From Gillisia limnaea DSM 15749 (lineage in GTDB: Bacteria; Bacteroidota; Bacteroidia; Flavobacteriales; Flavobacteriaceae), in NCBI RefSeq assembly GCF_000243235.1, contig NZ_JH594606.1, forward strand, positions 2,352,572-2,416,571: a stretch of 64,000 bases of DNA. The letters are read 5' to 3'. The translations under genes were made by a program, and so were the position numbers. Position 1 is the stretch's first letter, and every line of letters starts with the position of its first letter. Under the pieces are notes generated by a model. It searched no databases. It had not been told where the DNA came from and saw only the letters and a program-made list of their open reading frames with translations. Positions 1 through 64,000 of this stretch are shown here, in pieces.

Positions 1-143
1 CGCATCCAGTTTTGAAGAATATAGTCACTTCTTAGTGCATCTTTTTGCCGGGCTATATCTGTTAAGGATATATAATCATCCTCATTATTTTTGGTAACCC
101 ATATGGAAATGCCCTGCACTTCTATTTTGTGGTTTTTTGACAT
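1..143 (-). CDS. KilA-N domain protein, N-terminal part (runs off the window)
   Basis: The first 47 codons of a minus-strand gene are visible, starting with ATG at 143. The translation begins MSKNHKIEVQGISIWV and continues through YISLTDIARQKDALRSDYI. This is typical of KilA-N DNA-binding proteins that sit beside type I restriction-modification genes in Bacteroidota. Only six bases separate its start from the end of hsdM, so the two are probably co-transcribed. The remainder, and presumably hsdS and hsdR, lie beyond the left edge. The family call rests on a short fragment. Confidence 0.7.
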   Translation of the reverse strand, partial: MSKNHKIEVQGISIWVTKNNEDDYISLTDIARQKDALRSDYILQNWM

Positions 144-149
144 AATAAT

Positions 150-1730
150 TTAGATTAAATCGAAGTTTGCCACAATTTTTTTCTTCAATTCTTCCCCTTT
201 TTCGAACTGTTCTAACAACTGCGCCTTAAGGCTCTTCATTTTTTCTTCAAAGGGAATCCCGTCATCTTCTTCGGCTTCTGTGCCTACATAGATGCCCGGA
301 GTGAGTTTGTAATCCTGCTTTTGCACCTCGGCTATGGTAGCTGCTTTGGAGAAACCTTCAATATCAAGGTAATCCTCCCCCGGCATGTTGCGCCATTTGT
401 GGTAAGTTTCGGATATCCTTTGGATATCCTCATCTGTAAATACTCGCAATTTGCGACTGGCCATTGTGCCCATTTTGGAGGCGTCCAGGAATAGGATCTC
501 ATTATTGCGCTCCCGGTGGGTTCCGTCTTTTCCGTCGCGGTTTTTGCTCAGGATGAAAAGGCAGGCCGGGATTCCGGTGGTAAGGAACAGCTTATCGGGT
601 AGGCGTACAATGGCATCAATCATAGAATTGTCTACCATATGCTGCCGTACGTTTTTCTCGCCTTTGTTGTTGGAAGTCATCGCGCCGTTTGCCATTACAA
701 TTCCTGCAGTGCCGGTGTCGCTTAAATGGTGCCAGAAGGTTTGCATCCACATATAATTGGCGCTGCCATCTGTTGTGAATTCTTCCTTGGGTCCAAATAA
801 CCTTGGGTCGCCATCGGGCAGATCCTCAGGATGCCAGTTGCTTACATTAAAAGGCGGATTGGCGATAATATAGTCGGCTTTCAGGTTTGGGAATTTGTCA
901 TCCAGTAATGAATTCCCCAGTTTAATATCAAAAGAAAGGTCCCGCAGCATCAGGTTCATTAGACAAAGTCTTAATGTTTGTGCGGTCATTTCCTGTCCGT
1001 AGATCGCGATGTCTTTTTTGTTCCCGCCGTGTTCTTTGATGAACTTCAAACTCTGCACAAACATACCGCCACTCCCACAAGCCGGATCAAAGATGCGCCC
1101 TTTATAAGGTTCCAGCAATTCCACCAGCAGCCTTACAATACTTCCCGGTGTAAAGAACTGTCCCGCACCGGAACCTTCGGCCATTGCGAAGCGGCCAATG
1201 TAATATTCATAGATACGACCCAGGATATCGCTTTCAGGATTTTCCTTTTCAGAAAATTTAGGGTGGGAGAGGAGGTTGATGATTCCGCCGGTTTGTTTGG
1301 GAGAAAGTTCACTCCGCACAAAAATCCGCGGCAAAATATTCACCAACTGGGGGTTATACCCTGTTAGCAATTCCTGAATCACATCAAAGGCATCATCTAC
1401 CTTCACCTTGATATCATCCTGCTCGGCATTGTCCTTTAAATATTGCCAGGAAGCAGTTTCAGGAATTTTAAAAGTATTCCGGGAGCGGTATTCATCCCGG
1501 TCCTCCAGGACGTAATTAATCTCATCCTTATCTGTAGTGTAATAATCAGATTCCGGATCATTTAGCTGCTCCTTCAATTCCTCGCGCACCACTTCATAGC
1601 GTTCGCTAAGGTGCTTTACGAAAACAAGGGGTAAAATGTATTTTTTATAGTTATTCTCAGATACTGCGCCACGTAATTCGTTCGCTGCATCCCAGAGTTC
1701 TTTTTCAAAATCAATGTCTGCTTTTGCCAT
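150..1730 (-). CDS. hsdM: Type I restriction-modification system DNA methyltransferase subunit
   Basis: This 526-residue protein is an N6-adenine methyltransferase of the HsdM family. The N-terminal ~150 residues match the helical HsdM_N domain (begins MAKADIDFEKELWDAANELR). The catalytic domain carries the S-adenosylmethionine motif DPACGSGGM near residue 215 and the amino-methylation motif NPPF near residue 290. In the complex, two HsdM copies with one HsdS methylate the target site, and HsdR cleaves unmethylated DNA. The length is normal and the frame is intact. The KilA-N gene follows directly downstream; HsdS and HsdR are not in view, so completeness of the system cannot be judged. Confidence 0.95.
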   Translation of the reverse strand: MAKADIDFEKELWDAANELRGAVSENNYKKYILPLVFVKHLSERYEVVREELKEQLNDPESDYYTTDKDEINYVLEDRDEYRSRNTFKIPETASWQYLKDNAEQDDIKVKVDDAFDVIQELLTGYNPQLVNILPRIFVRSELSPKQTGGIINLLSHPKFSEKENPESDILGRIYEYYIGRFAMAEGSGAGQFFTPGSIVRLLVELLEPYKGRIFDPACGSGGMFVQSLKFIKEHGGNKKDIAIYGQEMTAQTLRLCLMNLMLRDLSFDIKLGNSLLDDKFPNLKADYIIANPPFNVSNWHPEDLPDGDPRLFGPKEEFTTDGSANYMWMQTFWHHLSDTGTAGIVMANGAMTSNNKGEKNVRQHMVDNSMIDAIVRLPDKLFLTTGIPACLFILSKNRDGKDGTHRERNNEILFLDASKMGTMASRKLRVFTDEDIQRISETYHKWRNMPGEDYLDIEGFSKAATIAEVQKQDYKLTPGIYVGTEAEEDDGIPFEEKMKSLKAQLLEQFEKGEELKKKIVANFDLI

Positions 1731-2305
1731 GTATTATAAATGGTAGGTTTTGGTTGTAAAAAAGGATCAAGGTAGGGTGAGATCCTGAGAGGGAAAGTTA
1801 GTTAATTTTTTTAACATTAGTAAATGTTTTGAAACATTGCAGCACGGTTACTTCAAGGTTGCTACAGTTAGGGATTCACGGTTACCCCGGCAGTTGGTAA
1901 TTTGCAAAGGCCGCGGTTAGTTTGCCGTTAAAATCTCGGTTGAAGCTGTTTTTAAAGAAAATATAGCCAGGAGAAGGTTATTTGGCCATTGGAATGATCG
2001 TTGGCAATTTGTAACGGCTGTGGTTAGTAATTTGGGATATTGAAATTGCCGGTGCGTGTAGCAGTATTTATTTTAAACGGTGCTGGCTTTAGTTTTTGAT
2101 GTAAATCATTTTGAAAATTTAATAATGTCATTTAAATTTAGATTTGTTTCAGGGAAATTACCACCAACATACAAGTATATGAAGCATTGTCTTCCGATAG
2201 ATAGCTATGATTACATATATCTTGTTACTCACTTTTTAATTCTATTCCCGTAGCTTCAAAAATAACACTTCTATTCACTCCTAAATTTAATCTCTATTGG
2301 GTTTA
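1731..2305. other. Gene-free stretch upstream of hsdM
   Basis: No convincing gene is seen. The sequence is AT-rich with scattered G-rich words (for example repeated GGTTAGT and GCGGTTAG motifs near 1850-2030). It presumably holds the hsdM promoter, but I could not find a clear TAnnTTTG element in the correct place. Confidence 0.4.
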
Positions 2306-2332
2306 ATTCCCCGAGGCTTGCCTCGTTTATTA

Positions 2333-2367
2333 TTACTATTTTGTGACTCGATGTCACAAAATAGTAA
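2333..2367 (+). promoter_or_regulatory. Hairpin enclosing the transposase start codon
   Basis: A perfect 15-bp stem (2333-2347 with 2353-2367) closes a 5-base loop TCGAT at 2348-2352. The ATG at 2351-2353 lies in the loop and the first stem base. In IS200 a 5' stem-loop is known to block translation of TnpA. This hairpin is placed to do the same, by inference. Confidence 0.65.
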
Positions 2368-2809
2368 ATTCATACACAAGAGCCATAACGTAACGGTGCT
2401 TCTTTACCATTTGGTGAGCAGTGCTAAATATCGAAGGGTTGTTATTTCTGATTCGGTCGACCGAGTTTTGGTCGCGACATGTTCGGAGATTGAAAAAAGA
2501 TATGAAGTTTGTTTTCTAGAAGTGGGAACGGACAAGAACCATGTTCATTTTTTGATTCAAAGTGTTCCTTCATATAGCGTAACAAAAATTGTTACGATGG
2601 TAAAAAGTATCTTAGCTAGGGAAGTTTTTAGGCAATGTCCAGAAGTGAAAAAGCAGCTTTGGGGTGGAGAATTTTGGGGAAAGGGTTACTTTGTGAACAC
2701 CGTCGGTCAGCATGGAACCGAGAATGTCATTGCCAAATATGTCAAGGAGCAGGGAATAGAAAAAGAGTACAAAGTGTTGAAAAAAGATTATCAGTTGAAA
2801 TTATTTTAA
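2351..2809 (+). CDS. tnpA: IS200/IS605-type Y1 transposase TnpA
   Basis: The 152-residue protein begins MSQNSKFIHKSHNVTVLLYH and has the family's HUH signature HVHFLIQ near residue 69. The catalytic tyrosine is expected in the C-terminal third, where NVIAKYVKEQG is a good candidate. These enzymes cut and rejoin single-stranded DNA at hairpin ends. I chose the ATG at 2351 over an upstream alternative at 2297, because the family normally has about 130-155 residues and upstream codons run through the left-end hairpin. The frame is intact, so the element may be active. Confidence 0.85.
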   Translation: MSQNSKFIHKSHNVTVLLYHLVSSAKYRRVVISDSVDRVLVATCSEIEKRYEVCFLEVGTDKNHVHFLIQSVPSYSVTKIVTMVKSILAREVFRQCPEVKKQLWGGEFWGKGYFVNTVGQHGTENVIAKYVKEQGIEKEYKVLKKDYQLKLF

Positions 2810-3615
2810 TGCCTCGTGGGCTTGCCCCGAGGATTATTTACTAGTTTATTTGCGATTTCCTTTTTCAATTTCAATTGAGAATTATATTTTCTATTATCAT
2901 AATAACCAGAGCCATAATTTACTAAAACCAAATCAAGGTTTCGTACAGTAATTTCAGAAATATTTGCCATTTCCTCTACAAGTTTAATTGCTCTAATTTG
3001 ATTTACTTTCTTGAAATCAAATTCACGCTCCAATACTTCTATAACACGTTGGTCAGGTTTAATAGTATTAATTCCAAAGTCCATTCGAAGATGTTGAATA
3101 GTTGCAATAGCTATATTTTTAATTCTACCAATAATGTCATTTTCATAATCATAAATATCAACATTTTCTGCCCACTTTTGCATTAATTTAAAATCATCTG
3201 GAACATTGTATTTTAATCGAATTTGATCAGTAGCTTCAATCAAATTCACCAATGTATTGTACTTTTTTAAATTCTTGTGACCCCAAAAGTCATAAAACTC
3301 TTCCCTAGTTTTCGACTCAATAAGATTTTTCAAAGATTTAAATGTTGTTAAAGATGGGTATTGTTCTATAATTCGGTCAATGTTGGGTTTAACATGAGTA
3401 TTGTACTTTCTATTTGCAGCTAAAACAACACTTAGGAATATAATTGCAGGCTTATTATCTTTAGGATTTTGGTTCTTCTCCCAAATGTTCACAGCATCAA
3501 TAATTTTCATTTCCTTGAATTGGCCATAAAAATGCGAGTCTTTTTTCAGGGGTTTATTTGAAATTCTCCTTATCGTTTTACGAACAAATTCTTTATCTTT
3601 TATTAGGTTTTCCAT
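2806..3615 (-). CDS. Hypothetical protein, possibly with a helix-hairpin-helix glycosylase-like C-terminal half
   Basis: The 269-residue protein has no signal peptide or membrane segment and is lysine- and asparagine-rich. I do not recognise it firmly. Residues ~160-240 (NTIKPDQRVIEVLEREF, then a helix and VNYGSGYY) recall the HhH-GPD layout, where an aspartate follows the hairpin. This is a weak analogy. The last ~9 codons (PRGKPTRH) are read from the right hairpin of the IS200-type element, so the natural C-terminus has been replaced or extended by the insertion. It sits beside restriction-modification genes, which fits a DNA-related or defence role, but the function is unknown. Confidence 0.6.
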   Translation of the reverse strand: MENLIKDKEFVRKTIRRISNKPLKKDSHFYGQFKEMKIIDAVNIWEKNQNPKDNKPAIIFLSVVLAANRKYNTHVKPNIDRIIEQYPSLTTFKSLKNLIESKTREEFYDFWGHKNLKKYNTLVNLIEATDQIRLKYNVPDDFKLMQKWAENVDIYDYENDIIGRIKNIAIATIQHLRMDFGINTIKPDQRVIEVLEREFDFKKVNQIRAIKLVEEMANISEITVRNLDLVLVNYGSGYYDNRKYNSQLKLKKEIANKLVNNPRGKPTRH

Positions 3616-4161
3616 TTCTTGAAGATGTGGGTAATGCCGGGAAATTTAATTTTTAACCGCAGAAAGCGCCAATTTTCTCCCAGATTTTTGCAGAAAGATC
3701 TTTTCTCTCTTAAAATAGTCAGTATTCAATAGGCTGTAGACATTAGTTTTTTCTTGTTCCTTAATTCTGTTGTTTTAACCTTGAATTTTAAATCCATGCC
3801 TACCGGTAGGTAGGTTGAACTTTGAATAAATAGATTCCCCGCAGATAGCGCCGATTCTCTCGCAGATCACCGCGGAAAAGTCTCTTTTCTAAATTCTTTT
3901 TTTAGTCTTGATCCTTGTCTCTTGACTCTTGTTTTCAAGCCTTCCGTTCTGCTCGGAAGAATGATTAAAATAAAGAAAATAATTTGACTTCCTCGCATAC
4001 CACCCCCCGATCCATTATCGGGGCTTGAAAAAATGGAAGGAGCTTTTTGTTTTTCTAATGATCCACAGCCCACCGTCCACTGATAACTAATAATTAATAA
4101 CCGACTACTAATCCCCGTTAACTGATAACTGATAATTGTTTATCGACTACCGACTACTTCC
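3616..4161. other. Intergenic stretch with degenerate short repeats
   Basis: No gene is supported. Two related segments, CCGCAGAAAGCGCCAATTTT near 3658 and CCGCAGATAGCGCCGATTCT near 3839, look like copies of one intergenic repeat. Near 4078-4158 the words ACTGATAACT and CGACTACT recur in an irregular tandem, typical of flavobacterial intergenic filler. Confidence 0.5.
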
Positions 4162-4390
4162 CTAAAAAAACTCCACAATCATGACCATCGCCAGGGTATC
4201 TAGTTCGCAATACTTCAGCAGAGAGTTTTTGAGTTCCAGGCGCTCTGCCAGAGGCATATCGGTATACTGCAATTTTCCGTAGGCGGTGAGTGCTGCTCCG
4301 CCATCGGCGATGTCTTCCATTCTGAAACCGTGGCATCGGGTTGTTTCTGGGTCCCTCTGCTTTCCCAGGTTGTTTTCCTGAAAAAATACG
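4162..4390 (-). pseudogene. Remnant of a DUF2779 protein (C-terminal end)
   Basis: On the minus strand one frame reads MEDIADGGAALTAYGKLQYT and then LLKYCELDTLAMVMIVEFF before a stop at 4162-4164. The GGAA..AY block and the LLKYCELDTLAMVMI ending are characteristic of the C-terminus of DUF2779 proteins, which are much larger (several hundred residues, RecB-nuclease-like N-terminus). Only about 75 codons remain, with a TAG upstream near 4390, so this is a decayed 3' fragment. A T7 run just before the stop may itself hide a frameshift. Confidence 0.55.
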
Positions 4391-4398
4391 CGCTAGTT

Positions 4399-4638
4399 AT
4401 GAAAAACAACAGCTCAAATAAATATTCAGGAAAAATGCACGCTGCAATTGATTTTTATTCTGAAACTCAATCAGTAATCCTTCCTAAGTTAGATTGCGCC
4501 CATGAAAAATACTTACATGGCGTGAAAAACAGTGTTTCACAGGTAGTTTTTATGAAAAACGATTATTCTATGGGTGATATTTTGAAGAAAGGTTATTTTT
4601 CAAAGATCCAAAGAAGAAGGGAGATCTCGCCAGGATAG
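4399..4638 (+). CDS. Small open frame of unknown status
   Basis: An ATG-initiated frame of 79 codons begins MKNNSSNKYSGKMHAAIDFY. Its residue composition is plausible for a protein, but no family is recognised and no promoter was seen. It starts just upstream of the DUF2779 remnant on the opposite strand. It may be chance. Confidence 0.2.
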   Translation: MKNNSSNKYSGKMHAAIDFYSETQSVILPKLDCAHEKYLHGVKNSVSQVVFMKNDYSMGDILKKGYFSKIQRRREISPG

Positions 4639-4841
4639 TTTATAAGTAGCAGTTTATCACAGAACTTTAAATTTGTACGAGTCCGTGAAAAAAGGCAATG
4701 CTTGTATACATCCTGTTAGGTTAGGAGTTCTGTACAAATTATATGGGAGGATCCTACAATTGATATCTTTTGCTTTTTTAAATCAATTTCCCGGAAGAAT
4801 TACTATTCAAAAACCGGGACGTAATATTCTGCTATAATGTC

Positions 4842-4967
4842 CCCAAATCTACCAGAACTAACCTGCGCGTGGTTCCTGTGCTGTTTTTATAGCGTTCGGG
4901 AAGATAAGCGTAAAGTAAAAACAGCAGAGGGCGCATTGGTGCTATGATTTGAAAACGAATCTCTTTT
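4842..4967 (+). repeat. 126-bp direct repeat, left copy
   Basis: This segment recurs at 7741-7866 with 125 of 126 bases identical; the difference is C at 4942 against T at 7841. It is an imperfect palindrome. TGTGCTGTTTTTA pairs with TAAAAACAGCAGA around a ~26-base loop; further out TGCGC pairs with GCGCA, and CAAATC near the left end pairs with GATTTG near the right end, leaving unpaired bulges. It lies ~270 bp upstream of the protease-gasdermin pair. Confidence 0.95.
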
Positions 4968-5185
4968 TTCCAGTTGATAATGAAAGTGCAAGAGGTTGAT
5001 CTTTCGGGTAGCTCAACCTTTAATGTTTAGGAGGAAAGAATCAAATCATATAAAATATAGTTGACTGTAATATAGCAGTTTATGTTTTTTTTATTTAAAT
5101 TTAAATAAGCGTAAAAGGCCATGATCAAATGATCTGGTTTACACGTTGATTTTTCGACCTGTTCACCTAGATCAGGTAAAATCCG

Positions 5186-5217
5186 GAGGGTGATCTTCGT
5201 GAGAGCCCTCTTTTTTT
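5186..5217 (+). terminator. Candidate intrinsic terminator upstream of the CHAT gene
   Basis: GAGGG (5186-5190) can pair with CCCTC (5206-5210), directly followed by seven T residues. It would end transcription arriving from the left before the protease gene at 5240. The stem is short, so a role as leader hairpin is also possible. Confidence 0.4.
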
Positions 5218-5239
5218 AAGAACTTTTTATTAGGGGGGT

Positions 5240-6937
5240 ATGCACATAATTTTTCAATATCCGATAGTTGACTTAAGAGATATAGTTTCTGGCGGTAATG
5301 GTAGGCTGAATGATCCCAAATGGCCAGATCCACAGGAAAGAAGGCAATCTTTTGTAAGCGGTTTTGGAAAAGTTAAATCACGCAATTTGGGTGGTAGCGA
5401 TAATTTTACCGGGGAGTCTTATTATTGTGATTCTCATTCAGCTATTAAATTCAAAGAGCTTCAACATCAGGGGTTTTCCGAAGGTATTACAACACCAGCC
5501 TCTATTTTTAATAGTTACAGAAGGTATTATAACGATGGGCGGTTTGTAGGTAAGGTGGAAATAGGGTTGATAGATAATCTAGAAAAAATCATTCGAAATT
5601 ATCCTGGTTCTGAAGGCATTCAAATTAGCTCAATTTTAAAACACTATTCCAACTTAGAGGCAACTGTAGAGGATGAACAGGTTAAATTATATAAAGCCGG
5701 CCCTCGTTTATCTAAAAAGTATCAAAGAGAGTCAACTTTGAGAGAAAAGCATTTCCAAATAAACCCAGATTATGTTCAAACTGGTGAATTAACTATTGTA
5801 CTAACTTATTCCAGCCACGAACGGTTAATAGTACCCCGCCGGTCATTTTCTCTGGAAAAGATTGAATTGCCAAATGATGCTGGGTCTATTGAATTATTTG
5901 GCTATAAATTAAAGCAGGATGGTTATCCAACAAAAGTCTGGATTATTAAAATACCTGCCAATTTTCGATCAAAATCTGGTAAACATAAAACTATTCTACG
6001 TGATCTTAGGATGAACCTACTTCGTATACATCTTGAAAAAGAAACGATAAAGATTTTACTAAATGCGATAAAATATAAACAAATTGAACTTGAAAAGGAG
6101 AGCGCAGAGGCAAAACAGGTAAATGCATATTTTGAGCAAACCTCAAAAAAGTTGTTCCGTAAATCCCGCTATGATATTAAACAGGAGAATCTGTTAGATT
6201 TTGCTCTACAAAGCGAAAAAAGTATGGACAAGGGAAGTTTTAATAGTTTAAAAGAAAACATAACTTACTTTCAGGATGAGTTTATGCTAGATAATCTAGG
6301 GAAGCTAGTTGGTTCTATGGCGGTAAAACCAATGCTTTTCGTGTGTTCCAACCCCAGAGATAGCAATTTTATAGATTTTGATAAAGAGTATAAGGACTTA
6401 AAATATAACCTTCAAAGAGCAATAGATAGGGATCACTATGACATTGAAATAGAACTATCTGTTACCAAAGATGAATTCAAAGATATTCTGGATCGATATA
6501 AACCTCAATTTCTGCATTTATCAATGCACGCCACGGTTAAAGACGGATTACATTTTGAGGATAAGAATAAAGCTATACTTCCAATGTCTGTAAAAGAATT
6601 TAAACAGATCATAGAACGCTACACCAAGAAACATGAATTAAAGTTAGTACTTATAAGCGCATGCAACAGTAAGAACCATGCGAAAGCGATTAAGGAGTAT
6701 TGCGATTTCGCTATTGGTACAAAAGCTGTCTTTCCTGTGCCCGCGGCTTTAATTTACTCCAATAATTTTTATACTACATTATTTAATGGTTACCAAAAGG
6801 ACCTGGAATACTGTCATTCCGGTGCCATTAACGCAATTGAATTCAATAATCCAAAATTTGACGACTTAGATTATAAAAATAAAAAAATTCGCGTCCATGA
6901 AATCCCAGTATTAATTAAAAACTCAAAATATGTCTAA
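5240..6937 (+). CDS. CHAT-domain caspase-like protease of a gasdermin defence module
   Basis: The 565-residue protein has a C-terminal CHAT-type peptidase domain from about residue 350. The catalytic histidine is His430 in LHLSMHATV and the catalytic cysteine is Cys475 in LVLISACNS. These are followed by FAIGTKAVFPVPAALIYSN, the usual CHAT strand-helix ending. The N-terminal ~345 residues match nothing I recognise and include a helical, glutamate/lysine-rich stretch (~255-330), perhaps the sensing part. The stop overlaps the next gene by 8 bp, implying translational coupling. Known bacterial gasdermins sit next to such proteases, which cut an inhibitory C-terminal tail from the pore former. 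That role is inferred here from domain plus neighbour. No signal peptide is seen, so it is cytoplasmic. Confidence 0.85.
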   Translation: MHIIFQYPIVDLRDIVSGGNGRLNDPKWPDPQERRQSFVSGFGKVKSRNLGGSDNFTGESYYCDSHSAIKFKELQHQGFSEGITTPASIFNSYRRYYNDGRFVGKVEIGLIDNLEKIIRNYPGSEGIQISSILKHYSNLEATVEDEQVKLYKAGPRLSKKYQRESTLREKHFQINPDYVQTGELTIVLTYSSHERLIVPRRSFSLEKIELPNDAGSIELFGYKLKQDGYPTKVWIIKIPANFRSKSGKHKTILRDLRMNLLRIHLEKETIKILLNAIKYKQIELEKESAEAKQVNAYFEQTSKKLFRKSRYDIKQENLLDFALQSEKSMDKGSFNSLKENITYFQDEFMLDNLGKLVGSMAVKPMLFVCSNPRDSNFIDFDKEYKDLKYNLQRAIDRDHYDIEIELSVTKDEFKDILDRYKPQFLHLSMHATVKDGLHFEDKNKAILPMSVKEFKQIIERYTKKHELKLVLISACNSKNHAKAIKEYCDFAIGTKAVFPVPAALIYSNNFYTTLFNGYQKDLEYCHSGAINAIEFNNPKFDDLDYKNKKIRVHEIPVLIKNSKYV

Positions 6938-7730
6938 AGTTCTTAAGAATGCCCTGGCAGGTTACGGTTATAATTTAGTAGCTCTGCCTAAAGAAGGTAT
7001 CGCTCCTTTGCTTTTGTTGTATAAAAATAAAAGAGATGTAAGTTCCTCCGGGAATAATATCGATAAATTATTTGCCCTGGCAGATAGCCCGCCTCCAATA
7101 GTTTCGAAGAATAATGCTACCCTTAATCTTCAGCAAAATTCTACGGTTAGTTTCGATGGAAAAGCCGGGGTGGATATTCTGGATTGGTTGCTTCAAAAGT
7201 TAAAAATGGGGAAACTTAGAGGAAACATAAATGCAGATCATATAAATTCTCTGCAAATAAGCTACCAAAATGTTTTTGAGGATAATGTTTCGCTTTTGCA
7301 ATTAGATAATTTTATTAGTGGGTCTGAACCTAAAGTGGACCAGTTTAATACGTTTAAAGAAAAGCTTAAAGACAACGAATTATTTGTCATCAATTCCGTA
7401 CTAAAGAGTAACAGTTTCTCCGTTTCAGCCCAAAATAAAAACGGCCAAAATATTGATCTGGAGGCTACTATTAAAGGAATAGTAGATGCAGATGTTAATG
7501 TAGGAAGGTCCAAAAAAGATGAAGTACTTATGGAGTATAAAAATGCAACACCAATTGTTTTTGCATTTAAAGCTCAAAAAATAATTTATGATCATAAGAA
7601 GTGGTGGCAGTTCTTTAAAAAAGGAGACGCTAAATTCCGAATTAAAGATGAGCACGGGGTGGTGTTAAAAGATGAAAGTGGTTTTCCAACGCAGAGTCTG
7701 GAAGAAACTAACGAGCTTATTAATATTTGA
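6930..7730 (+). CDS. bGSDM: Bacterial gasdermin (pore-forming effector)
   Basis: The 266-residue protein opens MSKVLKNALAGYGYNLVALP and continues KEGIAPLLLL. I recognise this as the characteristic bacterial gasdermin N-terminus. The length, a DHINSLQISYQNVFEDNV segment, and the late PIVFAFKAQKIIYDHKKWW segment also fit. Family knowledge: the full protein is autoinhibited by a short C-terminal tail; after proteolysis the N-terminal part forms large membrane pores and kills the infected cell. The likely tail here is the last ~20 residues (PTQSLEETNELINI and upstream). The partner is the overlapping CHAT protease. There is no cysteine anywhere in the protein, so the N-terminal palmitoylated cysteine described for some homologues is absent. 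No signal peptide is present. Confidence 0.8.
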   Translation: MSKVLKNALAGYGYNLVALPKEGIAPLLLLYKNKRDVSSSGNNIDKLFALADSPPPIVSKNNATLNLQQNSTVSFDGKAGVDILDWLLQKLKMGKLRGNINADHINSLQISYQNVFEDNVSLLQLDNFISGSEPKVDQFNTFKEKLKDNELFVINSVLKSNSFSVSAQNKNGQNIDLEATIKGIVDADVNVGRSKKDEVLMEYKNATPIVFAFKAQKIIYDHKKWWQFFKKGDAKFRIKDEHGVVLKDESGFPTQSLEETNELINI

Positions 7731-7740
7731 AGATTGCACT

Positions 7741-7866
7741 CCCAAATCTACCAGAACTAACCTGCGCGTGGTTCCTGTGCTGTTTTTATAGCGTTCGGGA
7801 AGATAAGCGTAAAGTAAAAACAGCAGAGGGCGCATTGGTGTTATGATTTGAAAACGAATCTCTTTT
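7741..7866 (+). repeat. 126-bp direct repeat, right copy
   Basis: This is the second copy of the 4842-4967 repeat. It starts 10 bases after the gasdermin stop codon. Position directly 3' of the last cassette gene and the palindromic, bulged structure recall integron attC sites, although no canonical core site was identified. Confidence 0.95.
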
Positions 7867-7898
7867 CTTTCTACTCAAGATGAAATTACATACAAAAT

Positions 7899-7920
7899 AT
7901 CGTGTATCGCGATACCCGAT
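7899..7920. promoter_or_regulatory. 22-bp near-perfect palindrome, candidate operator
   Basis: GTATCGCGATAC (7904-7915) is a perfect 12-bp palindrome, extended by ATCG and CGAT beyond one mismatched pair to 7899-7920. A partial copy, CCGCGATACGC, follows near 7968-7978. Both lie upstream of the lipoprotein gene at 8015, so they could bind a regulator. No linked regulator gene is obvious. Confidence 0.45.
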
Positions 7921-8014
7921 ACTACAATTTAAAGGTTGTGAATAATGAAATAAAAAGTAATATTACATACCGCGATACGCAAGAAAATTTGCGAAATTCC
8001 AACAATAGAGGCTT

Positions 8015-8698
8015 TTGATAGAGAACAGATATTCGAAAATTTTGAAATTAAGAATTTGCACCTTAATCTTTTCTTTAGTTTTATCAGGGTGCCAGAACAA
8101 TTCCAAAGTTTCAGAAGAAAAACCAACGCAAACCACTGTGGAAAGGGTTCAAACTACAAGTTCACCTAAACAAACTGGAGAAGCTCTGGATTCACCTTCT
8201 TCAGAAAAACCATTATTGGTTATTACGTCCAATGCACTTCAGATAGTGAGTCGACCTTCGGGTAGCACTACAGAACTCCCTACAGGAATGGAAATGGGAG
8301 AATTAAGTAAGATTGTGGCGAATGTCTTAAATACTGAAATTCCGGAACCTCAGGTTAATTCAGAATGTGGTGCAGGCGCTATGACTATGTTAATTTGGGG
8401 AAATGGTTTAAACCTGATGTTCCAAAAAGGACAGGGATCTGAATCAGATAAGATGCTTTTTGTGGGATGGAGCCTGGGAGAGTTCAACAATGAGGGCAAT
8501 TTAACTACAATGGCCGGGATAGGAGTGGGGTCAAAAAGATCTGAACTGGAAGCAGCCTATACTATTGAAGTTAAGAAAACCACCCTTGGTTATGAGTTTT
8601 CTACCGGTCCTGAAGGTTTATATGGCATCCTTAAAGGCCCATCTCCGGATGATAAAATTGAATTTATGTGGAGTGGACTCAGTTGCAACTTTCGGTAA
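8015..8698 (+). CDS. Hypothetical lipoprotein
   Basis: The 227-residue frame starts with TTG; no ATG is available upstream of the signal peptide. Residues 1-25 form a lipoprotein signal sequence with lipobox LVLSGC and lipidated Cys26. A Thr/Ser-rich linker (~30-70) is followed by a globular domain containing NSECGAGAMTMLIWGNGLNL and AGIGVGSKRSELEAAY. Uncharacterised envelope lipoproteins with the ECGAGPM and GVGSTRAELEA pattern exist, but the function is not known to me. It starts 150 bp after the right-hand 126-bp repeat and seems separate from the gasdermin pair. An uncommon start codon is the main oddity. Confidence 0.7.
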   Translation: MIENRYSKILKLRICTLIFSLVLSGCQNNSKVSEEKPTQTTVERVQTTSSPKQTGEALDSPSSEKPLLVITSNALQIVSRPSGSTTELPTGMEMGELSKIVANVLNTEIPEPQVNSECGAGAMTMLIWGNGLNLMFQKGQGSESDKMLFVGWSLGEFNNEGNLTTMAGIGVGSKRSELEAAYTIEVKKTTLGYEFSTGPEGLYGILKGPSPDDKIEFMWSGLSCNFR

Positions 8699-9021
8699 GT
8701 TGTCTTCTCCCAAAATTTCGGGAATAAATGCATTACCGTATTGGATGGCATACCCTCTCCGAAATACCCAACTTGCTTTTTAACTTAAAAACCGGCATAT
8801 AATATTTGTAACTATTATTCTCTGTTTTAACCGTCTGGCCTTTAATTCTCGTTTCATCAAATAACCTATCACAAAAAGTCTTATTTTAGTAAGGAAGTGG
8901 CAGTGTGATCAGGGTTAAAAAACAGTCTGCCGTCGTAACATTAAGAAAAGAGAGCGAAATTGGAATTAAAGAGCTTAGTTCATAGCCTTTTACTAAACAG
9001 TAATCATTAAAATAACAAATT
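8699..9021. other. Intergenic stretch, nothing recognised
   Basis: There is no supported gene or clear hairpin. It should contain the promoter of the VOC-family gene at 9022. Confidence 0.4.
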
Positions 9022-9417
9022 ATGAAAATTAAGAATCCTGTAGTTTGGTTTGAAATATACGTTGACGACCTTGAAAGAGCCAAAAAATTTTACCAGAAGG
9101 TGCTTAATATCCAATTGAGTGAACTTCCAATGCCTGAAGTGCCAGACGGAGATGATGATATGAAAATGTTAGCTTTCCCAATGGAAATGGAGGGAGAAGG
9201 CGCTGCCGGAGCTTTGGTTAAAACGAAAGGAATTAAAGCGGGAGGAAATTCCACTTTGATTTATTTTGGAAGTGAAGATTGTAGTATTGAAGAAAGCAGA
9301 ATTGCAAATGCTGGCGGCAAAGTAGTACAATCTAAGCAATCACTTGGAGAATATGGGTTTATGGTTTTGGCTAATGACACTGAAGGAAATGCATTTGGTA
9401 TTCATTCCCAATCTTAA
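9022..9417 (+). CDS. VOC-family (glyoxalase/bleomycin resistance-like) protein
   Basis: The 131-residue protein begins MKIKNPVVWFEIYVDDLERA, the standard opening beta-strand and helix of the vicinal oxygen chelate fold. It includes FYQKVLNIQL and a second half ending DTEGNAFGIHSQ. The compact length fits a two-module VOC monomer that dimerises. The sequence is of the YdcJ/PhnB-like hypothetical type, and neither substrate nor metal ligands can be assigned. The start is set by ATG preceded by an A/T-rich leader. It stands alone between gene remnants. Confidence 0.85.
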   Translation: MKIKNPVVWFEIYVDDLERAKKFYQKVLNIQLSELPMPEVPDGDDDMKMLAFPMEMEGEGAAGALVKTKGIKAGGNSTLIYFGSEDCSIEESRIANAGGKVVQSKQSLGEYGFMVLANDTEGNAFGIHSQS

Positions 9418-9712
9418 ATGAACTATAGACAATAAGTAATCTACAAAATAAATACGGAAGAGTTTTTCCTTGTAAGATTTTGCCTTTCATACCATTAAAT
9501 GAACTTTATTCTGGGAGTTGTTAAACGGGCGCAACGTATATAAGCTATAGCGGAGTTTATCCCCTGCATATTGGTTTTTTTCTATTTGAGGTGTGTGCTA
9601 AACCAGGAGGTTTGTATATACATATCGCTACGCTTTATTACTAAGCATTAGCAGCAAGGCAAAAAAGGTGTGATCTCTGACCCAATGCAATAGATTGTAA
9701 ACCATTAAAAAA

Positions 9713-9836
9713 ATGACAATGGAAAATGGAAAAGAGTTGTCATTAGAACAACGTGAAAAATTGATTAAAGAATTTTAAAATACGTTTTGAGAACAACATG
9801 AATCGACATAATCTGCGGCACTTTACAAATAATTAG
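9713..9836 (+). pseudogene. Remnant of a DUF4256-family gene (N-terminal end)
   Basis: ATG at 9713 opens MTMENGKELSLEQREKLIKE and stops at 9776. In another frame the sequence continues as KIRFENNMNRHNLRHF until 9836. Together these match the start of DUF4256 proteins (typically ELSLEQREELL.LLKARFEKNMNRH). The gene is therefore frameshifted and truncated; the rest is missing. Confidence 0.6.
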
Positions 9837-9876
9837 CTCCCGGGTTTTGAGGTGTGATGGTGATATAAAATATAAA

Positions 9877-10239
9877 CTATCTATAAAAATCTGGATGGGT
9901 ATCATCCTCTTCATAGGCTTTTTTCTCACGATACAGATGCTTGTTTCTGGGATCTGCGATTTTTATAAGATTAAGAAGAATTTTGAGCGTAGGCTCTAAA
10001 GAATCTTTTTCCATTTTACGTAATAGTACTTCCAGGGCATCCATTCTTTTATTGAAAATATGGAGCAATCTGTAATTAGTAAGAGGGAATGGTCTAAAGG
10101 GAGAGATATAATTCTTTTCAAAAAAGTCCAGCATCGCTTCTAAGGTTTCGGTATAATTCACATCATTTTCCGCAGCGTATTTTTTAAAACGTTCTACTGT
10201 TTCAGTATGAAAGTTAATTCGGGAGAAATTCCTGCTCAT
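9877..10239 (-). CDS. bfmA: BfmA/BtgA-family mobilization accessory protein
   Basis: The 120-residue protein begins MSRNFSRINFHTETVERFKK, a ribbon-helix-helix DNA-binding motif, and continues with AMLDFFEKNYISPF, as in the BfmA/BtgA family of Bacteroidetes mobilizable elements. Such proteins bind near the origin of transfer and help a relaxase. The relaxase gene usually follows directly downstream. Here the downstream side (below 9877) carries only the DUF4256 remnant, so the relaxase appears lost. Upstream lies a 580-bp gap and then a DnaC-like gene on the same strand. Confidence 0.75.
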   Translation of the reverse strand: MSRNFSRINFHTETVERFKKYAAENDVNYTETLEAMLDFFEKNYISPFRPFPLTNYRLLHIFNKRMDALEVLLRKMEKDSLEPTLKILLNLIKIADPRNKHLYREKKAYEEDDTHPDFYR

Positions 10240-10820
10240 GGGTACTATTTTTTAAAAATTAGGACAATTAAGTGTACTGTTTATAAGGCCTGCCGACCAA
10301 TTACGTTAAATGTTATCTTTGGAATGGCTCTTGAAATTTCAAAAACCGTTTATAAATCACTAGTAATCAACGACCTAAATTAAAATGAGAATAACCTAAC
10401 ATCGCGCAGCGTGTTATCCTCTTGCTTCTCATTTTCCTTCGCTTCCAGCTCATTAAAAGAGAACTTTTTTTGTGATGATAATCCTTATTTTATCAGATTA
10501 AAACAGATCTTAAATGATTATTATTTAGACACTTTTGTGGCAATTTGTAAATCAAACTAGTTCTATAAATTTTGCTATTTGCATTCAATATTCAAGTCAG
10601 CTGGCTCAAAACATCCGCTAATTGGTTTTCAGAAAAATTCCGGCGAACTCCAACCAAAACTTTTAAAAAATGAGTTATATGTTCGAACTTTGTTCATACT
10701 TCAACCTGTTTTTCTATTCGTTGTTTTGGTTGGTGTTCAAGAACTTTTTAGAGGATCCTCTTTTTTCTGAGATGTAGCTTTTGCGACATCTTGGAAAATG
10801 TGGTGAGGACTTTTCATTCT
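10240..10820. other. Gene-free stretch between bfmA and the DnaC-like gene
   Basis: No gene is supported across 580 bp. The notable feature is the hairpin at 10397-10416, given separately. The remainder is AT-rich. In mobilizable elements this is the usual place for an origin of transfer. Confidence 0.4.
10397..10416 (-). promoter_or_regulatory. Hairpin, candidate origin-of-transfer element
   Basis: TAACA-T-CGC pairs with GCG-TGTTA around a GCA loop, with one bulged T. It lies 157 bp upstream of bfmA. Relaxases and their accessory proteins recognise such inverted repeats next to a nick site. The assignment is positional inference only; it could also be a bfmA operator. Confidence 0.3.
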
Positions 10821-11483
10821 TTATTCTCTCCAGCTTTTGCCTTCCCATTTAATGATATTGAACATTTCCGGCAGTCGGTCTCCAATATGATTTCCATACC
10901 TGGCAGCTACAGCCGATGGATTTTCATTGGTGGTCACAAATGTTTTAAGTTTCTGGTGGTGTCTTTCAAAAAGTAGTTTACCAATGATTTCTTCCCTATT
11001 GTACGCTTTATCTTCTTTTCCCAGATCGTCCAGGTATAACTTTCCGCGGTAATAATTTTCGAGTTTAAAATTGCTGCCTGGATTTTTTTGAGATTCATAA
11101 TATTGGTGGAGCATATGAATGGTCGATATGCGGGGAAACCAAAGTTGCGTATTTTGGGTTTTAGTCACTATTGTTTTTCCAACTTCATGAATAGCATCGA
11201 AAAGCGTGGATTTACCTACTCCGTAATCCCCATATACCAATAAGCCTTTATCCAGATCTGCCTTATTTTTAATCACCCCGTATTCGTTAAAATCAGGTAG
11301 TTGCAAAAAATACCTGAAAATACTGTAAATTATTTTTTTGTTTTGGGGCTTGATTATGAATTGAGGTGCCTGAGAGCGGAATAGCCTCCAAAAAAGTTGT
11401 TTTGTGATCAACGGTTGATCATTGCTATTAGCCTTAATCTTTTGGGTTTTTGGAGCAAGGATTTCTGAAGTTGTACTAATCAT
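10821..11483 (-). CDS. DnaC/IstB-like AAA+ ATPase
   Basis: The 220-residue protein has a Walker A motif GDYGVGKST near residue 90 and a Walker B LYLDDLGKE near residue 150. A VTTNENPS sensor-1 strand and a GDRLPEMFNII arginine-finger region follow, the order seen in helicase loaders. Proteins of this type load a replicative helicase or, in transposons, activate the recombinase. Its start overlaps the end of the DnaD-like gene by 8 bp, so the two are coupled, as is common in replication modules of integrated Bacteroidota elements. Confidence 0.8.
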   Translation of the reverse strand: MISTTSEILAPKTQKIKANSNDQPLITKQLFWRLFRSQAPQFIIKPQNKKIIYSIFRYFLQLPDFNEYGVIKNKADLDKGLLVYGDYGVGKSTLFDAIHEVGKTIVTKTQNTQLWFPRISTIHMLHQYYESQKNPGSNFKLENYYRGKLYLDDLGKEDKAYNREEIIGKLLFERHHQKLKTFVTTNENPSAVAARYGNHIGDRLPEMFNIIKWEGKSWRE

Positions 11484-12279
11484 AACTTTTAATTTTATCC
11501 TGGACCCTGATGTCCATTTCTTTTATTTTCACCGGCATTTTTCCCTGAGCGATAAGCTGACCTATTTTTTCCCTAAGCTTATTGGTATCCAGGATAATCC
11601 CGTTCCAGAATTCATCTTTTTGTAGCAGTTCATAAGCCAGTTGTAAATGAGCTACGGTAATTCCGTCATTTTCTATCATTTTCCGAATAGGTTCTACGAA
11701 ATCTTCATACCCCACCTCTTTTATTTTTTTCAAAGGCGCACCCTTATTTTTTAAATTTTTCAGAAATAGCTCTTGAAATTTAATCGCCCAACTAAATGAA
11801 AGTTTTTGATCGGGGACAACTTCAAAATCTTTGACTTCCATTAACGGCTTTGTGTTTAAAGTTTTAAGGTTTATAGGTTTATTGTTTCCTTGTTTATCTA
11901 TACTAGCAATGCTTTGGCCGGTGCTTCGGACTTGCTTTGTATGATGATTGGACAGTGCCTTGTCCAATGCTTGGGGAGGTGCATTGTTATTTTTTACCAA
12001 AGCAATGATGTTGGCGGTGTACTGATTTTTGCTTTTCTGAATCCATTTTATAAATCCCCAATCCACCAGATCTTGAATTGCGCGGATATAGGTTTTATAA
12101 TTTTTGATGCCCAGTGCTTCCATTGCGAGATCTGTTGGAAAGCCAAATTCCTCTTTCCATCCCAGCCGGTTGCAGCGTTCTATTGCAAAAAAGTAAATAG
12201 CGGTATGGTTTGGTTTTACCTTATGAGGGTTTGCAAAACTAAAATCGAACCATGTGCGGGAAAATTCGTAGCCGGTCAT
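11476..12279 (-). CDS. Replication-module protein with winged-helix N-terminus (DnaD/primosomal-like)
   Basis: This 267-residue protein begins MTGYEFSRTWFDFSFANPHK and has an N-terminal winged-helix domain (GFPTDLAMEALGIKNYKTY, then DLVDWGFIKWIQ). A polar linker and a helical C-terminal domain follow (FQELFLKNLKNKGAP through YEDFVEPIRKM). This layout is standard for replication initiation or primosomal proteins in flavobacterial integrative elements. It overlaps the DnaC-like gene, and a 4-bp gap separates it from the HTH gene upstream. The role in origin recognition is inferred. Confidence 0.65.
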   Translation of the reverse strand: MTGYEFSRTWFDFSFANPHKVKPNHTAIYFFAIERCNRLGWKEEFGFPTDLAMEALGIKNYKTYIRAIQDLVDWGFIKWIQKSKNQYTANIIALVKNNNAPPQALDKALSNHHTKQVRSTGQSIASIDKQGNNKPINLKTLNTKPLMEVKDFEVVPDQKLSFSWAIKFQELFLKNLKNKGAPLKKIKEVGYEDFVEPIRKMIENDGITVAHLQLAYELLQKDEFWNGIILDTNKLREKIGQLIAQGKMPVKIKEMDIRVQDKIKSYD

Positions 12280-12283
12280 TTCA

Positions 12284-12514
12284 CTAAGGATTAAATTTTT
12301 TTAGTAGCCAGGAATTAAGTTTTTCCCTTTCGAAATAGATGAACTTCCCCCGGGGTTTGAAATGGGGGATTTTTTCGGTGGAGGTAAGCTTGTACATGTA
12401 GCTTCTCGAAATGCCGGTGTACAGGCAGGCTTCCTCCAGGGTGAGTACTTCTTTGTTTGCCAGGAGCAGTTGCTCAATGCGAATCAATCGATCTTCCAAT
12501 TGTAAATTATCCAT
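12284..12514 (-). CDS. Excisionase-like helix-turn-helix protein
   Basis: The 76-residue protein starting MDNLQLEDRLIRIEQLLL has a MerR/Xis-type winged helix: LTLEEACLYTGISRSYMYKL followed by the wing FKPRGKFIYFEREKLNSWL. I chose the ATG at 12514 because upstream codons give an atypical extension. Such proteins control excision or transcription of integrative elements. It heads the replication module and ends 4 bp before the next gene. No integrase is present nearby. Confidence 0.8.
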   Translation of the reverse strand: MDNLQLEDRLIRIEQLLLANKEVLTLEEACLYTGISRSYMYKLTSTEKIPHFKPRGKFIYFEREKLNSWLLKKFNP

Positions 12515-12629
12515 AATTTCTATTTTTTTAAAAATCAACAAGTCCTGTTGTCTTTTGTTTATGGAAACAAATGAATAACGAAAATCCTTGAAAATCAATA
12601 GGGTAAGAGGTAATCTAGTAGTAATTACC

Positions 12630-13379
12630 TTATAAATTCTTCTTAAGAAGCCGGGAGATATTCCCGAGGTAGGAAGCTTTGTTGTTTTTCCAGTCGGAAA
12701 TGTTTTTGGTAGATAAGGTATTCTCGATTCCTTCTGAATTTTTTAGGACGAAATAATAATTTGCAAGTTCCTTCATCTGCTGATTTTCGAGATTTTCGAA
12801 TCCAACAAAAAGTTGACTCAGAAATTCCAGCAGGGTTTGCCGGTTTACCTTTTTAGGTAATTTAGGAGAAGAATCTGTCCATACCAAACGCTTTATTTGT
12901 GAAACTGGTTTCAACTGAATTAACGCCTGAAAAGTTTGATAGTCTCCGCTGAAATGTTTTTCTGAAAAAGCTTTAAAAATAGTATTTTCCTGAAGTTTGG
13001 TTAATGGAATTGCCTTAAGATTTGGAAGATCAAATTTTTTGGATTCATCCTCTGTTAAAGTATAAACCTCCATCACATTTGAATTCTTTCTGATCCTTTT
13101 TCGCTTTGTAATAAAATGAATTGCAGAAATGCACAAGAGGGAGGAGGAGATATAAATGAGACTGAATAGAATTTTAATCCAGACGGCAGAAGGGGTAGCC
13201 CATGTATAATATAGAAGCCCGGTTAGAAAGAGAAGGCAGCATACAAAAAAGATTTCCCCGATTCGCGAATTGGTTTCCCGAATGAGGGAATTGAGAAAAG
13301 TTTCCAGCTTTTCCCTTACCTGAAGTGTGAAAATTGCAATGCGCTCCAAAAACATCCTATCTTTCTTACTATCATCCAA
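12630..13379 (-). CDS. Two-span membrane protein of unknown function
   Basis: The 249-residue protein has two hydrophobic segments (about residues 43-61 IFFVCCLLFLTGLLYYTWA and 68-89 IKILFSLIYISSSLLCISA). These are followed by a soluble C-terminal region of ~150 residues ending in a basic helix. The region has the repeated-helix look of element-encoded cytoplasmic domains (QALIQLKPVSQIKRLVW), but no family is recognised. It lies upstream of the HTH gene on the same strand and probably belongs to the same mobile module. Confidence 0.6.
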   Translation of the reverse strand: MDDSKKDRMFLERIAIFTLQVREKLETFLNSLIRETNSRIGEIFFVCCLLFLTGLLYYTWATPSAVWIKILFSLIYISSSLLCISAIHFITKRKRIRKNSNVMEVYTLTEDESKKFDLPNLKAIPLTKLQENTIFKAFSEKHFSGDYQTFQALIQLKPVSQIKRLVWTDSSPKLPKKVNRQTLLEFLSQLFVGFENLENQQMKELANYYFVLKNSEGIENTLSTKNISDWKNNKASYLGNISRLLKKNL

Positions 13380-13426
13380 TTAAAGATAATGAAAAGAAGG
13401 AATAGCTTTGGCCTTAAAATATTCGG

Positions 13427-14530
13427 TTATTCCAATTTTAAAAAGTAAGAAGTACTTCTCCCTCCACCTTCCCTGGTAAGAATACCTTTGTCATAAAGAT
13501 CTTGTAAATCCCGTGTTGCAGTTGGTTTGGAGGTTTTATTTAAGGAAACATATTTTCTTGCATTCATTCCGCCATCAAAAGCTTTGGGACCAGATTTAAG
13601 CATACGTCGAACAGCTTTTTCCTGCCTTTGGTTTAACTGATGTTTATACCGGTCAAAAAACTTAGTTTTTTTAAGGGTAAATTCAATCAGGGATTCGGCA
13701 TCTATCTGGGCAGATATAGTAGTTTTTACAAAGTAAGTAATCCAGGGCGTGATTTCGTTTGATCTTTGGGCCAGTTGCAAAGCAGCATAATATTCTTTCT
13801 TTTCTACTTCCATAGCTTTCGAAAGACTCAATACTATGGGCCTGTCCATATACTGTGACAAGGCTTTTTCTGAAATGGCCCGTCCAATACGTCCATTTCC
13901 ATCTTCAAAAGGATGGATTGTTTCGAAATAAAGGTGTGCAATTGCCGCCCTAATGATTGGTTTTTTTATTTCCATTTCTCCTCCGCGGCCGGTTTGGTTA
14001 AACCACTGGATAAAGAGGTTCATTTCTTTAGGAACTATTTTAGAAGGAGGAGCCTCATAATGTATTTTTTCTTTTCCCATTGCTCCCGATATTACCTGCA
14101 TTGGTTCTTCATGAGTTCGCCATTGCCCAGCCTGAATTGTGGAGTTCCCTTTCATTAACAAGGTATGCCAGTTGAAAAGGTTTTCTTCAGTAATATATTC
14201 TTTAAAAGTTTTTTGGCCATCGATCATCAATTCTGAAATGCCTTCGGCGGTTTTATCTTTGGAAATAACATCGGTTTTTAATCCAAGATTCTTTTTAATA
14301 GAGGACATTACATCTTTCCTGCTAAGATATTCTCCTTCGATTTCTGAAGTTTTAATAGCTTCGGAAACCAGTAATTCTATAATGGCTTCACTTTTGGTTT
14401 CTTCCGGAAGGCTTTCTAAGATTCCATTAATTTTGCCTGATTTTTCTGAAAATTCATAAAGCATTGTTTCCACGTGGTCGGTGGAGTACTGAAAGTTTGG
14501 CCAGTCTGCCTGTTGCCAGTTATATTTCAT
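13427..14530 (-). CDS. Fic-family AMP-transferase with DUF4172 N-terminus and winged-helix tail
   Basis: The 367-residue protein from ATG 14530 begins MKYNWQQADWPNFQYSTDHV (DUF4172). An inhibitory helix motif TSEIEG near residue 78 fits [ST]xxxE[GN]. The Fic core HPFEDGNGRIGR lies near residue 205, and the C-terminal winged helix reads LNKTSKPTATRDLQDLYDKG. Fic enzymes transfer AMP to target proteins; the inhibitory glutamate here blocks ATP in cis. A longer frame begins 13 codons earlier, but the three homologous copies in the window share only sequence from MKYNW/MNYNW. A 27-bp palindrome directly abuts the start codon, suggesting autoregulation by the tail. Confidence 0.9.
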   Translation of the reverse strand: MKYNWQQADWPNFQYSTDHVETMLYEFSEKSGKINGILESLPEETKSEAIIELLVSEAIKTSEIEGEYLSRKDVMSSIKKNLGLKTDVISKDKTAEGISELMIDGQKTFKEYITEENLFNWHTLLMKGNSTIQAGQWRTHEEPMQVISGAMGKEKIHYEAPPSKIVPKEMNLFIQWFNQTGRGGEMEIKKPIIRAAIAHLYFETIHPFEDGNGRIGRAISEKALSQYMDRPIVLSLSKAMEVEKKEYYAALQLAQRSNEITPWITYFVKTTISAQIDAESLIEFTLKKTKFFDRYKHQLNQRQEKAVRRMLKSGPKAFDGGMNARKYVSLNKTSKPTATRDLQDLYDKGILTREGGGRSTSYFLKLE

Positions 14531-14603
14531 GAGCCGATTATAAATCTTATTCGGCTCAAATATACACAATTAATGATTGGATTAAGAAAGTTATTCGGCT
14601 CAT
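14531..14603 (-). promoter_or_regulatory. Promoter and operator region of the DUF4172-Fic gene
   Basis: A 27-bp palindrome (14531-14557; arms GAGCCGATTATAA and TTATTCGGCTC) abuts the ATG. A third half-site, TTATTCGGCTCAT, lies at 14591-14603. Between them the minus strand has TATATTTG (14557-14564), matching the flavobacterial -7 element TAnnTTTG, so a bound repressor would cover the promoter. The palindrome recurs before two Fic remnants at 15936 and 26917. Confidence 0.65.
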
Positions 14604-14635
14604 AAATTTTCTAAAACCTGATTATGTCAAATTCA

Positions 14636-14765
14636 AGAAGTAAGAAGTACTTCGCCCTCCACCTTCCTTTGGCAAGAATACCTTTGCCATAAAGATCCTG
14701 CAAATCCCTTGTGGCAGTGGGTTTGGAAGTTTTAATCAGGAATTGTTTTTAGTGCGTTCATTCCA
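14636..14765 (-). pseudogene. Fic gene fragment, C-terminal winged-helix end
   Basis: With frameshifts the minus strand reads GMNA, KTSKPTATRDLQDLYGKGIL and a disrupted YFLL end. This copies the last ~45 codons of the intact Fic gene just to its left (GMNARKYVSLNKTSKPTATR). It carries internal stops. Its matching N-terminal half is at 15717-15935. Confidence 0.75.
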
Positions 14766-14813
14766 GTTACACGAACTCTAAAAAAGCTTATTATTAATAA
14801 TAATCACCTGAGC

Positions 14814-15617
14814 TTACAACCACTCCAATTGCAAACTTACGTCATAGCCATATTCTTCATTGCTTAGGTTGATTTCGGTGGGTTTTGTATCCCTGTAATC
14901 GGTAAGCCGAATGCTTAATTCCTGGGAACTCCTGGCCAGGTCCTGGCCAATACCATTTCCGTCATCATCCCCAATTCCAAACTCAATTATAGAACGGTCC
15001 GAAATATAAAGTTCTTCCTGGGACAGATCCCACTCTAGTTGTTGCTGATTTGGATATATAGGGGAAAGGTACCATAACCTCATATCTACAGTGGCTTTGG
15101 AAAAATGGATATTTTTTAACTTGCTGAGTGAAAAAATTATATCGGCCAGTCGGTTTGGGTCGTCTTCAGCATATTCTTCGTCCCAGGTGCCATTCATGTT
15201 ATAAAACGAATTGATCCTGAAGCCAATAACTTTCACCGCGTTTCCGCGTGTAACATTAAAATTCAGGGTTTTAGTTGTCTTTTTTCCGCTGATACTGGTA
15301 AATTCCAACTTCACGTCTTCGTTACGTATGTATCCAAATTGGAAGTGCAGGTTAAGGGTTTGCTCATCCAGCCCAGTACCAGGCATCAATGAAGAAACCG
15401 ACTGCGTGCTATTTTCAAGAATTCGAGTGATTTCAAAAATTGCTTCATTGGATTGCACCTTAACTTCAAAAGGAATATCCACTGTAACTTCAGTTACAGA
15501 AGGTGTAAGGGTTACGCTAAAAGCTTCCTTAATTTCAGGAAGCTGTTCAGTTGCGGAATCAGGACTACACGAAAAACAAAGTGTTAGTACCCATATCAGT
15601 AAGATTCTTTTTTCCAT
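14814..15617 (-). CDS. Hypothetical lipoprotein lying inside a broken Fic copy
   Basis: The 267-residue protein begins MEKRILLIWVLTLCFSCSPD, a lipoprotein signal with lipobox CFSC. An upstream ATG two codons earlier is possible. The mature part has beta-rich, Ig-like character (FSVTLTPSVTEVTVDIPFEV, VKLEFTSISGKKTTKTLNF), then a region ending with SNEEYGYDVSLQLEWL. An acidic loop GDDDGNGIGQD could bind calcium. No family is recognised. It occupies the place of the middle of a duplicated Fic gene, so it arrived by insertion or recombination. A 16-bp AT palindrome follows its stop at 14788-14803. Confidence 0.65.
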   Translation of the reverse strand: MEKRILLIWVLTLCFSCSPDSATEQLPEIKEAFSVTLTPSVTEVTVDIPFEVKVQSNEAIFEITRILENSTQSVSSLMPGTGLDEQTLNLHFQFGYIRNEDVKLEFTSISGKKTTKTLNFNVTRGNAVKVIGFRINSFYNMNGTWDEEYAEDDPNRLADIIFSLSKLKNIHFSKATVDMRLWYLSPIYPNQQQLEWDLSQEELYISDRSIIEFGIGDDDGNGIGQDLARSSQELSIRLTDYRDTKPTEINLSNEEYGYDVSLQLEWL

Positions 15618-15716
15618 ATTCAATTTTGAGAAAAACTGAATAAATGTATAATAAAAAAGGATTCGAAAAGTATTATATTTTGAGATTTGAAGAAATTATT
15701 TCAGTTAGCTAAGCAA

Positions 15717-15935
15717 CCTTTCCTGCTAAGATATTCTCCTTCGATTTCTGAAGTTTTAATAGCTTCGGAAATCAATAATTCAATAAAGGTTTCGGTTTTA
15801 ATGACTTTCGGAAGGCTTTCTAAGATTCCATTAATTTTTTCCTGCTTTTTCTGAAAATTCATAGAGCAAAGTTTCCACGAGTTCGGTGGAGTACTGAAAG
15901 TTTGGCCAGTCTGCTTGTTGCCAATTATAGTTCAT
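15717..15935 (-). pseudogene. Fic gene fragment, N-terminal DUF4172 end
   Basis: From ATG 15935 the sequence reads MNYNWQQADWPNFQYSTELV, runs into a stop after KAGKN, and continues in another frame as INGILES and SEAIKTSEIEGEYLSRK. It matches the first ~90 codons of the Fic gene at 13427-14530. A one-base frameshift in an A-run and loss of everything downstream make it non-functional. Confidence 0.8.
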
Positions 15936-15962
15936 TAGCCGATTATAAATCTTATTCGGCTC
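15936..15962. promoter_or_regulatory. Second copy of the Fic operator palindrome
   Basis: AGCCGATTATAA and TTATTCGGCTC arms are retained next to the ATG of the Fic N-terminal remnant. It is identical to the copy at 14531-14557 except for the first base. Confidence 0.65.
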
Positions 15963-16045
15963 ATAAGTTCCGGCGGATCTTTATTAATACAATTTGTGGA
16001 GTAGAGGACTTAGCGGTTTAGACCGGCTAGGTCGAAATCAAGTTA

Positions 16046-17020
16046 TTACTCCAGAGTCAATAAAATTTTCCCAATATGCTCACTGCTTTCCATTAGTTTG
16101 TGTGCTTCTGCAGCATCTGCTAGCGGAAACTTTTTGTAAATAACAGGGTGTATTTTTTCAGAAATAAATAAAGGCCATATATTTTTTTCCACATCCTTCG
16201 CAATCTGAGTTTTTACGGCAGCAGATTGGGGCTTTAGAAAGCTTCCCGTCAAAATGAGATTTTTACCCATTATGGTGCGAAGATTAATAGTTGCCTCCAA
16301 ACTCTTCATTCCGTTAATATTAATTAGGCGACCTTTTTTATTTAGAATTTCGAGATTCTTTTGAGTATAATCTCCACCTACCATATCTAAAATCACATCT
16401 ATTTTTTCATCTTTGAAGACTTCTTCAAAAGCCTCTTTTTTGTAGTTTATTGCAGTGCCGAGCTTCATTTTGTTAAGAAAATCGATCTTTTTATCACTGC
16501 CAGCGGTGGTGTATATTTTAGAACCCAAAGCTTTAGCCATTTGTAAGCCCATAGTCCCAATTCCACTGGTGCCGCCGTGTATAAGTAATTTTTCATCGGG
16601 CTGCAGTTTCCCCAAATGAAATACGTTGAACCAAACGGTAAAAACAGTTTCGGGAATTGCAGCGGCGTCTATCAAACTTATTCCATTAGGAATGGAAAGA
16701 CAGTGGGAACTATCCGCCGCAACATATTCTGCATAACCGCCGCTTGCAATTAGTGCACAAACTTTATCACCAATTTTTTTGTCGCTTACATTATCGCCAA
16801 TTTCTGTTATTTCACCAGAAACTTCTAGGCCGGGGATCATTGTCTCATTAGATCCTTTGCCATAGGTGTTCATGTTTTTACGTGTAATAACATCGCTACG
16901 ATTTACACCCGCAGCTTTCACTTTGATAAGAACTTGGTTTTTCTCCAGTTTTGGCTTTGGGGTTTCTTTTAATTTTAATACTTCCGGTCCACCGGATTTT
17001 GTTATATGAATCGCTTTCAT
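16046..17020 (-). CDS. NAD(P)H quinone oxidoreductase, PIG3/zinc-independent MDR family
   Basis: The 324-residue protein from MKAIHITKSGGPEVLKLKET is a medium-chain dehydrogenase/reductase. A GroES-like N-terminal domain (VKAAGVNRSDVITRKN near residue 45) is followed by a Rossmann domain with HGGTSGIGTMGLQMAKALG near residue 140 and the DMVGGDY strand. It lacks the structural zinc cysteine cluster of alcohol dehydrogenases, consistent with quinone oxidoreductases that use NADPH to reduce quinones. I chose the inner ATG at 17020 because family members start at this point; an 11-codon longer frame exists. It is monocistronic. Confidence 0.88.
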   Translation of the reverse strand: MKAIHITKSGGPEVLKLKETPKPKLEKNQVLIKVKAAGVNRSDVITRKNMNTYGKGSNETMIPGLEVSGEITEIGDNVSDKKIGDKVCALIASGGYAEYVAADSSHCLSIPNGISLIDAAAIPETVFTVWFNVFHLGKLQPDEKLLIHGGTSGIGTMGLQMAKALGSKIYTTAGSDKKIDFLNKMKLGTAINYKKEAFEEVFKDEKIDVILDMVGGDYTQKNLEILNKKGRLININGMKSLEATINLRTIMGKNLILTGSFLKPQSAAVKTQIAKDVEKNIWPLFISEKIHPVIYKKFPLADAAEAHKLMESSEHIGKILLTLE

Positions 17021-17323
17021 TTCTTCTGTTTTTCTGTTAATATTAATAAACAAAATATTTCGTAGCTCTATTATAAAAAAAGCATAAGGTTTTAAATTTA
17101 TTGAATTCTAATTCCTATTCTTTTTGAGGTGCTTATTGAAAGCATTTCGTTTGGGGTTAAAACAATCACAGATGTAAGCAATGGAAGTGTGTCTAATGTT
17201 TTTTGAAACTGTAATACCTAAAGCTTGAAACCTCGAATAATGCGTCTGCCTAAGAAAGTTTCGCGCTGCTTACAAATGAACTCAGCCGTAGGTTTATAAC
17301 TCAAATGTATTTTGTTTTTGTGT

Positions 17324-19864
17324 CTAGAGGTGTCCGTTTAAAGTTCTCTTTAAGTAAATTGCGGTTTTACTTTGTTTATTTTTTGCGACTTTTTCCGGCG
17401 TTCCTGCTGCTACCACTTTTCCACCTTCTTCTCCAGCTCCGGGACCTATGTCAATAATCCAATCACTTCCAGCCACCACCTGCATATCATGCTCTACCAC
17501 AATTACGGTATTGCCTGCATCCACCAATCTCGCAAGCTGAAGTTGTAATTTTTCTACATCGGTTGGATGCAAGCCCGTAGTTGGCTCATCTAAAATATAA
17601 AGAGTATTCCCCCGGCTTACACGCTGAAGTTCTTTTGCCAGCTTTATACGTTGCGCTTCTCCACCGGAGAGCTCAGTTGCCGGCTGGCCTAAACGTAAAT
17701 AACCCAAACCTACTTCCTGCAATACTTTAAGGGGGCGACTCACCCGGTCTTCTTTCTCAAAAAATTCCGCTGCTTTATTTACGGTCATGCTAAGAACTTC
17801 TGCGATATTTTTTTCGTGATACGTGACTTCCAGGGTTTCGGCATTATAACGAGTACCGCCACAAACAGTGCAGGGAGCATAGACACTCGGTAGAAACAAC
17901 AGTTCAACCATCACAAAGCCTTCACCCTCGCAATTGGGACATCGGCCCTTTCCTACATTAAATGAAAAGCGACCGGCATTGTAATGACGCGATTTAGCTA
18001 ATTTTGTCGAGGCAAATAATTTTCGAACCACGTCAAACAAGCCCGTGTACGTGGCAAGATTGGAGCGTGGTGTTCTACCAATTGGTTTCTGATTGACCAC
18101 GACCATACGTTTTATGTTTTCTGAACCTGCGGAAATTTTACCACCTAGTGTCGCTACATCGTCCTGTTGTAAGTCATCTTCTACTTCCTCATCGGTAGAT
18201 AGGCCATTTCCTAATTGGACGGACATTAATTCGACCAAAACCTGACTTACCAAACTGCTTTTACCCGAGCCTGAAACGCCCGTAACACTCGTCAATACGC
18301 CTAAAGGAAAAGACATCTCAAGGTTCATCAAATTGTTTCTGGTAACTCCACTTAATTTCAACCATCCTGAAGGTTTCCGGGGTGTAGATTTTTCAAATGG
18401 GAGATCATTAAAAAGATGTTCTTTGGTTTTAGACCGTGGAATATTTTTTAAACCGGCCGGTGGGCCACTGTATAAAATTTCTCCACCACCTCCGCCAGCA
18501 TCCGGACCTACATCTACTATCCAGTCGGCATGGCGAATCACATCCAACTCATGCTCGACGACAAAAAGCGAATTACCGGAAGCTTTCAATCTATCCAAAG
18601 TCTTTAGTAAGGCTTCGGTATCAGCGGGATGTAATCCTGCAGAAGGCTCGTCTAATACATACACCACCCCAAATAAATTACTACGTACCTGGGTGGCAAG
18701 TCTTAAACGCTGATGTTCGCCAGGTGATAAGGTAGGTGTGCTGCGCTCAAGTGATAGATAGCCAAGTCCTAATTCCAATAAAACAGTTACTCTCGCAACA
18801 AGATCTTCGGCAATACGTTGGGCCACCATTGCTTTCTCCTGGTGATTTTTAGCTAATTTAGTAAGACCCGGCGCCGTGCCATCGCCATAAGGAGCGAAAA
18901 TAGAAAGCAACATTTTTAGAGGTAGTCTCGAAATGTCGGCAATATCATAATCTGCAAAAGTTACAGAAAGAGCTTCGCGATTTAAACGTTTACCATTGCA
19001 GTTAGGACATTCACTACTCAGCATGTATTGTGACACTCGTTTTTTCATAAGTGCACTTTGCGTATTTGCAAATGTGTGTAATACATGTTTTTTGGCGCCC
19101 GTGTAGGTGCCCATATAACTTGGTTGCCTCTTTTCTTTAATGGCACGTTGTACCTCATCCCGGTTTAAGTTTCGGTATACCGGCACCTGTGGTTTTTCGT
19201 TTGTAAATAAGATCCAGTCGCGATCTTTTTTTGGAAGATCTTTCCAGGGAACATCAACATCGTACCCCAGAGTGCTTAAAATGTCGCGAAGATTTTTTCC
19301 CTGCCAGGCAGTCGGCCAGGCAGCTATGGCTTTTTCCCGAATTGTCAGGCTATCATCAGGGACCATACTTTTTTCGGTTACTTCATAAACTCTACCAAGT
19401 CCATGGCATTGAGGGCAAGCGCCTTCCGGGGTGTTGGTTGAGAAAGAATCTGCATATAAAATAGATTGACCTTCTGGATAATCGCCGGCGCGGGAATACA
19501 ACATGCGCAACAAGTTAGACAATGTGGTCACGGAGCCTACTGAAGATCGGGTAGACCCAGAACCTCGTTGCTGCTGTAAAGCAACCGCTGGAGGCAGACC
19601 TTCAATCTCATCTACTTCCGGTATTGGCATTTGATGAAAAAGCCGCCGTGCATAGGGCGACACAGATTCGAGATACCTTCGCTGCGCTTCGGCATACAGG
19701 GTGCCAAAAGCAAGTGATGATTTACCCGAGCCAGAAACTCCGGTAAAAACTACCAGGGCATCACGGGGAATTTCCAGAGTTACATTTTTAAGATTATGTT
19801 GCCGTGCTCCACGTACAGCAACGAAGCCTTCTTTTTGCGTCTTTTTTTCACCCGGTTTTTCCAT
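17324..19864 (-). CDS. UvrA2-like excinuclease ATPase lacking the UvrB-binding domain
   Basis: The 846-residue protein has two ABC ATPase halves: Walker [10 protein letters not shown] near residues 42 and 535, and signature motifs LSPGEHQR and LSGGEAQR. Four CxxC zinc pairs are visible, including [24 protein letters not shown] and CTVCGGTR. It is ~100 residues shorter than housekeeping UvrA (~940). In the first half [13 protein letters not shown] passes quickly to the zinc module, so most of the UvrB-binding region is missing. That fits the UvrA2 class, linked to DNA-damage or drug tolerance. A housekeeping uvrA is expected elsewhere. No partner gene lies nearby. Confidence 0.85.
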
Positions 19865-20056
19865 GCCTACGAAGGGACCAAAAAATATACCAAGAACCTA
19901 TTGAAACAGCTTTAAAACTGATGCTTTTGGTTAAGTTTAACGCTCAATTCAGTTCGAAACAGTTCAAAATCTGTTGAGACTTCCTTTAAATTTATATGTA
20001 ATATCTTGCAGTAGGGTGTCAGAAACTTGTGCAACGGTTACTGACGCTGTGTCCAG

Positions 20057-21007
20057 TTAAAATGTGTATTTAGTTTTATTTTTATCTCCTGTTTTTTTAA
20101 ATAATTTAAGTTCTACTCCTTTTTTCAAATCCCGACTAGCTGTTGCACCAGAGATATCTTTAAAAATCTCCATATAATCCTTTCTGGAAAACGTCCTTTT
20201 ATTGAGTGAGATGAAATATTCAATTCGGTCTTTTTCAGTTAATATGCGGCTATTGAAGTCTAATAGTTCATCTAAAGATTTATTGATTACTTCAAGCATA
20301 TATTTAATAAATGCCGTTGAATTTCCCGATTTATCACTATCGGATAGCGCTTTATAGTATTTCTTCTGGTCTTTGCTTATCAATGTTTCAAAGGGTAAAT
20401 ATTCAAAAACAGGATATTTTTCCATTAATATTAAAGTTTGCCATAGTCTACCCATTCTGCCATTTCCATCTAAAAATGGGTGGATAAATTCCATTTCATA
20501 ATGAAAGACACAACTTTTTATTAACTCTATTTCTTCCGATGATTTTAAATAATTAAATAAGTCTTTCATCAAATATGGAACATTTTCGTGGGGCGGAGCA
20601 TAGTGTTCCACTTGTGAATCTTTCATGATACCTACACCTTGTCTTCTATATTTTCCGGCATCTTCAATTAGATTTTCCATTAAATTTTTATGGCATTCTA
20701 AGAATGATTTTTCATTAAATGGTTTATAATTTTCTAAATGTTCATAAACCTCAATTGCATTCAAAACTTCCTGAACGTCTTTCTTTGGGCCAATTATCCT
20801 CTTATTTTCAATTAAATCGGTAATCTGTTCTTCAGTCAATGTGTTACCCTCAATTTTTAAAGAGGAGTGAATTGACTTTATCCTATTTTCCTTTCTTAGT
20901 TTGGAAGAAGGTTTGTTAAGATAGTTGGCGTTGATAGCTCCAACTTTTTCAGAGATTGAAGTTATTAATCTTAAAATATTATGGGTTATATCGTAAGGTG
21001 GTTTCAT
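20057..21007 (-). CDS. Fic-family protein (class II inhibitory motif)
   Basis: This 316-residue protein is a second, unrelated-type Fic protein. It has the inhibitory motif SSLKIEGN near residue 48, matching [ST]xxxE[GN], the core HPFLDGNGRMGR near residue 173, and a winged-helix tail (RTFSRKDYMEIFKDISGATASRDL). It begins MKPPYDITHNILRLITSISE with no DUF4172 domain. All catalytic residues (His, Phe, Asp/Glu, Asn, Arg) are present, so AMP transfer to a cellular target is expected when inhibition is relieved. It stands at the left edge of the cassette-like array but has no clear copy of the array repeat at its own 3' end. Confidence 0.9.
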   Translation of the reverse strand: MKPPYDITHNILRLITSISEKVGAINANYLNKPSSKLRKENRIKSIHSSLKIEGNTLTEEQITDLIENKRIIGPKKDVQEVLNAIEVYEHLENYKPFNEKSFLECHKNLMENLIEDAGKYRRQGVGIMKDSQVEHYAPPHENVPYLMKDLFNYLKSSEEIELIKSCVFHYEMEFIHPFLDGNGRMGRLWQTLILMEKYPVFEYLPFETLISKDQKKYYKALSDSDKSGNSTAFIKYMLEVINKSLDELLDFNSRILTEKDRIEYFISLNKRTFSRKDYMEIFKDISGATASRDLKKGVELKLFKKTGDKNKTKYTF

Positions 21008-21085
21008 TTGATACTATCATTTGATATTATCAAAGGTAAGATCATTTCATTATTATTCGAAGAGAAATCCCGATATTTAATTGGG

Positions 21086-21218
21086 CACAACATTCCTAAT
21101 TAATGTAAATAGCCTGAAGTAAGGACGATAACTTGTCGGCCTAGTTGCTTTGTTCCCTGGTCTTTGAAATGTCACTTTTCTCTGGAATACCCGCTATTTA
21201 CGATTAACCGATGTTAGC
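21086..21218 (-). repeat. Cassette-type palindromic repeat R1
   Basis: This ~130-bp element overlaps the HepT stop codon. Its ends pair imperfectly: minus-strand GCTAACATCGGTTAATCG against ACATTCCTAATTAATGT. It shares the interior TGGTCTTTGAAATGTCACTT and GGAATACCCGCTATTTA with R2-R4. Confidence 0.8.
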
Positions 21219-21573
21219 TTTTGTTATCTAGTTCAATGAGAATTTCGATTTCATCCTTTAGTTTAGGAAGGTGATTTATCAATATAGACCAGATGTTTTC
21301 ATCCGAAATACTGTCATATGCGTGAATCACTTGATTTCTAAGTCCACCAAATATCAACTTTACATTAGTGATTTTATTTTCGAAACTCGAATCTTTCTTT
21401 AATATCCGGTTTATTGCTTCTCCAATAATTTCTAAATCTCGCTCAACCGCTCTTTTAAGCATTAAGTTTTCACGATATTTGAAAAAGTCCATTTCTGAAC
21501 TTTCAAAGTAACTCTAAATTTCATTTAAGGCAATCTTTACATCAAATAGCCATTTTAAAATTCTTTCATCCAT
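21214..21573 (-). pseudogene. hepT: HepT-like HEPN toxin with premature stop
   Basis: Reading from ATG 21573, the frame gives MDERILKWLFDVKIALNEI, then TAG at codon 20 (21514-21516), then SYFESSEMDFFKYRENLMLK to the normal end. The HEPN RNase motif Rx4HxY is intact as RNQVIHAY. HepT toxins are cleaving RNases neutralised by MntA, which AMPylates a tyrosine near this motif. An internal ATG at 21492 could re-start translation to give a 92-residue protein lacking the first helix. The start overlaps mntA by 8 bp. Either the toxin has been inactivated or a truncated form is made. Confidence 0.8.
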
Positions 21574-21865
21574 AAATTAATTCTTTCGTTTTATTAATAG
21601 AATTAATAAGAATTGGATTTTTCAAAGTCTGTTCCTCTATAAGGTCAATATCTCGTCCGAGTAGTTTTTTTAGATTTTCCTTGAAATGCATATAATTTTC
21701 AAAGTATTCCGCTAAATCGAAAGGTTTAAATTTAACCAAAAAATCAATATCGCTTTCGTCTGAGAAGTTGGAATTCAGAGCCGAACCAAAAAGGTACATT
21801 TTATCAACATGGTAAGTGTCACAAAGTTGATTCAATTTTTCAATATGATTCTCAAGTAATTTCAT
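21566..21865 (-). CDS. mntA: MntA-like nucleotidyltransferase antitoxin
   Basis: The 99-residue minimal nucleotidyltransferase has the family signature GSALNSNFSDESDIDFLV near residue 27 (GSx10DxD), and a third acidic residue is likely in GRDIDLIEE. MntA antitoxins transfer AMP from ATP onto HepT and so block it. The stop overlaps the HepT start by 8 bp (ATGGATGA), giving translational coupling. The frame is intact even though the cognate toxin carries a stop. Confidence 0.9.
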   Translation of the reverse strand: MKLLENHIEKLNQLCDTYHVDKMYLFGSALNSNFSDESDIDFLVKFKPFDLAEYFENYMHFKENLKKLLGRDIDLIEEQTLKNPILINSINKTKELIYG

Positions 21866-21925
21866 ATTTTCAAATTTAGCTAAAAATTATTTAGAACATT
21901 TATTCTGAGTTCAAATTAATTCAAG

Positions 21926-22045
21926 CAACGGTCTTGGTTTAATTTAAGTAGCGTAGAGGTATTGTCGGCTTAGTTGCTTTGTCCCCTGGTCTTTAAAATG
22001 TCACTTTTCACTGGAATACCCGCTATTTGTGGGTAACCGATTTTG
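21926..22045 (-). repeat. Cassette-type palindromic repeat R2
   Basis: The element starts CAACGGTCTTGG and ends GGGTAACCGATTTTG, which pair imperfectly. It lies 18 bp past the stop of the DUF5694 gene (minus strand). The interior TGTCACTTTTCACTGGAATA is shared with R1, R3 and R4. Confidence 0.8.
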
Positions 22046-22063
22046 TAACCAGTATTGTTACAA

Positions 22064-22912
22064 TCATATACTATCAAATTCTATAAAATCATATTCTGGT
22101 GAAGAATCAAAAAGTTGTCTAAGTATAGCAGCGTGACCATTACCATAAATAACTAATATTCTATCATCAGTGCCATTGTTAATTTTTTGGATCTTTCTAA
22201 AAATTCGCAAATTTCTATTATACCACCATACGGACAAAATATCCGCTCCTCTTTCATTCTCTAATTTAAAATCTCCTACTAGATATGCCCCAAATTCATA
22301 TTTATGATGTTCTCTTGAATTGATGTATTTATAGTAACTCAACAAATTCATTTCTGTAGGTAATTTTCCTATGGTTTTGTACCATTCGTTTGTTATTTCC
22401 CATAATGGATCATCACTTTTGAAATCAAAACCTTTGAAGAGATTTTCGGTATACGTTGAATCTAATTCTTGCAAATCTTCAACCATAGGATTAGCATCGA
22501 TTGCGTACAAGGTATCTAGGTTTAACTCCGATGCTATTCGTATTCCTAATTGATAACGTTCGCTTCTTTCATCCCTAAACTTCCCCTTTTTATATTCTCT
22601 TAATTTTTCCGTTGCATTAAAGTTATCCCAAGCTTCTATGACTACTTTGGTTGGTTTAAATTGCTTAATATAATTGACTAACTCGGTAACTTCCTTCTGT
22701 TTAGATTCTTCCAATACATCAATTTGGTCTTTTTTGTCTGTTTTGGCTGCATCTAAGTTGGGATAATCTAGATGAATAGTTCCAACTACTAATATTTTGG
22801 TCCTTTCGTTGGGAAAATATTCCGACGGAGATTTTAAATCAGTTTTTTGTGCATTAGCCTGAAGAATTAAGAAAAATAGAAGAATGTAAGTTGTAAAATT
22901 ATTTTTTATCAT
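22064..22912 (-). CDS. DUF5694-like secreted protein
   Basis: The 282-residue protein begins with a signal peptide (MIKNNFTTYILLFFLILQANAQ). The mature part starts TKILVVGTIHLDYPNLD and continues with FKPTKVVIEAWD, then ends ILVIYGNGHAAILRQLFDSS. The GTIH and GNGHA histidines with conserved acidic residues recall the TraB/ChaN-type fold used by DUF5694 proteins. The biochemical role is unknown. It forms a single-gene unit with repeat R2 just after its stop and R3 upstream. Confidence 0.7.
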   Translation of the reverse strand: MIKNNFTTYILLFFLILQANAQKTDLKSPSEYFPNERTKILVVGTIHLDYPNLDAAKTDKKDQIDVLEESKQKEVTELVNYIKQFKPTKVVIEAWDNFNATEKLREYKKGKFRDERSERYQLGIRIASELNLDTLYAIDANPMVEDLQELDSTYTENLFKGFDFKSDDPLWEITNEWYKTIGKLPTEMNLLSYYKYINSREHHKYEFGAYLVGDFKLENERGADILSVWWYNRNLRIFRKIQKINNGTDDRILVIYGNGHAAILRQLFDSSPEYDFIEFDSI

Positions 22913-22949
22913 TTAAAGTTCTTTTTTGGTTCTCTGTAAATTTTGGCTT

Positions 22950-23076
22950 CAACGGTTTTAGGTCCGCAAGTAGCGTTGAGTAGGGACGAGTTCTTGACGG
23001 CTTTGCTGCTTTATTCCCTGGTATCTAAAATATCACTTTTTACTGGAATACCCGCTATTTGCTGTTAGCCGTTAAG
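22950..23076 (-). repeat. Cassette-type palindromic repeat R3
   Basis: The left end CAACGGTTTTAGGTCCGCAA pairs with the right end GCTGTTAGCCGTTAAG. It lies 8 bp past the stop of the membrane-protein gene at 23085. The interior CTTTTTACTGGAATACCCGC matches the other copies. Confidence 0.8.
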
Positions 23077-23084
23077 TGCAGGTT

Positions 23085-23600
23085 TTATAGTTCATTATCT
23101 TTCAAGTCCTTAGCCAAACTTGCTATTTTTAACCTTCTATTCCGCTTTAAATATTCTAAATCTGATGAATTGTCAATCATTAACTGAAGTTTATAATAAT
23201 TTATATATTCAAGTACTCCGAAAACATTGGCTAAAATGCCCCATAACATTAAGTTTTCGGGTATAATTTGCCAGTTATTTTGATAAATTTGAATTCCAAA
23301 TATTAATGGAATCAGAGAAATTAAAATTAAATTTAATTTTTTGGAGTTCTTAAAAAAATTTAAGTTTTTTTCTTGATTGAACGGCTTATTAATCAATCTG
23401 TATAACTTCAATTTCCAATAGTGTTGACCTTGAATTAATAGTATTATACAGATTAAAAGTCCGTATAGAAGAAAAAATATATCTGTGATTGAATTGTTAA
23501 GAATCAGATAAACCAAAATCAATGGGAATGTCACAAAAGCGTGGAATCTTTCCATTGGATAATAACTCTTCAATCTTTTAATCAGTTTTTGTTTACTCAT
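23085..23600 (-). CDS. Small multi-span membrane protein
   Basis: The 171-residue protein begins MSKQKLIKRLKSYYPMERFH and has about four hydrophobic segments: FVTFPLILVYLILN, IFFLLYGLLICIILLI, LNLILISLIPLIFGI and NLMLWGILANVFGVLEYI. A charged tail follows (YLKRNRRLKIASLAKDLKDN). No family is recognised. It is a single-gene unit between repeats R3 and R4, the typical content of a cassette array. Confidence 0.7.
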   Translation of the reverse strand: MSKQKLIKRLKSYYPMERFHAFVTFPLILVYLILNNSITDIFFLLYGLLICIILLIQGQHYWKLKLYRLINKPFNQEKNLNFFKNSKKLNLILISLIPLIFGIQIYQNNWQIIPENLMLWGILANVFGVLEYINYYKLQLMIDNSSDLEYLKRNRRLKIASLAKDLKDNEL

Positions 23601-23613
23601 TTTTATTTAGTTT

Positions 23614-23742
23614 GTTACCAAAGGTCTTGGTTCGCTAGTAGCTTGGAGTAGGGACGGGTACTTGTTGGCTTAGACCTGATTTTTTGGTCAGGAAATTTTT
23701 TCTTTAAAGTTTTATCGCTTATTTGCGATAGCCTTGTTATAC
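23614..23742 (-). repeat. Cassette-type palindromic repeat R4
   Basis: The left end AAGGTCTTGGTTCGCTAGTA pairs with the right end TATTTGCGATAGCCTT. It shares AGTAGGGACGGGTACTTGTT with the R3 family but has a divergent centre. It lies 46 bp past the LytTR gene stop. Confidence 0.7.
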
Positions 23743-23788
23743 ACGAGGGCTTCATGTTATGCTTGATTAAACTCATACGGTAGTTGAA

Positions 23789-24520
23789 TTAGAAACTCAA
23801 CTGCTCTTTGAAAAGATAAGATTGCCTTCTGGAGATTTCAACTTCTTCTCCGGAATTCATCTCTATTTTTAGTTTTCCGTTAAACCAAGACACAACTTTT
23901 TTAACATGATTAATGTTGATTATCTGTTGTCTATTGGCTCTAAAAAACACATCACCTGGTAATTTTTCTTCGACTTGTCCTAACGATTTGTAGATTAATG
24001 GTTTGTTATTTTCAAAAAACACACGCGTGTAGTTACCAACAATTTCCAACATAAAAATATCCTGAATTTTAACCAGCCAGCACTTCTCACCATCTTTAAT
24101 AAATATCTGCTTATCTAAACTTAAAGCAGCCTCATTTTTAGATTCTGATGATAAGCCCTTAGTGCATTTTTCAATTACTTTTTCGATACTTTTAGTAAAT
24201 CGTTTTTGATTAATAGGCTTCAATAAATAATCGAAAGCATTGTATTCAAAAGACTTAATGGCATATTCATCGAAGGCAGTTGTGAAAATAGTTAGTGGGA
24301 CATCATCTAACATTTCCAACAACTCAAATCCATTTTTTTCTGGCAAATTAATATCTAGAAATAATAGGTCTGGTTTTGTTTCATTAATCAACTTAAAACC
24401 TTCGTCTACGTTTTCTGCTTCACCTAAAAGTTCAATTTCCTTGTGGGCCTTTAAGAGTTCTTTTAACTCATTACGAGCCAATCTAGAATCTTCTATAATA
24501 ACTGCTTTTAATGATATCAT
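23789..24520 (-). CDS. LytTR-family response regulator
   Basis: The 243-residue protein has a receiver domain (residues 1-120) with phospho-acceptor Asp56 in LLFLDINLP and a TAFDEYAI region. A C-terminal LytTR DNA-binding domain follows (~140-240), including VGNYTRVFFENNKP and the recognition region FFRANRQQIININHVKKV. It overlaps the kinase gene upstream by 4 bp, so the two form a two-component pair. Targets are unknown; the small membrane genes upstream are candidates. Confidence 0.92.
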   Translation of the reverse strand: MISLKAVIIEDSRLARNELKELLKAHKEIELLGEAENVDEGFKLINETKPDLLFLDINLPEKNGFELLEMLDDVPLTIFTTAFDEYAIKSFEYNAFDYLLKPINQKRFTKSIEKVIEKCTKGLSSESKNEAALSLDKQIFIKDGEKCWLVKIQDIFMLEIVGNYTRVFFENNKPLIYKSLGQVEEKLPGDVFFRANRQQIININHVKKVVSWFNGKLKIEMNSGEEVEISRRQSYLFKEQLSF

Positions 24521-25581
24521 TCTAGTGGGATTTTAATAATGGCAACCACTTGATTTCCGATTTCTTTCAAATTGAAAGTCGCTGCTTCGCCATAAAGTAA
24601 TTCAAGACGCTGCTTAATGTTTTTCAAGCCTAATTGCGTGCTGTTTTCGCTGGGTTTCAATATTCCAGTATTGGCGACTTCTATGAGCAATTGACTATTC
24701 TTTATTTTTGTAGTTAGCGTTACTTTCCCTCCTTCTTTCAAATTAGAGATGCCGTGTTTAATAGCATTTTCTACTAGCATCTGAATAATCATGGGTGGAA
24801 TTTGGGTGTTTAAAGTTGACTTATCAATGTTTGTTTCGAACTGAAGTCGATCCTCAAATTGAATTTTAGAAATCTCAATATAATTTTTAACCATTTCCAA
24901 TTCATCTTCTAAAGCAATGGCATTTGCTTCACTTTTTGTGAGTGAATAACGCAATGTTTCAGACAAACTCGTGAGCATATTCCTGGCTCTATTAACATCC
25001 TCTAACATCAATCCACGAATATTGTTTAAACTATTAAACATAAAGTGTGGATTAATTTGCCCTTTTAAAGTATTTAGTTGAGATTCCTTTAGGTTGGACT
25101 CAAGTTGCAATCTAGCTTCCCTGCCTTTATTTAATTCCATCAAACCTTTTACTGCAACATAGAATCCTGTCCATACAAGAAAATAAATACTATAATTAAT
25201 GATGAAAAGTAGGTTGCCTTTTAATCCCTGAGATTCATGATCAAAAACATCTGCTCTGTCATAAATAAAATGATAAGTGAATTGAATATATAAGGTATAG
25301 GTTATATAAAACAATAAAATTGAACCTAATAATAAACCCAAAATTTTAAGAGCATCTATACCTTTTAAATTATCAAACTGAATAAATCTATTGATCGATC
25401 TTTTAAGTTGATGGGTATAAAAGATGGATAGCAAAAAGACGCTTGTGAAATCCATTATAAATTGCCAAATTTCTAGATTTAACCCATTGTCATTAATCCA
25501 ATAAGCAAAAGCCATAAGACCAGTTATCAAAGACCAGAAAGCTATATTTAGAAGCCAATAAGTTGTTTTTTTTGTAAACAC
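24517..25581 (-). CDS. LytS/YehU-type sensor histidine kinase
   Basis: The 354-residue protein has four hydrophobic segments in the first ~150 residues. These lead into the His_kinase domain with QINPHFMFNSLNN near residue 180 and an ATP-binding domain with MLVENAIKHGISNL and QLGLKNIKQRLELLYG. This is the 5TM/4TM LytS-like architecture common in Bacteroidota. It autophosphorylates on histidine and passes phosphate to the LytTR regulator encoded next. There is no periplasmic sensor domain, so it probably senses the membrane state. Confidence 0.92.
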   Translation of the reverse strand: MFTKKTTYWLLNIAFWSLITGLMAFAYWINDNGLNLEIWQFIMDFTSVFLLSIFYTHQLKRSINRFIQFDNLKGIDALKILGLLLGSILLFYITYTLYIQFTYHFIYDRADVFDHESQGLKGNLLFIINYSIYFLVWTGFYVAVKGLMELNKGREARLQLESNLKESQLNTLKGQINPHFMFNSLNNIRGLMLEDVNRARNMLTSLSETLRYSLTKSEANAIALEDELEMVKNYIEISKIQFEDRLQFETNIDKSTLNTQIPPMIIQMLVENAIKHGISNLKEGGKVTLTTKIKNSQLLIEVANTGILKPSENSTQLGLKNIKQRLELLYGEAATFNLKEIGNQVVAIIKIPLE

Positions 25582-25604
25582 TATATTTTTTGTTAGCTGA
25601 AAAT

Positions 25605-25612
25605 CAAACTTA
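25605..25612 (-). promoter_or_regulatory. Candidate -7 promoter element of the LytS/LytTR operon
   Basis: The minus strand reads TAAGTTTG, matching the Bacteroidota consensus TAnnTTTG, 24 bp upstream of the kinase start. A convincing -33 TTG at the usual spacing was not found. Confidence 0.35.
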
Positions 25613-25645
25613 GCATTTTAATATTTACTAGGATTTGCGTCAAGA

Positions 25646-26015
25646 TTATTTTTCAATTGTTAATTCGGAATTTCTTATACTCACAATTCTATCCTCATTT
25701 AAAGATATTACAAATCTTAATTTCACCAAATCTGCCTCTTGGAAATTAGGAATAGCATATTCAAGGTGTTTGTTTAAATTTTCAACGTATTCTTCAAAAT
25801 CAGTAAACTTACAATTCGTTAGCGTAAAGTTATGATAGTCTCCGTAAACTCTATCTGGAAAAGACAAGCCCTTACCATTTATTCCTTTCTTTATAATTGC
25901 ATGATCGCATTGCTCTCTAAGCACCTTTTTTTTCTAAATATGAGTCTAAAACTACTGTGTCTACAAAAACAAAAGCAATTATAGCTGGTAGTAAAAGGAG
26001 TATTTTCTTTTTCAT
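25646..26015 (-). pseudogene. Small exported protein gene with poly-A frameshift
   Basis: ATG at 26015 gives a signal-peptide-like start MKKKILLLLPAIIAFVFVDT and reads to a stop after LEKKGA. If one A is removed from the A8 run at 25926-25933, the frame continues VLREQCDHAIIKKGINGKGL to the stop at 25646, for a protein of about 122 residues. The C-terminal part alone can also start at GTG 25924. No family is recognised. The lesion could be a sequencing error, true decay or slippage-controlled expression. Confidence 0.55.
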
Positions 26016-26062
26016 AATTTTAAAACACTTATTCAAGGGCCGCTAAAAGTTCTAAACTCTGT

Positions 26063-26554
26063 CTAGATTTTGGCTTCTAAAGTTTTTAATTCTTTTTCTG
26101 CCTTTATAAAACCTAACATTCCCAATACTGCAGTTATTGTAATAAATATAAGCGCAGCCATTATAGCCTCAAGGCCAGATCCTAAATAAGAAGATAGAAA
26201 GGGAGTTAATGATAAAGCCCAAATTGAAATATAAAGAAGTTCGAATTTTTTTCGCTGTGTCACATAAGCTCTAAATTTGGAGATGCTAGAAGTCAATGAC
26301 ATTTGTGTATAGGATTTTTGGTCAATATTTTTTAGAAGCAAGAACTTAAAAATATACACTACCAATACGGCACTTCCTATTACCAAAGAAATTATAACTA
26401 TCATGTTTTTTTCAGAATAAAACATGAGTATAAATGAAATACATATAAGGAGAATGGATGAGAATTTTGCCATTTTAGAACCCACTATGAGCATTTTGAA
26501 TTTCTTTAATTGATTCTGAAATGTGTCTTGATTTTTTGCTTTTAAATTTTTCAT
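26063..26554 (-). CDS. Four-span membrane protein of unknown function
   Basis: The 163-residue protein has hydrophobic segments SSILLICISFILMFY, MIVIISLVIGSAVLVVYIF, LLYISIWALSLTPFL and MAALIFITITAVLGMLGF. A short charged N-terminus and a coiled C-terminal end (KAEKELKTLEAKI) complete it. Small membrane proteins of this kind often sit beside LytTR/LytS pairs in Flavobacteriaceae. A role in that signalling pathway is only suggested by location. Confidence 0.65.
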   Translation of the reverse strand: MKNLKAKNQDTFQNQLKKFKMLIVGSKMAKFSSILLICISFILMFYSEKNMIVIISLVIGSAVLVVYIFKFLLLKNIDQKSYTQMSLTSSISKFRAYVTQRKKFELLYISIWALSLTPFLSSYLGSGLEAIMAALIFITITAVLGMLGFIKAEKELKTLEAKI

Positions 26555-26879
26555 ATGTGTTTTTATTTATTGTTTTTTAGTGGTCCTATGCAATTCGAAT
26601 ATCTTCATTGGTGTTTGTATCGTATAAGCGTTATGCTCATTTCATAATTGCTGGTTTAATTTATTTAACCCGTTACCATTTTAACTATTAACTGGACGAT
26701 TAAGAATATAATTGCGATCATGTTGGTTTGTTTTTAGTATTAATAGTGTAAACTTAATTTAGTTTTTCTTTCAATAAAATGATTATATGATGAGTGGTAA
26801 ATGGAGTAGGAGGAACGGAAAACCCAATTGGGTTAAATAAAAAAACCTTTTCAAAATTGCACTAGGGTAGAATATTGAG
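26555..26879. other. Intergenic stretch, nothing recognised
   Basis: AT-rich sequence without a supported gene. A possible upstream control region for the 26063-26554 gene lies near 26560-26760, but no clear TAnnTTTG element was assigned. Confidence 0.35.
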
Positions 26880-26943
26880 AGTTTGCAAAATCTGCCTGTT
26901 GGTAATTATATTTCATGAGCCGATTATAAATTTTATTCGACTC
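26880..26943 (-). pseudogene. Minimal Fic remnant with conserved operator
   Basis: The first ~12 codons of a DUF4172-Fic gene survive from ATG 26916 (MKYNYQQADFANS against MKYNWQQADWPNF). They are preceded by the 27-bp palindrome at 26917-26943 (arms GAGCCGATTATAAA and TTTATTCGACTC). Everything downstream is gone. Confidence 0.7.
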
Positions 26944-27135
26944 ATAAGTTTTCGGTCTTATAATGGCATTTTACACTGTATTACATATACATAATTAATT
27001 TGTTCAATAGACAGAGGTCTTGTTTTTAGCTCGTTTTCTAAATATGATTTCCGTGAATATCATCGGCTAAACTGTAAATTTCCGTAGTATCAAATTATTT
27101 CTGATCCTTTCTCGCGATTGAATTTGAAAAAAATG

Positions 27136-28551
27136 TCAAATAGGTTCCCCCTTATAATAATCCAGTACTTTTACCCTGATTAAATACTCATATTTAGCAT
27201 TTGCCAGGTTGATTCTGGCGCGGTCAAGATTGTTTTTACTTATTATGAATTCCACAATATTGGAAACTCCATTTGTAAACCTAATCTCGTTTACTTCATA
27301 GGATTCCTCATAGGCATCTACCTGATCCTGAAGTATAAAATAGTTTTCATAAGCGGCTTCCATATCATTGTGGGCGCTTTTGATAGCCTGCAAAAATTGG
27401 TTCTTAGTATTTTCCAGTTCCAGTTCGGCATCTTCCAATTGAATCTTCTTGAGTTGAACATTCCTTTTAGCCCTAAATCCATTGAAAATGGGAATATCTA
27501 CAGCGACCCCTACTACGGAGTTTAAATTATTTTCGAACTGGTCACTATATGATATTTTTTCCTCTGCAAATTGACTTTGGTTCGTTATAACGGGGTAGGT
27601 TACATCATCTACAGTGATAAATTGCCCGGTTTCAACAATCTGAGTTCCTGTCTCGTTAAATAAACTGGCGACACTGGAATAATTAGTGTTCAATTGTGCA
27701 AAAAAGGAAATATCAGGGGCAAACAGCGAACGGGAAACCGCTATATCCTCTTCTGCAGCCTGTATTCTTAATCGCTTGCCTTCAAAAGTTGCCAAATTTT
27801 CCAGGGAAGCTTCGTAGGTTTCCTCAGGAGTTAAACGGTATTTTTCCATTTCTGAAGAGGCTTGAAAGTCCTCTATGTCTATTTCCGAATCTACATTTAG
27901 TAGTTGAGCCAGTACAAGTTTAGACTGGTAAAGGTTATTTTTTGCATCCACTGCAATAGATTGGTCATTATTCACCTGACCCTTGATATCGGTGTAATCT
28001 GCCGGATTGCCCTGCCCTTGTTCATTTAAAATTTTTAATCTATCCGTCTGCTGTTTGGTACTTTCCAGTCGTAACCTGGCCAATTCCAGAAGATCTTGGT
28101 TGTTCAAAACCTGAAAATACGCCAGTGTTACCTCAAGAATTAGCTGTTGACGTTCAGCCTCAGCTTCAGCTTCAGAAGCTTTCATGCTAAACCGATCCCT
28201 TTGAATGGAATTCCTGAGTTCAAATCCGTTGAAGATCTGCGTATTGAGACTGAGACTAGCATTGCTGAAATTTAATTTTTGGTCGATAAAATCGTTGGTA
28301 AAAGGGTCGATGCTCCGGCCATTATTGACTCCATAATTGTACCTTCCATTTAAATTAGGAAGTACTTCAGAACGTGTTCCCCTAAAATTGAGTTCTGCAG
28401 TTTCTGCCTGCAAATGTGATCTTTTTAAATTGATATTATTCTTTAGTGCGATCTCGATACTTTCCTTCAGCGAAAGTTTTTCCGAAGGGATATCCTGGGA
28501 GTAAAGCTGAATGGAAAGTAGAAATGATGTAATGATGATGAATGTTCTCAA
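27136..28551 (-). CDS. TolC-family outer membrane efflux protein
   Basis: The 471-residue protein begins with a signal peptide (MRTFIIITSFLLSIQLYSQ). It contains two OEP repeats: SLKESIEIALKNNINLKRSH through LEVTLAYFQVLNNQDLLELA, and VAVDIPIFNGFRAKRNV through EIRFTNGVSNIVEFIISKNN. The periodic helices and GxxNxxxxY-type turns form the trimeric barrel and periplasmic tunnel. It is the last gene of the transporter cluster in transcription order, directly after a MacB-like ATPase (11-bp gap). It is the natural outer membrane exit for the HlyD adaptor and permeases. Confidence 0.92.
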   Translation of the reverse strand: MRTFIIITSFLLSIQLYSQDIPSEKLSLKESIEIALKNNINLKRSHLQAETAELNFRGTRSEVLPNLNGRYNYGVNNGRSIDPFTNDFIDQKLNFSNASLSLNTQIFNGFELRNSIQRDRFSMKASEAEAEAERQQLILEVTLAYFQVLNNQDLLELARLRLESTKQQTDRLKILNEQGQGNPADYTDIKGQVNNDQSIAVDAKNNLYQSKLVLAQLLNVDSEIDIEDFQASSEMEKYRLTPEETYEASLENLATFEGKRLRIQAAEEDIAVSRSLFAPDISFFAQLNTNYSSVASLFNETGTQIVETGQFITVDDVTYPVITNQSQFAEEKISYSDQFENNLNSVVGVAVDIPIFNGFRAKRNVQLKKIQLEDAELELENTKNQFLQAIKSAHNDMEAAYENYFILQDQVDAYEESYEVNEIRFTNGVSNIVEFIISKNNLDRARINLANAKYEYLIRVKVLDYYKGEPI

Positions 28552-28562
28552 AATTGAAATTT

Positions 28563-29228
28563 TTATGATTTTTGAATGCTTCCGTCAAGAAGATTGATAA
28601 TTCTAGAGCCATAAGCCGCATTGCTTTCAGAATGGGAGGCCTGGATAATTGTAACCCCTTCCTGGTTCAATTCTTTGAAAAGCTGCATGATCTCATCGCT
28701 TTGCTTGGAATTAAGATTTCCGGTAGGTTCATCGGCAAGAATGAGCTTCGGCTTAATGATCAGGGCCCTTGCAATACCAACAAGTTGCTGCTGTCCGCCG
28801 CTTAACTGATGCGGGAAAAGATCTTTTTTGCCCACTATATTAAAGCGGTCAAGAATATCGGCTACCAAAGCTTTTCTTTCTGAACTTTTCACGTTCTTAT
28901 ACAGCAGCGGAGTTTCAATATTTTCATACACAGTTAGATCATCCAGCAGATGATAAGCCTGAAAAATAAAACCGATGTTCTCGTTGAAAATCTCTGTTCT
29001 TTTCTTTGATTTCAAAAGGTGAATAGGTTCGTTTTCAAAGAAGTATTCCCCTTGGTCAAAATCGTCCAGCATGGCGATGACATTGAGCAAAGTGGATTTT
29101 CCCGAACCTGAAGGCCCCATAATGGATAGGAATTCTCCTTCTTCAATATCCAGATTTAGATTGTTCAGTAGAATAATTCGTCGTCCACCTGATTTTACCC
29201 ATTTACTGACTTGATTTAGTTTTAGCAT
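28563..29228 (-). CDS. MacB/LolD-type ABC transporter ATP-binding protein (second ATPase)
   Basis: The 221-residue protein carries Walker A GPSGSGKST near residue 37, Q-loop FIFQAYHLLDDL, signature LSGGQQQLVGIARA near residue 142, Walker B LILADEPTG and switch histidine in QASHSES. Note LSGGQQQL in place of the usual LSGGQQQR. It energises FtsX-like permeases, probably the product of 30057-32468 nearby. It is closer to the TolC gene than the first ATPase at 55695, so the cluster has two ATPases for ten permeases. Confidence 0.93.
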   Translation of the reverse strand: MLKLNQVSKWVKSGGRRIILLNNLNLDIEEGEFLSIMGPSGSGKSTLLNVIAMLDDFDQGEYFFENEPIHLLKSKKRTEIFNENIGFIFQAYHLLDDLTVYENIETPLLYKNVKSSERKALVADILDRFNIVGKKDLFPHQLSGGQQQLVGIARALIIKPKLILADEPTGNLNSKQSDEIMQLFKELNQEGVTIIQASHSESNAAYGSRIINLLDGSIQKS

Positions 29229-29281
29229 TTTGATTTTTGATTTTTGATTGATTTTTTTAGTTATAAAATTTTATTAGATTT

Positions 29282-30046
29282 TCAGTCGATTTTTCGAACT
29301 ACGGTTTCTCCTATGTTCAGGCCTTTTTTCACTTCCGCGTTTCCTTTATATTGAATAGCAGCCTCCCCGAAAGCCGAAACTTTAAGTTCTTCTGAAACAT
29401 TGACCACAATATGGTTGTTACCGTAAGCCGCAATTTTGGTTTTTGTAGATGGTAGATTAATCGCATTTACCTCGCTCTTTCCGTAACAGCGATAACGCTG
29501 GAAATCTACATTTCCAGCCTTGATTTCCAGGTAGCTTTCCCCATAGATCGCTACTTTCAATTCTTTAGCAATGATACTTTCGAAATACACCTTTGGCGAA
29601 CCATAAATGTCCAGGTCAAAATCTTCAGTATTAATCGCATCTTCAAAATTGATCACTTCTTCACCTCGAATTTCAACCTCTTCCAGATTTTTGTAATAAA
29701 CAATAATGCTCACTTCGGTTCCATTATAAATTGGGCGATCGCGTTCCATTCCGTCTATCACAACTTCCTCCTCTTTTGTGACCACTTTCGCATCCTTCAG
29801 GTAAATATGAAGCGTTTTCTTATCGATTTCCACATTGATTTTTTCCCTAGCTACTTTCGATCTTTCAATCACCACCGATTCTTTATCAGATTGTTTGAAA
29901 ACAACCTCAATATATGGGCTGATGATTACTTCCCTGAACGGAGAAACTTCGATGCTTTCAGATTGCGCATTGGAAAAATTGAAGCTTAGCAAGCTTAATA
30001 CAAAAGCGATAAGCAATTTGTTCTGAGTTAATATTGACTTTTTCAT
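29282..30046 (-). CDS. DUF2807 (GIN-domain) exported protein
   Basis: The 254-residue protein starts with a signal peptide ending near SNAQS. The mature part is a right-handed beta-helix-like repeat of the GIN/DUF2807 type: FREVIISPYIEVVFKQSDKE, then IYGSPKVYFESI, IYGESYLEIKAG, CYGKSEVNAINL, AYGNNHIVVNVS and AFGEAAIQYKGN. The regularly spaced YG/FG turns mark each coil. Such proteins are common exported adhesin-like or envelope stress proteins in Bacteroidota. It lies between the tenth permease and the second ATPase, 10 bp after the permease stop. Confidence 0.85.
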   Translation of the reverse strand: MKKSILTQNKLLIAFVLSLLSFNFSNAQSESIEVSPFREVIISPYIEVVFKQSDKESVVIERSKVAREKINVEIDKKTLHIYLKDAKVVTKEEEVVIDGMERDRPIYNGTEVSIIVYYKNLEEVEIRGEEVINFEDAINTEDFDLDIYGSPKVYFESIIAKELKVAIYGESYLEIKAGNVDFQRYRCYGKSEVNAINLPSTKTKIAAYGNNHIVVNVSEELKVSAFGEAAIQYKGNAEVKKGLNIGETVVRKID

Positions 30047-30056
30047 AGTTGTAATT

Positions 30057-32468
30057 TTATTCTGTTTTTAAACTTTTTATAGGGTTTACGCTGGCCGCCT
30101 TATAGCTTTTAATGCTGATGGTTAAAAATGCAATTCCTATGGTAATACCTGCGGCCAGGAGGTAAAGCCACCAGTGAATTTCGGTGCGATAGGCAAAATC
30201 CTGTAACCATTTGTTCATTAAATAATAACTGAGCGGAAAGGCGATTAAAAATGATATTCCTACAAGCTTTAGAAAATCTTTCGAAAGCAGTGCAACGATC
30301 TGGGTTGCTGAAGAACCCAGCACTTTTCTAATCCCAATTTCCTTAAAACGCTGCTCCGCAGTAAAGGTCACCAAGCCAAATAGTCCTAAGCAGGCGACAA
30401 TAATGGTGAGAATGGCGAAAAGGCTGAGGATAGTTCCCATTTTTCGTTCTTTTAAATAGGTGTAATTGTAGGAGTCGTCCAAAATACTATAATCAAAACC
30501 TTCTTTTACATTGTATGCATTCCAACGATTATTGAGGTTTTCAATAAGCCCTGACATATCGGCAACTTTGGAGCGAATGATGATACCGCCGTATGGATTG
30601 TATTTTAAAATAAGGGGTTCAATTTCCTGGTGTAGCGATTTAAAATTGAAGTTTTTAATAACGCCAATCACCGTCATTGTTTTTAGCCCATCATGCGTAT
30701 CACGTTGAAAAGATTTTCCAATAGGATTTTTGTTGAAGCCTAGAATTTCCACGGCTTTTTGGTTGAGAATTACTTTATCCGACTCAGCTCCAAAATCTTC
30801 TGAAAAATTTCGGCCTTCCAATACTTTCATGCCCATGGTGGGAATATAATTTTCATCTACATTATAAAATGACATTCTGCGTTGAAACTCGTTGTTTTTG
30901 AAGATGCCTCCAACCTCGTTATCACTTTCGCCCGCTGGAACAAATGCTGAATGCGTTACATTTTCCACCAGTGGATTATTTTTAATCTCGTCTATAAAAT
31001 TATCTTCATTATTGCCCAGCAAATATGAGCTTCTAACCACCAAAAGCTGATCCTTCTCATAGCCTAACTCTTTATTTTGAATAAAATTCATCTGCTCTTT
31101 TACTACCAGGGTTGAGAGAATAAGTCCTGCTGAAATCACAAATTGAAAAATTACGAGTCCGCTTCTAATACCGGAGTTTTTTCCGCTACCAGAAAATTTA
31201 GATTTTAAAGCACTTAAAGGATTGAAAGAGGAAAGGTAAAATGCCGGATATCCACCAGCAAGAAAACCAATAATAAGTATAAGGCTAAAAATAGCCAATA
31301 TCACTTCTGGAGAAAGCAAGTATTGAAAATTCAAATCTTTCCCTGCCAATTGATTGAAAAATGGAAGCGCCAGCGACACTATGATAACAGCCAGAAAAGC
31401 TGCAAGGAAGGTAGCGATAAACGATTCTGCCAGAAACTGGTAAATAAGTTGCTTTTTATTAGAGCCAAGCACTTTCCTGATGCCTACTTCCTTCGCCCTT
31501 TTTGAAGCTGAAGCCGTCGCCAGGTTCATAAAATTAATACAGGCAATAACCAGCATAAAGATCGCCACCGCACTAAAAATATAGACATATTTAATATCGC
31601 CGCCTTGTTCCAGGGTGGTCGAATCAGAAAAATCGGAATGCAAATGAATATCTGTAAGCGGCTGCAGGAAAAGTCCAATTTCATTCTCTTTGGTGAATTC
31701 AGTAAAAGTCATCCCCAAAGCTTCTTTCAATTGCGGGCCCATATATTTTTCAGAAATAGCCGGAAGCTTTGATTCAACAACATCGATATCTACATCTTTT
31801 TTCAAAACTAAATAGGTGAAAAAATCAGATTCCATCCAGGTTGTCTTTTTTGCCTGTGCATATCCCAATGTGGAAACGAGGAGATCAAAATGAAAATGCG
31901 AGTTTTTGGGCATATCCTCCATCACACCAGTAACTAAAAGATTTTCATCCCTATTAGTTACCTTCAGCGTTTTACCTATGGGATCTGTATTTCCGAAGGT
32001 GTTTTCAGCGAAAGATTTGGAGATGACTACGGTATTAGGTTTATCCAGCGGCTCAGTTTTAGCACCCTGAACAATTGGAAAGGTGAATACCTCAAAGAAA
32101 TTAGGATCTACATAAGCCAGGCTGCTCTGGCCATAATAAGCACCGTCAAATTCTATACGATTATTAAATGATTTTGCCAATCTGGTTGATTGGGTAACTT
32201 CGGGAAGATCATTTTTGAGGACTTGTGCAACGGGAGCCATCACTACGGCTTCTTTTATTTCCTCTCCATTAACATTCGCCTGGAAAATCACCCGAACAAT
32301 CCTGTCTGCTTTTTCATTAAAACGATCGTAGCTCAATTCATCTGTCACAAAAAGGAGGATCAATAAGCAGGAAGCGATGCCAATAGCTAAACCTGCAATA
32401 TTGATAGAAAAAATGCCTTTGTTCTTGATGATATTTCTCCAGCCGGTTTTTAGATAGTTTTTGATCAT
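30057..32468 (-). CDS. MacB/FtsX-like ABC transporter permease 10 (distal copy)
   Basis: The 803-residue permease begins MIKNYLKTGWRNIIKNKGIF. Its two FtsX coupling motifs are KRAKEVGIRKVLGSNKKQLI near residue 330 and QRFKEIGIRKVLGSSATQIV near residue 720. It ends NPIKSLKTE, the least typical ending together with copy 2's NPGKILRTE. It is separated from the other nine permeases by the inserted toxin-antitoxin pair. It is followed at once by the DUF2807 gene and the second ATPase, which suggests a self-contained subunit set. Eight membrane spans are expected (1+3 and 1+3). Confidence 0.92.
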   Translation of the reverse strand: MIKNYLKTGWRNIIKNKGIFSINIAGLAIGIASCLLILLFVTDELSYDRFNEKADRIVRVIFQANVNGEEIKEAVVMAPVAQVLKNDLPEVTQSTRLAKSFNNRIEFDGAYYGQSSLAYVDPNFFEVFTFPIVQGAKTEPLDKPNTVVISKSFAENTFGNTDPIGKTLKVTNRDENLLVTGVMEDMPKNSHFHFDLLVSTLGYAQAKKTTWMESDFFTYLVLKKDVDIDVVESKLPAISEKYMGPQLKEALGMTFTEFTKENEIGLFLQPLTDIHLHSDFSDSTTLEQGGDIKYVYIFSAVAIFMLVIACINFMNLATASASKRAKEVGIRKVLGSNKKQLIYQFLAESFIATFLAAFLAVIIVSLALPFFNQLAGKDLNFQYLLSPEVILAIFSLILIIGFLAGGYPAFYLSSFNPLSALKSKFSGSGKNSGIRSGLVIFQFVISAGLILSTLVVKEQMNFIQNKELGYEKDQLLVVRSSYLLGNNEDNFIDEIKNNPLVENVTHSAFVPAGESDNEVGGIFKNNEFQRRMSFYNVDENYIPTMGMKVLEGRNFSEDFGAESDKVILNQKAVEILGFNKNPIGKSFQRDTHDGLKTMTVIGVIKNFNFKSLHQEIEPLILKYNPYGGIIIRSKVADMSGLIENLNNRWNAYNVKEGFDYSILDDSYNYTYLKERKMGTILSLFAILTIIVACLGLFGLVTFTAEQRFKEIGIRKVLGSSATQIVALLSKDFLKLVGISFLIAFPLSYYLMNKWLQDFAYRTEIHWWLYLLAAGITIGIAFLTISIKSYKAASVNPIKSLKTE

Positions 32469-32507
32469 GACTTTAAGTTTTAAATTCCAGTTGAGTTACA
32501 TAATTAT

Positions 32508-32539
32508 TTTGAAGCTGATTTGTTGTAAATTTAAGTTTG
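32508..32539 (+). promoter_or_regulatory. Promoter of the antitoxin-toxin pair
   Basis: TTTG at 32508-32511 is followed after 20 bp by TAAGTTTG at 32532-32539. This agrees well with the Bacteroidota promoter pattern (TTTG, ~19-20 bp, TAnnTTTG). The antitoxin ATG is 17 bp further at 32557. It lies inside an operon of opposite direction. Confidence 0.55.
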
Positions 32540-32556
32540 TATAAAAAGCAAAAGTT

Positions 32557-32787
32557 ATGGAACGTATTGAAATTGAAGTTGCCGATGAGACCGCCAAAAA
32601 GTGGAGAAAAGTTCCCATGAAGGTTCGTCAGCACCTTGAAAAATCTTTTGATGAACAGATTCAAAACATTTTCGATAAGAACAAGCATCTCAAATTTGAA
32701 ATACTTCTCAATAAAATAAGTGATGAGGCTCAGGCAAATGGACTTACCGAAGAAATCCTTCAGGAAATCCTGAACGAAAACGAGTGA
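32557..32787 (+). CDS. Antitoxin of a PIN-type toxin-antitoxin pair
   Basis: The 76-residue protein MERIEIEVADETAKKWRKVP is acidic and helical, ending LTEEILQEILNENE. It has the short N-terminal strand and C-terminal acidic tail usual for antitoxins that wrap a PIN toxin. Its TGA overlaps the toxin ATG (TGATG), a typical coupling. The strand is opposite to the surrounding transporter genes. The frame is intact, whereas the partner is broken. Confidence 0.75.
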   Translation: MERIEIEVADETAKKWRKVPMKVRQHLEKSFDEQIQNIFDKNKHLKFEILLNKISDEAQANGLTEEILQEILNENE

Positions 32788-33187
32788 TGTTTTTGTTTTT
32801 GACACTAATGTACTTTTCAGTGCGCTGTTGTTCAAAAAGTCCAAACCAGCATTGGCATATGATAAAGCATAAGAATTTTGCCAAATGGTTACAAGCGAAG
32901 CTACCCATTCAGAATTTTGCCAGGTTTTTCTACGTCCTAAATTTGATAAATACATTGCTTTGAACGGAAGGCAATTATTACTTGATACAATTTCTAAGAA
33001 TCTCGTTTTTACAAAAATTAAAAAACCTGTCAACGCCTGCCGCGATCCTAAAGACGATAAGTTCCTTGAACTTGCCCTGGCCGCAAAGGCTTCCTGCATC
33101 ATCACTGGTGATGAAGATTTGCTTGTTTTAAATCCATTTAGAAAAATTCCCATTTTAAATGCTTCCAATTTTTTGGTTCAGTTTTAA
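32787..33187 (+). pseudogene. PIN-domain toxin with frameshift and nonsense mutation
   Basis: The PIN start is recognisable in the frame reading FVFDTNVLFSALLFKKSKPA (first metal-binding Asp in FDTN). It lies out of frame with the ATG at 32787, consistent with loss of one T from the T5 run at 32790-32794. The frame then meets TAA at 32870 (LAYDKA, stop, EFCQMVTSEATHSEF). The rest is intact to NACRDPKDDKFLELALA and CIITGDEDLL, with the conserved second and third acidic groups. Two independent lesions indicate a dead RNase toxin. Confidence 0.85.
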
Positions 33188-33195
33188 TTTTCTTT

Positions 33196-33230
33196 AAGAC
33201 CTAACAGGTTTCAAAAACCTGTTAGGTCTT
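33196..33230. terminator. Bidirectional intrinsic terminator
   Basis: A perfect 16-bp stem, AAGACCTAACAGGTTT with its complement at 33215-33230, encloses a CAA loop. T-rich sequence follows on the right and A-rich sequence precedes on the left. It sits between the PIN remnant (+) and permease 9 (-), ending 9 bp from the latter's stop, so it can serve both converging transcripts. The AGACCTAACAGGTTT word is a common Bacteroidota terminator. Confidence 0.8.
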
Positions 33231-33238
33231 GTTGTTAT

Positions 33239-35638
33239 TTATTCGGTTCTTAAAATTTTTCCTGGGTTTGTTCTGGCTGCCTTAATAGTTTGGAAGCTAA
33301 TGGTAGCTATTGCTATAATAATTGCAAAAAGGATAGCTCCACCAAAAATCCACCAGCTTGGTGTGATGCGGTAATAATAATCCTGTAACCATTTATCCAT
33401 CAAAATCCAGATGATAGGTGACGCAAAAATTCCAGCCATCACAATAATTTTTAAAAAATCCATAGAAAGAACTTTAGTAATTCTAAATACCGAGGCTCCC
33501 AAGATTTTTCGGATTCCTATTTCTTTAATTCTGGATTCTATTACATAAGTAACCAATCCGAAAAGTCCAATGCAGGATAAAAAAATTATGAGACCACTAA
33601 ATAGCTGGAATAAGCTTTGGAGTTTTCGATCCTTTTCATATTGCTTCGCCAAAGTATCTTCGACCCAGGAAAACTTGAATATTTTTCCCGGATAAAAAGA
33701 AGAATATATTTTTTGAATTTGATTTATTACTCCTTGCCTGTTTTTAGAATTTGTGCGCACCAGCATATTTCCCATTTCAGAATTATTGTCTGCCCTAATA
33801 ATTGTGGGATTCAAAGGGTTTTTGAGAGATTGGTTGTTAAAATCGGCTATAATTCCAACCGGAATTGCATCTATAACAGTATTTCGCTTATTCAGTTCTT
33901 TAATGCCTAAGACTTTGGCCGTATGTTGTGTGATTAGAACGGGTAGTTGCGCCTGTATTTTTTCTATTTCATTCCAATCATTTTGGGCAGGATCATAATT
34001 TGGGGAATCGCTTGATTGGTTAAGATATCTTCCTTCTAAAAGCTGTATGTCCAATGTGGAAACAAAACTTGAATCGGCATCTATATACCAGATTTCTATA
34101 TCCTTAGCAGGATTTTCAGGATTCGGACGTGACCTTTGCATATTACCGCCCCCAGATGTGGGGTACCAACTACTGATACTAGAATTTTTTACTCCAGCAA
34201 TTTTATTTACTTCCTCCTTAAAGGCATTGGCTTTGGTTCCCCATTCTGTAAAATCTATGTTTAGAAGATTATCCTTATCATAACCAAGATCTTTTTGATC
34301 TATATAATTCAATTGATTATTCACAATTATGGTAGCTATAAGTAAGGCTATAGCCATAGAGAACTGTACAGCTACCAAAATTTTCCTTAAGACTCCAGAG
34401 TCACCAGATGTGGTTGATTTTTGGTTTAATATGCTAATAGGTTTAGGTTTTGAAAGTAAGATTGCAGGATAAATGCCGGTAAACAGGCTCACCAAAATCA
34501 CTCCGCCTATTGAGAAACCAAATATTACCAGATTATTTGTAAGGGTCATTTGAAGATCAAACCCCAGAAAATTTTCAAGGATTGGCAATCCGGTCTTAAA
34601 AAGTAATATGGAAAGAAGAAAGCTTAACCCGAAATAAAGAAGAGCTTCTGTAAGGAATAATTGGATGAGTGATTTTTTATCTGCTCCAAGTACCTTTCTC
34701 ACACCGGTTTCTTTCATTCGGCGAAGAGCCCTTGCCGTACTTAAGTTTACAAAATTTATACATCCTATTAATAGCAATATCAAAGCTATTCCAGAAAATA
34801 TGTAAACGTCTCTAATTTTACCTTTTATTTCCTGTCCCTGTGCAAAATCAGATTTTAAATAAATATCAGTAACGGGTTGTAATTTATAGATGTCGGAATT
34901 ATACGGAGTGAGGCTATTAAACCAATTATTTACTTTTATTAATAATTTATCATTGTCAGTACCGGGTTTCAACAAAATATACTGACTGGCGAATTGACCA
35001 AATCCCGAAGTTGATAATTGTATTTCTTTATACTGTTTTATAACAATAACATCACTTCTTAAATGAGTGTTGGTAGGAATATTTTTAATTACCCCCGTAA
35101 TTATGAACTTTTCATTTTCACCGAAAATCGGAACATTTTCTACCAGTTCACCAATAGGATTGGTATTAGGAAAAAAACGTTCTTTAATTTTTTCTGAAAT
35201 GATTAAGTTGGTATACCCTTCCCTGAAATTTTTTGGGTTCCCATCTACGATTTGAAAATCCAGAATGTTCCATAGATCCTTTTCTCCTGTTAAAGCATTG
35301 AATTGAAAGGGCTGTTGATTTTTATCAAATTTGAACCACATCTCACTGTTATCAAATCGGCTGGATGCTTCAACTTCAGGAAACGTGTTTTTCATAGCAT
35401 CTCCAAATCCCACCAAACAACTGGAATATTGTCTACCGGTTATGGAATCTGTTCTTAAGATCCTAAATATATTTTCGGCTTTATCCCAATTCCTATCGTA
35501 ATTCAACTCGTTTATAACCATAGTCCCAATTAAAAGACACGCGGCAATACCAATAGTAAGACTTATGATATTGACAAAGGAATACACCTTGTTCTTGAAA
35601 AGATTCCTCCAGGCTATTTTGATATAATTCCTGATCAT
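33239..35638 (-). CDS. MacB/FtsX-like ABC transporter permease 9
   Basis: The 799-residue protein opens MIRNYIKIAWRNLFKNKVYS. Coupling motifs are RRMKETGVRKVLGADKKSLI near residue 315 and SRIKEIGIRKILGASVFRIT near residue 720. The extracytoplasmic region between spans 1 and 2 and the second one (~440-680) differ strongly from the neighbours, while the cytoplasmic loops are conserved. The tail NPGKILRTE departs from the common NPVKSLRTE. It is the last of the nine contiguous permeases before the inserted PIN pair and bears the terminator after its stop. Confidence 0.92.
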   Translation of the reverse strand: MIRNYIKIAWRNLFKNKVYSFVNIISLTIGIAACLLIGTMVINELNYDRNWDKAENIFRILRTDSITGRQYSSCLVGFGDAMKNTFPEVEASSRFDNSEMWFKFDKNQQPFQFNALTGEKDLWNILDFQIVDGNPKNFREGYTNLIISEKIKERFFPNTNPIGELVENVPIFGENEKFIITGVIKNIPTNTHLRSDVIVIKQYKEIQLSTSGFGQFASQYILLKPGTDNDKLLIKVNNWFNSLTPYNSDIYKLQPVTDIYLKSDFAQGQEIKGKIRDVYIFSGIALILLLIGCINFVNLSTARALRRMKETGVRKVLGADKKSLIQLFLTEALLYFGLSFLLSILLFKTGLPILENFLGFDLQMTLTNNLVIFGFSIGGVILVSLFTGIYPAILLSKPKPISILNQKSTTSGDSGVLRKILVAVQFSMAIALLIATIIVNNQLNYIDQKDLGYDKDNLLNIDFTEWGTKANAFKEEVNKIAGVKNSSISSWYPTSGGGNMQRSRPNPENPAKDIEIWYIDADSSFVSTLDIQLLEGRYLNQSSDSPNYDPAQNDWNEIEKIQAQLPVLITQHTAKVLGIKELNKRNTVIDAIPVGIIADFNNQSLKNPLNPTIIRADNNSEMGNMLVRTNSKNRQGVINQIQKIYSSFYPGKIFKFSWVEDTLAKQYEKDRKLQSLFQLFSGLIIFLSCIGLFGLVTYVIESRIKEIGIRKILGASVFRITKVLSMDFLKIIVMAGIFASPIIWILMDKWLQDYYYRITPSWWIFGGAILFAIIIAIATISFQTIKAARTNPGKILRTE

Positions 35639-35687
35639 GATACAATCCGTTTTTTAATTTGCTGCTTATTTTTCATTCCCTTTTAAC

Positions 35688-35732
35688 TCTCCCCCTTCGG
35701 GGGAGATGCCCGTTAGGGCAGAGGGGGCTATG
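35688..35732. repeat. CCCCCTTCGGGGG intergenic hairpin repeat
   Basis: TCTCCCCC-TTC-GGGGGAGA (35688-35706) forms an 8-bp stem, followed by GCCCGTTAGGGC, a second small hairpin. It lies between permeases 8 and 9. Related copies occur in most gaps of this cluster. Confidence 0.8.
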
Positions 35733-35737
35733 GCCTT

Positions 35738-38206
35738 TTACTCCGTTCTTAAACTTTTTACCGGGTTAGCAAGGGCAGCTTTGATGGCCTGAAAGCTTAC
35801 CGTGACCAAGGCGATACCCAAAGCCAATATCCCGGCAACCACAAATGCCCACCAGGGGATATTAATCCTATACGCAAAATCCTGCAACCAATGGTTCATG
35901 AAGAGCCAGGCGATAGGCGATGCCACTACCAATGCGATGATGACCAGGCGCAAAAAATCCTTAGAAAGCAGTTTTACAATTCCGCTCACCCTTGCGCCCA
36001 ATATTTTTCGGATCCCAATTTCTTTGGTGCGCTGCTGTGCGGTAAAAGCAACGAGACCGAAAAGTCCAAGACAGGCAACAAAAATGGACAATGCTGTAAG
36101 AAGGCCAAACAATGATGCCAATTGCCGTTCAGATTGATAGGCAGCGTTCAGGTCATCGTTCAGAAATGAGTATTCAAAAGGAACAACTTGCTGATAATTT
36201 TTCCATTTGTTTTCAATGGTGGCGATAAGTTTTTTCGTATCACCAGATATATACTTGAGCGTGATGAAAGAAACTCCTGTATCATAACTTTTCGATGTTT
36301 TTGAAAATAGCGCAAAAGGTAAGATCGAACTGTGCAGGAATTCCAAATGAAAATCCTTTACAACACCTATTACCGTATAATATTCCATATTTCCCCCTGG
36401 ATAACGTATTTTTTGCCCTATGGGATTTTCCCAACCAATCTGTTTGGCCGCAGCGGCATTGATTACCACCGAGAGGGAATCGTTAAAACGGGCATCAAAC
36501 CCACGACCCTTCTCAATATCTATGTTCAATGTGGGTATAAAATGATCATCCACCAAATAGGAACTCAAACTGATATCCTTGGCGACCGGACGATCGGTTT
36601 CGGTGGTTTGTGGCACATAAAAATCCCCAAAAGAGCCTTTCGTGAATATACCTGTAGAGCTGGTGGCATTTATAACATTAGGAAGTGCAGCGATTTCCTG
36701 CCTGAAACTTTCGACTCCGGCATCCAACTTTTCGGTATTGTTTATAATCAGAACATTTTCCTTGTCATACCCCAGATTGCGCTGTTGGGTATATCTTAGT
36801 TGTGTGAAGACCACAATTGTCGAGATGACCATCACAATGGCAATGACAAACTGAAATACAATCAGGCCATTTCGCAAGAAACCGGTTTTCATGGATGAAA
36901 CTGAACCTTTGAGAACAGTAATTGGTTTAAATGCAGTAAGGTAGAATGCAGGATAAATACCGGCCAGAAAAGCGGTAAGCACGGTGAGGCCGAGAAGGAT
37001 CAACCAAATTCCGTTGCTGAATATCGAATAAAATGAAATAGTTTTCCCCGAAAGGGAATTAAAAAACGGAAGGATCCAAGCTACCAGTAAAACTGCAAAA
37101 AGAGCAGAAATAATAGTGTATAAAAAAGCTTCCGCCAAAAATTGCCTGATAAGCTGGCCCCGCTGCGAACCTAAAACTTTTCGAATACCTATTTCCTTGC
37201 AACGTTTGTTTGCCTGGGCCGTAGCCAAATTTGTAAAGTTGACACATGCCAAAACGATAATAAAAAAGGCGATCAGTCCGAAAATATAAATGTTCTGAAT
37301 ATCGCCCTGATCTGAAATCGCCGAAACAATTTCCCCGGAGCGCAAATGTATATCGTTTAGGGGCTGTAAATGGATGTCCCAATAATTACCATTTTTTTGA
37401 AACTGCTCATACGGCTGTCCGATTCTCTCAAAGGCACTTGCAGCCTGGGTTTTGAGCATTTCAGGAAATTTGGATTCCAGGTTTGCAAGGACGTCGGGAT
37501 CTTTTGCAGCTTGATCGGTCAGTTTTACATAAGTGGCCATATTGAGCCAAACCCAACTCCAGTTAAAATATGCAACTTCATCAAAGTTTTGAACCGGCAT
37601 CAGGATATCAAATTTTACTGTGGCTTGCAGCTTGGTCAGGTCTTCTAGCACGCCGGTCACTTTTAGTGGCTGTTTGTCTTTTCCGTAATAGAGGATTTCG
37701 CCCATGGGATCCTTTTTTCCGAAGTATTTCTCCGCGATTTGGGGTGTGATAACAATGCTATTGGCCTGTTGTAAGCAGGTTTTCGGATCGCCTTTTGCCA
37801 ATGGATAGGTAAGAAATTCTAAGAAATTGGGATCTACAGCATAAATATCGGTCTCATTAAAAAGATGCTGACCATCAATTGTTTTGGATTCAATTACATC
37901 AGCATTGGGACGATAAATTCTGGTATAGCTTTCCACTTCAGGAAAATTATCTACCAAAGCTGCGCCGGCAGGCGGTGGGGTATAGCCGGCATAGAAGGAA
38001 TTATCGCCCATTTTCCCATCAATATTTACCCTGTAGATCTGCCCGGAATCCTCAAAAAATTTATCATAATCCAGTTCATCCTGAATCCAAATTAGGATAA
38101 GGATCCCCACGCCCAGGCCTATGGTTAACCCAATAATGCTAATGGCTGCATAGAAATTATTCTTAAGCAGGTTCCGCCAGGCGATTTTGAAATAATTTCT
38201 GATCAT
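35738..38206 (-). CDS. MacB/FtsX-like ABC transporter permease 8
   Basis: At 822 residues this is the longest permease of the set. It starts MIRNYFKIAWRNLLKNNFYA with first span IIGLTIGLGVGILILIWI. Coupling motifs are KRCKEIGIRKVLGSQRGQLI near residue 335 and QRTKEIGIRKILGARVSGIV near residue 735, and it ends NPVKSLRTE. The first periplasmic region (~45-290) includes the MacB-type core with PNFLEFLTYPLAKGDPKT. G+C appears somewhat higher than in permease 9 beside it, hinting that copies did not all arise by recent duplication. Confidence 0.93.
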   Translation of the reverse strand: MIRNYFKIAWRNLLKNNFYAAISIIGLTIGLGVGILILIWIQDELDYDKFFEDSGQIYRVNIDGKMGDNSFYAGYTPPPAGAALVDNFPEVESYTRIYRPNADVIESKTIDGQHLFNETDIYAVDPNFLEFLTYPLAKGDPKTCLQQANSIVITPQIAEKYFGKKDPMGEILYYGKDKQPLKVTGVLEDLTKLQATVKFDILMPVQNFDEVAYFNWSWVWLNMATYVKLTDQAAKDPDVLANLESKFPEMLKTQAASAFERIGQPYEQFQKNGNYWDIHLQPLNDIHLRSGEIVSAISDQGDIQNIYIFGLIAFFIIVLACVNFTNLATAQANKRCKEIGIRKVLGSQRGQLIRQFLAEAFLYTIISALFAVLLVAWILPFFNSLSGKTISFYSIFSNGIWLILLGLTVLTAFLAGIYPAFYLTAFKPITVLKGSVSSMKTGFLRNGLIVFQFVIAIVMVISTIVVFTQLRYTQQRNLGYDKENVLIINNTEKLDAGVESFRQEIAALPNVINATSSTGIFTKGSFGDFYVPQTTETDRPVAKDISLSSYLVDDHFIPTLNIDIEKGRGFDARFNDSLSVVINAAAAKQIGWENPIGQKIRYPGGNMEYYTVIGVVKDFHLEFLHSSILPFALFSKTSKSYDTGVSFITLKYISGDTKKLIATIENKWKNYQQVVPFEYSFLNDDLNAAYQSERQLASLFGLLTALSIFVACLGLFGLVAFTAQQRTKEIGIRKILGARVSGIVKLLSKDFLRLVIIALVVASPIAWLFMNHWLQDFAYRINIPWWAFVVAGILALGIALVTVSFQAIKAALANPVKSLRTE

Positions 38207-38255
38207 GATACTATCCGTTTTTTGATTTACTCCTTATTTTTTATTCTCTTTTAAT

Positions 38256-38298
38256 TCTCCCCCTTCGGGGGAGATGCCCGGTAGGGCAGAGGGGGATC
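38256..38298. repeat. CCCCCTTCGGGGG intergenic hairpin repeat
   Basis: TCTCCCCC-TTC-GGGGGAGA (38256-38274) plus GCCCGGTAGGGC lies between permeases 7 and 8. It is nearly identical to the copy at 35688, and the leader sequences on both sides are similar too. Confidence 0.8.
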
Positions 38299-38306
38299 GG
38301 GGGCCT

Positions 38307-40724
38307 TTATTCAGTTCTTAAACTTTTTACGGGGTTCTGAATAGCGGCCCTTATTGTTCTAAAACTGATGGTGAAAATGGCAATTCCAATAGCAAGAATC
38401 CCCGCAAACAGGAAAATCCAGATATTCAGCTCCATTCGGTAGGGATAATTCTTTAACCATTCTTCACTGAAATACCAGGCAATAGGGGTCGCAATCAAAA
38501 ATGCAATGCCAACGAGCTTTAAAAAATCTGAAGTGAGCATCACGGTAATCTTTCCAACACTGGCGCCTACTATTTTTCGGATTCCTATTTCTTTCCGGCG
38601 TTGGGATACAACCAGCAGGGAAATTGCGAAAAGTCCCACGCAGCTTAAGATGATGGCAATCACAGATCCACTGGTGATCATCGTGGTCATATTTCGCTCT
38701 TTTTCCAGGGTGCGGTTTATATTTTCATCAAGAAAAGAACCTAAAAATTCAGCGTTTGGTTCTATCTTATTCCAGGCCAGTTTTACTTCATTAAAAGAAC
38801 CGTTTAGGTTTTGAGGGGCTACTTTTACATAGCCGTATCGTAAATTCCACTTTGGTTTCAGGAAAATCGTGAGGGGTTCAATTTCTTTGTCGAGTGACTG
38901 AAAATTATAATCTTTCACCACTCCAATTACCGAATGCTGAAGACTGTCATCTATATTAATACTAGCACTCAAGATTTCCTTTTCATTCAACTCTTTGGCC
39001 ATAGCTTCGTTAATAATAACAGCAAGCGAATCAGAAGGACGGGAATGGTCAAAACCCCTGCCTTTAATAAATTCCAGGTCCACTGTTTCGGGATACTCAT
39101 AATCCACCATAAGGATATTGGTTTTTACCACTCTTCCCTTGTGTCCAAATCCTATAATACTGGTAGTAGTGCTATGGTCTTTTCCAATTCCCAGAATATT
39201 ATTACTGGCGCTTATATTTATAATATTGGTTTTGTTCTGAAGTTCATTCCGAAGCAATTGCATAGTGCGGAAATCATCTTTTTTTCCATTCAGCGGAAAA
39301 GAGATGACCTGTTCTTTATTAAAACCGAGATCTTTATTTCGCATAAACTGAAGCTGATTCCAGAGTACAAGCGTGCCGCTAATCAGAAGTATTGCAATGC
39401 TAAACTGAATTACGATCAACGTATTCCTTACCCGGTTGCCACCATTTAAATTGATTTTTCCTTTCAGCGCTTTTAAAGTTCCAAGCTTGCTGAGCAACAA
39501 TGCTGGATATCCGCCAGCGATAAAGGTGATAATCGCAACTGCCGATATGAAACTGAAAATATTCCAGAAACTGATAACATTTTCAAACGAAGCACGAGTA
39601 TTAAAAAGCGTTTGAAAAGGCTCCATCAGCAATTTTCCCAGGAGTAAGCCCAATGATATTGCACCTATGAAAACAAGGATGCTTTCGCCCCAGAACTGGA
39701 AGAACAACTGGGTTTTCCCGGCTCCAAGTGTCTTGCGCATACCAATCTCCCGCAATCGCTGTGAACTTTTCGCAATGTTCATATTGATAAAATTCACACT
39801 GGCAATGAACAAGATCAAAAAAGCGATTCCCAGGATTAGGTATGGATAAGTTCTGTTTACGTTTACTTCACCATTTCCAATTTTCGCAAAATTCAAATCC
39901 TTAACCGATAGAAGTCGCTGCTGAATATGTTGGCCTTCCTTACCGGGTTGCGCACCATCCCTTTTGGCATTGCTAATATCATTGGCATAATGGAGAGTTG
40001 AAAATTCGCGGGTAGAATTTTCAAATTGAGCGGGAGAGATCCCTTCTGCCAGTTGCATATAAACTTCGTGGTTGGAATTATCCCATCTGCCAACATTCCT
40101 TCCATAAGCGTGTTCATTCTGACTTTTAAAATTCAGAGCAATAGCGAATTCAATATTACTTTCTACAGGAAGATCCTTAATGATGGAGGTTACGGTAAAT
40201 GGAACTTCCTGTCCATCAATAAATATATTTACAGATTTTCCGAGAGCAGCTTCGTCGCCAAAAAGTATTTTTGCTGCTTTTTCGGTAAGTGCAACTTCAG
40301 ATTTACCTGAAACTGGATTTTTATCTCCTTTTAATACCGGAAAAGTGAAAATTGAAAAGAATTCAGGATCTACAAAAGCCGATTGCAAATGAACCTGATT
40401 TTCGCCTATACTTACCAGAACGCCACCGCCGTTGAAACGGGTGATTTTTTCCACTCCCGGAACTTCCTCTTTTAACGCACTAGCAAATGGCACCGGATTC
40501 GCTATTCCTGCTTCCGGCCCTTTTGGGGTATATTCTGTATGGTAAACCTGAAAGATGTTATCTGCATTTTCGTGAAACTTATTGAAGGAAAGCTCAAAAA
40601 GCGAATAGATGGAAAGCAAGATTGCTGCTCCAAATGCAACTGAAAGTCCGAAGACATTGAGGAAAGTAAAGGTTTTCTCTTTCCAGAGACTTCGCCAGGC
40701 GATTTTTAAGTAATTCCGTATCAT
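38307..40724 (-). CDS. MacB/FtsX-like ABC transporter permease 7
   Basis: The 805-residue protein begins MIRNYLKIAWRSLWKEKTFT. Coupling motifs are QRLREIGMRKTLGAGKTQLF near residue 335 and QRRKEIGIRKIVGASVGKIT near residue 715. It has the variant span region AIILSCVGLFAISLLVV, where others have GLFGL. It ends NPVKSLRTE. The first extracytoplasmic region contains HTEYTPKGPEAGIANPVPFA, unlike the siblings. The frame is intact. Confidence 0.92.
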   Translation of the reverse strand: MIRNYLKIAWRSLWKEKTFTFLNVFGLSVAFGAAILLSIYSLFELSFNKFHENADNIFQVYHTEYTPKGPEAGIANPVPFASALKEEVPGVEKITRFNGGGVLVSIGENQVHLQSAFVDPEFFSIFTFPVLKGDKNPVSGKSEVALTEKAAKILFGDEAALGKSVNIFIDGQEVPFTVTSIIKDLPVESNIEFAIALNFKSQNEHAYGRNVGRWDNSNHEVYMQLAEGISPAQFENSTREFSTLHYANDISNAKRDGAQPGKEGQHIQQRLLSVKDLNFAKIGNGEVNVNRTYPYLILGIAFLILFIASVNFINMNIAKSSQRLREIGMRKTLGAGKTQLFFQFWGESILVFIGAISLGLLLGKLLMEPFQTLFNTRASFENVISFWNIFSFISAVAIITFIAGGYPALLLSKLGTLKALKGKINLNGGNRVRNTLIVIQFSIAILLISGTLVLWNQLQFMRNKDLGFNKEQVISFPLNGKKDDFRTMQLLRNELQNKTNIINISASNNILGIGKDHSTTTSIIGFGHKGRVVKTNILMVDYEYPETVDLEFIKGRGFDHSRPSDSLAVIINEAMAKELNEKEILSASINIDDSLQHSVIGVVKDYNFQSLDKEIEPLTIFLKPKWNLRYGYVKVAPQNLNGSFNEVKLAWNKIEPNAEFLGSFLDENINRTLEKERNMTTMITSGSVIAIILSCVGLFAISLLVVSQRRKEIGIRKIVGASVGKITVMLTSDFLKLVGIAFLIATPIAWYFSEEWLKNYPYRMELNIWIFLFAGILAIGIAIFTISFRTIRAAIQNPVKSLRTE

Positions 40725-40765
40725 GTTTTAAAAGTTAATTGTTAACCTTATTCGTTTTTTATTTA

Positions 40766-40824
40766 TTCCCCCTTAGGGCCCGCCTGTACCGGAACGGGCA
40801 GGGGTTAGGGGGCTTTTTAGGGGG
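40766..40824. repeat. GC-rich intergenic hairpin repeat, variant
   Basis: CCCCCTTAGGGCCCGCCTG through GGGCAGGGGTTAGGGGGC holds nested inverted words (GCCCG with CGGGC; CCCCCTTA with TTAGGGGG). It lies between permeases 6 and 7 and belongs to the same intergenic repeat class with a different centre. Confidence 0.65.
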
Positions 40825-40827
40825 CTT

Positions 40828-43212
40828 CTATTCCGTTTTCAAACTCTTTGTTGGGTTTGCCATCGCTGATTTTACTGCTTGAATTCCGACTGTAAAGGAT
40901 GTTATGAGCAACGCGATTAATCCGCTAAGTGCAAACATCCACCATTGAAGGCTAATGCTATATGCAAAATCCATCAACCAGGCATTCATAACATACCAGG
41001 CTATCGGGAAGGCTATTATAGCGGCTATACCTACGAGTAGGATATAATCTTTAGATAACAACACGATTATTTTTAGTACACCCGCACCCAAAACTTTTCT
41101 TATGCCTATTTCTTTAACCCGTCTTTTGGCCATAAAAGAGATAAGGCCGAACATACCTAAACATGAAATGAAGATAGTCAACAGAGCTACCACATTTACT
41201 GTTTTCAACATCCCTTCGATCAACCGGTATTGGGCACTAACTTTCTCGGTCAAATATTTTTGTCCATAGTCCCTTCGGGAAGCTATAGTGCCGAACCTAC
41301 TAGCAATAAGCTCCTGTACGCTCTTTTCATGATCCTCTGCGACCCTGACCGAAAGAAAGCGACTGTTTGCCAGGGCATTCCTTTCACGATAAAAATGGAC
41401 TAAGGGTTCTACTGCGTTTTGCATATCCTGATAATGGAAATCTTCCATTACCCCAACAACAGAATATCCTGAAGTAGTACTTCCTTTTCCCTTCAATCGT
41501 TTACCTTCAATGGAATTCCATCCAAAAGCCTTCATTGCCGTTCTATTGATTATTACGACATTATCGTCTGCCTGATCCAGATTTTTGTCAAAATCCCTTC
41601 CGGACACTAGAGGAATTTCAAGAGTTTTCAAATATCCATCGTCCGTATGCGCATAACGGGTGCGGACTTCCCTTTCGGTTTCAGGGTCATAATATGTGGA
41701 ATAATTTAAATTATAATCGGAAGGAACCCCATCGCTCACCGTAACATCCTTTACATAAGGATTTGTACTAAGTTTGTCCAATAAGGTATTAAATTTTGAT
41801 GAAGCAGTTTCTTCATTTTTATACTCCAAATTTATGTTCCCGACGATGACATTATCTTTGTTGAAACCCAGGGGAGCATTTTTCATAAAGCCGATTTGGC
41901 TATTCAGGATAATTGCCACACAAATAAATAGAATTGCTATGGTAAACTGTAGCGCGATAAATGAATTACGAACGAAGAAATTCCTTTTGATAGCATCTAT
42001 CTTTCCCTTGATTCCTATTGAAATTGGCACCGAGATAAACCTCAGTGTAGGAATTATGCCCACCACCAAAGTGACCAATAGTCCCAATGCAATGGCGTAT
42101 AGAATTACCGGATAATCATTTGCTACAGTAAAGGAGATCTCACCAAAATCGGCTCCGTATATGTTGTTCAATGTTGGCAACAAAAAACCGAGAAACAGAA
42201 GTGCTGAAATTGAAATCGACGCAAATACCAAGATGCCATTTTCGATACAAAATTGTATGATGATGTTTTTCTTATTGCCCCCTAATATTTTACGTACCGC
42301 TATATCCTTGGTGCGGCGATACATCGTAGAAGAATTTAGATTGAGCAGATTGATAAGTACAATAAGCAATACAAATACCGATGCTGCTATAGAGCCATTG
42401 ATAATAGTATCCACCACTGGAATACTATCCGATCTAATACCTGCAAAGGGCATTAGCTTTATTGCCGCAACCAGGCTAGGATCGGCATAGTTTTTTTTGA
42501 CCAATTCTTCAACACGGCTTTCAAACTGTGCAATATCCGTATTTGGTCTTAGCCTTAAATAATTAAAGGTAAAACTATCGCTCCAATTGTTACGGGCTAT
42601 AAAACCAGGAGTGTCCTCCAATAGCCTGGTAGACATTAAAACACCCACGCGAAATGCCGAATACGGACTTATAGGTTCCAGAACTCCCGTTACTGTAAGG
42701 TTTAAGGTATCATTTGCCTTTAGGGTTTCACCCATGGGATTCTTCTCCCCAAATATTTTTTGGCTAACCTTATGGGTAAGTACAATGGAATTCTTTTTTT
42801 TCAGAGCAGTTTCGGGATCACCATATTTTAATGGTAAGGTAAAAACCTTAAAAAATTCAGGTTCTACATAATTGGTAGGTTCTTGAAACTCCAATTCGCC
42901 ATATTCCAACCACGGTTGGCTCCAGCCCTGCATGTGCGTCGCGGCAATAACTTCTGGTGATGATTTAACGATTTCTTGTAGCAGCGGGTATGGGGTTTCA
43001 AAATAAGTATCACCACCGGTGTTTGTTGTTTTTAGATAATAGATGTTTTCCTGATCCTCAACATTAGAATCTGCATTATAATAGGCATAGACTGAAAAAA
43101 TCAGGGTCAATACGCTACCAATCCCTATACTCAATCCCAAAAGATTAAGCGTGGTGAGTAATTTGTTTTTCCACAAATTACGAAGGGATATTTTAAAATG
43201 GTTCCTTATCAT
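40828..43212 (-). CDS. MacB/FtsX-like ABC transporter permease 6 (divergent copy)
   Basis: At 794 residues this is the shortest and the most divergent of the ten. Its first coupling motif reads YRRTKDIAVRKILGGNKKNI, with Ala replacing the usual Gly-Ile. The second is RRVKEIGIRKVLGAGVLKII. It begins MIRNHFKISLRNLWKNKLLT and ends NPTKSLKTE. Its extracytoplasmic loops (YNADSNVEDQENIYYLKTTN) differ from the others. It may have a distinct substrate or partner, but the overall fold is the same. Confidence 0.9.
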   Translation of the reverse strand: MIRNHFKISLRNLWKNKLLTTLNLLGLSIGIGSVLTLIFSVYAYYNADSNVEDQENIYYLKTTNTGGDTYFETPYPLLQEIVKSSPEVIAATHMQGWSQPWLEYGELEFQEPTNYVEPEFFKVFTLPLKYGDPETALKKKNSIVLTHKVSQKIFGEKNPMGETLKANDTLNLTVTGVLEPISPYSAFRVGVLMSTRLLEDTPGFIARNNWSDSFTFNYLRLRPNTDIAQFESRVEELVKKNYADPSLVAAIKLMPFAGIRSDSIPVVDTIINGSIAASVFVLLIVLINLLNLNSSTMYRRTKDIAVRKILGGNKKNIIIQFCIENGILVFASISISALLFLGFLLPTLNNIYGADFGEISFTVANDYPVILYAIALGLLVTLVVGIIPTLRFISVPISIGIKGKIDAIKRNFFVRNSFIALQFTIAILFICVAIILNSQIGFMKNAPLGFNKDNVIVGNINLEYKNEETASSKFNTLLDKLSTNPYVKDVTVSDGVPSDYNLNYSTYYDPETEREVRTRYAHTDDGYLKTLEIPLVSGRDFDKNLDQADDNVVIINRTAMKAFGWNSIEGKRLKGKGSTTSGYSVVGVMEDFHYQDMQNAVEPLVHFYRERNALANSRFLSVRVAEDHEKSVQELIASRFGTIASRRDYGQKYLTEKVSAQYRLIEGMLKTVNVVALLTIFISCLGMFGLISFMAKRRVKEIGIRKVLGAGVLKIIVLLSKDYILLVGIAAIIAFPIAWYVMNAWLMDFAYSISLQWWMFALSGLIALLITSFTVGIQAVKSAMANPTKSLKTE

Positions 43213-43252
43213 GATACTTTCCGTTTTTTAATTCGCTGCTTATTTTTTTTTT

Positions 43253-43302
43253 CTCCCCTTCGGGGGCGAGGGGGCCTATTCCCCCTTCGGGGGCGATGGG
43301 GC
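43253..43302. repeat. CCCCCTTCGGGGG intergenic hairpin repeats, double
   Basis: Two copies in tandem, CTCCCCTTCGGGGGCGAG near 43253-43270 and CCCCCTTCGGGGG at 43281-43293, lie between permeases 5 and 6. Confidence 0.75.
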
Positions 43303-43304
43303 TT

Positions 43305-45737
43305 TCACTCCGTCCTTAAACTTTTTACCGGGTTGGCAACAGCTGCTTTGATAGCCTGGAAACTTACTGAAATGATTGCCACCGCAAAAGCAGCCGTTCC
43401 AGCAAGCACAAAGGTCCACCAACCCAATGTGGTTTGATATGCAAATTCCCGCAACCATCTATCCATAACGTACCAAGCAAGCGGCACCGCTAAAAGAAAA
43501 GAGATTCCCACCAACTTGAGAAAATCCTTGTTGAGCAACGTGAGAATCTGCAGTACCGACGCTCCACTAACCTTCCTGATACCAATTTCCTTTTTACGTT
43601 GTAAAATGGTATATGATGTAAGTCCGAAAAGTCCCAGCCCGGCAATAAATATGGCCAAACCTGTAAAAAGTTGAAATGCCGCACCAAACTTAGTGTCTTC
43701 CAGATATTGCGCTTCAAACTTTGTATCGAGAAATGTATAATTCAAGGTGCTCTGAGGAAAGATATCCTCCCATTTTTGCTGAATTTGCTCTATATTTTTT
43801 CCCATCGAAGCCAAAGAGAGCCCTTTAGCGTCCATTTTTACCAGGATATTGTCCAGGTCGCCGCCAAAGGCCCAACTAATATCCCCGATAAACATTGGTT
43901 CGATTTTATTTTTTAGGCCAAAATGATGGTAGTCTTCAAAAATTCCGGTGATCGTCCAGGTCTCATCCCAAAATTTTACGTTTTGACCGATGATCTTAGA
44001 CATATCGGTAAACCCTATTTCTCGTGCGAATGTTTCGTTGATAACTATATCGAAATTTTGAACGCCGGGATTTTTCCGCAAATAGGTTTTTCCAGCCAAA
44101 AATTTTATGTCTAAGACCTCAAAATAATTGGGCTGTGCACCATATAAATAAAACAGCTGGCGTTCGTTGTTTGTGCCATCAGGATAGGTAATACCAACAG
44201 AAGAGGAAAGATTGTCGTACCCATCACCAGGATACGTTTTTGCCTGTGTAACGCCTTTAACAAAGGGCAATTGGGATAACTCAGATTGCAAAACCATTGA
44301 TTTTCTGCGCATAATGGAATCGCTTTCATTTGCCAAAAGTTCGCCCTTAAGTGCTACTATTTGGCCAAGATCAACACCAAGCGGTTGTTCACGTAAAAAC
44401 TGGATCTGTTGCGATACAACCAGGGTGCCAATAATCAAGACTACGGTAGCGAAAAACTGGACGCCAATCAATGCTTTTCGGATATTGACTCCCCCACGAG
44501 ATGCGATTACTTTTCCCTTTAAAGCGCGAATGGGTGAAAAACCGCTGATGACCATTGCGGGATAAAGACCCGAAAGCAAGGTTCCCAGGAGAATAAACCC
44601 AAGATAAGGCAATATGATGCCTAAATTTGATAGACCCAAAACGAGTTCTTTACCCACAAAGCGATTAAATAACGGAAGCAATAAATAAACGAGTCCAATT
44701 GCCAACAACATGGCGAATAGATTGAGCAACAGGGATTCTCCCAAAGACTGGAATATCAATTGCAATCGCTGCGCACCAGCAACTTTGCGTATGCCAACTT
44801 CTTTAGACCGTTCCATCGATTTTGCCGTAGCAAGATTTACGTAATTTAACCACGAAAGAACAAGTATGATAAAGGCAATTGCCGAAAGAAACCGAACCCG
44901 GCTTATGCTTCCGTTCGCTTCGGCTTCATAGGGCTTGTCCGAATGTAAATGGATATCTGAAATCGCCTCGATGTTATGCCTTTCATCTGGATCTTTTTCA
45001 AAATCGCTGGCCATGACCTTTTTACGAAGATCTTTTATATTGGTGTTCGGACTCACTTTTACATAAGTGAAAAAGTTATTCTGGCTCCAATTGGGTTTGC
45101 CATTGTTTCCCATCCGTTCCCATGTATTTATGGTTGGATAGGATATTAAAAAATTCGTTTTATAATGTGTGTTCTCCGGAATGTCATTAATAACACCTAC
45201 GACTTCCATGGTTGTTCCACTTTCATCAAAAACCGACAAACTTTTGCCAACTGCCTGCTTATTTCCGAAGATCTTTTTGGCCAGGGTTTGTGTAAGAATA
45301 AGCGTATTGGGCTTTTCAAAATCGCTTAGATTACCCGCTACAAGCGGATTGTCGAAAATCCTGAAGTAGCTCACATCTGCCAGGGAGCCATTAGGCTGTT
45401 GGATTACCTTGTCGCCTTTGACGAACGTAACTTTTTCCAATCGATAAAGGCGTACTTGCTCGGTAATTTCGGGAAATTCCTTTTTAAACGTGGGGCCGGT
45501 GAGGTTGTAGGTCTGTGCGTCACCGGGAACAAAATTTCCACCTTCGTCATAGTCCATATAAATCCTGTAAACCTGATTTGAACCGTCAAACTTATCGTAA
45601 CTGCGCTCGTAACCCACATAAAGCGTAATTATTATGAATGCCGCAATCCCCGAAGCCAACCCAAGGATATTGAGAATAGAGTACAATTTGTTTTTGAACA
45701 AATAACGGATGGCAATCTTAAAGTGGTTACGAATCAT
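43305..45737 (-). CDS. MacB/FtsX-like ABC transporter permease 5
   Basis: The 810-residue protein begins MIRNHFKIAIRYLFKNKLYS. The coupling motif MERSKEVGIRKVAGAQRLQL lies near residue 330 and QRKKEIGIRKVSGASVLQIL near residue 725. Both have Ala or Ser where the siblings have Leu-Gly. The first loop starts ERSYDKFDGSNQVYRIYMDY. It ends NPVKSLRTE. The gap to permease 4 is ~80 bp with a single GC hairpin. Confidence 0.92.
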   Translation of the reverse strand: MIRNHFKIAIRYLFKNKLYSILNILGLASGIAAFIIITLYVGYERSYDKFDGSNQVYRIYMDYDEGGNFVPGDAQTYNLTGPTFKKEFPEITEQVRLYRLEKVTFVKGDKVIQQPNGSLADVSYFRIFDNPLVAGNLSDFEKPNTLILTQTLAKKIFGNKQAVGKSLSVFDESGTTMEVVGVINDIPENTHYKTNFLISYPTINTWERMGNNGKPNWSQNNFFTYVKVSPNTNIKDLRKKVMASDFEKDPDERHNIEAISDIHLHSDKPYEAEANGSISRVRFLSAIAFIILVLSWLNYVNLATAKSMERSKEVGIRKVAGAQRLQLIFQSLGESLLLNLFAMLLAIGLVYLLLPLFNRFVGKELVLGLSNLGIILPYLGFILLGTLLSGLYPAMVISGFSPIRALKGKVIASRGGVNIRKALIGVQFFATVVLIIGTLVVSQQIQFLREQPLGVDLGQIVALKGELLANESDSIMRRKSMVLQSELSQLPFVKGVTQAKTYPGDGYDNLSSSVGITYPDGTNNERQLFYLYGAQPNYFEVLDIKFLAGKTYLRKNPGVQNFDIVINETFAREIGFTDMSKIIGQNVKFWDETWTITGIFEDYHHFGLKNKIEPMFIGDISWAFGGDLDNILVKMDAKGLSLASMGKNIEQIQQKWEDIFPQSTLNYTFLDTKFEAQYLEDTKFGAAFQLFTGLAIFIAGLGLFGLTSYTILQRKKEIGIRKVSGASVLQILTLLNKDFLKLVGISFLLAVPLAWYVMDRWLREFAYQTTLGWWTFVLAGTAAFAVAIISVSFQAIKAAVANPVKSLRTE

Positions 45738-45794
45738 TTTTAAAAAGGTTATTTGTTAGCTGTTATCATTTTTATTCGCTGCTTATTTTTTTAT

Positions 45795-45816
45795 CTCCCC
45801 TTCGGGGGCGAGGGGG
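45795..45816. repeat. CCCCTTCGGGG intergenic hairpin repeat, short form
   Basis: CTCCCCTTCGGGGGCGAGGG lies just before the stop side of permease 4. The stem is CCCC-TTC-GGGG. Confidence 0.7.
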
Positions 45817-45817
45817 T

Positions 45818-48217
45818 TTATTCAGTTCTTAAACTTTTTACAGGGTTTGCAATTGCGGCTTTGATTGCCTGAAAGCTAACTGTAACTACAGTTAGCAGCA
45901 ATACGCCCAACCCCGCAATCAAGAAAACTTCTGCTGAAATATCTGTTCTATACGGGAATTTCTCAATCCAGCCGCTCATAAAATAATAAGCGAGAGGCGT
46001 TGCAATAAGAAGAGCAATCATTACCAAGACAATGAAATCTTTTGAAAGCAACATCCACAAATTTGTTACGGTTGCGCCAAGCACTTTACGTACACCAATT
46101 TCTTTGGTGCGTTGCTCTGCCACGAAAGAGGCCAAGCCAAATAAACCAAGACAGCTTATGACGATGGCCAAGATCGTAAATATGTTCGCAAGACTTGCAA
46201 CACGTTCTTCGGCGGCAAAGGTCTTCGCATACACTTCATCTACAAAATCATATCTAAAAGGTAGGTTGGGAAAATTAATCTTAAATACTTTTTCAATGGA
46301 CGCAAGACTTTCACTTGTGCTTTGTTCAGGATTTAGTCTCAAATAATAGAAACCACCAGTACCTTGGCCAAATTGATACATCTGTGGCGAAACAGGTTCA
46401 TAGGCCGATTCATTTATCACATCTGCTACCACGCCCACAATCTGCATCGGGACATCGTCAGGACCTGCCGCAGTTCCGCGAATGTATTTTCCTATAGGAT
46501 CCTGAATACCCATATATTCAACAGCAGTCTTATTTAACACAACAGCATTTGAATCTGTGGCAAACTCACGAGAAAAGGATCGGCCTTCCACTATTTTCAT
46601 TCCTACAGCATCAATATAATCGTAAGAAACAGCCATTAGCGCAAAACTCTCATCAAAATTAGTAGGCTTACCATCCCACTCAAATCCAGACGAATAATTC
46701 CAAATACTCGTTGCCGGACTGGTGCCCCAACCCATTTTAGTTACGGCGCCAGAACTTAAAAATTCGTTACGCATTACTTCATATTTACCTGAAAAATCCT
46801 GACTAGAGGTAGGTAGTTGAATCAATTGAGAACTGTTAATACCCACAGGTCTATTTTTACCATAATCAATTTGATCCTTTACGATCAGGGTTCCAATAAT
46901 AAGCGCGATGGAAACCGTAAACTGAGCTACCACAAGTACTTTTCTAGGAACTGCAGCAAACTTGCCCATCTTAAAAGTACCTTTCAACACTTTAATAGGT
47001 TTGAAAGACGATAAGTATAAAGCGGGATAACTACCTGAAACCAATGCTGTGAAACCGATAAAGACTAATGATACCATCCAAAACATAGCATTTGACCAAG
47101 GAAAGATAACTTCCTTGCCGGCTATTATATTGAATGAAGGAAGTGATAATACCACAAGCCCAATGCCGATGATAAATGCGAATAATACAACCAAAAATGA
47201 TTCGCTCAAAAATTGATATATTAGTTGCCTTCGTGTTGAGCCGATAGATTTCCTAATACCCACTTCAAGCGCACGTTTTTCTGATCTTGCCGTACTGAGA
47301 TTCATAAAATTAATACTGGCAAGAATTAATACAAACAATCCGATTATGCCGAACAACCATACATTTTCAATACGCCCGCCAACCTGTTCGCCATTTTCAA
47401 AATTTGAATGTAAATACCACTCTGTCATTGGGAAGACAAACAATCGAGAATTAAATGTATCCCCTCCCGGACGGTTATCTTTCTTTACGTTCTCAATTCG
47501 AGCATTTACAGCGACCAAATCTGCGTTTTTTGATAACTTTAGATAAAGGAAAAACGGATTATAACTCCAATTAGAATCTTGATTTTCAAGCCAACCCCAT
47601 CGCGTAGACATCCAATGTTTAAAAGGCATTATAAAATGCATATCACTAAAGCTATTATTGGTGGAGATATCCTTGTAGATACCGGTTACAACCATAGTGT
47701 GTTCATTGTTTGAAACGACAGATTTTCCCATCGGACTCTCACTCCCAAAAAGTGTTTGCGCCATAGTTTCAGATAGAAGTATAGAATTAGTTTCCTTTAG
47801 CCCTTTTCTTGTTCCTTCAACCATATCAAGCTCTAATAAGTCTGGGGCATCAATTTGCATAAAACGCCCACTGCTGGAAATTACTTTATCTTTTAAGCTG
47901 AGGTAACGTTCATCAATTCTTGATGACATTACGATATAATCAAATGCATCGCCAAAATTCTCGCGAAGTTGAAATTCCAATGCTAGAGGAATACCTTCAT
48001 TAGCTTCTACAGTACCATTAATTGTCTGGTTTTGCATTACCTGTGCAATCTGATCTTTATTTTCAAAATGGTTATTATAGCTGAATTCATCTACAATCCA
48101 TAATCCAATAATGATAGTTACCGCAAGACCAAGTGCAAGACCAAAAATATTGATTGCCGAATAGCCTTTATGTTTTAAAAGGTTCCGCCAGGCGATTTTG
48201 AAATAATTCCTAAACAT
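45818..48217 (-). CDS. MacB/FtsX-like ABC transporter permease 4
   Basis: The 799-residue protein opens MFRNYFKIAWRNLLKHKGYS, with MF in place of MI like permeases 1 and 2. Coupling motifs are KRALEVGIRKSIGSTRRQLI near residue 325 and QRTKEIGVRKVLGATVTNLW near residue 715, with Ser-Ile and Thr variants. The first loop carries DEFSYNNHFENKDQIAQVMQ, and the domain before spans 2-4 includes WYLHSNFENGEQVGGRIENV. It ends NPVKSLRTE. Confidence 0.92.
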   Translation of the reverse strand: MFRNYFKIAWRNLLKHKGYSAINIFGLALGLAVTIIIGLWIVDEFSYNNHFENKDQIAQVMQNQTINGTVEANEGIPLALEFQLRENFGDAFDYIVMSSRIDERYLSLKDKVISSSGRFMQIDAPDLLELDMVEGTRKGLKETNSILLSETMAQTLFGSESPMGKSVVSNNEHTMVVTGIYKDISTNNSFSDMHFIMPFKHWMSTRWGWLENQDSNWSYNPFFLYLKLSKNADLVAVNARIENVKKDNRPGGDTFNSRLFVFPMTEWYLHSNFENGEQVGGRIENVWLFGIIGLFVLILASINFMNLSTARSEKRALEVGIRKSIGSTRRQLIYQFLSESFLVVLFAFIIGIGLVVLSLPSFNIIAGKEVIFPWSNAMFWMVSLVFIGFTALVSGSYPALYLSSFKPIKVLKGTFKMGKFAAVPRKVLVVAQFTVSIALIIGTLIVKDQIDYGKNRPVGINSSQLIQLPTSSQDFSGKYEVMRNEFLSSGAVTKMGWGTSPATSIWNYSSGFEWDGKPTNFDESFALMAVSYDYIDAVGMKIVEGRSFSREFATDSNAVVLNKTAVEYMGIQDPIGKYIRGTAAGPDDVPMQIVGVVADVINESAYEPVSPQMYQFGQGTGGFYYLRLNPEQSTSESLASIEKVFKINFPNLPFRYDFVDEVYAKTFAAEERVASLANIFTILAIVISCLGLFGLASFVAEQRTKEIGVRKVLGATVTNLWMLLSKDFIVLVMIALLIATPLAYYFMSGWIEKFPYRTDISAEVFLIAGLGVLLLTVVTVSFQAIKAAIANPVKSLRTE

Positions 48218-48256
48218 ACTATTCGCTTTTAAATTTATTTGCTTTTTATACTTTGT

Positions 48257-48290
48257 TCCCCCTTTGGGGGTTAGGGGGCTTTTTAAGCAC
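48257..48290. repeat. CCCCCTTTGGGGG intergenic repeat
   Basis: GTTCCCCCTTTGGGGGTTAG followed by GGGGCT is the other common flavobacterial form of this repeat, with a CCCCC-TTT-GGGGG stem. It lies between permeases 3 and 4. Confidence 0.7.
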
Positions 48291-48292
48291 TT

Positions 48293-50725
48293 TTATTCTG
48301 TTCTTAAACTTTTTACAGGGTTTGCAATTGCGGCTTTGATAGCCTGAAAGCTTACCGTTATTATAGCGATGGCAATGACTAAGAATGCTGAAAAGCTCAT
48401 TATTTCCCACCCTATTTGTATGCGATATGAAAAATCTTCCAACCAGATATTCATAAAATACCAGCCAAATGGCAACGCAATTAGAGTAGCGATAATTACA
48501 AGTTTTAGAAAGTCTGTTGTCAACCCAATGGTGATCTGGCTCACACTGGCACCCAATACTTTGCGCACACCTATTTCCTTGGTTCTATTCTGAGCATTGA
48601 ATGCTGCCAGACCAAAAAGACCTAGGCAAGCGATAAAAATGGATAAGCTTGTAAATACAATAAAGATGCTGCCTAAACGACGCTCCTCTTTGTAGGAGGT
48701 ATCAAATGCGTCATCCATAAAGCGATAATTGAAAGGCTGGCCAGGAGCTCTTTTTATCCAAACACTTTCAATGCTAGCAATGGCGCTTGCTAAATCATGT
48801 GTTTTCAACTTGATAGCCATAGATCCTGTAGATCTGTTCAAGAATAGTCCCAGCGCACCAATATTCTCTCGCAAGGATTCATAATTAAAATCTTTGATAA
48901 CACCTATCACATGATAATATTCAGGATTTTCACGTTCAACTTCTTCGGTAATTCTTATTCCAAGAGCATCCTCTGCACTTAGACCTAGCGTTGCTAATGT
49001 CGATTCATTGATAATAACGGCAGTAGAATCTGCTACAGATTGACTGTTGAAATCGCGGCCGGCAATTAACTCTAGGCCTAGCGTATTTATATAATCATCA
49101 TCGACATCCCATGTTTGCATTTGGATGGCATATTGCTGATCCGTGGCACCTTCCTTAAAATAAGAGCTATTGGAGCGTGAGGATGGAGTAGGCATGAAGC
49201 TGCTCACTGTAGCGCTCTTGACGGCGCTCAAATTGAGAATATCCTGTTTAAAAGCATTAAGTTGTTGTCCGGCGGCATACGTGTCATTAATCACTAGAAC
49301 CTGTTCCTTATCAAAACCAAGATCCTTACTTTGTATAAATTCCAATTGTTGAAAAACCACAAGTGTTCCAACAATCAAAAACACAGCAACCCCAAATTGA
49401 AATACGACAAGCATGCTTCTAATATTCCACTTGCTACTGTTCTTCATTCCGATTCCCTTGAGTGTATCCACTGGAATAAATCGAGATATGATAAAGGCTG
49501 GATAACTGCCAGAAAAAAGTCCTAGAAGTAAAGTGATTAGTAAAATAGCAACATAGAACGAAGGCTCTGTAAAAGGTATGCTAATATTCCTTCCAGCTAG
49601 ATCATTGAAAAAAGGTAATGCTATAAAAGCTATTATAATTGCTAGAATCATTGAGGCAAAAGCAACAAGTCCAGATTCGGTAAGAAATTGCACTATTAAT
49701 TGAAGCCTATTTGATCCCAATGTCTTGCGTATTCCTACTTCCTTGCTTCTTTTTAGGGAATGAGCAGTGGATAGATTCATAAAATTCACGCATGCCAGAA
49801 AAATAAGGAAGAAACCAATGAATGATAAAATGTATACGTTTTGGATCGTTCCTTTCTCGCCCATTTCATTTTGATTTTCAGAATACAGATGAATATCAGT
49901 CAACGGTATGGTGTGATATCTTATATAATTACCAGATGCTGCAAAAGATTCCTTTGTCATACCAGGAAATGTCTTTTGAGCCCAAGGAAGTACATACTTT
50001 TGAACCATATCTTCCAGTTGTAGCTGAAAATTATCGAGGCGGGTTTCTGGCGATAGTTTGACAAATGTATAGTAGTTGTTGTTGCCCCAAATATTTTCCC
50101 GAGACGCGACATTTCCGGCCATTGCCATAAATATGCTATAATCCTTTAAAAAGGAGTTTTCCGGAAGATCCTCCATCACTCCAGTTACTATATAGATCTC
50201 TTCATTATTTAATAAAAGACTCTTGCCAACTACATCCACACTGCCGAAATGATTTTCTGCAGCCGTTCTGGTCATAACCAGCGTATTGGTTTCTTTCAAT
50301 GCCGATTCTTTGTTACCTTGAATGAGTTCAAGACCGAACATATTGAAAAAGGTAGAATCTACATAAGTAGTAGAAAGCTCTTTGATATTTTCCGTTTTAT
50401 CAGGGCTCCTAAATAGATTACTACCTAGACTTCTAAAGCGAACGGTATTTTCCACCTCCGCAAAATCTTTTTCTAAGGTTGCAGCCATTGGTGGAGCTGT
50501 TTCGCCGCTTTTAATCTCTGCGCCACCAAATTTGATATTCATATCGACTCTATAGATACGGTCTGCATCTGCGAACATATTGTCGTAATTCAGCTCCTCA
50601 TAAATGTAGAGTGCGATTAATAAACCGCCAGCCATTCCTATGGCAAGCCCTAATGTATTGATCAAGGTGAAAAAGGGTTGCTTTTTTAGACTTCTAAATG
50701 CTATTTTTATATCATTTCTTATCAT
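48293..50725 (-). CDS. MacB/FtsX-like ABC transporter permease 3
   Basis: The protein is 810 residues from ATG 50725 (MIRNDIKIAFRSLKKQPFFT). An in-frame extension of 40 codons exists upstream, but it would overlap the 3' end of permease 2, so the downstream start is preferred. Coupling motifs are KRSKEVGIRKTLGSNRLQLI and NRTKEIGVRKVLGASVSQIT. First span TLINTLGLAIGMAGGLLIAL has the small-residue pattern of FtsX-like proteins. Only 2 bp separate this start from the previous stop, the tightest spacing in the series, implying strict co-translation with permease 2. Confidence 0.92.
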   Translation of the reverse strand: MIRNDIKIAFRSLKKQPFFTLINTLGLAIGMAGGLLIALYIYEELNYDNMFADADRIYRVDMNIKFGGAEIKSGETAPPMAATLEKDFAEVENTVRFRSLGSNLFRSPDKTENIKELSTTYVDSTFFNMFGLELIQGNKESALKETNTLVMTRTAAENHFGSVDVVGKSLLLNNEEIYIVTGVMEDLPENSFLKDYSIFMAMAGNVASRENIWGNNNYYTFVKLSPETRLDNFQLQLEDMVQKYVLPWAQKTFPGMTKESFAASGNYIRYHTIPLTDIHLYSENQNEMGEKGTIQNVYILSFIGFFLIFLACVNFMNLSTAHSLKRSKEVGIRKTLGSNRLQLIVQFLTESGLVAFASMILAIIIAFIALPFFNDLAGRNISIPFTEPSFYVAILLITLLLGLFSGSYPAFIISRFIPVDTLKGIGMKNSSKWNIRSMLVVFQFGVAVFLIVGTLVVFQQLEFIQSKDLGFDKEQVLVINDTYAAGQQLNAFKQDILNLSAVKSATVSSFMPTPSSRSNSSYFKEGATDQQYAIQMQTWDVDDDYINTLGLELIAGRDFNSQSVADSTAVIINESTLATLGLSAEDALGIRITEEVERENPEYYHVIGVIKDFNYESLRENIGALGLFLNRSTGSMAIKLKTHDLASAIASIESVWIKRAPGQPFNYRFMDDAFDTSYKEERRLGSIFIVFTSLSIFIACLGLFGLAAFNAQNRTKEIGVRKVLGASVSQITIGLTTDFLKLVIIATLIALPFGWYFMNIWLEDFSYRIQIGWEIMSFSAFLVIAIAIITVSFQAIKAAIANPVKSLRTE

Positions 50726-50727
50726 GA

Positions 50728-53148
50728 TTATTCCGTCCTTAAACTTTTTACCGGATTTGTAATGGCTGCTTTGATAGCCTGGAAACTTACCGTTAAAAGC
50801 GTTATGATTAATGCTACAACTCCGGCAATCAGAAAAACCCACCATTCTATTGAAATTCTATAAGGAAAATCCTGTAGCCATTTATTCATCCCATACCAGG
50901 CTATGGGCGAAGCAATCAAAAAGGCGATTCCCACCAGCTTTAAAAAGTCCTTGGTTAAAAGACGGACTACATTTTGTACACTTGCGCCAAGCACTTTCCG
51001 GATACCAATTTCTTTTTTCTTCTGTTCTGCAACAAATGAGATTAGCCCAAATAAACCCAAACAACTTATCAAGATTGCCAATGAAGTAAAGACAACCGAG
51101 ATTTTACCCAGCCGTTTTTCTTCAGCATATAATTTTTCTACTTCCTTATCCACAAATGTGTACACGAAGGGGGTATTAGGATTAATGGTTTTCCAGGATG
51201 TTTCAAGATTATTTAAAAGGGCTTCGTACTGCTGTGTTTCGGCTTTTAAAATGATCCAACCAGGTTGCGTTTCATTAAATAGCAACATGGGAGCTATTTC
51301 TTTTTTTAGGGAAGCAAAGTGATAATTGTCTGTAACGCCTACAATTTCAAACTCATCAACTTCACCTTCGTAGGTTTGTATAAGTTTGGACCCAACAGCT
51401 CTATCCAGCGGAATGTTGAAGGCATCGATGGTGGCTTTATTTACAAGAACCTGAATGCTATCGTTGGTACGAAGCGTACGTCCTGTTAAAAGAGAGGTGC
51501 CGACGGTTTTAAGATAATTGGGGCTAACCCCATCGTAATGCACCAAAGTTTGATCGGCGGGATTCCCCCCAGGAAGTGTCAATCCCAGATCACCCAAAAT
51601 AAATTCTGAAGGATAGTGGTTACTTCCAGAAACTTCGGTAACACCATTGACTGTTTCAAAATTCGATTTTATGGCATTAAAATTTTCTGAAACTTCCTGT
51701 GTTCCCAAACGCACGGCAATTAGATTGTCCTTGTTGAAACCCATATCCATTTTTTGGGAATGTTTTACTTGTTGGGTGATGATTATCACGCTGGAAATCA
51801 ATCCGATGGAAACTATAAATTGAAAGACCACCAAAACTTTTCGCAGGTTTCCGCTACCTAAATTTAGGCTTATTGATCCTTTTAAAACTTTAACCGGTTT
51901 GATTGCCGAAAGGATTATAGCGGGATACAGGCCTGCAATAAAACCTGTAAGGATTCCCAATGTTAAAAGTGCTACTAAAATTTTCCAGTCAAACAAAGCC
52001 AAATAACCTATGTTACCTTCCGTTAATTTATTTAGAAATGGCAATGACAGGGCTGTTAAAGGAATACTGATAACCGAGGCAAAAAGGGATAGTAGTATAG
52101 ATTCCCCTAAAAATTGCCGTACGAGGGTTCCTCTATCGGCACCAATAGCCTTTCGAACTCCAATTTCCTTAGCCCGTTTATTAGCACGCGCCGTACTCAG
52201 GTTTATAAAGTTGATACACGCTACCAATTGTATGAACAATGCCAAAATTAGGAGCATATAGAGATAGTTGATATCTGAAACTTTGTCAATCTGGTTTCGG
52301 ATTCCTTTTGAATACAAATGAATATCTGTAAGCTTTTGTAGAAAGAGCGATTTACTGAAACCTACCGCAGCCAAATCCTTTGCTCCGTGTCTTTGTAGAA
52401 ATTCGGGAAGTTTTGACTCCAGCGCACCGGCGTCTGCGCCTGGTGCCAGCTTTAAATAGGTAAGCACAAAATTTTGTGTTGCAAAGTTTTGAATTTCCAT
52501 TACACGTTCTCCGGTCCCGCCGGAATTCATGGTCAAAATATAGTTGGGATTTAGGTGTGTTTTACCAAAATCATCTTTGAATACGCCTTTTATTCTTAAG
52601 GTCTGTTCTTCTTCGCCACTTCCAAGAACCAGGGTTTTGTTTAGCGCCTTTTTCGTTCCAAATAGTTTCTTTGCTAATGTTTCTGAAAGTACAATAGAAT
52701 TGGGTGTGTTTAAAGCTCCCTCAGGTTTTCCTTCGATAAAAGGATAATTGAACAAATTAAAGAAAGTGGAATCTGCTAAATAGCCGCGAGACTCGTAATA
52801 TGATTCGTCACTATCTGTAACCCTTAAAAGAGATTCATTTCCTTCCCCAAAATAAACTATGCGACACACTTCAGCCACTTCCGGAAAGTCTTCCTTCATT
52901 GCAAATGCAATAGGCGGCGAAGTACCTGCAGATGGATTCCCATTATCGTTTTCATTGATAATGGTTTTTAGCCTGTAAAGCGATGAGGAGTCTTCAAACT
53001 GTTGATCATAACCAAACTGTGCGACAGCATAGGTAAGGATACTCAAACAACAAACCGTCCCTACTGCTAGCCCCAAGAGGTTAATGCCGGTCTGGAGTTT
53101 GTTTTTCCAGAGACTTCGCCATGCTATTTTAAAATAATTTCTGAACAT
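50728..53148 (-). CDS. MacB/FtsX-like ABC transporter permease 2
   Basis: The 806-residue protein starts MFRNYFKIAWRSLWKNKLQT. The first span contains LGLAVGTVCCLSILTYAVA, with two cysteines not seen in siblings. Coupling motifs are KRAKEIGVRKAIGADRGTLV near residue 340 and QKKKEIGIRKVLGASVQNVV near residue 715. It ends NPVKSLRTE. The next gene begins 2 bp beyond the stop and, unlike most gaps, there is no GC hairpin between them. Confidence 0.92.
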   Translation of the reverse strand: MFRNYFKIAWRSLWKNKLQTGINLLGLAVGTVCCLSILTYAVAQFGYDQQFEDSSSLYRLKTIINENDNGNPSAGTSPPIAFAMKEDFPEVAEVCRIVYFGEGNESLLRVTDSDESYYESRGYLADSTFFNLFNYPFIEGKPEGALNTPNSIVLSETLAKKLFGTKKALNKTLVLGSGEEEQTLRIKGVFKDDFGKTHLNPNYILTMNSGGTGERVMEIQNFATQNFVLTYLKLAPGADAGALESKLPEFLQRHGAKDLAAVGFSKSLFLQKLTDIHLYSKGIRNQIDKVSDINYLYMLLILALFIQLVACINFINLSTARANKRAKEIGVRKAIGADRGTLVRQFLGESILLSLFASVISIPLTALSLPFLNKLTEGNIGYLALFDWKILVALLTLGILTGFIAGLYPAIILSAIKPVKVLKGSISLNLGSGNLRKVLVVFQFIVSIGLISSVIIITQQVKHSQKMDMGFNKDNLIAVRLGTQEVSENFNAIKSNFETVNGVTEVSGSNHYPSEFILGDLGLTLPGGNPADQTLVHYDGVSPNYLKTVGTSLLTGRTLRTNDSIQVLVNKATIDAFNIPLDRAVGSKLIQTYEGEVDEFEIVGVTDNYHFASLKKEIAPMLLFNETQPGWIILKAETQQYEALLNNLETSWKTINPNTPFVYTFVDKEVEKLYAEEKRLGKISVVFTSLAILISCLGLFGLISFVAEQKKKEIGIRKVLGASVQNVVRLLTKDFLKLVGIAFLIASPIAWYGMNKWLQDFPYRISIEWWVFLIAGVVALIITLLTVSFQAIKAAITNPVKSLRTE

Positions 53149-53188
53149 GCTACTATTCGTTTTTTGATTGATTTGATGTTTATTTTTA

Positions 53189-53214
53189 TTCCCCCTTTTG
53201 GGGATAGGAGCCTT
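53189..53214. repeat. CCCCCTTTTGGGG intergenic repeat, weak form
   Basis: ATTCCCCCTTTTGGGGATAG between permeases 1 and 2 retains only a short CCCC-TTTT-GGGG stem. Confidence 0.55.
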
Positions 53215-55662
53215 TTATTCCGTTCTTAAACTTTTTACTGGATCGGCCATTGCTGTTGCTATGGTTCTAATACTCATAATAATTAATGCCAATAAAATCA
53301 TAGCAATTCCGCTACCAGCAAAAATCCACCAGCTTAGTTCTGTCCTATTGGCAAAATCCTGTAACCAATTGTCAAGTGCCCAATAGGCAATAGGTATTGC
53401 GATGACAAATGCGATGAATATTAGTATCACAAAGTCCTTGCATAGCAATGTATTGATCTGGACGATTGATGCACCCAGCACTTTACGTATTCCTATTTCC
53501 TTTACACGCCGCTCTGTAGTATAAATAACCAAGCCTAATAACCCGAGGCAGCTGATAAGTACGGATAAGCCCATAGCCCAGTTGAGTAACTTGGACATAC
53601 TTTGCTCTTTTTTATAAAATGTCAGGATGGTTTCATCCATAAATTTTAGATCAATTGGCTCGTTAGGGTACACCTCTTTGTACATGCTTTCCACGTCAGC
53701 GAGTGTAGTGGTTAAGTCCTCGTAATTTTCAGTGGAAATATTGAAGTGAATTACCTGAAAAGCTGACGAAAAAGAACGCCACATGTCACCAACAAATGCC
53801 ATGGGCTCAATCTCTTTTCTGAGAGAACCCTGATTAAAGTCTGCCATAACTCCAGTAATTAAATATGGAACACCGCCGGAGGTAACGGTTTGGTTCACGG
53901 CTTCATTTGGATCATCAAATCCCATTTTTTCAAGTGCTTTTGTATTAATTACCACCTCTTTAATGGTATCATTCAATGGCTTTCTACCTGCTAATAAAGG
54001 GATTTCATAGAGATCGAGATATTCCGTATCTCCAAAAAGTAAGCGTACACTCGTTTCTCTTTCTATGCCGTCATAATTGGAGACGAACGCAGTAGCAGAT
54101 TGATCAAAAGAAGCTGGCGATTGACCGCCCAGACTTACTTTTTTAAGTTGAGAAAGGTTTGCAAGTTTTTGGGAAAGCAACTCCTGATCGGCTAAGCTCG
54201 AAACGTAATGAGGTGTTTCAATAAAAGCAACAGATTCCGTTTTGAAACCCATATCCTTGTTGATCAAGAAACCAATCTGTTTACCTACCAAAAATGTAGA
54301 GATAATAAAAACAAAGGCGATGGTAAATTGAAATACGGTGAGGAACTTTCGCAGTTGATTTTTCCCGCCAGCTTCTGTATGTTTTCCTTTCAATACACGT
54401 ACTGGATTGAACTTGGAAAGTACAATTCCAGGATAAAACCCTGCCGCAATGGTTACTATTACGAGTAACGTTCCTATAGACAACAAGATGACCGGATTCA
54501 TCAACAGAGATATATCAATACCATCTGCAATAAAATCTTCAAAGATTCTAATAAGCCACATGGATAGAATTATAGAGACGGCACCTGCAATAAGTGTAAG
54601 TAAAAAAGTCTCTCCCAAAAATTGAAAGATCAATTGACCTTTTGAACTGCCCAGTGTTTTTCTAATACCTATTTCTTTGGCTCTTTTAGAAGCTTGTGCC
54701 GTATTTAGATTGATGAAATTAGCACATCCCAATAGCAAGAGAAACATGGCAACCAATCCTAACATGGTTAGCACATCCTTATCTGCCACAGCCTTGTCTG
54801 GATCGTAAATACCTAGTTCGCTATTAAAATGCAAATTATTTAAAGGCTGACTGTAAAATTCACGGCTAGATCCAAATTTCAAATCTTCCTCCATTTGATG
54901 CTTTCCTGCAATATCATCCAATTGAGCTTGGAAGTTATTCAATAAGGTACCTTTCTCAATTTTGATCCATAACTGTGAAGAATTGTAAACACCATACCAG
55001 TTGTTTCCTGATATTTGATGATGAATATTGGTTTGTGATGCGGTATCCAGCGATAGGAACTCTTGAAAAACCAGATCGCTGCGTTCTGCAAAATTTGCCA
55101 CTACTCCGGTAACCACCGCTGGTATGGAGTCGTTGTAGTTCAAGGTTTTTCCCATCACTTGTGATGGTGATAAATTAGGGAAATAGAGTTTTGCTCTGGC
55201 TTCGGTCAGAACAACTTCGTTAGGTTGTGATAATGTCTTTTGGGCTGATCCCGCCAACCAATAGTAATCAAAAAGATCGAAATAACCTTGATCAGTAAAT
55301 ACGACAAAATCCTGTTGTTTGAATAGATCCTTGGTCCCAGTAGGTTTAACGTTTACCGAAGTGAATTGGTGGAAAAAAGCGGCGGTCTCTAATCCGCTTA
55401 CCTCGTTTTTAACGGCATCAACTAATGGAAACGGAATTCCAGAACTAAAGTAGTCCCCTTCAGGATCATTGAATTGAGTAGTAACTCTGTAAATACGATC
55501 TCCATCCGTATGGAATTTATCAAATGTAAAATCGTAGTACACCATCATCCCTATTACAAAGGAGGCGCTCAAACCAATAGCAAGACTTATTACATTGATT
55601 AACGAAAAAAGCTTATTATTCCACAAATTCCGCCAGGCGATTTTAAAATAATTCCTAAACAT
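53215..55662 (-). CDS. MacB/FtsX-like ABC transporter permease 1 (proximal copy)
   Basis: The 815-residue protein is the first permease after the ATPase. It shows the shared layout: a cytoplasmic amphipathic start (MFRNYFKIAWRNLWNNKLFS), span 1, a MacB-like periplasmic domain to ~285, three spans with coupling helix KRAKEIGIRKTLGSSKGQLI, span 5 near 430, a second extracytoplasmic domain, then three spans with RRVKEIGIRKVLGASIVQIN. Such permeases couple ATP hydrolysis to periplasmic mechanical work that drives efflux or lipoprotein/peptide extrusion. It ends DPVKSLRTE. A 32-bp gap separates it from the upstream ATPase gene. Confidence 0.93.
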   Translation of the reverse strand: MFRNYFKIAWRNLWNNKLFSLINVISLAIGLSASFVIGMMVYYDFTFDKFHTDGDRIYRVTTQFNDPEGDYFSSGIPFPLVDAVKNEVSGLETAAFFHQFTSVNVKPTGTKDLFKQQDFVVFTDQGYFDLFDYYWLAGSAQKTLSQPNEVVLTEARAKLYFPNLSPSQVMGKTLNYNDSIPAVVTGVVANFAERSDLVFQEFLSLDTASQTNIHHQISGNNWYGVYNSSQLWIKIEKGTLLNNFQAQLDDIAGKHQMEEDLKFGSSREFYSQPLNNLHFNSELGIYDPDKAVADKDVLTMLGLVAMFLLLLGCANFINLNTAQASKRAKEIGIRKTLGSSKGQLIFQFLGETFLLTLIAGAVSIILSMWLIRIFEDFIADGIDISLLMNPVILLSIGTLLVIVTIAAGFYPGIVLSKFNPVRVLKGKHTEAGGKNQLRKFLTVFQFTIAFVFIISTFLVGKQIGFLINKDMGFKTESVAFIETPHYVSSLADQELLSQKLANLSQLKKVSLGGQSPASFDQSATAFVSNYDGIERETSVRLLFGDTEYLDLYEIPLLAGRKPLNDTIKEVVINTKALEKMGFDDPNEAVNQTVTSGGVPYLITGVMADFNQGSLRKEIEPMAFVGDMWRSFSSAFQVIHFNISTENYEDLTTTLADVESMYKEVYPNEPIDLKFMDETILTFYKKEQSMSKLLNWAMGLSVLISCLGLLGLVIYTTERRVKEIGIRKVLGASIVQINTLLCKDFVILIFIAFVIAIPIAYWALDNWLQDFANRTELSWWIFAGSGIAMILLALIIMSIRTIATAMADPVKSLRTE

Positions 55663-55694
55663 GATGTTCGTTTTTTGATTGATGAATGATCCCC

Positions 55695-56372
55695 TTACAC
55701 TAGTACATTTTCGGTTACTTTTTGCCCGTCCAGCATCCTGATGATTCGATGACTGAATTTTGCGTCGTGTTCGCTGTGCGTAACCATGATGATAGTGGTT
55801 CCCGCTTCGTTTAGTTCGGTTAAAAGATCCATTACTTCGTTTCCATTGCTGCTGTCCAGGTTTCCTGTTGGCTCATCGGCAAGGATCAGTTTCGGATTGT
55901 TCACAACAGCCCTGGCTACCGCTACCCTTTGCTGCTGTCCTCCCGATAATTGCTGCGGAAAGTGTTTCCTACGGTGCATAATTCCCATTTTCTCCAAAAC
56001 CTGGTGCACTCTTTCTTTTCGCTCGGCAGTTTTTACTCCAGTGTAGATCAGTGGCAGTTCAACATTTTCAAAAACACTGAGTTCATCGATGAGGTTAAAG
56101 CTCTGGAAAACAAAGCCAATATTGTGCTTTCTAAGCTGCGCTCGTTTCCGTTCATTGTAACCTGCTACTTCTATCCCGTTAAAGAGATAACTCCCGCCGT
56201 CAGGATCATCAAGTAATCCAAGAATATTCAGTAATGTAGATTTTCCACATCCGGAAGGACCCATGATGGCGGCGAATTCGCCTTCTTTTATTTCAAAAGA
56301 AAGCTTGTTGAGTGCGATGGTTTGTACCTCTTCGGTTTTGTAATATTTTTCGAGGTTGCTGATTTTTATCAT
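55695..56372 (-). CDS. MacB/LolD-type ABC transporter ATP-binding protein (first ATPase)
   Basis: The 225-residue protein has Walker A GPSGCGKST near residue 37, Q-loop VFQSFNLIDEL, a full signature LSGGQQQRVAVARA near residue 142, Walker B LILADEPTG and switch histidine VTHSEHD. It is the canonical form, and the likely energy subunit for the nine tandem permeases. It lies between the HlyD-type adaptor (57 bp upstream) and permease 1. About half of its residues match the second ATPase at 28563 by inspection. Confidence 0.94.
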   Translation of the reverse strand: MIKISNLEKYYKTEEVQTIALNKLSFEIKEGEFAAIMGPSGCGKSTLLNILGLLDDPDGGSYLFNGIEVAGYNERKRAQLRKHNIGFVFQSFNLIDELSVFENVELPLIYTGVKTAERKERVHQVLEKMGIMHRRKHFPQQLSGGQQQRVAVARAVVNNPKLILADEPTGNLDSSNGNEVMDLLTELNEAGTTIIMVTHSEHDAKFSHRIIRMLDGQKVTENVLV

Positions 56373-56429
56373 TTTTGACTGATTTATTGATGTTATTTTA
56401 AAGGTGTTTTTTAATTCAAATTTGGAAAA

Positions 56430-57680
56430 CTAATCCAGCACTAATTCTTCAATATCCCCAAAATTGGAATAACTTGAAGTAATGACCTTATCGCCAGGTT
56501 CAATTCCTTCCAGCACTTCATAATATTCGGTATTCTGGCTTCCCAACCTTATTGGTGTTCTGTAAGCCGTTTCTCCATCGTCACTCAGTTTGAAAATCCA
56601 ATTCCCGCCGGTTTGCTGAAAAAACCCTCCTTTTGAAACCAATACCGCTTCTTTTTCCTGACTAAGAGCCAGCTTGATCTGGAGGCTTTGTCCGCGTCGT
56701 ATATTTTCTGGAACTCCGTCCACAAAATGCATATCTACCTGAAATCTTCCGTTAGAAACCTGTGTATAGACTTTTCTGATTTCCAGGTCGTAGTCCTTTC
56801 CGTTAAAGGTAAAAGTTCCACGTTGGCCGTTAAAGATTCTCGAAATATAATGTTCGTCAATTTCAGCTCTAACTTTATAACCGCTTATCACGTCTATTTG
56901 CCCCAGGCGTTCCCCTTTCTGTTTGGATTGTCCAATTTCTGCATCCAGGGCGGTAAGTTGTCCATCTACCGGCGCTTTAACCACAAGGTCACCTACTTTT
57001 CTACGCATTAGCTCCAGTGCTTTTCTTGTACGTTCATAAGATTCCCGAGCTTGTTGAGATTCCTGTTTACTGGAAAGTGAATCCTGCGCCATGACCTCAT
57101 TTGCCAACTGATATTTTTCCTTCTGATAATTATAATTATTCTCAGATTCCATATAATCCTGTCTTCCAACAGCTCCTTTTTCGTAAAGGTTTTTGTTTAA
57201 TTCATATTTACGCTTTCCTTCAATAAGATTGTTTTCCACATCGGTAAGATTGTTCCTTTTAATTATGGTATTCTGTCTGGCGGCATTTTGTGAGATCTGC
57301 ATTTGTGTAAGAAGATTATATACCTGGGTTTCCTGATTTACCAGACTTAATTCAAGGTCTGTATTAGACAATCTAATAATAGGCTCTCCTTTTTTCATCA
57401 TGGTGCCGTCTTCTACAAACTTTTCTTCCACTCGTCCTCCTTCCATCGCATCCAGGTAAATGGTACTTATGGGTAATACCACTCCGTTTACCGGAATGTT
57501 TTCCTGAAAATTGCCTTTTTTTACTTCACTAATTGTGATTCGTTCCTTTTCTACATTTAGTTTGGAATTTCCAGTAGAGGAAAAGGTCACAAATAAAATT
57601 AGTGCGAGAATAAGTCCAGATCCCGCGATGATCGCGATTTTCTTAGGAGTAAAACGTTTCTTTTTAAGAGGTATGTCCAT
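56430..57680 (-). CDS. HlyD/MacA-family periplasmic adaptor protein
   Basis: The 416-residue protein has one N-terminal membrane anchor (IAIIAGSGLILALILFVTF, ~13-32) and a short barrel strand. The first lipoyl half is VPVNGVVLP through DGTMMKKGEPIIRLSNTDLE. A long coiled coil (~100-225; QTQVYNLLTQMQISQNAARQ to YERTRKALELMRRKVGD) is followed by the second lipoyl half VVKAPVDGQLTALDAEIGQS, and then the beta-barrel. Adaptors of this type join inner-membrane MacB-like permeases to TolC. It is the first gene of the minus-strand operon, facing the NtrC-family regulator across a 198-bp divergent promoter region. Confidence 0.92.
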   Translation of the reverse strand: MDIPLKKKRFTPKKIAIIAGSGLILALILFVTFSSTGNSKLNVEKERITISEVKKGNFQENIPVNGVVLPISTIYLDAMEGGRVEEKFVEDGTMMKKGEPIIRLSNTDLELSLVNQETQVYNLLTQMQISQNAARQNTIIKRNNLTDVENNLIEGKRKYELNKNLYEKGAVGRQDYMESENNYNYQKEKYQLANEVMAQDSLSSKQESQQARESYERTRKALELMRRKVGDLVVKAPVDGQLTALDAEIGQSKQKGERLGQIDVISGYKVRAEIDEHYISRIFNGQRGTFTFNGKDYDLEIRKVYTQVSNGRFQVDMHFVDGVPENIRRGQSLQIKLALSQEKEAVLVSKGGFFQQTGGNWIFKLSDDGETAYRTPIRLGSQNTEYYEVLEGIEPGDKVITSSYSNFGDIEELVLD

Positions 57681-57776
57681 AAATAATCTTGTTTCTGCCT
57701 ATGTTACTATCAAGATAATGCCATAATATTAAAAATCTATAAATCAGTAAGTTATGTATTTCATTCAGTTTAAAAG

Positions 57777-57814
57777 TGTTCGATTTCGGACACTAGCTGT
57801 TCGATTGCAATACA
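57777..57814. promoter_or_regulatory. Paired binding-site candidate in the divergent promoter region
   Basis: TGTTCGATT occurs at 57777-57785 and again at 57798-57806, exactly 21 bp (two helical turns) apart. The first is part of the dyad TGTTCGA-TT-TCGGACA (57777-57792). It lies ~100 bp from both the adaptor gene and the response-regulator gene, the usual place for upstream activator sites of NtrC-type regulators. I did not find a convincing sigma-54 -24/-12 element. Confidence 0.5.
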
Positions 57815-57878
57815 CTATTAGCACAAACAAAATTTCTGCTTTTGAAATACAATAGAGGCACGAATAAATTGTAATATT

Positions 57879-59231
57879 GTGTCTATGCAGCTCAAAGATG
57901 CTAAAATACTGGTTATAGATGACGATATCGATGTGCTTACCGCACTCCGGTTATTGCTGAAACCTTTTGTTGCCGAAATTACCGTCGAAAAAAAGCCGGG
58001 AAACCTTAGTTCCCTGTTATCCGGAAATAAATATGATGTTATTATTTTGGATATGAACTTCAATGGATTAGTAAACACTGGCAATGAAGGGATATTCTGG
58101 CTGAATAAGATCAAGGAAACAGCGCCCGAAACCGATGTTATTTTAATCACGGCCTATGGAGATATAGACCTTGCCATAAGGTCTTTAAAAGAAGGCGCTT
58201 CAGATTTTATTGTGAAACCATGGCAGAACCAAAAAGTGATCGAATCTCTTCGGGAAATGCTTCAGAATCGTAAAAAGCAAGGTTCAAAATCGGTAAAACC
58301 CAGTGTAGCAGGAACAAAAATAATAGGGGAGAGCGAAGAACTTCAGCAGGTGTTTTCAAAAGTAAAGAAAGTAGCGCCTACAGATGCTAATATCCTTATT
58401 CTGGGAGAGAACGGCACCGGAAAAGACCTTATAGCCAAAGCCATTCACGAAAATTCCAATAGGCAAACGATGCCATTTGTTAAAGTAGATGTAGGAGCAC
58501 TGACATCAAGTTTGTTTGAAAGTGAATTATTCGGGTATAAAAAAGGGGCATTTACCGATGCCCGCGAAGATCGGAAGGGAAGGTTTGAAGCCGCACAGGG
58601 CGGGACTTTATTCCTGGATGAAATTGGAAATATCAGCCTGAGACAGCAGGCCCGATTATTAACGGTTCTTCAAAATAGACATATTACGCCTCTTGGTTCT
58701 AATGAAGTGATCCCCATAGATATTCGCCTGATTTGTGCGACAAATCTCGATATTTCGGAACTATCAGACGAATCAAAATTTAGAAAAGATCTTATTTACA
58801 GGATTAATACCGTAGATCTTATGATGCCTCCGTTGCGGGATAGGGGAACCGATGTTACCCAATTGGCGAAGCATTTTCTAGATGTTTATTCTGAAAAATA
58901 TTCCAAAGGTCCGTTTAAATTAGATCCTGCTTTTCTCAAAAAACTTAAGAGCCATGCTTTTCCTGGAAATGTGAGGGAATTGCAGTTTGTGATTGAAAGA
59001 ACAGTAATTATGGCCGATGCTATGTTACTTACGGAGAAAGACCTTTCTTTTTCAGCACTTGAAAACAATCATGGTTCAGCAGAAATTGACGATATGCGCC
59101 TGGAAACGGTAGAGAAAAACACCATCTTAAAGGTGATAGATAAGAACAAGGGAAACATATCAAAATCGGCAAAAGAACTGGGAATCACACGTGCAGCCTT
59201 GTATCGTAGATTGGAGAAATATGATCTTTAA
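57879..59231 (+). CDS. NtrC-family sigma-54-dependent response regulator
   Basis: The 450-residue protein has a receiver domain (1-120) with phospho-acceptor Asp58 in VIILDMNFNG. The AAA+ domain (~145-380) has Walker A GENGTGKDLIAKA, the sigma-54 contact loop ESELFGYKKGAFTDA and Walker B GGTLFLDEIGN. A Fis-type helix-turn-helix closes it (NISKSAKELGITRAALYRRL). The loop reads GAFTDA rather than GAFTGA, a common functional variant. It activates sigma-54 promoters on phosphorylation, and the adjacent transporter operon is the obvious target. The stop overlaps the kinase gene start. Confidence 0.95.
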   Translation: MSMQLKDAKILVIDDDIDVLTALRLLLKPFVAEITVEKKPGNLSSLLSGNKYDVIILDMNFNGLVNTGNEGIFWLNKIKETAPETDVILITAYGDIDLAIRSLKEGASDFIVKPWQNQKVIESLREMLQNRKKQGSKSVKPSVAGTKIIGESEELQQVFSKVKKVAPTDANILILGENGTGKDLIAKAIHENSNRQTMPFVKVDVGALTSSLFESELFGYKKGAFTDAREDRKGRFEAAQGGTLFLDEIGNISLRQQARLLTVLQNRHITPLGSNEVIPIDIRLICATNLDISELSDESKFRKDLIYRINTVDLMMPPLRDRGTDVTQLAKHFLDVYSEKYSKGPFKLDPAFLKKLKSHAFPGNVRELQFVIERTVIMADAMLLTEKDLSFSALENNHGSAEIDDMRLETVEKNTILKVIDKNKGNISKSAKELGITRAALYRRLEKYDL

Positions 59232-60564
59232 AAGCTACCATAGCGGTATTTTGATCAGGATTTTAATGCTGGTACTAGTATTAAGCGGACTGGTATTCAG
59301 CATTTTTAAAAGCTATTTTATTGCCGTTGTTGCTTCACTGTTTTTCGTTTCAATCCTGATCTATGAATTCTTTCGATTTCTAAGCCGAAGGTTTGAAGTC
59401 ATAGACGACTTTTTTGAATCGGTTAAATACAAGGATTTTTCCCGACGGTATTTGGCAGAAAATAAATCGAAAGACATCAGGCGGCTTTACACCGGCTTCA
59501 ATACGGTTAATGAAATGGTACGAGAGATAAACTCTGAAAAGGAAACTCAGTATCTTTACCTTCAGAAGATATTAGAATTAATAGATATTGGGATTTTAGC
59601 ATACAATATTGAAAGTGGAAAAGTACTCTGGGCAAACGAATCTTTTCAAGATACATTAGATTTTCCATCCTTTAAAAATATTAGGTTTGTGGCTAGCAGA
59701 AACCCGGAAGTTTACCAATTACTCTTTGAAACGAATTACTTAAAACCCACGGCTGTAGAGATTAAGGTACATAAGGAAAATAGTTTGGTGTTGCTTTCTA
59801 ACAGTATCTTTAAGATGGAAAATAAAAGCTTCAAACTTATTGTTCTGCATAACATTGAAGACACCCTAAATAAAACCGAATCTGAGGCCTGGAAAAAATT
59901 GTTGAGCGTAATGACTCATGAAATAATGAATTCTATTGCCCCAATTTCTTCCCTTGCAAATACTTTGAAAGTTCAGGTACAAATGCATCAGGAGAACCCT
60001 GGAGAAAATCAGCTTGACGTTGAAGATCTTGATGCGGGACTTTCCAGTATCGAAAAGAGGAGCGAAGGTTTATTGAAATTTGCCAAAACCTACCGAAGCC
60101 TGAATAAAGTCACTAATTTAAACCTGGAACAGGTATTTGTAAAAGATCTTTTCAGCAATATCAAACATCTCATGCAGCCACTTATTACTGTGAAAAAGGC
60201 TGAGTTGAGTTTCCATATACAGAAGGAAGACTTAGAAGTAGAAATTGATTCATACCTAATGGAACAGGTACTTATCAATCTTATATTGAATGCTGTGGAA
60301 GCCTGCGAAAAAGTCACCCATGCGAAGGTCCGGATTTCAGCAGAAAAAAAACTGGATGGTAAAATTTTTATACGGGTTTCAGATAATGGGTCGGGTATTC
60401 CTGAGGAAATAAGTGGAGATATTTTCGTGCCGTTTTTTACTACAAAGAAAGAGGGGAGTGGGATAGGACTAAGTTTATCAAAACAGATCATGACGCTGCA
60501 TGGAGGAAAGATTCAGATCTCCGGGAATGAAACCGGGGGAACTACCATCAACTTGATTTTTTAG
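59221..60564 (+). CDS. NtrY-like sensor histidine kinase
   Basis: The 447-residue kinase begins MIFKSYHSGILIRILMLVLV. Two N-terminal spans lie close together with almost no periplasmic loop (LVLSGLVFSIFK and YFIAVVASLFFVSILIYEFF). A PAS-like segment (ILELIDIGILAYNIESGKVL) follows. The phospho-acceptor region is VMTHEIMNSIAPISSLANTL, and the ATPase domain has NLILNAVEACE, DNGSGIPEE and GSGIGLSLSKQIM. The ATG at 59221 is chosen because it overlaps the regulator's stop (ATGATCTTTAA). It likely senses envelope stress inside the membrane and phosphorylates the NtrC-type partner. Confidence 0.93.
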   Translation: MIFKSYHSGILIRILMLVLVLSGLVFSIFKSYFIAVVASLFFVSILIYEFFRFLSRRFEVIDDFFESVKYKDFSRRYLAENKSKDIRRLYTGFNTVNEMVREINSEKETQYLYLQKILELIDIGILAYNIESGKVLWANESFQDTLDFPSFKNIRFVASRNPEVYQLLFETNYLKPTAVEIKVHKENSLVLLSNSIFKMENKSFKLIVLHNIEDTLNKTESEAWKKLLSVMTHEIMNSIAPISSLANTLKVQVQMHQENPGENQLDVEDLDAGLSSIEKRSEGLLKFAKTYRSLNKVTNLNLEQVFVKDLFSNIKHLMQPLITVKKAELSFHIQKEDLEVEIDSYLMEQVLINLILNAVEACEKVTHAKVRISAEKKLDGKIFIRVSDNGSGIPEEISGDIFVPFFTTKKEGSGIGLSLSKQIMTLHGGKIQISGNETGGTTINLIF

Positions 60565-60619
60565 GTTAGGTTTTGAAAAAGGGGGTGTACCTTTATTTCA
60601 TAGAATTATGAACATTTAG

Positions 60620-60709
60620 ATTTTGAAAATAAACTTATTAAAATCTCTATTTAAAGCCCGACAGGATGCTTTTGCCATTCATTGACAGAAAGGTAAAAAA
60701 AGTGGATAC
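60620..60709 (+). pseudogene. N-terminal part of the TOTE gene, separated by an in-frame stop
   Basis: In frame with the gene at 60710, the sequence reads INLLKSLFKARQDAFAIH, TGA (60683-60685), QKGKKSGY, then the ATG. Related TOTE primases have KSLF.GREDVYA.RW..KSGY.PA here, so the stop stands at the conserved tryptophan (TGG to TGA). The natural start lies further upstream, but a TAG at 60617 ends the frame. Confidence 0.65.
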
Positions 60710-63427
60710 ATGCCTGCTTATAGCTATGATCCTTATATGTACAACCTACATAGAAGAAATGGGGGAACCTTCAAGGACTACAAAGACAAAATATACTTAC
60801 CGCTTACCGATAGTCAAATCGAAAAACATCTCAATGGGGAAAAACTAATAGGGATTTATCCCTTGTTGAAAGACAATTCATCCTGGTTTATTGCTGCTGA
60901 TTTTGACAAACAAAATTGGATAGAAGAATGCAGGAAATTCATTGAAATTTGTACTGAAAAGAATATTCCTGCTTACCTGGAAAGATCCCGTTCAGGTAAA
61001 GGCGGACACGTTTGGATATTCTTCGAGCAAGCTTACCCAGCTATTAAAAGTAGAAAAATTATACTCAACTTACTGGAACAGGTTGGTTTGTTTTCGGTCT
61101 TTGATAAAAGTTCCAGTTTCGACCGTTTGTTTCCCAATCAGGATTTTCTTTCCGGTAAAGGCTTGGGCAACCTCATTGCATTACCATTTTATAAACCTGC
61201 TTTTGACCAAGGAAATAGCTGTTTTTTGGATCCATTAACGGATGGACTAAATCCATACCCTGACCAATGGCAGTTTTTATCCACTATTCAGAAAACATCT
61301 GTAAATCAACTCGATAAATTATACGATTCGCTAATGCTTATTTCTGAAAGTAGTAATCCCGGTCATAATACTTCGGGGAAACTTCGAATAAGTTTAAGAA
61401 ATACTATCCGATTGAATAGAGTAGGAATTAATGCCGATTTAATTATTTTCCTAAAAGAAGAACTGAATTTTGCCAACTCTGAATACTTCATCAAAAAGAA
61501 ATCGGGAAAAAGTACCTGGCGTACAAAGGCTTATTTCAGCTGTATAGAAGATACTCAAGATGAGGTAATTATACCTCGTGGTTTTATTGGAAAACTTATC
61601 AGATATTGTAAAAAACAAAAGGAAGATTTTGAATTCCTGGACAACAGGGAAAAACAGCCTCCAGTCAAATTCTTTTGTGATGTAAACCTTCGTTCCCACC
61701 AAACTTTGGTAATTAAAGCGGCATCACATAAAGATTTTGGGATTATATCGGCTCCACCCGGTTCAGGCAAAACAATTATAGGCTTGAAAATTATTGCGAA
61801 TAAAGAGCAACCGGCCCTTATCATTGTCCACAGAAAACAGCTATTGGAACAATGGATTGAACGAATTCAAGCTTTCCTCGGAATTCCTAAAAATGAAATT
61901 GGAAAAATAGGACAGGGAAAAGTAAAAGTGGGAAAAAGAATTACCGTTGCCATGATCCAAAGCTTGGGAAAGTACATTGAAAAACAGGAGTCAAAAGAAT
62001 TTATTCAGTCTTTTGGTACTCTAATTATTGATGAGTGCCATCATATACCTGCGGAAACCTATAGAAATACTATTTCTAAACTATCACCTTATTATCAATA
62101 TGGATTGACTGCCACTCCATTTCGAAAAGGGAATGATGAAAAACTGTTGTTTATTTATTTGGGGGAAACAATTGCTGAAATCAAACCAAATAGCATAAAG
62201 AAATACAAGCGCCCAAGAATTGTGATAAGGAATACTTCCCTAAATATCCCTTATAATCCAAAAACCGATACTTTTGAAATCCTTTCAAAAATATTGGTAC
62301 ACGATTCCGCCAGAAACAAGTTAATTCTAAACGATGTAGCTTCAGAATTGAAGCTTGGTAAAAAAGTAGTTATTATTACAGAGCGTAAGGAACATATAGA
62401 TGCTTTAAATCAATTGCTGAAACATTCTTTTGAAACTGTTACATTGAGCGGAGAAGATTCAGAAAGCAGTCGTAAATCCAAATGGGAATTACTAAATGAA
62501 GGTAATTATCAGGTATTGATTACTACCGGACAGTTTTTTGGTGAGGGCACCGATCTTCAAAATGCTTCCTGCCTGTTCCTGGTCTATCCTTTTTCCTTTA
62601 AAGGCAAACTTATTCAGTATATAGGGAGAGTACAACGCTCTGAAATTATTCCAATTATTTATGATTATAGGGACCATCAAATTGATTATTTGGATCGACT
62701 TTTTCTAAAAAGGAATAAACTTTACAGGCACTTTGATAAACAAGCCACCTTGTTCAATGAAGAAATAGACGCTCCGGGTTCTTCTAATATCTTAACTATT
62801 AACAAAATAATTAAAGTGCCAGTGGCTGATTTGGACTTTCGGTATGGCGCGGTTGCTTTTCAATATCGGGTTCCGGAAATCAATATAGACCTTGAATTTG
62901 AAGTTGAAAACGATGATTTGCTACCGGAATTTGATGTTTTAAAACCCTATTTCTCGAAAGTATTAAAATCAAAGTTAGTAGAAATTGAGATTTATGCAGA
63001 ATACGAACATAAGGTGTTGATGGCGCAGTCTGCTAACTCAAATGATTTAGAAAAAATCAACAAGGAAATTATTGAAAATGTAAAATTTCGTTTTGTTGAA
63101 AAAGGTATTCTTGGTAGATCTTATTCCTCTGAGGCTGAAAAAAAAATATTGGATTTAAATCAATTACAGGAGAATCAAACTAATCAATCTATTTATGGTT
63201 TAGAAGAGGATTTATTAAATGATATTTTAAAGAGCAGGGAGGTAAAACATTTCCGGCAATTAAGATTTCTTGCCTCCAGGCACGAAAGTAAAATCATGAA
63301 GCTTCGCTTTGTACTACAACCATTTTCATTTGTCTTCTTAATATCAGGAAATGAAGCTTATCATTTGGTTTTGGAAACTTTGGATACGGAAGAGGCAACT
63401 TACTTATGGCATTTGGACAAGAAATAG
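60710..63427 (+). CDS. TOTE-type archaeo-eukaryotic primase fused to a superfamily 2 helicase
   Basis: The 905-residue protein starts MPAYSYDPYMYNLHRRNGGT. The first ~300 residues form the TOTE-type primase: GIYPLLKDNSSWFIAADFDK with catalytic Asp residues, then YLERSRSGKGGHVWIFFEQA and GKGLGNLIALPFYKPAF. The helicase follows: motif I APPGSGKTIIGLKII (~350), DEAH-like IIDECHHI (~440), motif III LTATPFRKG, and motif VI QYIGRVQRS near 650. TOTE proteins are thought to be selfish or anti-phage conflict systems; the mode of action is unproved. The normal C-terminus is displaced by a frameshift at 63420-63427, and an upstream stop removes the N-terminus. It may be partially functional. Confidence 0.85.
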   Translation: MPAYSYDPYMYNLHRRNGGTFKDYKDKIYLPLTDSQIEKHLNGEKLIGIYPLLKDNSSWFIAADFDKQNWIEECRKFIEICTEKNIPAYLERSRSGKGGHVWIFFEQAYPAIKSRKIILNLLEQVGLFSVFDKSSSFDRLFPNQDFLSGKGLGNLIALPFYKPAFDQGNSCFLDPLTDGLNPYPDQWQFLSTIQKTSVNQLDKLYDSLMLISESSNPGHNTSGKLRISLRNTIRLNRVGINADLIIFLKEELNFANSEYFIKKKSGKSTWRTKAYFSCIEDTQDEVIIPRGFIGKLIRYCKKQKEDFEFLDNREKQPPVKFFCDVNLRSHQTLVIKAASHKDFGIISAPPGSGKTIIGLKIIANKEQPALIIVHRKQLLEQWIERIQAFLGIPKNEIGKIGQGKVKVGKRITVAMIQSLGKYIEKQESKEFIQSFGTLIIDECHHIPAETYRNTISKLSPYYQYGLTATPFRKGNDEKLLFIYLGETIAEIKPNSIKKYKRPRIVIRNTSLNIPYNPKTDTFEILSKILVHDSARNKLILNDVASELKLGKKVVIITERKEHIDALNQLLKHSFETVTLSGEDSESSRKSKWELLNEGNYQVLITTGQFFGEGTDLQNASCLFLVYPFSFKGKLIQYIGRVQRSEIIPIIYDYRDHQIDYLDRLFLKRNKLYRHFDKQATLFNEEIDAPGSSNILTINKIIKVPVADLDFRYGAVAFQYRVPEINIDLEFEVENDDLLPEFDVLKPYFSKVLKSKLVEIEIYAEYEHKVLMAQSANSNDLEKINKEIIENVKFRFVEKGILGRSYSSEAEKKILDLNQLQENQTNQSIYGLEEDLLNDILKSREVKHFRQLRFLASRHESKIMKLRFVLQPFSFVFLISGNEAYHLVLETLDTEEATYLWHLDKK

Positions 63428-63606
63428 GTGCTTTAAAAGACCATATAAATGTGGTTGATAAAGATTTAAATCTAATCCGTAATAAAGGCCGAATGACTTT
63501 TTTAGAAACCCCTGGAGAAAATTTTAGCAGAATAATCCATGATTATTCAGATCAACGAAAAGGTTTTATTGTATGGAAAAGTGCTTTAGAAGAAAGACTT
63601 TTTTAA
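63428..63606 (+). pseudogene. Displaced C-terminal end of the TOTE primase-helicase
   Basis: Out of frame with the main gene, the sequence continues IGALKDHINVVDKDLNLIRN and then KGRMTFLETPGENFSRIIHD. It ends KGFIVWKSALEERLF at 63606. It reads as the natural end of the helicase after HLDKK. The join needs one missing A in the run AAGAAATAGG near 63420-63426. The lesion separates the last ~60 residues. Confidence 0.7.
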
Positions 63607-63701
63607 TTTGTGCGGCTGGGTGTGGTTGCTTTACTTTTTTTAGGTGCTTTACAGCCCTTGATGTTAAAGTTACTGGTTTGACTATGCCTCCCACCTGTCC
63701 A

Positions 63702-63890
63702 CTATTTTTTGGCTTCTTTTAAACTGTATGTTCTGCCGTCCTTAATATCTTCTTCCCCTTGTGCGATCAGCTTATCTTTTTGTAATCACCCGACACAGTC
63801 TTTAGCCATTTCATAGAATATTCTCACAAACTTGTCATCACCGGTATCTATAATCTGGTGGAGCTCTTTTTTCATTTCTACAGTTTCCAT
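63702..63890 (-). pseudogene. Antitoxin-like gene with an internal stop
   Basis: ATG 63890 reads METVEMKKELHQIIDTGDDK and continues FVRIFYEMAKDCVG, then TGA at codon 35, then LQKDKLIAQGEEDIKDGRTY and SLKEAKK to TAG. The pattern fits small flavobacterial antitoxins (MKKELHQ.ID..DDKFV..FYEM and EEDIK.GR.YS..E) that pair with RelE/ParE toxins. No toxin is seen next to it. The stop makes it inactive unless read through. Confidence 0.45.
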
Positions 63891-64000
63891 AATTTCCGAT
63901 TTTAGTATTTACTAATAACTTAAGCTTTTATTATTGAATGTTGTTCCCCGGTAAAATTTGTTTCTGGATAACTGGATTATTGTACGTCTGAATTAAACCT

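What the first reader, a model, noticed from the sequence alone, without database searches (positions are those of the whole stretch)
5240..7730. A CHAT protease and bacterial gasdermin operon in a flavobacterial genome
Seen directly: a 565-residue protein with His430 (LHLSMHATV) and Cys475 (LISACNS) overlaps by 8 bp a 266-residue protein starting with YGYNLVALPKEGIAPL. Established knowledge: bacterial gasdermins are activated when a neighbouring caspase-like protease removes a C-terminal tail, forming pores that kill infected cells. Inference: this pair is such a two-gene abortive-infection system. The 345-residue N-terminal half of the protease matches nothing I recognise and could be a novel phage sensor.
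Basis: partly seen in the sequence, partly recalled or inferred. Interest (0 to 1): 0.85.

Follow-up and report, generated by a model that had tools for sequence, protein, structure and literature searches.

The report
Gasdermin-protease pair with shared front domain
Two overlapping bacterial genes encode a caspase-like protease and the pore-forming gasdermin it probably cuts to kill an infected cell, and the front half of the protease turns out to be a module that other bacteria join to quite different C-terminal parts, which makes it a candidate for the unknown infection trigger.

Summary
ORF 5240-6937 (565 aa) is a CHAT protease with His430/Cys475 on invariant CHAT columns. ORF 6930-7730 (266 aa) is a bacterial gasdermin (NCBIfam 193.9 bits, cut-off 100; PADLOC 1e-69; solved structure 7n51, 1e-21). 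PADLOC's gasdermin-associated 'chat' model covers the protease almost end to end, so the pair is of a known kind.

What adds interest is the N-terminal half (aa 1-~340). It has no Pfam or PHROGs match, yet it is a transferable module. I found ten further proteins with it: one ends in a TIR domain, seven in an unclassified tail, two end with it and overlap a gene with a membrane-like segment. Left-out profiles recover nine of nine members tested (1e-38 to 3e-67; best decoy 0.045). A constant front on changing outputs suits a trigger-sensing domain; the sensing is inferred.

The operon lies between two 126-nt direct repeats (125/126 identical). At the corresponding place two congeners hold one copy with partly matching flanks, so the operon looks like an inserted cassette.

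The gasdermin has no cysteine, hence no palmitoylation site of the kind most relatives carry. No function was tested.

The parts
5240..6937 (+). CHAT-domain protease gene, 565 aa
   Evidence: ORF; PADLOC chat 5.8e-114 over residues 1-564
5240..6253 (+). N-terminal module (aa 1-338), candidate trigger-sensing/regulatory domain shared with proteins that have other C-termini
   Evidence: found at 3e-67, residues 1-338, by a profile built without it; no Pfam or PHROGs match
6323..6853 (+). CHAT peptidase domain (aa 362-538)
   Evidence: CHAT profile built without this protein, 1.2e-33
6527..6529 (+). codon of predicted catalytic His430
   Evidence: invariant column of CHAT alignment; sequence
6662..6664 (+). 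codon of predicted catalytic Cys475
   Evidence: invariant column of CHAT alignment; sequence
6930..7730 (+). bacterial gasdermin gene, 266 aa, no cysteine; overlaps the protease gene by 8 bp
7623..7727 (+). C-terminal tail (aa 232-266), presumed autoinhibitory, beyond the stretch aligned to 7n51
   Evidence: alignment to 7n51 ends at residue 231; role inferred from relatives (PMC9612521 passages)
7665..7667 (+). codon of Leu246, one candidate cleavage position (20-aa tail); Arg237 (7638-7640, 29-aa tail) is another
   Evidence: positions computed; rule 'after Leu or Arg about 20 aa from the C-terminus' from PMC9612521; inference only
4842..4967 (+). left copy of the 126-nt palindromic direct repeat
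7741..7866 (+). right copy of the 126-nt repeat, 125/126 identical; begins 11 nt after the last base of the gasdermin gene
9877..10239 (-). BfmA/BtgA-type mobilisation protein; part of a module whose DNA is conserved beside the repeat in congeners
   Evidence: NCBIfam mob_BfmA_Nterm 54 bits, cut-off 24; DNA synteny

Best explanation
A two-gene suicide (abortive-infection) module. The protease is the switch: its N-terminal module (aa 1-~340) keeps the C-terminal CHAT peptidase idle until it meets an infection-associated signal. The freed or clustered CHAT domain then cuts the probably co-translated gasdermin near its C-terminus (Leu246 or Arg237 are the candidate P1 residues), removing a short inhibitory tail. 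The rest of the gasdermin oligomerises into membrane pores and the cell dies before phage is released. The N-terminal module is a transferable trigger domain: elsewhere the same module precedes a TIR domain or an unclassified C-terminal tail, or stands alone before an overlapping gene with a membrane-like segment. Shown here: the identity of both proteins, the intact dyad, and the module's recurrence on different C-termini. Inferred: sensing, cleavage and its site, pore formation, phage defence.
For: Protease and gasdermin families; His430/Cys475 at invariant columns; 8-bp gene overlap. Module recurrence: plasmid proteins L026, L027, L028 align over query residues 1-344, 1-331 and 4-326 only; genomes L031, L032, L037; L049, L050, L051; L072. 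L050 ends in TIR_2, 57.4 bits against cut-off 28. Nine of nine left-out members recovered at 1e-38 to 3e-67; best decoy of any run 0.045 (L049, a near-copy of L026, was kept out of the profiles). A CHAT profile finds no CHAT domain in the eight other members given to it (best E 0.32; L049 and L072 were not given). Relatives of known biochemistry: the Runella gasdermin is cut after L247 by its neighbouring caspase-like protease and permeabilises liposomes (PMC9079055, whole text).
Against: No trigger, cleavage or phage assay exists for this pair. The N-terminal module has no fold match (Foldseek, no hit at E<=0.001 in PDB or BFVD) and its model is of modest confidence (mean pLDDT 64.7), so 'sensor' rests on architecture alone; an oligomerisation or adaptor role fits the same data. 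The gasdermin lacks any cysteine, whereas the majority of bacterial gasdermins are palmitoylated at an N-terminal cysteine (PMC9612521 passage). The residue after Leu246 is Lys, while the Runella site needs a Gly there (PMC9079055). None of the 15 other genomes of the genus searched carries the protease (only 11 of the 16 meet the tool's quality mark), so conservation within the genus gives no support. Whether gasdermins lie beside the other module proteins was not tested.
Confidence: 0.72

Rival explanations
1. The N-terminal module is not the sensor but an oligomerisation or adaptor platform that brings effector domains together; the real trigger is recognised by another host protein.
For: The module precedes a TIR domain in L050; that TIR effectors often work by assembly is recalled. 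It is the constant part of ten distinct proteins. Its last part is predicted as long helices (residues 248-278, 289-305, 315-329), compatible with assembly.
Against: The part up to about residue 240 is predicted as many strands with a few helices and holds scattered invariant residues (P8, D11, R13, P26, W28, G43, R48, E59, D99), which looks to me more like a binding domain. No second conserved partner gene caught the eye in the ORF lists, but neighbours were not systematically scanned.
Confidence: 0.28
2. The pair kills in response to a non-phage stress or to incoming mobile elements, or is autoactive and restrained by another protein, as has been discussed for some gasdermin-protease pairs.
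For: Passages of PMC9612521 describe pairs whose co-expression alone kills; the operon lies near a mobilisable module and an IS200-like transposase gene.
Against: PADLOC lists both proteins as components of defence systems, and the Lysobacter gasdermin operon protects E. coli against coliphages (PMC9079055).
Confidence: 0.2
3. The cassette is silent or decaying and does nothing in this genome.
For: Consensus scans find no excess of sigma-70-like promoter sites in 4700-8100 (12 found on both strands, 12.3 expected), although the scan does not cover other promoter types.
Against: Both frames are open, the dyad is intact, and the two repeat copies differ at one base in 126, consistent with recent arrival.
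Confidence: 0.06

Closest known systems
Bacterial gasdermin (bGSDM) with adjacent caspase-like/CHAT protease (Johnson et al. 2022, not held; known here through PMC9079055 whole text and PMC9612521 passages; PADLOC bGSDM + chat)
   Same: Both proteins match the PADLOC models over almost their whole length; two adjacent overlapping genes; predicted His/Cys dyad; short C-terminal tail.
   Different: No cysteine for palmitoylation. The sharing of the N-terminal module with TIR and other C-termini is not described in what I could read.
CARD-NLR gasdermin systems of Lysobacter (Wein et al. 2025, not held; seen only through passages of PMC13236601 and the summary in PMC9079055)
   Same: A gasdermin activated by proteolysis; effectors can be replaced by phospholipases or endonucleases in variants.
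   Different: Those are multi-gene systems with a CARD-containing component, an NLR-like protein and trypsin-like proteases; here two genes lie between the repeats and no CARD or NLR model matched them. Sequence profiles may miss CARD-like folds.
TPR-CHAT of type III-E CRISPR (Craspase; only the abstract starts of PMC9935389 and PMC9729208 in the search listings were seen)
   Same: A CHAT peptidase preceded by a regulatory region and controlled by another signal.
   Different: TPR repeats and control through Cas7-11 and RNA there; no TPR or CRISPR model matched this protein.
Caspase-nuclease (canu) loci (PMC12799240, passages)
   Same: A caspase-family protease activates a neighbouring effector proenzyme.
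   Different: The effector there is a nuclease and the caspase carries an Ig-like fold; here it is a pore-former, and no Ig model matched the protease.

Membership tests
Bacterial gasdermin | Profile match to the gasdermin pore-forming domain above the curated cut-off | tested here: met
   NF051890 193.9 bits against 100; PADLOC bGSDM 1e-69; 7n51 1.1e-21; no Pfam match
Bacterial gasdermin | Predicted or solved gasdermin fold | not tested
Bacterial gasdermin | Short C-terminal autoinhibitory peptide instead of a large C-terminal domain | tested here: inconclusive
   About 35 residues lie beyond the stretch aligned to 7n51; inhibition not testable
Bacterial gasdermin | N-terminal palmitoylated cysteine (in the majority, not all) | tested here: not met
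   The protein contains no cysteine; common but not required, so family membership stands
Bacterial gasdermin | Adjacent protease gene | tested here: met
   CHAT protease gene overlaps by 8 bp
CHAT peptidase (caspase-like) | CHAT domain by profile | tested here: met
   1.2e-33 with a profile built without it; PADLOC chat 5.8e-114; but Pfam CHAT 22.4 bits, under its cut-off of 24
CHAT peptidase (caspase-like) | Catalytic His and Cys at conserved positions | tested here: met
   His430 and Cys475 on invariant columns of seven CHAT sequences; geometry not checkable, the model is poor there
CHAT peptidase (caspase-like) | Proteolytic activity on the neighbouring gasdermin | not testable with these tools
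   needs biochemistry
CARD-NLR gasdermin system | CARD-containing component and NLR-like protein | tested here: inconclusive
   No such match above cut-off in the protease, the gasdermin or the neighbouring proteins scanned, but CARD-like folds can be missed by sequence profiles
Antiphage defence system | Protection against phage | not testable with these tools
   needs phage assays in a laboratory strain
Shared N-terminal module family (defined here) | Homology over the ~340-residue module, whatever the C-terminal part | tested here: met
   9 of 9 left-out members at 1e-38 to 3e-67; best decoy 0.045

The most novel reading that the evidence does not exclude
The N-terminal half of the gasdermin-activating protease is an example of an undescribed, transferable infection-sensing domain (invariant P8, D11, R13, P26, W28, G43, R48, E59, D99, R254, R257 in nine aligned members) that recognises one class of phage signal and plugs into different suicide outputs: protease plus gasdermin, TIR, unclassified tails and separate membrane proteins. 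If so, it is the missing trigger for this branch of bacterial gasdermins, and one ligand would switch on all these outputs.
Probability: 0.45. Interest if true: 0.8.

Novelty: new member of a known kind. Interest (0 to 1): 0.56.

Why it matters
What activates bacterial gasdermins is posed as an open question in the review whose passages I read (PMC9612521). A module shared between a gasdermin-activating protease and a TIR protein gives a concrete candidate and a clean test: if it is the sensor, unrelated effectors that carry it should answer to related phage signals. The two-gene form is small enough to express whole in a laboratory strain. The repeat-bracketed cassette also gives a view of how such suicide genes may move between strains near mobilisable elements.

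Tried and rejected
Third gene in the operon: apart from the two genes, the only ORF of 80 aa or more between the repeats is an 83-aa antisense frame inside the gasdermin gene (7262-7513), which I take as chance. Sequence relatives of the N-terminal module among solved structures: no convincing hit (best E 0.012). Fold relatives: two models (mean pLDDT 64.7 and 56.3) gave no Foldseek match at E<=0.001 in PDB, and the first gave none in BFVD; the COP9 subunit rows at the top have TM 0.08-0.14 and rmsd 25-29 A and are ignored. The CHAT half of the full-length model is unusable (pLDDT below 50 for nearly all of 331-565), so the dyad geometry could not be checked. The gasdermin was not folded.

Close relatives by DNA pattern: a genome-contig scan with the gasdermin confirmed none of 63 stretches. 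Phage or viral carriage: no match for the gasdermin in phage records; viral-contig scans with the protease, the gasdermin and versions of the N-terminal module confirmed none; the L026 module found none in phage records.

Integron hypothesis for the repeats: considered and rejected, because the bracketed gene in L063 has the opposite orientation to the repeat compared with the window and the repeat is dispersed through the genus; an integron integrase was not searched for by profile. A bacterial TRADD-N relationship for the tails was considered; no Pfam model reached its cut-off.

The weak G771 row (19.6 bits, 51 positions) was dropped from the module count. L049 was left out of the left-out test because it nearly copies L026 (445 of 480 residues). 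I called the tails helical at first from reading alone; no secondary-structure prediction was run on them, so I call them unclassified.

Full report
What is there. The window holds two overlapping genes on the + strand, 5240-6937 (565 aa) and 6930-7730 (266 aa), overlapping by 8 bp. The smaller protein is a bacterial gasdermin: NCBIfam prok_gasdermin 193.9 bits against a cut-off of 100, PADLOC bGSDM 1e-69, and solved gasdermins 7n51 and 8sl0 at 1.1e-21 and 1.9e-21. Pfam has no match for it. The larger is a CHAT protease. PADLOC's 'chat' model covers residues 1-564 at 5.8e-114. Pfam CHAT falls just short of its cut-off (22.4 against 24 bits), but a CHAT profile made from six other proteins finds it at 1.2e-33, residues 362-538. 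His430 and Cys475 sit on invariant columns of that alignment. The search of the whole genome gave one match to the protease. Among 16 genomes of the genus, 11 of them of good quality by the tool's mark, only this one has it. Gasdermins are rare around it: 5 of 299 genomes of the family, 4 of 395 of the order with a protein query and 3 of 395 of the phylum. These counts include the window's own genome, and the draws overlap.

The N-terminal half is a module. A translated search of plasmids with the whole protease gave 37 records, 20 of them listed. Three, in Nitrosomonas europaea, Rhizobium brockwellii and a Streptomyces, matched only residues 1-344, 1-331 and 4-326; the 17 other rows listed matched the CHAT half, some with 70-90 residues before it. 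A search of 345 genomes of the phylum gave 9 with a match: the own genome, three that match the N-terminal half (G799, G665, G786) and five that match the CHAT half. A scan of named genomes with a three-row alignment confirmed 3 of 112 stretches: a Variovorax, Nitrosomonas nitrosa and a Bacteroidetes MAG. Profile searches gave 3 of 98 genomes, one of them new (G987), and 2 of 148 and 2 of 164, with only known members and one weak row that I dropped; the draws overlap. That makes eleven proteins, ten if the Nitrosomonas europaea and Variovorax copies (445 of 480 residues identical) count once. When each of nine members is left out and sought with a profile of the others, nine of nine are found, at 1e-38 to 3e-67 over 313-352 residues; the best reversed or shuffled decoy in any run is 0.045. 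The tenth, L072, was found with the nine-row profile at 6e-93.

What the module is joined to. In the window it is CHAT, followed by the gasdermin. In L050 (Nitrosomonas nitrosa) it is a TIR domain (TIR_2 57.4 bits, cut-off 28). In seven proteins (L026, L049, L027, L028, L051, L032, L072) it is a tail of roughly 130-155 residues with no Pfam match above cut-off. Six of these tails, one per distinct protein, find each other only weakly (left-out E 1.1e-6 to 3.1e-3; best decoys 0.0076 to 0.28), so they are at most one loose class. L026, L049 and L027 match PADLOC's candidate family PDC-M14B (8.9e-8, 4.2e-8 and 3.3e-4). L026 and L049 end in a hydrophobic stretch (19-residue hydropathy 2.03) and L027 reaches 1.53, but L028, L051 and L032 stay below 1.4 and L072 was not measured, so a membrane role is suggested for some and not shown for all. 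In L031 and L037 the protein ends with the module or soon after, and an overlapping downstream ORF carries a strongly hydrophobic segment (2.42 and 1.93). CHAT was found in none of the eight other members given to the CHAT profile. Two of the three plasmid genes sit near restriction, methyltransferase, helicase or candidate defence genes (L026, L027). Whether gasdermins lie beside the other members was not tested.

What is known of the module. It has no match in Pfam or PHROGs, and NCBIfam has none for the whole protease. PADLOC's 'chat' model does contain it: the first 345 residues alone score 217.9 bits. So other gasdermin-linked CHAT proteases presumably carry it, and the idea that it is peculiar to this protein needs correcting; yet the modules of L026, L050 and L051 alone get no PADLOC match. 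None of the passages I read describes it; the literature searches were made, most of whose papers I saw only as listings. The primary gasdermin papers are not held, so I cannot say that it is absent from them.

How it most likely works. From relatives: a bacterial gasdermin is held inactive by a C-terminal peptide of about 20 residues, a neighbouring caspase-like protease cuts after Leu or Arg about 20 residues from the end, and the remainder forms pores (PMC9612521 passages; PMC9079055 whole text; PMC10989679 passages). Here Leu246 (20-residue tail) and Arg237 (29-residue tail) are the candidates. The Runella site also needs Gly after the cut, which neither has, so the site is a guess. The gasdermin has no cysteine at all, whereas the majority of relatives carry a palmitoylated N-terminal cysteine; PMC9612521 says that removing the lipid lowers pore efficiency where it is present. 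The protease's N-terminal module is the natural place for the trigger, because it stays constant while the output changes. The same logic would also fit an assembly platform, and I keep that as the main rival. The predicted structure of the module (mean pLDDT 64.7, pTM 0.72) shows many strands and a few helices up to about residue 240 (residues 20-67 are of low confidence), then long helices at 248-278, 289-305 and 315-329. Fold searches returned nothing significant, and at this confidence that says little.

The cassette. The operon lies between two 126-nt direct repeats at 4842-4967 and 7741-7866, 125 of 126 identical. The repeat folds into a long hairpin (z -3.1 against shuffles). It is a dispersed element: 14 of 60 genomes searched, the own one included, hold copies, among them 10 of the 16 of the genus. 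In the 10-kb stretches fetched from two congeners (L064, L065) one copy lies near DNA that is 80-82% identical to the window's mobilisation region at 9.9-13.4 kb. In L065 the sequence to the right of the repeat matches what follows the window's right repeat (86% over 975 nt including the repeat), and a stretch left of the repeat matches one left of the window's left repeat (73% over 134 nt; 67% over 155 nt in L064). Against a simple picture: the left match lies about 240 nt from the repeat in the window but about 50 nt in L065, the rest of the left flank aligns poorly, L064 shares only about 30 nt to the right before its mobilisation gene, and the match of the window's left repeat to L065 runs 18 nt past the repeat on its right. 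The regions just inside the two repeats find no partner there (best E 0.058). This resembles a filled against an empty site, so the operon was probably inserted as a cassette, although a loss in the relatives is not excluded. Beyond the repeat in L065 lie a McrBC-family gene and a AAA ATPase gene, and in L063 two repeat copies bracket a dienelactone-hydrolase gene, so the site holds varied cargo.

Verdict. The pair is real and belongs to a known kind. The new point is the recurrence of its N-terminal module on unrelated C-terminal parts, among them TIR, which turns the open question of the gasdermin trigger into a testable one. No function was shown here.

Noticed in passing
L017:12161-12862(-), L018:9363-10064(+), L020:11564-12265(+), L021:9462-10163(+): A similar 233-aa gasdermin-like protein (MNLTK/MKLTQ...GYDLI) occurs in four relatives, three of the same family and one of the same order, with no protease evident by reading the ORFs within about 4.5 kb (L020 ends soon after the gene; no profile scan of neighbours). 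It may be an orphan gasdermin subfamily with another activation route.
   Followed up: partly
window 4842-4967 and 7741-7866; L063:3025-3135 and 4470-4582; L064:4922-5047; L065:4829-4954; L066:2869-2963; L069:10708-10802: A palindromic element of about 95-126 nt is dispersed through the genus. In five of eight stretches whose ORFs I listed it lies near mobilisation genes (BfmA-type by DNA similarity in L063-L065, relaxase by Pfam in L066 and by reading in L069); two direct copies bracket cargo genes in the window and in L063.
   Followed up: partly
window 30057-55662: Ten ORFs of 794-850 aa in a row on the minus strand look, by reading, like paralogous MacB/FtsX-type ABC permeases, near ATPase, adaptor, outer-membrane-factor and two-component regulator genes. 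An unusually long array; not profile-searched.
   Followed up: no
window 13427-15968: A Fic/DUF4172 gene (13427-14569) whose 3' end and 5' region are repeated as 87-91% identical fragments at 14622-14734 and 15718-15968, suggesting a partial duplication.
   Followed up: no
window 150-1730: A type I restriction-modification HsdM gene (N6_Mtase 321.7 bits, HsdM_N 78.8 bits) lies about 3.5 kb from the operon, with an IS200-type transposase gene between (2297-2809).
   Followed up: partly
L026:6001-7440 and L049:1961-3400: The module-plus-tail protein is 445 of 480 residues identical between a Nitrosomonas europaea plasmid and a 1.45-Mb Variovorax contig, which points to recent transfer.
   Followed up: no
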